Assembly (NCBI GenBank): GCA_020438485.1
Contig: JAGQUM010000004.1
Span: 1 to 33,934, forward strand
Reading direction: 5' to 3'
Origin: Thermoleophilia bacterium
GTDB lineage: Bacteria; Actinomycetota; Thermoleophilia; Miltoncostaeales; Miltoncostaeaceae
Length of the DNA stretch: 33,934 bases
The notes under the pieces are model-generated. The model searched no databases and was not told where the DNA came from. It worked only from the letters and a program-made list of their open reading frames with translations. Both the position numbers and the translations under genes were made by a program. This document shows, piece after piece, positions 1-33,934 of the stretch. The first letter of the stretch is position 1. Every line of letters starts with the position of its first letter.

Positions 1-126
1 GCGTCCTCAGAGGACGCGACACACCTCGACATGCAGGCCGGCCACGTCGGCCTGCTCGCCGGTTCCGGGGCGCGCGACGCGCTGTGGCCGGTGCTGACCG
101 AATGGCTCGCGGAGCGTTCCTCGTGA
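1..126 (+). CDS. C-terminal fragment of a PHA synthase-like alpha/beta hydrolase
   Basis: The window opens inside a gene; only the last 41 residues are present, ending in TGA at 124-126. The visible tail includes a G-H-V-G-L stretch (catalytic-His position of PhaC-type hydrolases) followed by A-L-W-P and W-L-A-E-R-S. This closely resembles the extreme C-terminus of class III-like or short PHA synthases of actinobacteria, which end in a similar WP...W...RS pattern. The hydratase gene begins 40 bp downstream on the same strand, so it is probably the upstream member of the PHA operon. If so, the locus carries two synthases, this one and the class I-type enzyme at 3024. With only the tail visible, a non-PhaC alpha/beta hydrolase cannot be excluded. 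Confidence 0.6.
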   Translation, partial: ASSEDATHLDMQAGHVGLLAGSGARDALWPVLTEWLAERSS

Positions 127-166
127 GCCGCCACCCGTCCATCGACCCCGACGCAAGGACCCGCTG

Positions 167-1201
167 ATGCCCACTCCCGCCCAGCCGCCCCGCGGCTTCT
201 CCCTCCCACCCCTCATGCCCGACGCCCGGGCCATCGAGACCTGGCAGACGATGATCGACTCCTGGACCAAGTCATGGGCCCGGTCGATGAGCGCCGTCCT
301 GTCGGTGCCCGGGGCCCCCGGGGGTGCGGGCGCCCGCTCGGCAAAGGCCGCGCCGGCCGCGAAGGCCGCACCCGCCGCCAAGGCCGCCGAGGCGCCGAAG
401 GCCGCGCCGGCCCCGCCACCCTTCCCGAAGTACCCGCCCGGCAAGACCGTGGCCGACATGAAGGTGGGCGACAGCGCCAGCATCACGCGCACGTTCACGC
501 AGGAGGAGGTCGAGGCGTTCGCCCGGCTGTCGGGTGACGACAACCCGGCCCACGTGGACGCCGAGTGGGCGGCCGCGTCGCCGTTCAAGGCCAGGGTCGT
601 GCACGGCATCCTGACCAGCGGGCTCGTGAGCGCCGTACTGGGCACGAAACTGCCCGGCCCCGGCGCCATCTACATGTCGCAGTCCCTGCGGTGGACCGCT
701 CCGGTCTACCCCGGCGACGAGTTGACCGCCACGGCCACGGTGAAGGAGATCGTCGCCGACAAGGGCCGCGTCGTGATGGAAACGGTGGTGTCGAAGGGCG
801 ACACGCCGGTCCTGGTGGGCGAGGCCCTCGTGATGCCTCGCCGCGGCGAGGCGCCGAAGGACATCCCGGCCAAGGCCCCGGCCGCGAAGGCCGAACCCGC
901 CAAGGCCGAACCCCAGGCGAAGGCCCCGGCCGCGAAGCCCGCCGAGTCCAAGGCGCCCGCGGCGAAGGCGCCGGCCGCGAAGCCCGCAACCGCGGCCCCG
1001 GCCGGCTCGTCGACGACGGCAACTCCCGCGAAGCCCGCCGCCAAGAAGCCCGCCACCACGCGCCGCACGGCGTCGAAGACCACCGCCACCAAGAGCACCG
1101 CGGCGAAGACCACCCCGCCCAGGAGCACCGCGGCCAAGGCCGCCGCCAAGCCCGCCGCCGCGAAGGACACGGCGACCGACACGAAGGGAGCCTCGTCATG
1201 A
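167..1201 (+). CDS. MaoC/PhaJ-type (R)-enoyl-CoA hydratase with phasin-like N-terminus and Lys/Ala/Pro histone-like tail
   Basis: 344 residues in four parts. Residues about 17-46 form a probable amphipathic helix rich in Trp, Thr and Ser. Residues 50-86 are an Ala/Lys/Pro linker. Residues about 93-226 are a MaoC hotdog domain with the hydratase-2 signature D124-x4-H129 (in S-G-D-D-N-P-A-H) and the R-V-V-H-G-I segment. Residues 227-344 are a low-complexity tail of A-K-A-P and A-A-K-P units with about 22 Lys/Arg. The MaoC domain should hydrate trans-2-enoyl-CoA to (R)-3-hydroxyacyl-CoA, the PHA synthase substrate. PhaJ proteins are normally only about 130-160 residues. Similar AAKP tails are known in PhaF and PhaM, where they bind DNA and tether granules to the nucleoid; that role here is inference. 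The ATG follows an AAGGA box, and the stop overlaps the next start (ATGA). Confidence 0.85.
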   Translation: MPTPAQPPRGFSLPPLMPDARAIETWQTMIDSWTKSWARSMSAVLSVPGAPGGAGARSAKAAPAAKAAPAAKAAEAPKAAPAPPPFPKYPPGKTVADMKVGDSASITRTFTQEEVEAFARLSGDDNPAHVDAEWAAASPFKARVVHGILTSGLVSAVLGTKLPGPGAIYMSQSLRWTAPVYPGDELTATATVKEIVADKGRVVMETVVSKGDTPVLVGEALVMPRRGEAPKDIPAKAPAAKAEPAKAEPQAKAPAAKPAESKAPAAKAPAAKPATAAPAGSSTTATPAKPAAKKPATTRRTASKTTATKSTAAKTTPPRSTAAKAAAKPAAAKDTATDTKGASS

Positions 1202-2241
1202 TCCAGCGCGTCGCGGTGATCGGCGCCGGCATCATGGGCAGCGAGATCGCCCAGGCCTGCGCGGCCGGGGGCAAGGACGTGGTGTTGTTCGACACGATTC
1301 CCGCGGCCCTCGAGAAGGGCACCGCCCACGTGGGCAAGATCTGCGAGCGCCGCGTGGCGCGCGGGCGGATGACCCAGGAGGAGGCGGACGCCATCGTGGC
1401 CCGCGTGCGCCCCACCGGCGCCGACGAGGACTTGGCGAACGTCGAGCTGGCCATCGAGGCGGTCCCCGAGATCATGGACATCAAGAAGTCCGTGTTCGAC
1501 CGGCTCGAGAAGAACCTCCCGGCCGGCGCCGTCATGGCGTCCAACACGTCCGGCCTGTCCATCAGCGAGATGGCGGCGGTCACGAGCCGGCCCGGCAGCG
1601 TCGTGGGCCTGCACTTCTTCAACCCCGCAAGCGTGATGAAGCTGGTGGAGGTCGTGAAGGGGAAGACCACCGACTCCGCCACGGTTGAGGCGATGGTCGA
1701 GTTCGCGTCGTCGCTGGGCAAGAACCCCGTGCGCGTCCAGGAATGCGCGGGCTTCCTCGTGAACCGCGCGCTGGTGCGCGCCATGGTCGAGGCCTACAGG
1801 GCCGCGCGCGAGAGCGGCGCGGACCCAGCCGCGGTCGACGCGGCAGTGGTCGCCGGCGGCCCGTCCCCCATGGGCCCGTTCGCCCTGGGCGACATGATCG
1901 GCCTCGACACCATGAGCCACCTCCAGAAGGACCTGCGGGCGGCGTACGACGAGCGCTACGACGACGGCGGAGCACTGGCCGAGCAGGTCGACGCGGGCCG
2001 TCTGGGAGCCAAGACCGGCGCGGGGTTCTACGAGGGTCCCGCTCCCAAGGGCGAGCCCGACGATGCCGGTCGCCGGGTCGCTGACCGGTACTACCAGAGC
2101 ATGCTGGATGAGGTGCGTCGTTCGATCGACGAGGGGATCGCGGCCGAGAAGGACGTCGATCCCGCCATCTGCGACGGGTGTGGCTGGAGCGAGGGACCCC
2201 TCGCCTGGGCCGCGTCCCGGCGCACCACCTCCGCGGGGTAA
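1198..2241 (+). CDS. 3-hydroxyacyl-CoA (3-hydroxybutyryl-CoA) dehydrogenase
   Basis: 347 residues. The N-terminal Rossmann fold carries G-A-G-I-M-G (residues 9-14) for NAD(P). The substrate region carries S-N-T-S (115-118), H139 in G-L-H-F-F-N-P and E151, the His-Glu pair of this family, plus F-L-V-N-R near 187. The family interconverts (S)-3-hydroxyacyl-CoA and 3-ketoacyl-CoA. At about 60 residues longer than the usual ~285, it ends with a second, partial C-terminal helical segment (G-W-S-E-G-P-L-A-W-A) as in FadB-type tandem 3HCDH domains. The ATG at 1198 overlaps the hydratase stop and follows a GGGAG box. Its expected S stereospecificity differs from PHA monomers, so it may link beta-oxidation intermediates to the locus rather than directly make the monomer. 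Confidence 0.88.
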   Translation: MIQRVAVIGAGIMGSEIAQACAAGGKDVVLFDTIPAALEKGTAHVGKICERRVARGRMTQEEADAIVARVRPTGADEDLANVELAIEAVPEIMDIKKSVFDRLEKNLPAGAVMASNTSGLSISEMAAVTSRPGSVVGLHFFNPASVMKLVEVVKGKTTDSATVEAMVEFASSLGKNPVRVQECAGFLVNRALVRAMVEAYRAARESGADPAAVDAAVVAGGPSPMGPFALGDMIGLDTMSHLQKDLRAAYDERYDDGGALAEQVDAGRLGAKTGAGFYEGPAPKGEPDDAGRRVADRYYQSMLDEVRRSIDEGIAAEKDVDPAICDGCGWSEGPLAWAASRRTTSAG

Positions 2242-2268
2242 CGGCTTCGCGGACGAAAGGGAGGCGTC

Positions 2269-3027
2269 ATGATGACGGAGTTCTCTGGACAGGTCGCCCT
2301 CGTCACCGGTGGAGTCCGGGGCATGGGCCGTGCCATCGCCGACGCGCTGCTTGAACGCGGCGCCAGGGTGGCGGTGGGGTACTCGCGCAGCTGGACGGCC
2401 GCGGAGGCGTTCGCGGCCGAGCACGGCGCGAGAGGCGTCAGCGTCCACCAGGGGCGCATCGGCGACGCCGACGACTGCGAGCGGGTGGTGAACGAGGTGA
2501 TCGATCGCCACGGGCGCCTGGACATCCTGGTCAACGGCGCCGGCCTGACGGTCGGCCCCGAGGTGGTGCCGGGGTCCGAGGCGTGGACGCGCGCGGTCGA
2601 CACCAACATCGCCGGCGCGTTCGCCATGGCCAACGCGGCGCTGCCGCACATGCTCAACCAGAGGCACGGACGCATCATCGGCATCAGCCCCGCGGGTCCG
2701 TACGATCCGCAACTCAGCGACGCCGCGAGCGCCGTCCAGTTCCGGCTCACCGTCGATCTGGCCGAGCGCGTGGCGGGTCATGGCGTCACCGTCAACTGCA
2801 TCACGCCGGGCGAGCCGTGGCCCCTGCTGCCACCGGGCGGCGAGAACGGTGACCCGCCCGACCCCGCACGGATCGCGCGTGCCGCGGAGGTGACCCGCCT
2901 CGCCATGCTGCTCGCCTCGCCTCACGCCGGGGAGATCAACGGGCAGGTCTACTCGCTCGACGGCGGGCTCAACCTGTGCGTGCGCCGGTCCCAGTCCATG
3001 ACGTTCACGAAACGGAGCACCGCATGA
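2269..3027 (+). CDS. SDR-family protein resembling acetoacetyl-CoA reductase but lacking catalytic Tyr and Lys
   Basis: 252 residues, Rossmann-fold short-chain dehydrogenase. The cofactor motif T-G-G-V-R-G-M-G (13-20), a variant N-A-G motif (V-N-G-A-G-L, 88-93), the D-T-N segment (111-113) and the closing L-D-G-G-L are all present, and position in the PHA operon suggests descent from a PhaB-like reductase. The active-site YxxxK is replaced by A153-S-A-V-Q157, and the usual catalytic Ser position reads S140-P141. Reading continues cleanly through this region, so a frameshift is unlikely. Normal ketoreductase activity is doubtful; a structural or regulatory pseudoenzyme role is inference. The paired ATGs at 2269/2272 follow an AAGGGAGG ribosome site, and the stop overlaps the phaC start (ATGA). 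The FabG at 17641 keeps an intact S-Y-K triad. Confidence 0.8.
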   Translation: MMTEFSGQVALVTGGVRGMGRAIADALLERGARVAVGYSRSWTAAEAFAAEHGARGVSVHQGRIGDADDCERVVNEVIDRHGRLDILVNGAGLTVGPEVVPGSEAWTRAVDTNIAGAFAMANAALPHMLNQRHGRIIGISPAGPYDPQLSDAASAVQFRLTVDLAERVAGHGVTVNCITPGEPWPLLPPGGENGDPPDPARIARAAEVTRLAMLLASPHAGEINGQVYSLDGGLNLCVRRSQSMTFTKRSTA

Positions 3028-4730
3028 CACCGAACGACCCCACGCGCCCGGCGGGTGCCGACGGCGGTGACCGGGATCCCAGCGACCTGCTGGACCCGAT
3101 GGGATTCGGCGAGGCATGGATGCGCACCGCCACCGCGGCAATGCAGAACCCGGCCGGAATGATGGAGGCGGGGTTGCGCTTCTGGGAGGGCATGGCCGAG
3201 GCCTCCACGGCCGCGATCACGCGGATGACCAGCGAGGAGCGGCCCGCCGGCCCCATCGCCCCGGGGCGGCGCGATCGGCGCTTCACGGACCCCGCGTGGC
3301 AGGAGAACCCGGCCCTGTTCGCCCTGATGCAGGCGTACCTGCTGTCGGGTCGCCTGGTACAGGACGTCCTCGCCGAGGCGCCCGTCGACGATGTCACGGA
3401 CGCCCGCATGGGCTTCCTCGCCGACGTCATGATGGACGCGATCGCCCCCACCAACTCGCTGCTCACGAACCCCGTGGCCGCACGTAAGGCCGCCGACACG
3501 GGCGGGGCCAGCGTGGTGGCGGGCATCCGCAACTTCCTGCACGACCTCGAACACAACAACGGCCTGCCGCGCCAGGTGCCCGAGAACGCGTTCACGGTCG
3601 GCAAGGAGTTGGCCTGCACGCCCGGCAAGGTGGTGTACCGCAACCATCTGATGGAGCTCATCCAGTACACGCCGACGACCGACACCGTGTACGAGATCCC
3701 GCTGCTGCTGAGCCCGCCGTGGATCAACAAGTACTACATCATGGATCTCGCGCCCGGGCGCAGCTTCGTCGAGTGGGCGGTCAGCCACGGTCACACCGTG
3801 TTCGTGATCAGCTACCGCAATCCCCGCGCCGAGGACCGTGACGTGCGGCTGGACGACTACCTACTGCACGGCCCCATCGACGCCATGGACGTGGTGCGCG
3901 ACATCACCGGGCAGGAGAAGGTCAACATCGTCGGTCTGTGCCTCGGAGGCACGCTCACGACCGCGCTGATGGCCTATCTGGCGGCCAAGAAGGCCGACCG
4001 GATCAACTGCGCCACATTGCTCAATACGCTGGTCGACTTCAGCAAGCCGGGCCGGCTGGGGGCGTTCACCGACAAGGCGTCGGTCGAGCGGCTCGAGCGC
4101 CGCATGAACGAGCGCGGCTACCTGGACGCGTCAGAGATGATGGGCGTGTTCACGTTCATGCGCTCCAACGACCTCGTGTGGACGTACGTCGTCAACAGCT
4201 GGCTGATGGGCGAGGAGCCCCACGCGTTCGACATCCTGAGCTGGAACTCTGACGGCACCCGCATGCCCGCCAACATGCACGGCTTCTACCTGCGCTCGTG
4301 CTACCTCAACAACGAGCTCAGCCGGGGCGACATGGAGCTGGCGGGTCAGCGCCTCGACCTGGCCGACGTCACGCAGGACGTCTACATCCTGGCGGCCCAG
4401 GAGGACCACATCGCGCTGTGGGACGGCAGCTACATCACCACGCAGGTGCTGCCCAACGCGGACGTCGAGTTCGTTCTGAGCTCGTCGGGCCACATCGCCG
4501 GGATCGTCAACCCGCCCACCCCGAAGGCGTGGTACCGCACGGGTTCGGCCCATCCCGCCGACGCCCAGGCGTGGTTCGACGCGTCCGAGCAGCACGCCGG
4601 CACGTGGTGGGAGCACTGGGTCGACTGGATGTCCACCCGGTCCGGTGGGCGCGTGGCGCCGCCGCCGATGGGCGGACCGCTCCATCCCCCCATCGGGGAC
4701 GCCCCGGGGACGTACGTGCTGGAGAAGTAG
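3024..4730 (+). CDS. phaC: Polyhydroxyalkanoate synthase, class I-type
   Basis: 568 residues, the usual class I length. It polymerises (R)-3-hydroxyacyl-CoA on the PHA granule surface. The lipase-like box G-L-C-L-G-G holds the nucleophile C306; the partners are D461 in A-A-Q-E-D-H and H490 in S-S-S-G-H. The residues around P-P-W-I-N-K-Y-Y-I (about 231-239) are the conserved PhaC core. The N-terminal ~90 residues are the variable granule/dimer region and contain a Met-rich helical stretch. The ATG overlaps the upstream SDR stop, so it is translationally coupled and is the last gene of the main operon before the separate phasin promoter. Confidence in family is very high. Substrate chain length cannot be read from the sequence. 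Confidence 0.95.
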   Translation: MTPNDPTRPAGADGGDRDPSDLLDPMGFGEAWMRTATAAMQNPAGMMEAGLRFWEGMAEASTAAITRMTSEERPAGPIAPGRRDRRFTDPAWQENPALFALMQAYLLSGRLVQDVLAEAPVDDVTDARMGFLADVMMDAIAPTNSLLTNPVAARKAADTGGASVVAGIRNFLHDLEHNNGLPRQVPENAFTVGKELACTPGKVVYRNHLMELIQYTPTTDTVYEIPLLLSPPWINKYYIMDLAPGRSFVEWAVSHGHTVFVISYRNPRAEDRDVRLDDYLLHGPIDAMDVVRDITGQEKVNIVGLCLGGTLTTALMAYLAAKKADRINCATLLNTLVDFSKPGRLGAFTDKASVERLERRMNERGYLDASEMMGVFTFMRSNDLVWTYVVNSWLMGEEPHAFDILSWNSDGTRMPANMHGFYLRSCYLNNELSRGDMELAGQRLDLADVTQDVYILAAQEDHIALWDGSYITTQVLPNADVEFVLSSSGHIAGIVNPPTPKAWYRTGSAHPADAQAWFDASEQHAGTWWEHWVDWMSTRSGGRVAPPPMGGPLHPPIGDAPGTYVLEK

Positions 4731-4743
4731 GCGCGCTCACGAA

Positions 4744-4783
4744 AGTACGCACTCGCGCTTGACAGAGTACGCGGGTGCGTACT
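4744..4783 (+). promoter_or_regulatory. Candidate operator overlapping the phasin promoter
   Basis: A perfect inverted repeat AGTACGC-GGGT-GCGTACT lies at 4766-4783, filling the spacer between the -35 and -10 boxes. A third half-site, AGTACGCAC at 4744-4752, lies just upstream of the -35 and is the exact reverse complement of 4775-4783. A protein bound here would block RNA polymerase. The XRE-type regulator encoded 370 bp downstream is the obvious candidate ligand, by analogy with PHA-responsive phasin repressors; that pairing is inference. Confidence 0.7.
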
Positions 4784-4788
4784 ATAGT
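4759..4788 (+). promoter_or_regulatory. Sigma-70-type promoter of the phasin gene
   Basis: TTGACA at 4759-4764 and TATAGT at 4783-4788 with an 18-bp spacer, unusually close to consensus for so GC-rich a sequence. It lies between phaC and the phasin GTG start, predicting a 5' leader of roughly 35 nt that contains an AGGAG ribosome site at 4818-4822. It should drive the phasin independently of the upstream operon. Confidence 0.8.
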
Positions 4789-4829
4789 GAACACGTCACC
4801 GAGAGAACCCCCTCACCAGGAGCCGCCAC

Positions 4830-5141
4830 GTGTCCGCGAAGAACAACACCCTCGAGTACGCCGTCGCCGCGCAGGAGCGCACCCTCGACGCCCTCCGCCA
4901 GAGCCAGGCCGCCGCGATCGAGTCGGTCGAGAACTGGGCCAAGGCCGTCGACAACGCCGTCCCGGACCGCCCGGCCGTGCCCGTGCTGTCCAACCTCCCC
5001 ACGGCCCAGGAGCTCGTGAAGAACAGCTTCGACTTCGCCGAGCAGGTGCTCAGCTCGCAGCGCTCGTTCGCCGAGGACCTCCTCAAGGCGACGACCGGCC
5101 TCGTCAAGACCACCCCGGTCGAGACTCCCTCCGCCAAGTAG
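4830..5141 (+). CDS. Phasin-like PHA granule-associated protein
   Basis: 103 residues, GTG start 7 nt after an AGGAG box. The protein is almost wholly helical and amphipathic, with no signal peptide or transmembrane segment. The C-terminal half (F-D-F-A-E-Q-V-L then F-A-E-D-L-L-K-A) has the Phe/Ala/Gln pattern of phasin helices that coat PHA granules; the centre has a Pro-rich break (P-D-R-P-A-V-P). The strong dedicated promoter fits a protein needed in large amounts. It sits directly after phaC and 10 bp before the regulator gene. Short phasins diverge fast, so the call rests on composition plus location. Confidence 0.75.
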   Translation: MSAKNNTLEYAVAAQERTLDALRQSQAAAIESVENWAKAVDNAVPDRPAVPVLSNLPTAQELVKNSFDFAEQVLSSQRSFAEDLLKATTGLVKTTPVETPSAK

Positions 5142-5151
5142 GGCCCCGACC

Positions 5152-5523
5152 TTGGCGCAGGACCCATGGAGCGGCCAGGTGGAGGCACTTGGCCGCTTCA
5201 TCCACTCCCAGCGCAAGCTCGCCAACCTGTCGTTGCGCGAGCTTGCCGCGTTGAGCGACCTGTCCAACGCGTACCTCAGCCAGCTCGAGCGCGGGCTGCA
5301 CCAGCCGTCCGTGCGGGTGGTGTCGCAGATCGCCCGGGCGCTGGGGGTCCCGCCGGAGACCATGCTCTCGCAGGCGGGCCTGATGGACGACGCGGGCCGG
5401 GGGCCGGCCGCCGCCGCGCCGCCCGATCCCGTGAGCGCCGCGGACGCCATCCGCGACGACCCCGGCCTCACGGACGCACAGCGCGAGGCGTTGCTGGCCG
5501 TACTGCGTAGCTTCGAGCGCTAG
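5152..5523 (+). CDS. XRE-family helix-turn-helix regulator, probable phasin/PHA regulator
   Basis: 123 residues from a TTG codon at 5152, the start chosen because the domain begins soon after and no ATG or GTG fits as well. The HTH_XRE domain spans about residues 8-66 (L-S-L-R-E-L-A-A-L-S-D-L-S...Y-L-S-Q-L-E-R-G...P-S-V-R-V-V). Residues 70-100 are a disordered Ala/Pro-rich linker, and a short C-terminal helix follows (L-T-D-A-Q-R-E-A-L-L-A-V-L). It is co-transcribed with the phasin. In mycobacteria a HTH gene likewise neighbours the phasin-like adhesin gene hbhA (recalled, not checked). The likely target is the repeat at 4744-4783, giving autoregulation; this is inference. Confidence 0.82.
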   Translation: MAQDPWSGQVEALGRFIHSQRKLANLSLRELAALSDLSNAYLSQLERGLHQPSVRVVSQIARALGVPPETMLSQAGLMDDAGRGPAAAAPPDPVSAADAIRDDPGLTDAQREALLAVLRSFER

Positions 5524-5541
5524 GCTGCCGCCCGGCGGGGC

Positions 5542-7509
5542 TCAGCCGAAGGCCTCCTTCACGGCCTGCATGCTGGTGTCGGGCATCTCGGCCCGGTCCC
5601 CGGCGGCGCGCGCCGCCTGGTCCTCGTCGCGCACCTCGGGCGCCACCACCGCCGGGTCGATGTGGAGCACGGCGTAGCCGGCCACGGCGCCGGCGCCGAA
5701 GCCCGGCGCGAACACCCGCGAGCGCTCGGTCAGCACGCCGTCGGCGACGGCGTCGTAGATCGCGATGGGGATGCTGGCCGCCGAGACGTTGCCGACCCGG
5801 TCGATGTCGAAGTACAGGCGCTCGGCGTCCATCCCGGCCTCGACGGCCAGGTCGGTCACCATGGTCCGGTTGGCCTGGTGCGGCACGATCAGGTCGATGT
5901 TGCCCAGCAGCGAGCCCGACCCCCCGGGCGTCGGCAGCTGCTGCAGCTCGCCCATCATCTGGGCCAGGTAGCGCGCCACCAGCGCCTTCACCTCGGGTCC
6001 CCACACGGTGATGTCGTTGTCGAACTCGGCGTTGGGCCAGATGATGGAGTTCACCTGGCTGGTCGGGCCGCTGGCGTAGCACTGCAGGAACTCCACGTCG
6101 CCCGCCTCCCCCTCGGGGGCCGGCGCCAGCACCATGGCGGCGGCGCCGTCGGCGAAGATCATCCGCGACGGGCGCACGTTGCCGATCTTGTCCGAGAACT
6201 TCTCGCCACACACCAGCAGCACGGGCGCGCGCGTGTGCTGCATCGTCCGCACGGCGTCCGTGATGCCGTACGGGAACCCGGCGCAGGCCGCCACCATGTC
6301 GAACGAGCCCACGGTCTGGAAGATGCCGAGCTCGCCCGAGAGCCACGTGGACACCGACGGGATCAGCCGCGTGCTGGTGCACGAGCAGAAGATGACGTTC
6401 GCGATCTCCGAGGCGTCGCGCCCCGACGTCTCCAGCGCTGCCCGGGAGGCGCGCAGCGCCATCTCCTCCAGGGAGTGCTCGGTGTAGATCCGCGATTCGA
6501 TCCCGGTCTTCTCGCTGATCTCGTCGGCGGTCATGGGCGACCACGAGTACGCCGCGTTCCGGATGAGGTCGTCGTTGTGGCACAGGTGCTCGCCCTTGTA
6601 GACGGCCAGCGCCTCGATCCTCACCTGCACGTCGCACTCGGCGGTGACGTCCTGCGGAGGGATCGGCCGGGCGGGGGCCACGGCCTCCTTGGCGCGGGTG
6701 AAATGCCGCAGGTCCGGCATGCCCTGCCGGGTGCCCGTGCGGCACCGCTGGATGAACTCGCGCACCTCGCGCGACAGCGGCACCAGCAGCACGACGAAGT
6801 CGTCGTCGCGGATCTGGTCCGCGCGCGCCAGGCGCACCGTGTCGCGGTCCCACGGGTACTGGTTGTGCTGCACCATCGCCATGCGCATCAGCGCCTCGAG
6901 CTCCGGACGCTCCTCCGAGCAGTTCAGGATCTGCTGCTCGGTGAACATCGGGAAGTCGGCGTTGTAGTCCGGCAGGCAGTAGGTCAGCAGATCGCCGCTG
7001 TCGATGAACTCGGCCACCGTGTGCTTGATGGCGGACAGCTCCGACGCGTGGTGGAGCTTGTACCGGTACACGTGGAAGAGCAGGTCGTGGATGCGCTGCT
7101 CGGCGTCCGCGTCCCAGGCGGGGGGCAGCTCCTCGTACGCCCGGCCCACGGCGGCCACCTTCTCCTCGCCGTCCTGCCACGGCACCAGGTTGGGCAGGAA
7201 CACGTCGTCCCGGTGCCGCGGCACATCGCGCCACCGCGTGGGCCGCTTCTCGTACATCGTCAGCACGTACCGGTTGGCCCAGAACAGGTTGAGGGCCACG
7301 TCGCGCAGCAGGTCGTAGCGCGTCGCGTACGCGCCGGCGTTGACCTTCTCGAGGATGTCGGTGCCGGTCGGCGCCTTGGCCTCGAAGTCCCGCTTCACCA
7401 CCGAGGCCAGCTGCTCCTCGCTCTCCATGCAGCTGAAGTCCAGCTCGGGATGGAAATTGCTCGGGAACACCATGCGGCCGTGCTGGTTGATGGCGAAAGG
7501 CTTGGTCAC
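5542..7509 (-). CDS. Beta-ketoacyl synthase III (FabH-like) with ~280-residue N-terminal domain of unknown function
   Basis: 655 residues from a GTG at 7509 that follows a GGGAG box; an upstream extension to about 7644 is possible but has no ribosome site. The C-terminal ~360 residues are a thiolase-fold KAS III with the complete triad C409 (A-A-C-A-G-F), H544 (P-H-Q-A-N-R) and N574 (G-N-V-S-A-A-S). Such enzymes condense an acyl-CoA with a malonyl-type unit. Ordinary FabH is ~320 residues. Here residues 1-280 form a separate region rich in His, Tyr and Trp (Y-R-Y-K-L-H-H near 148-154; C-L-P-D-Y-N near 178-183) that I do not recognise. It is divergent from the large carboxylase gene, suggesting a shared lipid pathway. 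Which acyl chain is used is unknown. Confidence 0.82.
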   Translation of the reverse strand: MTKPFAINQHGRMVFPSNFHPELDFSCMESEEQLASVVKRDFEAKAPTGTDILEKVNAGAYATRYDLLRDVALNLFWANRYVLTMYEKRPTRWRDVPRHRDDVFLPNLVPWQDGEEKVAAVGRAYEELPPAWDADAEQRIHDLLFHVYRYKLHHASELSAIKHTVAEFIDSGDLLTYCLPDYNADFPMFTEQQILNCSEERPELEALMRMAMVQHNQYPWDRDTVRLARADQIRDDDFVVLLVPLSREVREFIQRCRTGTRQGMPDLRHFTRAKEAVAPARPIPPQDVTAECDVQVRIEALAVYKGEHLCHNDDLIRNAAYSWSPMTADEISEKTGIESRIYTEHSLEEMALRASRAALETSGRDASEIANVIFCSCTSTRLIPSVSTWLSGELGIFQTVGSFDMVAACAGFPYGITDAVRTMQHTRAPVLLVCGEKFSDKIGNVRPSRMIFADGAAAMVLAPAPEGEAGDVEFLQCYASGPTSQVNSIIWPNAEFDNDITVWGPEVKALVARYLAQMMGELQQLPTPGGSGSLLGNIDLIVPHQANRTMVTDLAVEAGMDAERLYFDIDRVGNVSAASIPIAIYDAVADGVLTERSRVFAPGFGAGAVAGYAVLHIDPAVVAPEVRDEDQAARAAGDRAEMPDTSMQAVKEAFG

Positions 7510-7579
7510 GGTGGCTCCCGCGGTGGCTCTCGACGGCGCGTGCAGCCCGCACGGTACTTCCCGGCGACCGCACTGGATA

Positions 7580-7593
7580 GTGGCAATTGCCAC
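7580..7593. promoter_or_regulatory. Perfect 14-bp palindrome between divergent KAS III and carboxylase genes
   Basis: GTGGCAATTGCCAC is its own reverse complement. It lies in the 140-bp gap between the two divergent starts. On the minus strand it abuts the expected -35 region of a possible KAS III promoter (TACCGT at 7556-7551). On the plus strand it lies about 43 bp upstream of the carboxylase -10 box. A dimeric regulator could control both genes. The protein is unknown. Confidence 0.6.
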
Positions 7594-7635
7594 CAAGGTG
7601 CGGCGTGCCGCGTAGCGGGCCGCCCCGAGGCGGTC

Positions 7636-7641
7636 TACCTT
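7636..7641 (+). promoter_or_regulatory. -10 box of a leaderless promoter for the carboxylase
   Basis: TACCTT (TANNNT form) ends 8 nt before the ATG at 7650. No ribosome-binding site is visible ahead of that ATG. Transcription would begin at or next to the start codon. No clear -35 box is seen. Confidence 0.5.
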
Positions 7642-7649
7642 CACTGGCG

Positions 7650-13160
<5,511 letters not shown>

Positions 13161-13220
13161 ACCGGCCTCCTCTCGGCCAGGGGCAAGGACGCGCGTGCCG
13201 CGTGCTTCGGCGGCGCGCGT

Positions 13221-13247
13221 GAGATCGTCGTCGCACGTGACGATCTC
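13221..13247. terminator. Candidate bidirectional hairpin between convergent genes
   Basis: A perfect inverted repeat, GAGATCGTC at 13221-13229 and GACGATCTC at 13239-13247 with a 9-nt loop, lies in the 270-bp gap between the carboxylase end and the S9 peptidase end. No T-run follows on either strand. The rest of the gap shows no convincing gene. Confidence 0.4.
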
Positions 13248-13430
13248 GTCCACCACCCGCTCGGGCGTGTGCGCGGCCCGTCGGGGATCCCCGCGATGCG
13301 CACCCGCGTGCGGGTACGGCAGCGGCGCCCGGGGTCGCCGGGGACCTCGTGTGGTGACGCTCGGGGGGTTTCTCCGTCGGCCGGGCGCGGAGCCCGAACG
13401 GGTGCCGGGGGAGCCGGCCCCGGGCCGGGT

Positions 13431-15287
13431 TCAGGCGTCCCCGGGCCCGTCCGCCACGCGTCCGCCCAGGAACCGGGCGAAGAAACGCTCGACGGCGCGG
13501 TACAGGTCCATCCGGTTCTCGGGCTTCAGGAAGCCGTGCCCCTCGTCCTCCTTGACGATGTACTCCACGTCGACGCCGCGGGCCCGCAGCCCGTCGACGA
13601 TCTGGTCGCTCTCGATCTTCGTGACGCGCGGATCGTTGGCGCCCTGCACCACCAGCAGGGGCGTCACGATGCGGTCGACGTACGTGATGGGCGACCGGCG
13701 GCGCATGTCCTCGCGCACGTCGGGGTCGTCGGGGTCGCCCACGTAGCGGAACCATGTGCCCGCCAGCAGCGGCTTCCAGTACTCCGGGAACGACTCGACC
13801 AGGGTGATGAGGTTGGACGGCCCGACGTAGCTGACCGCGGCGGCGAACACGTCCGGCGTGAAGGTCACGCCGACAAGGGTCGCGTAGCCGCCGTAGCTGG
13901 CCCCGTAGATCCCGACGCGGCCGGGGTCGGCGATGCCCTCGTCGATGGCCCAGTCGACTGCGTCGATGAGGTCGTCATGCATCTTGCCGGCGAACTCCTT
14001 CTCGGCCGCGTGCGTGAACGCCTTGCCGAAGCCGGTGGAGCCGCGGTAGTTGACCTGCAGCACGGCGTAGCCGCGGTTTGCCAGCATCTGCACCTCGGGC
14101 AGGAAGCCCCAGCTGTCGCGGGCCCACGGCCCCCCGTGCACCAGCAGCACCATCGGCAGGTTGCCGGTCTCCCCCCGCGGCAGCGTGAGGTAGCAGTGCA
14201 GGGGCAGGTCGTCGCGGGAGGTCACCACGACGGGCGTCATGGGGGCCAGCGTGTCCGGGTCCAGCCACGGACGCGAGCGGAACAGCAGCGTGGCCTCGTG
14301 CGTGGTGCGGTCGAAGACATACGTCGCGCCGGGGTCCACGTCGTCGTTGAACACCGCGATCCACGTGGTCTCGGCGTCATCCTCGCCCGTGACATGGGGA
14401 TCGCCCGGGCGGACGGCGCACAGCGCCTCCCAGTCCCGGGCGAAGCGGTCGTCGAACGGGTGCACCACCAGGCGGTCGCGCACGTAGAACGTGGCCAGCA
14501 GCTCGCCCGTGCGGTCCGAGAACGCCGGGCCGGACAGGTCGGCCTCGTCGTCGGAGTCGACCAGCTCCTCGGCACCGGTGGCGGGGTCGAGCAGCACCAG
14601 GCGCGTGAGGTCGGTGCCCTTCGCGCTGCCCACGTACAGGCGCGTGCCGTCGGGCGTGAACCCGTACACGCTGCCGCCGTCCTCGTTGGCGTACTCGGCG
14701 ATCACGCGGAAGTCGTCGCCCGCCGCGTCGCGATACAGCACCTCGTAGTCCCCGGCGGGGGTCTGCGCCGTGGCGGCCCGCACGTCGCCCTCGCGGTCGA
14801 CGCTCCAGCCCAGGATGTTGCCGGGGTTCTCCGCCACCGGCTCGTGCTCGCCGGTGTCGAGGTCCAGCCGGTGCACGTCGAACAGCTGCGGGTCCCGCAG
14901 GTTCATGCTGATCAGCAGGTGGCGGGGCGTCGCCCGCGGCGCGTCCAGGATGCCCACCTTCGTCCCCGGGTACGGCGTCAGGTCGCGGGCCTCGGCCGGC
15001 GCGTGCGGGTCGACGGCGAACACGTGGTAGTTCTCGTCCCCGCCGGTGTCCTGCGCGTACAGGATGGTGCGCCCGTCCCGCGACCAGAAGTACGAGCGCA
15101 CGCCGCGGTCGCGGTCGTTCGTCACGGGCCACGCGTCGCCGCCCGCGCGGGGCTGCACCCACACGTTCAGAACCCCGTCGCGGGGGGCCACGAACGACAG
15201 CATCGTCCCGTCGGGGGACAGCCCCCCGCTCGCCTTCTCGGGGTTGTCGAAGAAGTGGCGAAGGGGGATGAGTGGCGGCGGGGTCAT
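13431..15287 (-). CDS. S9-family serine peptidase (prolyl oligopeptidase/acylaminoacyl peptidase type)
   Basis: 618 residues. The N-terminal ~350 residues form a beta-propeller with repeated W-S-x-D-G and F-T-P-D-G-T-like blades. The C-terminal ~250 residues are an alpha/beta hydrolase with the triad S464 (G-A-S-Y-G-G-Y), D552 (Q-G-A-N-D-P-R) and H584 (E-G-H-G-F). The oxyanion region V-H-G-G-P precedes the nucleophile. No signal peptide is seen, so it is cytoplasmic and would cleave short peptides. The ATG at 15287 has no ribosome site but has TACCAT 6 nt ahead of it, indicating leaderless expression. It is divergent from the Ser/Thr kinase gene and convergent with the carboxylase gene. Confidence 0.92.
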   Translation of the reverse strand: MTPPPLIPLRHFFDNPEKASGGLSPDGTMLSFVAPRDGVLNVWVQPRAGGDAWPVTNDRDRGVRSYFWSRDGRTILYAQDTGGDENYHVFAVDPHAPAEARDLTPYPGTKVGILDAPRATPRHLLISMNLRDPQLFDVHRLDLDTGEHEPVAENPGNILGWSVDREGDVRAATAQTPAGDYEVLYRDAAGDDFRVIAEYANEDGGSVYGFTPDGTRLYVGSAKGTDLTRLVLLDPATGAEELVDSDDEADLSGPAFSDRTGELLATFYVRDRLVVHPFDDRFARDWEALCAVRPGDPHVTGEDDAETTWIAVFNDDVDPGATYVFDRTTHEATLLFRSRPWLDPDTLAPMTPVVVTSRDDLPLHCYLTLPRGETGNLPMVLLVHGGPWARDSWGFLPEVQMLANRGYAVLQVNYRGSTGFGKAFTHAAEKEFAGKMHDDLIDAVDWAIDEGIADPGRVGIYGASYGGYATLVGVTFTPDVFAAAVSYVGPSNLITLVESFPEYWKPLLAGTWFRYVGDPDDPDVREDMRRRSPITYVDRIVTPLLVVQGANDPRVTKIESDQIVDGLRARGVDVEYIVKEDEGHGFLKPENRMDLYRAVERFFARFLGGRVADGPGDA

Positions 15288-15293
15288 GGGCGA

Positions 15294-15299
15294 ATGGTA
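15294..15299 (-). promoter_or_regulatory. -10 box of a leaderless promoter for the S9 peptidase
   Basis: On the minus strand TACCAT is followed by 6 nt and then the ATG at 15287. It has the same TANNNT-to-start geometry as other genes in the window, and no Shine-Dalgarno sequence is present. Confidence 0.6.
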
Positions 15300-15364
15300 A
15301 ACGGCAGGCCGGTTCGCGGCCGTGCGACGGTGGCCGCGTCCGGCACCGCCGTCCGGGGCGCTGG

Positions 15365-15370
15365 TAGGCT
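15365..15370 (+). promoter_or_regulatory. Possible -10 box of the Ser/Thr kinase gene
   Basis: TAGGCT lies 37 nt before the kinase ATG. The implied leader is about 30 nt and carries an AGGGACGG ribosome site, so this would be a conventional leadered transcript. No -35 consensus is visible. Confidence 0.35.
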
Positions 15371-15407
15371 CGCCGCGGATCCGCGAAGAGCACCGCGCAG
15401 GGACGGA

Positions 15408-16523
15408 ATGATCGGGCGCACCCTCGAGGGCTACCGCATAGAGGCAGAGTTGGGCCGCGGCGGCCAGGCCGTGGTGTACCGCGCCACGCAGCTCGCGCTT
15501 CAGCGGCAGGTGGCGCTGAAGGTCGTGTCCCAGCAGCTGTCGGCCGACCCGTCGTTCATGGAACGCTTCAAGCGGGAGGGCATCGCGGCCGCCAGCCTCG
15601 ACCACCCCCACGTCATCCCCGTTTACGAGGCCGGCGAGGCCGACGGCATGGCGTTCCTCGCCATGAAGTTCGTGGACGGCCCCAGCCTGGACGACCTCAT
15701 CCGCACGCCGCCGGGCATCGACGCGCGCCGCTGCATGTCCATCCTCCACCAGGCGGCCGAGGCCCTCGACTACGCCCATTCGAAGGGGCTGGTGCACCGC
15801 GACGTCAAGCCCGCCAACATCCTCATCGGCGCCGGCGACCACGCCTACCTGTCCGACTTCGGCCTCACCCGGGCCATGGACGGTAGCCGCCTGACCTCCA
15901 GCGGCGTCTGGATGGGCACGCTGGAGTACGTGGCGCCCGAGCAGATCCGGGGCGCCGAGGTGACGTCGGCGGCCGACCGGTACGCGCTGGCCATCGTTGC
16001 GTACGAGGCCCTCACGGGTAAGACGGTGTTCGACCAGACCGACCGCACGGCTCTGCTGTACGCGCACATGCACGAGACGCCCGTCGCCCCGTCCAAGCGC
16101 CGCCAGGAGCTGGGCCGCCAGGTCGACAGGGTGTTCCAGCGCGCGCTCAGCAAGAAGCCGGACGAACGGCCGGCCACGTCCGTGGCGCTCGTCGAGGAAC
16201 TCGCGACGGCCGTGGGCGCGCAGGGCATCACGGGCCCCCCGGGACGGCCCGCGCCACCGCCGTCGCCGCCGGGGGGCTCCCGTCGCCCCACGCCCGGCCG
16301 GGGCTCCGCGGTGCCGCCGCCGCCCCCGTCGCCGCCCGCCGGCTCGCGCAACGCCGCGTCGCTGCCGCCCCAGAACGCGGGTGGCGGGGGGCCGAACAGG
16401 GGAGTGATGATCGGCGCCGGCGTGCTGGCGGCGATCGCGCTCGTCGTGGGCATCATGTTCGCGTCGGGCGTGTTCAAGAACGAGCGCGTGGTGACACGTA
16501 CCACCACGGTGACGGTGCCCTGA
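15408..16523 (+). CDS. Membrane-anchored Ser/Thr protein kinase (PknB-like kinase domain, no sensor domain)
   Basis: 371 residues. The kinase domain (about 9-270) has the G-R-G-G-Q-A-V-V-Y loop (16-24), K38, the catalytic H-R-D-V-K-P-A-N with D132, and the S-D-F-G segment with D150. Residues 275-330 are a Pro/Gly/Ser-rich juxtamembrane linker. One hydrophobic helix (about 332-356) is followed by only about 15 external residues, rich in Thr and Val. Actinobacterial PknA/PknB-type kinases often end in PASTA or other sensors, which are absent. The gene lies directly upstream of fabD on the same strand. In mycobacteria such kinases phosphorylate FabD and the Kas enzymes; a similar role here is inference. 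The ATG follows AGGGACGG. Confidence 0.92.
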   Translation: MIGRTLEGYRIEAELGRGGQAVVYRATQLALQRQVALKVVSQQLSADPSFMERFKREGIAAASLDHPHVIPVYEAGEADGMAFLAMKFVDGPSLDDLIRTPPGIDARRCMSILHQAAEALDYAHSKGLVHRDVKPANILIGAGDHAYLSDFGLTRAMDGSRLTSSGVWMGTLEYVAPEQIRGAEVTSAADRYALAIVAYEALTGKTVFDQTDRTALLYAHMHETPVAPSKRRQELGRQVDRVFQRALSKKPDERPATSVALVEELATAVGAQGITGPPGRPAPPPSPPGGSRRPTPGRGSAVPPPPPSPPAGSRNAASLPPQNAGGGGPNRGVMIGAGVLAAIALVVGIMFASGVFKNERVVTRTTTVTVP

Positions 16524-16528
16524 CGCCG

Positions 16529-16548
16529 CGGGGGACCATCCGCCCCCG
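16529..16548 (+). terminator. Possible weak terminator after the kinase gene
   Basis: CGGGGG at 16529-16534 can pair with CCCCCG at 16543-16548 across an 8-nt loop, starting 5 nt after the kinase stop. There is no T-tract, and the stem is short. It would partly separate the kinase gene from the fab operon. Confidence 0.35.
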
Positions 16549-16690
16549 TAAACGGCCCCGGGCGCACCGGCCCTCGGCGGAATCGGCGGTATCATCCCGG
16601 CGACGGTTTCCGGGCGCGCCGCGCGCCCGCATCCCTCCGTCCCGCTGTGATGTGAGCATCCCTGACGCACCCAACGGAGGGTCCGACGCC

Positions 16691-17644
16691 GTGAGCGTTA
16701 CGCCGAACGAGGGCCGCGCGGAGAAGATCGCGCTGATGTTCCCCGGGCAGGGGTCCCAGTTCGTGGGCATGGGCAAGGATCTCGCCGCCGAGTTCCCCGT
16801 GGCCCGGCGGACGTACGAGGAGGCCGGCGACGTGCTGGGGATCGACGTGGCCGGGGTCAGCTTCGAGGGGCCCGCAGACCGGCTGGGCAGCACGCTCTAC
16901 TGCCAGCCCGCCGTGCTCACCCAGTCGGTGGCCGCCTGGCGGGTCGCGACCGAGCTGGGGGTCCGCGGCGACATGACGCTGGGCCACTCGCTGGGCGAGT
17001 ACGCCGCGCTTGTCGCGTCGGGCAGCCTCCCGTTCGACGAGGCCCTGCGGTTGGTACGCACCCGCGGCGAGGTCACCACCGACGTCGCCCACCGCGTGCC
17101 GGGCGCGATGGCGGCCCTGCTGGGCGCCACGGAGGAGCAGGTCGAGCGCCTGTGCGCGGCCGTCGGCGACGTGTGGCCCGCCAACTACAACTGCCCGGGC
17201 CAGATCGTGGCGTCCGGGCTGGCCAAGAGCGTGGACCGGCTGCTGGAGAGCGCGCGCACCCAGGGCATCAAGGGGCGCCTGCTCGACGTGGAAGGGGCCT
17301 TCCACTCCGTCGTCATGGCCCCGGCGGCCGACCGGCTGCGAGAGACGCTGGCCGGGGTGATGGTCGCGCCACCCGCCGTGCCGTTCGTGTCGGCCACCAC
17401 CGCGGCGGTCGAGGCCGGGGCCGAGCGCGTCCGGCAGATCCTCACCGAACAGCTCACCGGCCCCGTGCGGTTCACGCAGGCCGTGCGGGCGGCCCTGGCG
17501 CTGGGCGCCACGGGGTACGTCGAGTTGGGGGCCCGCAGGACCCTGGCGGGCCTGGTGCGCCGCATCCTCCCCGACGCGCAGGTGTACCACCTGGGCGGCG
17601 TCACCGACATCCCCGACATCCGCGCGCTGGTGGCGCGGGGCTGA
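16691..17644 (+). CDS. fabD: Malonyl-CoA:ACP transacylase
   Basis: 317 residues from the GTG at 16691, chosen because GGAGGG lies 9 nt upstream; a GTG at 16652 would add 13 residues without a good ribosome site. The enzyme loads malonyl groups from CoA onto ACP. Visible are G-Q-G-S-Q (19-23), the nucleophile S100 in G-H-S-L-G-E-Y-A, R125 in the carboxylate-binding position (L-V-R-T-R-G) and H205 in G-A-F-H-S. It is the first gene of a coupled FAS-II operon; its TGA lies within the CTGA that begins fabG. A TATCAT box at 16590-16595 is a possible -10. Confidence 0.95.
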   Translation: MSVTPNEGRAEKIALMFPGQGSQFVGMGKDLAAEFPVARRTYEEAGDVLGIDVAGVSFEGPADRLGSTLYCQPAVLTQSVAAWRVATELGVRGDMTLGHSLGEYAALVASGSLPFDEALRLVRTRGEVTTDVAHRVPGAMAALLGATEEQVERLCAAVGDVWPANYNCPGQIVASGLAKSVDRLLESARTQGIKGRLLDVEGAFHSVVMAPAADRLRETLAGVMVAPPAVPFVSATTAAVEAGAERVRQILTEQLTGPVRFTQAVRAALALGATGYVELGARRTLAGLVRRILPDAQVYHLGGVTDIPDIRALVARG

Positions 17645-18387
17645 CCGGGGCCCGCCCAGGCGTCGCGCTCGTCACGGGCGCGAGCCGCGGCATCGGCGCG
17701 GAGTGCGCCGTCGCCCTGGCCCGCGCCGGCTGGGACGTCGGCGTGACGTACGCCGCGGACCGCGACGGCGCCGAGGCGACGGTGGCGGCCGTGCGCGATC
17801 TGGGTGGCGGCGCCGTCGCGGTGCACCTGGAGGCCGGCGATCCGGCGTCTGCGGCCCTCGCCGTCGACGCGGTCGAGGGCGGGCTGGGTCCGCTCGACGC
17901 CCTCGTGGCGAACGCGGGCACCACGGCCGACGGCGTGGCGCTGCGCATGCCCGACGCCCAGTGGCGCGCCCCGCTGGACGTCAACCTGACGGGCACGTTC
18001 CGTGCGGTGCGCGCCGTGGGCGAGCGCATGGCCGCGCGGGGGTCGGGCTCCGTCGTGCTGCTGGGCTCCGTGGTGGGCACGCACGGCAACGCCGGCCAGG
18101 TGAACTACTCGGCGTCGAAGGCGGGGATGATCGGGCTGATGCGCACGGCCGCGCGCGAGCTGGGCCCGGCGGGCGTCCGGGTCAACCTCGTGGCGCCGGG
18201 TTTCATCCTGACCCGCCTCACCGACGTCCTGCCCGACGATCAGCGCGACGCACTGCGCCGCGGGGCGGCCCTGGACCGCCTGGGGACGCCCGAGGACGTC
18301 GCGGGTCCGGTGGTCTTTCTATGCTCCGCGGGTGCGTCGTTCATCCACGGCGCCGTGATCGAGGTGGACGGGGGGCTTGCGCTGTGA
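17641..18387 (+). CDS. fabG: 3-oxoacyl-ACP reductase, probable CTG start
   Basis: 248 residues if translation begins at CTG 17641. It reduces 3-ketoacyl-ACP with NADPH. T-G-A-S-R-G-I-G is at 12-19, N-A-G near 91, the triad S143, Y156 and K160 is complete (V-N-Y-S-A-S-K), and the end is D-G-G-L-A-L. In this frame no ATG, GTG or TTG occurs between the fabD end and the conserved V-A-L-V-T-G strand. The CTG overlaps the fabD stop as CTGA, mimicking the ATGA junctions elsewhere in the window, and gives exactly the usual FabG length. The alternative is a sequencing error hiding an ordinary start. Its stop overlaps the GTG of the next gene. Confidence 0.93.
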   Translation: MTGARPGVALVTGASRGIGAECAVALARAGWDVGVTYAADRDGAEATVAAVRDLGGGAVAVHLEAGDPASAALAVDAVEGGLGPLDALVANAGTTADGVALRMPDAQWRAPLDVNLTGTFRAVRAVGERMAARGSGSVVLLGSVVGTHGNAGQVNYSASKAGMIGLMRTAARELGPAGVRVNLVAPGFILTRLTDVLPDDQRDALRRGAALDRLGTPEDVAGPVVFLCSAGASFIHGAVIEVDGGLAL

Positions 18388-19637
18388 GCGGATCGGGACG
18401 ACGGGTGGCCGTCACGGGGGTCGGGCTGGTGAGCCCCATCGGCATCGGGCGGGCCGCCGCGTGGGATGCGGCCGTCGGCGGCCGCTCGGGGGCCGGGCCC
18501 ATCACGCGGTTCGACGCGTCCGGCTACGGCGTCCAGATCGCGTGCGAGGTCGACGACTTCGAGCCCGGCGACTTCCTCGACCGCAAGGCGGCGCGGCGCA
18601 TGGACCGCGTGGCCCAGATGGCCGTCGCCGCCGCCCGGATGGCCGTCGACGAGTCCGGCGTGGTCATCGGGAGCCGCAGCGAGCGCGTCGGGTGCGTGGT
18701 GTCCACCGGAAACGGCGGCAACGAGAGCTTCGAGGAGCAGCACCGCATCCTGCGCGAGAGGGGCCCGTCGCGGGTGTCCCCGCTGGCGGTGTCGATGTCG
18801 ATCGCGAACATGGCGGGGGGCCACGTGTCGATGGAGCTCGGCACCCGCGGCCCCCTGCTGAGCACGCTGACGGCGTGCGCGACGGGTCTCCACTCGCTGG
18901 CGGAGGCGGCCGACATGATCCGCCGCGGCGCCGCGGACGTGGTGCTGGCCGGAGGAGCCGAGGCAGCGATGACGCCGTTCGCCGTGGCCGGGCTGGACGC
19001 GTCCAAGGCGATGTCGCACCGCAACGACGACCCTGAGGGCGCCAGCCGCCCGTTCGACGCGAACCGCGACGGCTTCGTGCTGGGTGAGGCCGCCGCCGTG
19101 CTGGTACTGGAGGAGATGGACGAGGCGCTGCGCCGCGACGCGCCCATCTTGTGCGAACTGGCGGGCTACGGCGCGACGTGCGACGCCCACCACCTCACCG
19201 AGCCCGCGCCGGGCGGCATGGAGCAGGCCGAGGCGATGCGCATCGCCATGCGCCGGGCGGGCCTGGAGCCCGAGCAGATCGACTACGTCAACGCGCACGC
19301 CACCAGCACGTGGGCGGGCGACATCGCCGAGGTGGCGGGCATCCGCGCGGCGCTGGGTGACGCCCACGCCGCCACGACGTGCGTCAGCGCCACCAAGTCG
19401 ATGCACGGCCACTGCGTCGGCGCCACGGGGGCCGTGGAGGCCGCCCTCACGGCGCTCACGGTGGCGGAGGGGGTCATCCCCCCCACCATCAACCTCACGA
19501 ACCTCGACCCGGAGTGTGCGGGAGTCGACCACGTGGCCAACGTGGCGCGCCGGCGCCGCGTCGGCGCGGCCCTGTGCAGCGGTTTCGGGTTCGGCGGGCA
19601 CAACGGCGTCGTGGCGATGACGGAGGTGGCGCGATGA
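18384..19637 (+). CDS. fabF: Beta-ketoacyl-ACP synthase II, first copy
   Basis: 417 residues, GTG start overlapping the fabG stop (GTGA). It elongates acyl-ACP with malonyl-ACP. The nucleophile is C165 (T-A-C-A-T-G), the histidines are H305 (N-A-H-A-T-S-T) and H343 (G-H-C-V-G-A-T-G), and K338 lies in T-K-S-M-H-G-H. The gating loop near the C-terminus reads G-F-G-F-G-G-H-N with both phenylalanines (F401, F403), as in canonical KAS II. It is followed without a gap by a second, clearly paralogous synthase. Confidence 0.94.
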   Translation: MSGSGRRVAVTGVGLVSPIGIGRAAAWDAAVGGRSGAGPITRFDASGYGVQIACEVDDFEPGDFLDRKAARRMDRVAQMAVAAARMAVDESGVVIGSRSERVGCVVSTGNGGNESFEEQHRILRERGPSRVSPLAVSMSIANMAGGHVSMELGTRGPLLSTLTACATGLHSLAEAADMIRRGAADVVLAGGAEAAMTPFAVAGLDASKAMSHRNDDPEGASRPFDANRDGFVLGEAAAVLVLEEMDEALRRDAPILCELAGYGATCDAHHLTEPAPGGMEQAEAMRIAMRRAGLEPEQIDYVNAHATSTWAGDIAEVAGIRAALGDAHAATTCVSATKSMHGHCVGATGAVEAALTALTVAEGVIPPTINLTNLDPECAGVDHVANVARRRRVGAALCSGFGFGGHNGVVAMTEVAR

Positions 19638-20875
19638 GCCGCCGCGTGGTGGTGACGGGGGTCGGCGTGGTGTCGCCGCTGGGCATCGGGCGCGGACCCT
19701 CGTGGGAGGCCGCGACGGCCGGCCGCTCGGGCGCCGGGCCCATCACGCGGTTCGACACCGACGGGTACGACGCGACCATCGCGTGCGAGGTCAAGGGTTT
19801 CGCGCCGGGCGACTTCCTGGAGCACCGCGTGGCGCGCCGGGCCGACCGGGTGACGCAGCTCGCCGTGGCCGCGGCGAAGCTCGCCGCCGAGGACGGGGGC
19901 TTCAGCGTGCCGGGCGACGGGCGCCGGGTGGGATGCATCATGGCCACCGGCACCGGGGGCAACGGGGTACGCGAGGAGAACGACGACGTGCTGCACGAGC
20001 GCGGCCCGGACCGCCTGTCGCCGTTCACGATCCCGCACAGCATGCTGAACATGCCGTCCGCGATGATCGCGATGCAGCTGGGCATCAAGGGCCCCGTGTT
20101 CGCCACCGTCACCGCGTGCGCGGCCGGCGCCGACGCCATCGGCGTGGCCAGCGAGATCATCCGGCGCGGCGACGCCGACGCCGTGATGGCCGGGGGCGCG
20201 GACGCCATGATCACGCCGTTCTGGGTCGCCGCGTTCGACGCGATGCGGGTGCTGGCCCACGACCACGGCGACCCGGCGGCGGCCGCGCGGCCGTTCAACG
20301 CCGACCGCGAGGGCTTCCTCATCGGCGAGGGCGCGGCCGTCCTGCTGCTGGAGACGGCGGAGGCGGCCGAGGCCCGCGGGGCGCGCGTCATCTGCGAGCT
20401 GGCGGGATACGGGGCCTCGTCCGACGCGCACCACATCACCGATCCCGACCCGACGGGCGAGTCGCAGGCCCGGGCGATGCTCCTCGCGCTCGGCCAGGCG
20501 GGACTGGAACCGGGCCGGGTCGGCTATGTCAACGCGCACGGCGGCGGCAGCCGCCCGGGCGACCCGTCCGAGGTGCGGGCCATCCGCACGGCGATTGGCG
20601 ACGCCGCCGGGCGGACGCTGGTGAGCGGCACGAAGTCCATGCACGGCCACTGCATGGGCGCCACGGGGGCCCTGGAGGCCGCGCTCACGGTGATGGCGAT
20701 CGAGGCGGGCACGGTGCCCCCCACCATCAACCTGATCGACCTCGACCCCGAGTGCGCGGGCGTCGACCACGTGGCCAACGAGGCGCGCACCGCCGACTTG
20801 GACGCCGCGATGACCATCAACAATGGGCTGGGCGGCCACAACGCCGCGCTCGTGTTCACGAAGGCGGACGGATGA
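19634..20875 (+). CDS. Beta-ketoacyl-ACP synthase II paralogue with altered gating loop
   Basis: 413 residues, ATG overlapping the previous stop (ATGA). It is strongly similar to the upstream fabF along its whole length (shared G-R-S-G-A-G-P-I-T-R-F and K-S-M-H-G-H-C-x-G-A-T-G), so this is a tandem duplication. The catalytic residues C162, H302, K334 and H339 are all kept, so it is not a classical chain-length factor, in which the Cys is lost. The loop that holds two phenylalanines in KAS II reads N-N-G-L-G-G-H-N here, and the usual N-A-H-x-T-S-T segment is N-A-H-G-G-G-S. A different acyl chain-length range, as for the mycobacterial KasA/KasB pair, is a reasonable inference. Confidence 0.92.
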   Translation: MSRRVVVTGVGVVSPLGIGRGPSWEAATAGRSGAGPITRFDTDGYDATIACEVKGFAPGDFLEHRVARRADRVTQLAVAAAKLAAEDGGFSVPGDGRRVGCIMATGTGGNGVREENDDVLHERGPDRLSPFTIPHSMLNMPSAMIAMQLGIKGPVFATVTACAAGADAIGVASEIIRRGDADAVMAGGADAMITPFWVAAFDAMRVLAHDHGDPAAAARPFNADREGFLIGEGAAVLLLETAEAAEARGARVICELAGYGASSDAHHITDPDPTGESQARAMLLALGQAGLEPGRVGYVNAHGGGSRPGDPSEVRAIRTAIGDAAGRTLVSGTKSMHGHCMGATGALEAALTVMAIEAGTVPPTINLIDLDPECAGVDHVANEARTADLDAAMTINNGLGGHNAALVFTKADG

Positions 20876-21078
20876 GCGACCCGGCCCCCAGGAAGCGGAT
20901 GTCGGCGCGGGCCGAGAAGGCCGTCCGCTACACGGCCACCGGCGTCGTCGCGACGCCCGTGGGGTTCACGGGCCTGTTCACGGGCAACGAGACGCTGGGC
21001 TACGCCGCGTTCGGGATCGTGCTGGCGGCAGTCCTGGTGGGCCCCGTGATCGAGCGCGTGCGCGGGGTCTCGAGCTAG
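20872..21078 (+). CDS. Small hypothetical membrane protein coupled to the fab operon
   Basis: 68 residues. The ATG overlaps the stop of the second fabF (ATGA), which supports real translation. A basic N-terminus (R-K-R-M-S-A-R-A-E-K) is followed by a weakly hydrophobic segment (about 21-37) and a clear transmembrane helix (about 42-60: G-Y-A-A-F-G-I-V-L-A-A-V-L-V-G-P-V-I). I do not recognise the family. Its stop is one base from the last codon of the convergent glutamate dehydrogenase gene. Confidence 0.65.
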   Translation: MSDPAPRKRMSARAEKAVRYTATGVVATPVGFTGLFTGNETLGYAAFGIVLAAVLVGPVIERVRGVSS

Positions 21079-21079
21079 C

Positions 21080-22420
21080 TCACACGACGCCCTGGGCGAT
21101 CATCGCGTCGGCCACCTTCACGAAGCCGGCGATGTTCGCGCCGTCGAAGTAGTCAACGCGGTCGCGCTCCGGCGCGTGGTGCACGCACGCGTCGTGGATG
21201 GACTCCATGACGGACCGCAGGCGGCGATCCACGTCCGCGGCGGTCCACGACGCGTGCTGGGCCGCCTGGCTCATCTCCATGCCCGACACGGCGACGCCGC
21301 CGGCGTTCGAGGCCTTGCCGGGGGCATGCACGACACCCGCGTCACGGAAGGCCGTCACCGCCCCGCGGGTCGTGGGCATGTTGGCGCCCTCGGCCACGTA
21401 ACGCACGCCGTTGGCGATCAGTTGCCGGGCGTCGTCGGCGTCCAGCTCGTTCTCGGTGGCGCACGGCAGCGCCACATCGACGGGGACGTCCCACGGGGTG
21501 CGGCCCGGGCGGAACTCGACGCCCACCTCGGCGGCGTACGCGTCGATGCGCCCCCGCTCCTTCTCCTTGACCCGCCGCAGCACCGCCAGCTTGTCCGACG
21601 TGAACCCCTCGGGGTCGTGGACCGAACCGGACGAGTCGGAGGCGGTCACCACCAGGCCGCCCATCTCCATGGCCTTCTCGATGGCGTACGTCGCGACGTT
21701 GCCGGAACCCGAGACCGACACCCGCATCCGGTCGAGGATGTCGCCGCGGCGGCCCAGCATCCGCTCGAGGAAGTACAGCAGCCCGTAACCGGTGGCCTCG
21801 GGCCGGAGCTCGCTGCCTCCGAACGACGAGCCGCGGCCGGTGAACACCGCGGACGCGTCGTTCGTGAGGCGCTTGGTCATGCCGACCAGGTAGCCGATCT
21901 CCCGCCCGCCCACGCCGATGTCGCCCGCGGGCACGTCGGTGTAGGGACCCACGTGCCGGAACAGCTCCACGGCGAAGGCCTGGCAGAACCGCATGACCTC
22001 CGCGTCGCTCTTGCCCTTGGGGTCGAAGTCGGAGCCCCCCTTGCCACCGCCCATCGGGAGCGTCGTGAGCGCGTTCTTGAAGGTCTGCTCGAACGCGAGG
22101 AACTTCAGCACTGACGCGTTCACCGAGGGATGGAACCGCAGGCCCCCCTTGTAGGGGCCGATCGCCATGGAGTGCTGCACGCGGAAACCGCGGTTGACGC
22201 GCACCTCCCCGCCGTCGTCGACCCATGTGACGCGGAACTGGATGACGCGATCGGCCTCCACGAGGCGCTCCAGCAGGCCGTCCCGGCGGTAGCGCGGGTT
22301 CCGCTCGACGAAGGGCCACAGGCTCTCGTATACCTCGCGCACGGCCTGCACGTACTCGGGCTCGTGGGGCGTGCGGCGCTCCAGATCCCCGATGAACCCT
22401 TCGTGACCCTGCGTGGTCAT
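21080..22420 (-). CDS. gdhA: Glutamate dehydrogenase, probably NADP-specific hexameric type
   Basis: 446 residues. It interconverts 2-oxoglutarate plus ammonia and glutamate. The N-terminal substrate domain has K91 in K-G-G-L-R-F-H-P and K127 in P-M-G-G-G-K-G-G-S; the C-terminal Rossmann domain has G-S-G-N-V-A. Length and the S-D-F-D-P-K-G-K segment match the ~450-residue small hexameric family. The ATG at 22420 follows a GGGAG box. It is the last gene of a minus-strand run (thioesterase, acetyltransferase, gdhA) 32 bp after the acetyltransferase. A TAGCCT at 22455-22450 could be its own -10. Confidence 0.95.
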   Translation of the reverse strand: MTTQGHEGFIGDLERRTPHEPEYVQAVREVYESLWPFVERNPRYRRDGLLERLVEADRVIQFRVTWVDDGGEVRVNRGFRVQHSMAIGPYKGGLRFHPSVNASVLKFLAFEQTFKNALTTLPMGGGKGGSDFDPKGKSDAEVMRFCQAFAVELFRHVGPYTDVPAGDIGVGGREIGYLVGMTKRLTNDASAVFTGRGSSFGGSELRPEATGYGLLYFLERMLGRRGDILDRMRVSVSGSGNVATYAIEKAMEMGGLVVTASDSSGSVHDPEGFTSDKLAVLRRVKEKERGRIDAYAAEVGVEFRPGRTPWDVPVDVALPCATENELDADDARQLIANGVRYVAEGANMPTTRGAVTAFRDAGVVHAPGKASNAGGVAVSGMEMSQAAQHASWTAADVDRRLRSVMESIHDACVHHAPERDRVDYFDGANIAGFVKVADAMIAQGVV

Positions 22421-22452
22421 GGGCGTCTCCCGTCGTCGAGTGCCGGGGGAGG

Positions 22453-23007
22453 CTAGCGGACGCGTTGGTACTCCCCGCCCCCGCCGCCACCGGACGGCGC
22501 CCACCGCAGCGTCAGGCGCACCTCCGGCAGCTCGGCGCCGCCGAGGACCTGCCGCCGCGACGCCCCGTCGCGAGCGAACCCCGCGCGCGCGTAGAACGGA
22601 TGCGCGATGGGGTTGTCGCGCAGGGTCCACACGACGACGCGCGGATACCCGTCGAGGTGCCCCAGGCACGCGTTCATCAGCGCACGCCCCACGCCGGCGC
22701 CGATGACCCGCGGCAGCACGTAGATGGCCCACACCTCCCCCCAGTCCCCGCACCCCCCGTCGCGGCAGGGTCCGGCCGCCGCGTATCCGACGACCGCGCC
22801 GCCGTCGTCCTCCGCAACGAACACGGCCGCGCCGGGCGCGACCCCGGCCTCGGCCCGCCGCAACGCCCACGCGCCGACGTCCCAGTCGTCGAACACCGCG
22901 GCGGGCATCAGGCCGGCGTACGCGTGGGCCCAGCCGGCGAACCGCACCTCCTCGATCGCCCGGGCGTCGGAGGCCGTGGCCCGGCGCACCGCGGCGGGCG
23001 CCGTCAT
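22453..23007 (-). CDS. GNAT-family N-acetyltransferase
   Basis: 184 residues. The GNAT fold is indicated by the N-terminal V-R-R-A-T-A-S-D-A-R-A-I start, the beta-4 strand W-A-I-Y-V-L-P and the acetyl-CoA pyrophosphate loop G-A-G-V-G-R-A-L-M (R/Q-x-x-G-x-G/A type), then N-P-I-A-H-P-F-Y-A-R-A-G-F. The C-terminus is a Gly-rich flexible tail. The substrate is unknown. Its ATG overlaps the thioesterase stop (ATGA), so the two are translationally coupled. Confidence 0.88.
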   Translation of the reverse strand: MTAPAAVRRATASDARAIEEVRFAGWAHAYAGLMPAAVFDDWDVGAWALRRAEAGVAPGAAVFVAEDDGGAVVGYAAAGPCRDGGCGDWGEVWAIYVLPRVIGAGVGRALMNACLGHLDGYPRVVVWTLRDNPIAHPFYARAGFARDGASRRQVLGGAELPEVRLTLRWAPSGGGGGGEYQRVR

Positions 23008-23420
23008 TCCCCCAGGGGTGGCACCGGCGCCGGCCGCCCGTCCTCGTCGAGGGCCACGAACACGAACCGTCCCCGGCCCGCCAGCGCGCGTTCGCCCGTG
23101 GTGAGGTGCTCGGCGACCATGCTCGACAACACCACCATCGACGTGCGCCCCACCGACACCACGCGGGCCGCGACCTCGACGATGTCGCCCTCGCGCACCG
23201 GCGCGAGGTACTCGACGTCGTTGACCTTCGCCGTGACCGTCGCCGCGCGGCAGTGGCGGGTGGCGGCCACGAACCCCGCGACGTCCATCATCGCCAGCGC
23301 CTGGCCGCCGAACATCGTCCCGTGGTGGTTGAGCATCTCGGGCATCACGACGCGCATCATCCGGGTCTCGCCCGGCGGGGCGAGGGCGGCGGCGTGGATG
23401 GCATCGAGGTCCGGTTCCAT
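23004..23420 (-). CDS. Hotdog-fold acyl-CoA thioesterase (YciA/BFIT-like)
   Basis: 138 residues. The hotdog signature N-H-H-G-T-M-F-G-G-Q (31-40) followed by M-M-D46-V-A-G is typical of acyl-CoA hydrolases of the YciA group, in which the Asp in this helix is catalytic. The D-V-E-Y-L-A-P-V-R-E-G-D strand also fits. It would release free fatty acid from acyl-CoA in the cytoplasm. The ATG at 23420 follows a GGGGAGGG box. It is the first gene of the minus-strand trio and is divergent from the GGDEF-like gene. Confidence 0.88.
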   Translation of the reverse strand: MEPDLDAIHAAALAPPGETRMMRVVMPEMLNHHGTMFGGQALAMMDVAGFVAATRHCRAATVTAKVNDVEYLAPVREGDIVEVAARVVSVGRTSMVVLSSMVAEHLTTGERALAGRGRFVFVALDEDGRPAPVPPLGE

Positions 23421-23550
23421 GGGCCCTCCCCTTCGGCGGCGGTCGCCCCAAGTCTGCCACCCGCCTGCCCGGCCCCGAGCCGTCCCCGAGCAGATCCACC
23501 GGGATGCCAGGCCGCACCGCGGCGCTGCGCCTGAGGCACGGTCCGCGGAG

Positions 23551-24096
23551 GTGAAGAACGCCAACGCGCCTGCCGATGCCCTGGGCATGGGAGACATCCC
23601 CCAGACCCCGCTCGGCGCCGGGCCCGAGCTCGACCACGACCTCCTCACCGGGCTGCCGAACGCGCGCGCCTGGTCGCACCTGGTGGCCGAGCACCGCCGC
23701 CGTCACCCCGACCGCTCGTGGCTGGCGGTGGTGCGCGTCGACGACTTCGCCGCGTTCGCGTCGACCTCCGGGGGGGCCGCCGCCGACCTGCTGCTGGTGG
23801 ACGCCGCCGCGGCCTGGGGGGCCGCGCTGCGCGGGGGCGACGTCATCGCCCGCCTCGACGGGGCCGACTTCGGCTGCCTCGTGCGCGCGACCGAGCTGAT
23901 GTCGGCGTTCGCCGTGGTCGCGCGGCTGCGCGCCGGCCTGCCGGCCGGTCACACGCTGTCGGCCGCGATCGTGCACCCCGACGCGCACGAGGCGCCGCTG
24001 GCCGTCACGGCCCGGGCCCGGGACGCCCTGGGGCACGCGGGGGCACGCGGGGTCAACCGGGTCGCGGTCCTGCTGCCGGAGGCCGAGGCCGCCTGA
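23551..24096 (+). CDS. Stand-alone degenerate GGDEF-domain protein
   Basis: 181 residues from GTG 23551; an ATG at 23587 is an alternative, and neither has a strong ribosome site. The domain opening [10 protein letters not shown] matches the start of GGDEF domains, and V-R-V-D-D-F-A-A-F corresponds to the usual D-x-D-x-F-K metal-binding strand. The signature loop reads R-L-D-G-A-D-F in place of R-x-G-G-D/E-E-F, so catalytic and metal residues are changed. Diguanylate cyclase activity is unlikely. No sensory, receiver, transmembrane or EAL domain is attached. A nucleotide-binding or purely regulatory role is inference. It lies 44 bp upstream of metH. Confidence 0.65.
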
Positions 24097-24127
24097 GCCG
24101 TCACGACCGCGCGTTTGCGACGGGCGA

Positions 24128-24133
24128 TACGCT
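24128..24133 (+). promoter_or_regulatory. -10 box of a leaderless promoter for metH
   Basis: TACGCT ends 7 nt before the metH ATG. No Shine-Dalgarno sequence and no cobalamin or SAM riboswitch can fit in the 44-bp gap. Confidence 0.55.
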
Positions 24134-24140
24134 GGCGGGC

Positions 24141-27824
<3,684 letters not shown>

Positions 27825-27853
27825 CACATCCCCCGGCACGGAGGTTTCGTGCG

Positions 27854-27885
27854 GTTTGGAACCCGCCCGGGCCGGGAACGGGTTC
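27854..27885 (+). promoter_or_regulatory. ECF/stress-type promoter candidate for the PRC-barrel gene
   Basis: GGAAC at 27858-27862 and GGTT at 27881-27884 are separated by 18 bp, the layout of ECF sigma promoters. Overlapping it, GTTT at 27854-27857 and GGGAAC at 27874-27879 (16 bp apart) resemble the actinobacterial SigB stress layout. GAACCCG at 27859-27865 and CGGGTTC at 27879-27885 are a perfect inverted repeat and could alternatively be an operator or a metH 3' hairpin. Confidence 0.45.
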
Positions 27886-27917
27886 GCCTGCAGGTCACAA
27901 CGACCCAGGCGAGGCGA

Positions 27918-28871
27918 ATGATGAGCACGCAGCGATACACGACCCCCGAGCTGAACGGCCGCACCGTCTACAGCGCGGACGGCGAGAAGCTCGGTGATGT
28001 GCAGGGCGTCCTCGAAGACGAGACGGGCACGCCGCAGTACGTGGAGATCAAGAGCGGCTGGTTCGGGGCGAAGCGCCACGCCATCCCGCTCGACGGCCTG
28101 GCGCGCCGCGACGACGGCGACGACCTCGTGGTTCCGTACACGAAGGCGCAGCTCGAGAACGCGCCGATGCTCGACGAGAACGACGACCTCACCTACGACG
28201 GCGAGCGGACGATGGGCGCGTATTACGGCACGGACGTGCGCGAGTGGGACGACACCCGGGACCGGTGGCTTCCCGAGGAAGACCTCAGCCGGGGTCCCAC
28301 GCCGGAGACCCGCCACCCCGACGGCGCCCGCGACCTCGAAACCGACATCACGCAGGGCCCCACGCCCGAGACCCGCGACGCCATCCGCGCGACCAGCGGC
28401 GACCCCGGCGCGGCCGGCCAGCCACAGGCCGACCCCCACACCCGTTCGGACATCGTCACCCCCGGGGACGACGAGCGGGGCGGATACGCGGCCCCCGCAT
28501 CGCAGGAGGACGCGCGCGGTCGCACCGCGCACGACCCGGGCATGCGGGACGACCCCGCCGTGCACGACACGGGCGAGATCGCCCCGGTGGGCTCAGGCGC
28601 GGCGGACGGTGTGCGGAACCGCGACATGCGCGACACGGGCATGCGCGATGACCCCGCGGTTTCCCGTGGCCACGAGGAGCGCATGCGGGACCCCGAGGGC
28701 GGGGTTCAGGGCGACCACCGGACGGACGACGAGCACGCCCGGGACGACCGGACCACGCCCGCCGAGCGCCGGGACGCCACCCGCGGCGACCACGAGCCCG
28801 ACCGGGAAAGCGTCGCGGACGAGATGCGCCGCCGCCTGCGCCGCTGGCGCGAGGACGACCCGGCGCGCTGA
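27918..28871 (+). CDS. PRC-barrel protein with long charged repetitive tail
   Basis: 317 residues; the ATG at 27918 is immediately followed by a second ATG, either of which may be used. Residues about 8-85 are a PRC-barrel (G-R-T-V-Y-S-A-D-G-E-K-L-G-D-V; Y-V-E-I-K-S-G-W-F; I-P-L-D-G-L), a fold found in stress proteins, RimM and photosynthetic reaction centre subunits. The remaining ~200 residues are acidic and basic, disordered, and internally repetitive: G-P-T-P-E-T-R occurs twice (near 128 and 150) and G-M-R-D-D-P-A-V twice (near 212 and 240), ending in an Arg-rich helix. No signal peptide is present. Proteins of this type are common in actinobacteria and deinococci and are usually tied to stress, but the function is unknown. 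Confidence 0.8.
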   Translation: MMSTQRYTTPELNGRTVYSADGEKLGDVQGVLEDETGTPQYVEIKSGWFGAKRHAIPLDGLARRDDGDDLVVPYTKAQLENAPMLDENDDLTYDGERTMGAYYGTDVREWDDTRDRWLPEEDLSRGPTPETRHPDGARDLETDITQGPTPETRDAIRATSGDPGAAGQPQADPHTRSDIVTPGDDERGGYAAPASQEDARGRTAHDPGMRDDPAVHDTGEIAPVGSGAADGVRNRDMRDTGMRDDPAVSRGHEERMRDPEGGVQGDHRTDDEHARDDRTTPAERRDATRGDHEPDRESVADEMRRRLRRWREDDPAR

Positions 28872-28879
28872 CGCGCCAC

Positions 28880-28910
28880 CGCGGTGGGCGGCGCCGGGCC
28901 GCCCACCGCG
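28880..28910. terminator. Strong bidirectional terminator hairpin
   Basis: Two perfect 13-bp arms, CGCGGTGGGCGGC at 28880-28892 and its complement at 28898-28910, flank a 5-nt loop. The right arm ends exactly at the stop codon of the minus-strand gene. A second pair, CTGACGCG at 28868-28875 and CGCGTCAG at 28907-28914, includes the stop codons of both convergent genes. There is no T-tract. Confidence 0.75.
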
Positions 28911-29447
28911 TCAGTCACGCTCGAACTGTTCCTTGGCGAACACCAGGCGGGCGCGATACGCGCACTCGGCGAGGGACGCGAGCTTTGCCGCCACGATCTC
29001 CTCGGGCAGTTCGTGCATGCCCGGCGTCGACACCACCCACAGGCCGGACGGCGCGAGATCGCGCGCGATATCGACGATGTCGCGCGCGACCACGTTGGGG
29101 TCCTCCACGACGGCCGACGTGCCCTCGATGAGGGCGACGACGGCCTCGTCCGGCGCCACGCGGTAGACGCCGGCCGGCACCGCCGCGTCGGTCTCGAACA
29201 GCACCGCACCCGCCTCCACGAGCGCGGCGACGTCGCCGGGGCGCGCCTTGACGGGCCGGAACGGCACGGCGTCCCGCGCCGCCCGCCATGTGTCCGGCGT
29301 GTCCGCGTCGGCGCCGCTCGCCACCACGTCCACGCCGGCCGCGAGCAGCCGCGGCGCCCACGACGGCGGGCCGGGCAGATGGCCCAGCGCCATCGTGGCC
29401 AGCACGGGCAGGTGGATACCCAGACGGTCCAGTTCCTCGCGCCTCAC
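28911..29447 (-). CDS. Hypothetical protein, weakly like the end of a MetE/UROD-type barrel
   Basis: 178 residues from GTG 29447, chosen because a CAGACT -10-like box lies 6 nt ahead and no ribosome site is present. Codon use is native, with strong G/C third positions. The sequence alternates strands and helices (A-G-V-D-V-V-A-S-G-A; A-G-A-V-L-F-E-T-D), and its end, S-T-P-G-M-H-E-L-P-E-E-I-V-A-A-K-L, recalls the last strand and helix of cobalamin-independent methionine synthase/UROD-like TIM barrels. At 178 residues it is about half a barrel. No catalytic Cys or His cluster is visible, so the function is unassigned. Confidence 0.6.
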   Translation of the reverse strand: MRREELDRLGIHLPVLATMALGHLPGPPSWAPRLLAAGVDVVASGADADTPDTWRAARDAVPFRPVKARPGDVAALVEAGAVLFETDAAVPAGVYRVAPDEAVVALIEGTSAVVEDPNVVARDIVDIARDLAPSGLWVVSTPGMHELPEEIVAAKLASLAECAYRARLVFAKEQFERD

Positions 29448-29459
29448 GCCGTGAGTCTG
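29443..29459 (-). promoter_or_regulatory. Leaderless -10 box and palindrome over the start of the 178-residue gene
   Basis: On the minus strand CAGACT (29459-29454) is followed by 6 nt and the GTG at 29447. CTCACG-C-CGTGAG (29443-29455) is a perfect palindrome covering both the edge of the -10 box and the start codon, so a bound protein would block transcription start. Confidence 0.45.
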
Positions 29460-29986
29460 GCAGACCGGGGTCCGGTTCTCCCTCGCCACCCGGATGCCGG
29501 GCGAACCGGAGCTCCCGTACCCGGCGCCTCGGACAGCATGTCGCGGACGGCACCGGCACGGCCACCAACCCGGGCATCGACATCGATGGGCGCTCGGGGC
29601 CGGGTACGGCGCCACCGGGCCGGACGCCGACGGCCGGTCCGCCAGCCTCCCGGCGGGCCACCACGCATCGGCCTCACATGCGCGTTCACGGACCCGGCGC
29701 CATGCCGTTCCGCGGCCCGCGGCGAGCGGAACCGGTCGCGACCCGGGCATCACCGTGAGCGACGCGGGCGCGTTCGCCGCCGTCCAGGCGGGGCGATTGC
29801 CGCGACGGGCCTTGACGATCTGTGGCTGGCTCCCGCATGCCGCGGCCCCGGCGCGACCCGCGACGCACGCCGACGCGTCCACCGTGCGGGCCCGGGCGAC
29901 GGTCCGCGTCGTGGCCGCCCCGGCCCGCGTGACGCCGTCCTGCAGCGGCTTATCCCCGTGTTCCATGGGGCCACTACGATGGCCCC
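29448..29986. other. Gene-poor intergenic stretch of about 540 bp
   Basis: The region lies between the minus-strand 178-residue gene and the permease gene. Open frames exist on both strands, but their translations are Arg/Pro/Gly-rich, lack recognisable motifs and have no ribosome site. It holds the divergent promoters, the nested repeat at 29472-29509 and the inverted repeat at 29963-29990. Nothing else is identified. Confidence 0.6.
29472..29509. repeat. Nested inverted repeat upstream of the 178-residue gene
   Basis: CCGGTTC (29472-29478) and GAACCGG (29503-29509) enclose a second inverted repeat, CCCGG-ATG-CCGGG (29489-29501). It lies about 13-50 bp upstream of the -10 box of the minus-strand gene, in the region where a regulator could bind. 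The function is unknown. Confidence 0.5.
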
Positions 29987-29990
29987 ATGG
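29963..29990 (+). promoter_or_regulatory. Inverted repeat enclosing the -10 box and start codon of the permease gene
   Basis: CCATGGGGCC (29963-29972) and GGCCCCATGG (29981-29990) are perfect 10-bp arms around an 8-nt spacer. The spacer contains TACGAT (29975-29980), a TANNNT -10 box 6 nt before the ATG at 29987, and the ATG itself lies in the right arm. A regulator bound here would cover the whole start of a leaderless gene. Confidence 0.65.
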
Positions 29991-31150
29991 AGGCCCGCCG
30001 CGTGGACGTCTGGTGGAAGCGGGCCGGACCCTGGGTGGGCATCGGCACGAGTCCCGCCGCGCTGATGGCGGGCGGGGGGCTGGCCGAGGGACTCGAGGGC
30101 GCGACGCTGGCCGCCACCCTCCTGACCGGGGTGGCGGCGCTGTGCGCGCTGGCCACCGCCCAGGGCATCGTGGGTCAGCGACGCGGCGGGACGCTGGTGA
30201 GCGTGCTCGAGGCGCCGCTCGGGACGATGGGCGCGCGCCGCGTCGCCGGCGCCGTGATGGCGCTGATGATGCTGGGGTGGTTCGGCGTGAACGTCGACGC
30301 CGCGGGCACCGCCGCGGCCCGGCTGGCGGGGGTGCCGCCCACCGCGGGCGTCGTCGCGTTCGCCGTGCTGGCGCTGGCGGTGACGGTGCGGGGCGTGGGA
30401 CAGCTGTCGGCCGCGGCCCTGGTCGCCGGGCTCGCCACGACGGCGCTCGCGCTGTGGAGCGCAGCCCTGCTCATCCGTCACGGCGACGTGGCGTTCGCGT
30501 CGCCACACACGGCCACCGACCCCATCTCGCCCCTGCACGGCGTGGGCCTGATGGTGGGCTACGGCGCCGCGTTCGCGCTGCGCACGCCCGACTTCACCGC
30601 CGACCTGGCCCGGGCCCGCCACGTGGTGATGTGTGCCGTGTGGGGCCTGGCAGTCCCGCTGGCCGCGTTCGCCTCCCTCGGCGCGGCCGCCTACGCGTCC
30701 ACCGGGACCTGGCACGTGGCGCAGATGTGGGGCCGGCTCGGCAGCGACCGCCTGGGGTACGCCATCATCGCGGTCGGCTTCTTCGGGTCCGTGATGACGA
30801 ACCTGTTCTCGGGTGCGCTGGCCACGGCGTCGGCCACCCGCGCGCGGCCCGCCGTGGCCATGGGGGCGTTCTTCGCCGGCGGCCTCGCGCTGGCCGTCGC
30901 GGGGCTGGCGGACCACATGCTGGATTACCTGGTGCTGATGGCCGTCGCCGCCCCGGGGCTCATCGCGCTGTGCGTGATCGGGCGACGCGCGCCCGTGCGG
31001 CGTTGGAGCGGACCCGGCCTGGCGGCGTGGGGCCTGTCCATCGCCGCCGGGCTCGTCGCCGCCCGCGTCGTGCCCGCACTGGCCCTGCCCGCAGCCCTCG
31101 TGGTCTCCGCGGCCGTCTACGGAGGCGCGCGGCGGCGCCGACCGGGATAA
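29987..31150 (+). CDS. Polytopic membrane transporter, NCS1 (cytosine permease CodB)-like
   Basis: 387 residues with about 11-12 hydrophobic helices. The segment G-W-F-G-V-N-V-D-A-A-G (about 99-109) and the cytoplasmic D-F-T-A-D-L-A-R-A (about 205-213) resemble conserved motifs of NCS1 nucleobase permeases such as CodB; the overall length and the early amphipathic helix (W-W-K-R-A-G-P-W-V-G) also fit. The likely substrate is a nucleobase or a related compound taken up with a cation, but the similarity is distant. No catabolic partner gene adjoins it. The start codon lies 6 nt after a TACGAT box, so translation is probably leaderless. Its stop overlaps a GATAAT that may serve pckA. Confidence 0.7.
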   Translation: MEARRVDVWWKRAGPWVGIGTSPAALMAGGGLAEGLEGATLAATLLTGVAALCALATAQGIVGQRRGGTLVSVLEAPLGTMGARRVAGAVMALMMLGWFGVNVDAAGTAAARLAGVPPTAGVVAFAVLALAVTVRGVGQLSAAALVAGLATTALALWSAALLIRHGDVAFASPHTATDPISPLHGVGLMVGYGAAFALRTPDFTADLARARHVVMCAVWGLAVPLAAFASLGAAAYASTGTWHVAQMWGRLGSDRLGYAIIAVGFFGSVMTNLFSGALATASATRARPAVAMGAFFAGGLALAVAGLADHMLDYLVLMAVAAPGLIALCVIGRRAPVRRWSGPGLAAWGLSIAAGLVAARVVPALALPAALVVSAAVYGGARRRRPG

Positions 31151-31151
31151 T
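31146..31151 (+). promoter_or_regulatory. Possible -10 box for pckA
   Basis: GATAAT overlaps the permease stop codon and lies 43 nt before the pckA ATG, leaving room for the AAAGGA ribosome site. No -35 consensus is visible at 16-18 bp upstream. Confidence 0.4.
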
Positions 31152-31194
31152 GGGGTCGCGCTCAGGGGGACGAGCCCACCGACGAAAGGAACAC

Positions 31195-32751
31195 ATGACC
31201 ACGCTGGATCCTTCCGCCCTGTCCACCCACGGGATCACGCCGGCAGGAGTCGTGTGGCGCAACCTGTCGCCCGAGTCGCTGTACGAGCACACGCTGAACG
31301 AGGGCACCGGCCGGATGGCCCACGGCGGGTCCCTGCTGGTCACCACCGGCAAGCACACCGGCCGCGCTCCGAAGGACAAGTTCATCGTGCGCGAACCGTC
31401 CAGCGAGGACCGCATCGACTGGGGTCCGGTCAACCAGGAGATCTCGCAGGAGAAGGCGGACCTCATCGCCGGGGACCTCCGCGGCCACCTGAGCGCCGCG
31501 AAGGCGCTGTACGTCGTGGACGCCCGGGTGGGCGCCGACCTCGAGCACAGCACCAACGTGCGCGTCGTGACCGAGAGCCCGTGGCACGCGCTGTTCGCGC
31601 GGACCATGTTCATCGTGCTCACCCCGGAGGAGCAGGAGGCGTTCACACCGGACGCCGTGATCCTGCACGCGCCGTCGTTCCAGGCCGACCCGGCCACCCA
31701 CGGTACGAACAACCCCAACTTCGTGGTGCTCAACCCCGGCACGTCCGAGGTGTTCATCGGCGGCACGCAGTACGCCGGCGAGATCAAGAAGTCGGCGTTC
31801 TCGCTCATGAACGACCGGCTGCCCGAGGAGGGCGTGCTGCCCATGCACTGCTCGGCCAACGTGGGCGACGACGGATCGGTGGCGGTGTTCTTCGGCCTGT
31901 CCGGCACGGGCAAGACCACGCTGTCGACCGACTCCACGCGCCCGCTGATCGGCGACGACGAGCACGGCTGGGGGTCGAACGGCGTGTTCAACATCGAGGG
32001 CGGCTGTTACGCCAAGATCATCAACCTGTCGCCCGAGGCCGAGCCCGAGATCTACGCGACCACGCGGATGTTCGGCACGGTCATCGAGAATGCCATCGCC
32101 GACGACGACACGCGCATCCTCGACCTCGACGACGACAGCCTCACCGAGAACACCCGGGCGGCGTACCCGCTGGAGTCGGTGCCCAACTCGGTCGAGTCCA
32201 AGCAGGCCGGCCATCCCTCCGTGGTGGTCATGCTGACGGCCGACGCGTTCGGCGTGCTGCCCCCCATCGCGAAGCTGTCGCCCGAGCAGGCCATGGAGAT
32301 GTTCCTGGCCGGGTACACGGCCCGCGTCGCGGGCACCGAGGTGGGCGTCACCGAGCCGCAGGCCACGTTCAGCACGTGCTTCGGCGCCCCGTTCCTGCCG
32401 CAGCGTCCGCGCGTGTACGCCGACATGCTGGGTGAGCGCATCAAGGACCACGACGTCTCGGTGTGGCTGGTGAACACCGGGTGGACCGGCGGGCCGTACG
32501 GCGAGGGCCACCGCATGCCCATCAAGACCACCCGCGCCCTCGTCCGCGCCGCCGTGTCGGGCAAGCTCAACGACGCCCCCACCCGTACGGATGAGAACTT
32601 CGGCTTCGAGGTGCCCACCGAGGTGCCCGACGCGGACAACAGCCTGCTGGACCCGCGCGCCACGTGGAAGGACCCGTCGCACTACGACGAGAAGGCCCAG
32701 AAGCTGGCCTCCGACATCAAGGACGCGGCCGCGAAGGCCCGCCAGCGCTAG
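31195..32751 (+). CDS. pckA: Phosphoenolpyruvate carboxykinase, ATP-dependent
   Basis: 518 residues. It converts oxaloacetate plus ATP to PEP, CO2 and ADP, the entry step of gluconeogenesis. The P-loop G-L-S-G-T-G-K240-T-T is the ATP-type signature, and G-G-T-Q-Y-A-G-E-I-K-K-S, M-H-C-S-A-N-V-G and N-T-G-W-T-G-G are all conserved. The N-terminus has the H-T-G-R-A-P-K-D-K segment. The ATG follows AAAGGA by 4 nt. The C-terminus ends in a short Lys/Ala-rich helix. Classical actinomycetes use the unrelated-length GTP enzyme (~600 residues), so this form is of taxonomic interest. It is followed by a hairpin. Confidence 0.97.
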   Translation: MTTLDPSALSTHGITPAGVVWRNLSPESLYEHTLNEGTGRMAHGGSLLVTTGKHTGRAPKDKFIVREPSSEDRIDWGPVNQEISQEKADLIAGDLRGHLSAAKALYVVDARVGADLEHSTNVRVVTESPWHALFARTMFIVLTPEEQEAFTPDAVILHAPSFQADPATHGTNNPNFVVLNPGTSEVFIGGTQYAGEIKKSAFSLMNDRLPEEGVLPMHCSANVGDDGSVAVFFGLSGTGKTTLSTDSTRPLIGDDEHGWGSNGVFNIEGGCYAKIINLSPEAEPEIYATTRMFGTVIENAIADDDTRILDLDDDSLTENTRAAYPLESVPNSVESKQAGHPSVVVMLTADAFGVLPPIAKLSPEQAMEMFLAGYTARVAGTEVGVTEPQATFSTCFGAPFLPQRPRVYADMLGERIKDHDVSVWLVNTGWTGGPYGEGHRMPIKTTRALVRAAVSGKLNDAPTRTDENFGFEVPTEVPDADNSLLDPRATWKDPSHYDEKAQKLASDIKDAAAKARQR

Positions 32752-32758
32752 CGGGCGC

Positions 32759-32789
32759 ATCCACCCGGGGCCTCCGGTCCCGGGTGGAT
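32759..32789 (+). terminator. Terminator hairpin after pckA
   Basis: Perfect 11-bp arms, ATCCACCCGGG at 32759-32769 and CCCGGGTGGAT at 32779-32789, with a 9-nt loop, begin 8 nt after the pckA stop. No T-tract follows, as for the other hairpins in this window. Confidence 0.75.
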
Positions 32790-32816
32790 CACCGCACCTC
32801 GGTGACCCGCATCTCC

Positions 32817-32822
32817 TAGGCT
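32817..32822 (+). promoter_or_regulatory. -10 box of a leaderless promoter for the ABC transporter gene
   Basis: TAGGCT is followed by exactly 6 nt and the GTG at 32829. No ribosome-binding site lies between them. Confidence 0.6.
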
Positions 32823-32828
32823 CCGCGG

Positions 32829-33934
32829 GTGTCCACCGCCGACGCTCGCTCACCGCTCGCCCGCCTGTGGGCGTACGAGGGCAACCACCACGGCCGCGTG
32901 CGCCGCGCCGTGCTGTGGACGGTGCTCAACAAGATCTTCGACGTCGCGCCCGAGATCCTCATCGGCATGGCCGTCGATGTCGTGGTGTCGGGCAACGACT
33001 CACTGGTCGGGCAGTGGTTCGGCGTGGAGGGACGCGAGCGCCAGCTGGTGTTGCTGGCCGCCGTCAACTTCCTGATCTGGCTGCTGGAGTCGTTCACCGA
33101 GTGGCTGTCGAGCTTGGAGTGGCGGCGCCTGTCGCAGACCGTGGAGCACGAACTGCGCATGGACGCGTACGGCCACGTGCAGCGACTGGAGCTGTCGTAC
33201 TTCGAGGACCGCTCCAGCGGCGGCCTGATGGCCGTGCTGAACGACGACGTCAACCAGCTCGAGCGTTTCCTCGACGTCGGCGCCAACGAGATCATCCGCA
33301 CCGCCGTCAACGTCGCTCTGGTGGGCCTCGTGTTCGCGGCCATCTCGTGGCAGATGTTCGTCGTGGCGTTTCTGCCGATGCCCGTCATCATCTGGGGGTC
33401 CGTCTGGTACCAGCGGCGGTTCCAGCCGCGCTACGCCCGCGTGCGCGAGCAGGTGGGCGTGCTGTCCGGAACCCTGGCCAACAACCTGGGCGGCATCACC
33501 ACCATCAAGGCGTTCACGGCCGAGAAGCGCGAGGCGGCCCGCGTGGACGCCGACTCGCGGGCGTACATGGCCGCCAACGAGGCGGCCATCCGACTGAGCT
33601 CGGCGTTCGTCCCCCTGATCCGCGTGGCGATCCTGATCGGTTTCACCGCCACCCTGCTGATCGGCGGCCACCAGGCCATCGGCGGCGAGCTGCGCGTGGG
33701 CCTGTTCTCGGTGCTGGTGTTCATGACCCAGCGCCTGCTGTGGCCCCTCACCCGCCTCGGGGAGGTGATGGACCTCTACCAGCGGGGAATGGCGTCCACC
33801 CGCCGCATCCTGGACCTCATCGACACCCCCGTGACAATCGCCCCCGGCGCGCGCGACCTGCCGTCGCCGCCCGCCGGCGCCGTGCGCTTCGACGACGTGC
33901 ACTTCCGCTACTCCACGGGGCCCGAGGTGCTGCG
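32829..33934 (+). CDS. ABC exporter, fused permease and ATPase (3' end missing)
   Basis: The first 368 residues are present; the window ends inside the gene. Residues about 25-310 form a type I ABC exporter membrane domain: helices near 30-50, 70-95, 155-200 and 260-295, with the cytoplasmic segment L-S-Y-F-E-D-R-S-S-G-G-L and the G-I-T-T-I-K-A-F coupling stretch conserved in lipid and multidrug exporters. The nucleotide-binding domain begins near 350 (V-R-F-D-D-V-H-F-R-Y) and is cut before the Walker A motif. The GTG start at 32829 is supported by the leaderless TAGGCT box and by the immediate beginning of the coding pattern. The substrate is unknown. It would act as a homo- or heterodimer. 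Confidence 0.88.
   Translation, partial: MSTADARSPLARLWAYEGNHHGRVRRAVLWTVLNKIFDVAPEILIGMAVDVVVSGNDSLVGQWFGVEGRERQLVLLAAVNFLIWLLESFTEWLSSLEWRRLSQTVEHELRMDAYGHVQRLELSYFEDRSSGGLMAVLNDDVNQLERFLDVGANEIIRTAVNVALVGLVFAAISWQMFVVAFLPMPVIIWGSVWYQRRFQPRYARVREQVGVLSGTLANNLGGITTIKAFTAEKREAARVDADSRAYMAANEAAIRLSSAFVPLIRVAILIGFTATLLIGGHQAIGGELRVGLFSVLVFMTQRLLWPLTRLGEVMDLYQRGMASTRRILDLIDTPVTIAPGARDLPSPPAGAVRFDDVHFRYSTGPEVL

Follow-up and report, generated by a model that had tools for sequence, protein, structure and literature searches.

Does the palindrome that encloses both the -10 box and the start codon of a permease gene act as a regulatory switch for that gene, or does it belong to something upstream? 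The site lies in the window, the whole 33,934-nt stretch of Thermoleophilia DNA that was analysed. A sequence-only reading of this DNA had taken it for a tight ligand-controlled switch of nucleobase-type uptake, able to block transcription initiation and, as RNA, ribosome access. As set out below, the palindrome looks more like the stop signal of a neighbouring gene, or a guard against read-through, than like a ligand-sensing switch.

The inverted repeat and the presumed leaderless start

The inverted repeat is real and exact, though larger than first described: the arms are not 10 bp at 29963-29990 but 12 bp each at 29962-29991, with TCCATGGGGCCA on the left, TGGCCCCATGGA on the right and the loop CTACGA between them (Table 1). 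As had been noted, the arms enclose TACGAT, the last T of which already belongs to the right arm, and the ATG (29987-29989) lies within that arm. The site was matched once in the window and in none of 100 shuffles, and 12 bp were reached in none of 4000 shuffles of the letters on its left side. Hairpins of this size are in themselves common in the genome, with 15 (arms of at least 12 bp, loop 3-8) in 391 kb, or about 1 per 26 kb, where three Markov resamples average 1.0; the unusual part is the placement on a leaderless start. Among 140 leaderless starts sampled in two genomes, the window permease alone has arms of at least 10 bp across the -10 box (1 of 80 in the window's own genome), in a sample whose gene calls follow a GC3-based open reading frame rule that missed the permease of the congener G001.

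Table 1. Coordinates of the palindrome and of the features around it in the window.
Feature	Position	Strand	Remarks
Hairpin of 13 bp, no U-tract	28880..28910	.	Separates the gene at 28911-29447 from a convergent PRC-barrel gene; illustrates the terminator-like hairpins of this genome
Gene for a 178-aa protein, no Pfam match	28911..29447	-	Next to the permease at 12 of the 13 orthologous loci
No recognisable gene, about 500 nt	29448..29961	+	Co-directional DUF11-type gene here in the congener; the DNA weakly resembles the last part of that gene
Left arm of the inverted repeat	29962..29973	+	Upstream of the -10 box; would lie outside the permease's own leaderless mRNA
Loop of 6 nt, CTACGA	29974..29979	+	
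-10 box TACGAT	29975..29980	+	Ends 6 nt before the ATG; spacing TANNNT-N6/8-ATG or GTG shared by 10 of 13 orthologous loci
Right arm of the palindrome, with the start codon	29980..29991	+	
NCS1-type (CodB-like) permease gene, 387 aa	29987..31150	+	ATG at 29987
pckA, ATP-dependent PEP carboxykinase	31195..32751	+	Next gene downstream of the permease

The sequence TACGAT-N6-ATG places a -10 element at the spacing at which the start codon itself is +1. In a sample of the window's genome, TANNNT stands at gaps of 6-8 nt before 41 of 5107 in-frame ATG or GTG codons, against 0-4 for each other gap from 0 to 19, and a sample of G001 shows a similar enrichment 6-8 nt before starts. The same layout, with TANNNT-N6 or N8 before ATG or GTG, is kept in 10 of 13 orthologous permease loci; the remaining three are those of G008, G017 and G014, and in the first two the permease lies directly behind a co-directional gene. 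From this enrichment and this conserved layout, transcription of the permease most likely starts at the ATG, in agreement with the sequence-only reading, which had called the gene leaderless. A start there would leave the left arm out of the permease's own mRNA, and the proposed block of ribosome access by folded RNA would not apply to that mRNA: only transcripts started upstream could fold. Leaderless genes of mycobacteria, as presented in PMC4633059, likewise have the start codon at the presumed +1, and differ in belonging to another lineage; the leaderless start described here is presumed from sequence. Within 29989-30004, a GGAGG (29989-29993) that overlaps the ATG is followed 8 nt on by a GTG in frame, codon 6 of the gene. 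Together they form a possible alternative, leadered start; it is not kept in G001, where codon 6 is GTC.

The permease and its orthologues

The permease holds as an NCS1 (CodB-like) transporter of the Thermoleophilia family that includes Miltoncostaea. Orthologues were found in 12 of the 100 relatives searched, all within that family; together with the genome of the window this makes 13 of the 42 genomes of the family. A profile of 11 aligned permeases matches the cytosine permease of known structure, 7qoa (E 3.8e-13). Additionally, PF02133 is found in 6 of these 11 proteins at E values up to 1 (best 2e-11), and the window protein on its own gave no PF02133 match. The nucleobase-type permease of the sequence-only reading is thereby supported by profile, the substrate being putative. 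The adjoining 178-aa protein may be MetE-like. In G008 and G017 its gene precedes the permease in the same direction. The protein may point to the permease substrate.

Dyads across the orthologous promoters

Comparison of the upstream regions of orthologous permeases had been suggested earlier, with arms not conserved among relatives counting against the ligand switch. As sequence, the arms of the window are absent from the nine other orthologues that have their own promoter. As a structure, arms of at least 10 bp across the promoter are absent from 8 of the 10 promoter-bearing orthologues and present in the window and in G001, the sole other genome of the genus that was compared. There, CGGGGGGTCTCC and GGAGACCCCCCG stand 23 nt apart and enclose GGCCA-ATACCA-TGGCC, giving a hairpin of 12+5 bp that encloses TACCAT and has its centre within half a base of the window's. 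In G001, too, 12 bp were reached in none of 4000 left-side shuffles, and when left halves were combined with right halves of other orthologues (90 swaps), the longest arms were 8 bp. Only the inner GGCCA/TGGCC is common to the two congeners. Being identical in both, these inner 5 bp are uninformative on pairing; the outer arms show no relationship to each other and differ in register, which reads as structure kept and sequence changed, not as column-wise covariation. In this comparison the two congeners amount to one lineage.

The predicted RNA folds have z scores of -3.3 for the window and -4.7 for G001. The fold energy of G001 (-38.7) is below those of all 60 leaderless starts sampled in that genome, and that of the window (-31.6) is at the 5% quantile of its 80. 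The orthologue in G010, which has a divergent neighbour, shows a 9-bp dyad (P 0.023) with a fold z of +0.8 and is not counted as support. A search of Rfam with 28800-31300 returned one match (E 0.94), under its gathering score and outside the palindrome.

Hairpins after stop codons

Seven of the eight promoter-bearing orthologues without arms of at least 10 bp have a divergent upstream gene, and the eighth is G007. The lack of such arms next to divergent neighbours (9 bp at most, in G010) fits a hairpin that belongs to the upstream gene. In G001 this gene is intact and co-directional with the permease: it encodes 701 aa with Big_8, DUF11 and DUF7507 domains (L018:855-2960). Its stop codon is at 2958-2960; after a gap of 7 nt the hairpin (2968-3014) follows, with the permease ATG at 3001.

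Such a placement is frequent in both genomes. Among hairpins with arms of at least 11 bp and a loop of 3-10, 18 of 45 in the window's genome and 17 of 34 in the congener stand just after stop codons, and the 8 nt to each side of these contain no more than 3 T. Furthermore, tails of DUF11-type genes were compared across 12 loci (11 of 20 family loci plus L123), where 13 tails with a common C-terminal motif were searched for perfect arms with a loop of up to 12 nt. Eight of the 13 have a perfect hairpin of 9-17 bp that starts 5-37 nt after the stop, is equalled in 0 or 1 of 200 shuffles and has no more than 4 T in the 8 nt behind it. The other five, including the G001 permease neighbour under the loop limit of 12 nt, have no such perfect hairpin. 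A canonical (L-shaped) terminator with a U-tract was sought in 29400-31300, and no terminator-like site was found there. Termination without a U-tract is disputed: by its title, a 2014 study by Czyz, listed in PMC12288462, is said to find that the U-tract is needed.

Hairpins of 13 bp without a U-tract also occur at convergent gene borders in both congeners (window 28880-28910 and G001 L060:8004-8036). The two are not counterparts, the G001 hairpin lying between a different convergent gene pair; behind the G001 counterpart of the gene at 28911-29447, only 5 bp pair.

Upstream of the palindrome in the window no gene is recognisable, and a decayed DUF11-type gene in 29448-29961 was considered and not retained. 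The tblastn hits reach 33 bits, little more than the up to 29 bits of 5 shuffles. A DUF11-type protein profile finds nothing in 29464-29990: its -3.7 bits are equalled or exceeded by 183 of 200 shuffled sequences and by 264 of 300 background pieces. At the DNA level, comparison with the end of the G001 gene over 60, 100, 140 and 200 nt was matched by 120, 19, 3 and 39 of 500 shuffles, respectively, and a local alignment by 3 of 200. This similarity, at one of four lengths and locally, is suggestive at best. The window hairpin may have been inherited from a time when an upstream gene was present, or it may have another role.

A proposed terminator with a promoter nested in it

The reading tentatively preferred here, at somewhat short of an even chance, is that of a terminator-type hairpin with a second role, as a guard of the permease against read-through, and with the leaderless promoter nested in it. 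The GC-rich, U-less hairpin would serve as the terminator of an upstream co-directional gene, with the -10 box of the permease in its loop and the start codon in its 3ʹ arm. RNA derived from upstream would fold into the hairpin, and the polymerase would stop, the permease start would be hidden from ribosomes, or both. RNA from the permease's own promoter would begin at the ATG, lack the left arm and be free for translation. We infer a terminating or silencing role for the hairpin, and the former presence of a co-directional gene upstream in the window.

Folding predictions separate the two congeners in this respect. For the window, the predicted probability that the AUG is unpaired is 0.83 in the permease's own RNA and 0.001 in read-through RNA, a value in the lowest 5% of 80 starts, though not unique among them. 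For G001 the corresponding values are 0.79 and 0.67, owing to the position of its AUG in the internal loop. The start codon is thus predicted to be hidden in the window, but not clearly so in G001, in which termination would be the main effect.

The fuller claim, that one element of 30 bp in the window and 47 bp in the congener is at once an upstream terminator, a read-through guard and a leaderless promoter whose mRNA escapes the guard, is doubtful. If it is true, it would show how compact, high-GC genomes insulate tandem genes: a leaderless gene can start within its neighbour's terminator, since its mRNA needs nothing 5ʹ of the ATG. It would also mean that palindromes over leaderless promoters are easily mistaken for repressor sites.

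Parts of the arrangement have precedents. The transposases of IS10 and IS50 are protected from external transcription by a hairpin arm that is present only in read-through RNA. The logic of the arm would be the same here, where no transposase or insertion sequence was identified. In bacteriophage T4, according to PMC3014915, the start codon or ribosome site of gene e (lysozyme), soc, 49 and I-TevI lies in a hairpin of the early RNA, which RNA from the late promoter escapes. For gene e and I-TevI the late promoter is placed within the hairpin's 5ʹ strand or beside it; both arms are present only in RNA that was started upstream, as would be the case here. The present locus differs from the gene e type by its bacterial chromosome, its presumed leaderless start, the lack of a phage early/late programme and a silencing that is so far putative. 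U-less, "I-shaped" terminators occur within 50 bp of stop codons in mycobacteria, as reported in PMC12288462. Like those, the G001 element and 8 of the 13 DUF11-type tails have a strong GC-rich stem soon after the stop and no U-tract. Unlike those terminators, the element in the window has no intact upstream gene, it holds the next gene's promoter and start codon, and its role in termination is presumptive. The passages of PMC5006887 that were searched contain nothing on read-through. A narrow search of open literature on leaderless promoters and overlapping terminators did not show the arrangement as a whole in the titles and abstract beginnings of the papers listed, and no claim of first description is made.

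Rival readings: chance, operator and cruciform

The same palindrome might have arisen by chance, the DNA being GC-rich, or be a relic that no longer has a function, which is judged rather unlikely. Hairpins of this kind are frequent in the genome, most of the orthologous promoters (8 of 10) do without a dyad of at least 10 bp, and lone dyads come and go: one of 8 bp (L114:3561-3586), around the -10 box of what is presumably a YchF-like GTPase gene of this genome, is absent from its 95% identical congener. Against this, both congeners have 12-bp arms enclosing the same -10 box, and in neither case do 4000 shuffles do as well. Moreover, a swap control expects only 0.05 starts with at least 12 bp among 140 (loop up to 30), a figure to be read with the fact that the site was picked from the whole window.

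The sequence-only reading had placed a block of transcription initiation here, and a dimeric repressor bound to the palindrome, and thereby covering the -10 box and the start point, would exclude polymerase in just this way. A perfect dyad centred on a -10 box is a classical place for such a protein, and the congeners have the core GGCCA-N6-TGGCC around TACNA in common. An operator is nevertheless unlikely, given that the outer arms differ between the congeners and that the eight other promoter-bearing orthologues have no arms of at least 10 bp. Neither is the site repeated. The own genome holds no second one (22 fixed letters, up to 3 mismatches). A regulon of the palindrome was rejected on the same search, which in 100 relatives gave two places with 3 mismatches, neither at a permease orthologue. 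The core GGCCA-N6-TGGCC by itself occurs 9 times in a 749-kb sample, this site included. No transcription factor is recognisable among the four neighbour genes scanned from 27918 to the window end, one of which has no Pfam match. A DNA-binding repressor may nevertheless act at the site. As sequence, the full arms are neither conserved among the orthologues nor repeated in the genome, and the tight ligand-controlled switch finds no backing in a second site, in a regulator among the four neighbours or in the arms of the nine orthologues. At 5152-5523 (+), 25 kb from the permease and among genes of polyester-storage type, the window encodes a small protein that presumably resembles a helix-turn-helix regulator.

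A supercoil-driven cruciform or DNA hairpin that opens or closes the promoter is highly improbable: with 12 bp and a loop of 6 nt the palindrome could extrude, and strong pairing is kept while the arms differ, but in G001 an internal loop separates the 12 bp from the 5 bp.

One locus or a class

Dyads at leaderless starts in general were also considered as a class, which was rejected, as there is no clear excess over expectation. In the first samples, arms of at least 9 bp were found at 1 of 41 starts in G000 (1.0 expected) and at 2 of 30 in G001 (0.4 expected). The swap control on 140 starts (80 + 60) gave 4 with arms of at least 7 bp against 1.3 expected and 2 with at least 8 bp against 0.5 when the loop was up to 10; with a loop of up to 16, there were 2 with at least 9 bp against 0.3. 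Among tandem leaderless starts sampled, 0 of 33 had arms of at least 9 bp, the G001 permease being missed by the gene rule. The 8-bp dyad at the presumed YchF-like gene does not extend the class either: it is not kept in the congener, in a comparison confined to the 6 of 30 loci at which the motif located the start, the 24 without a match being left out. With arms of at least 10 bp at 1 of 140 starts, and with the YchF-like case absent from its congener, the dyad over a leaderless promoter is one locus and not a class.

In L145 (G015), a 16-bp hairpin with no recognisable -10 box fills the gap between a stop codon and the ATG of a presumed YchF-like gene. The DUF11/Big-type proteins of the family at L018:855-2960, L081, L092, L123, L082, L083, L084, L085, L090, L093, L094 and L097 share a C-terminal motif, often P-A-V-T-G and in some P-S-P-A-G, which is possibly an anchor or sorting signal.
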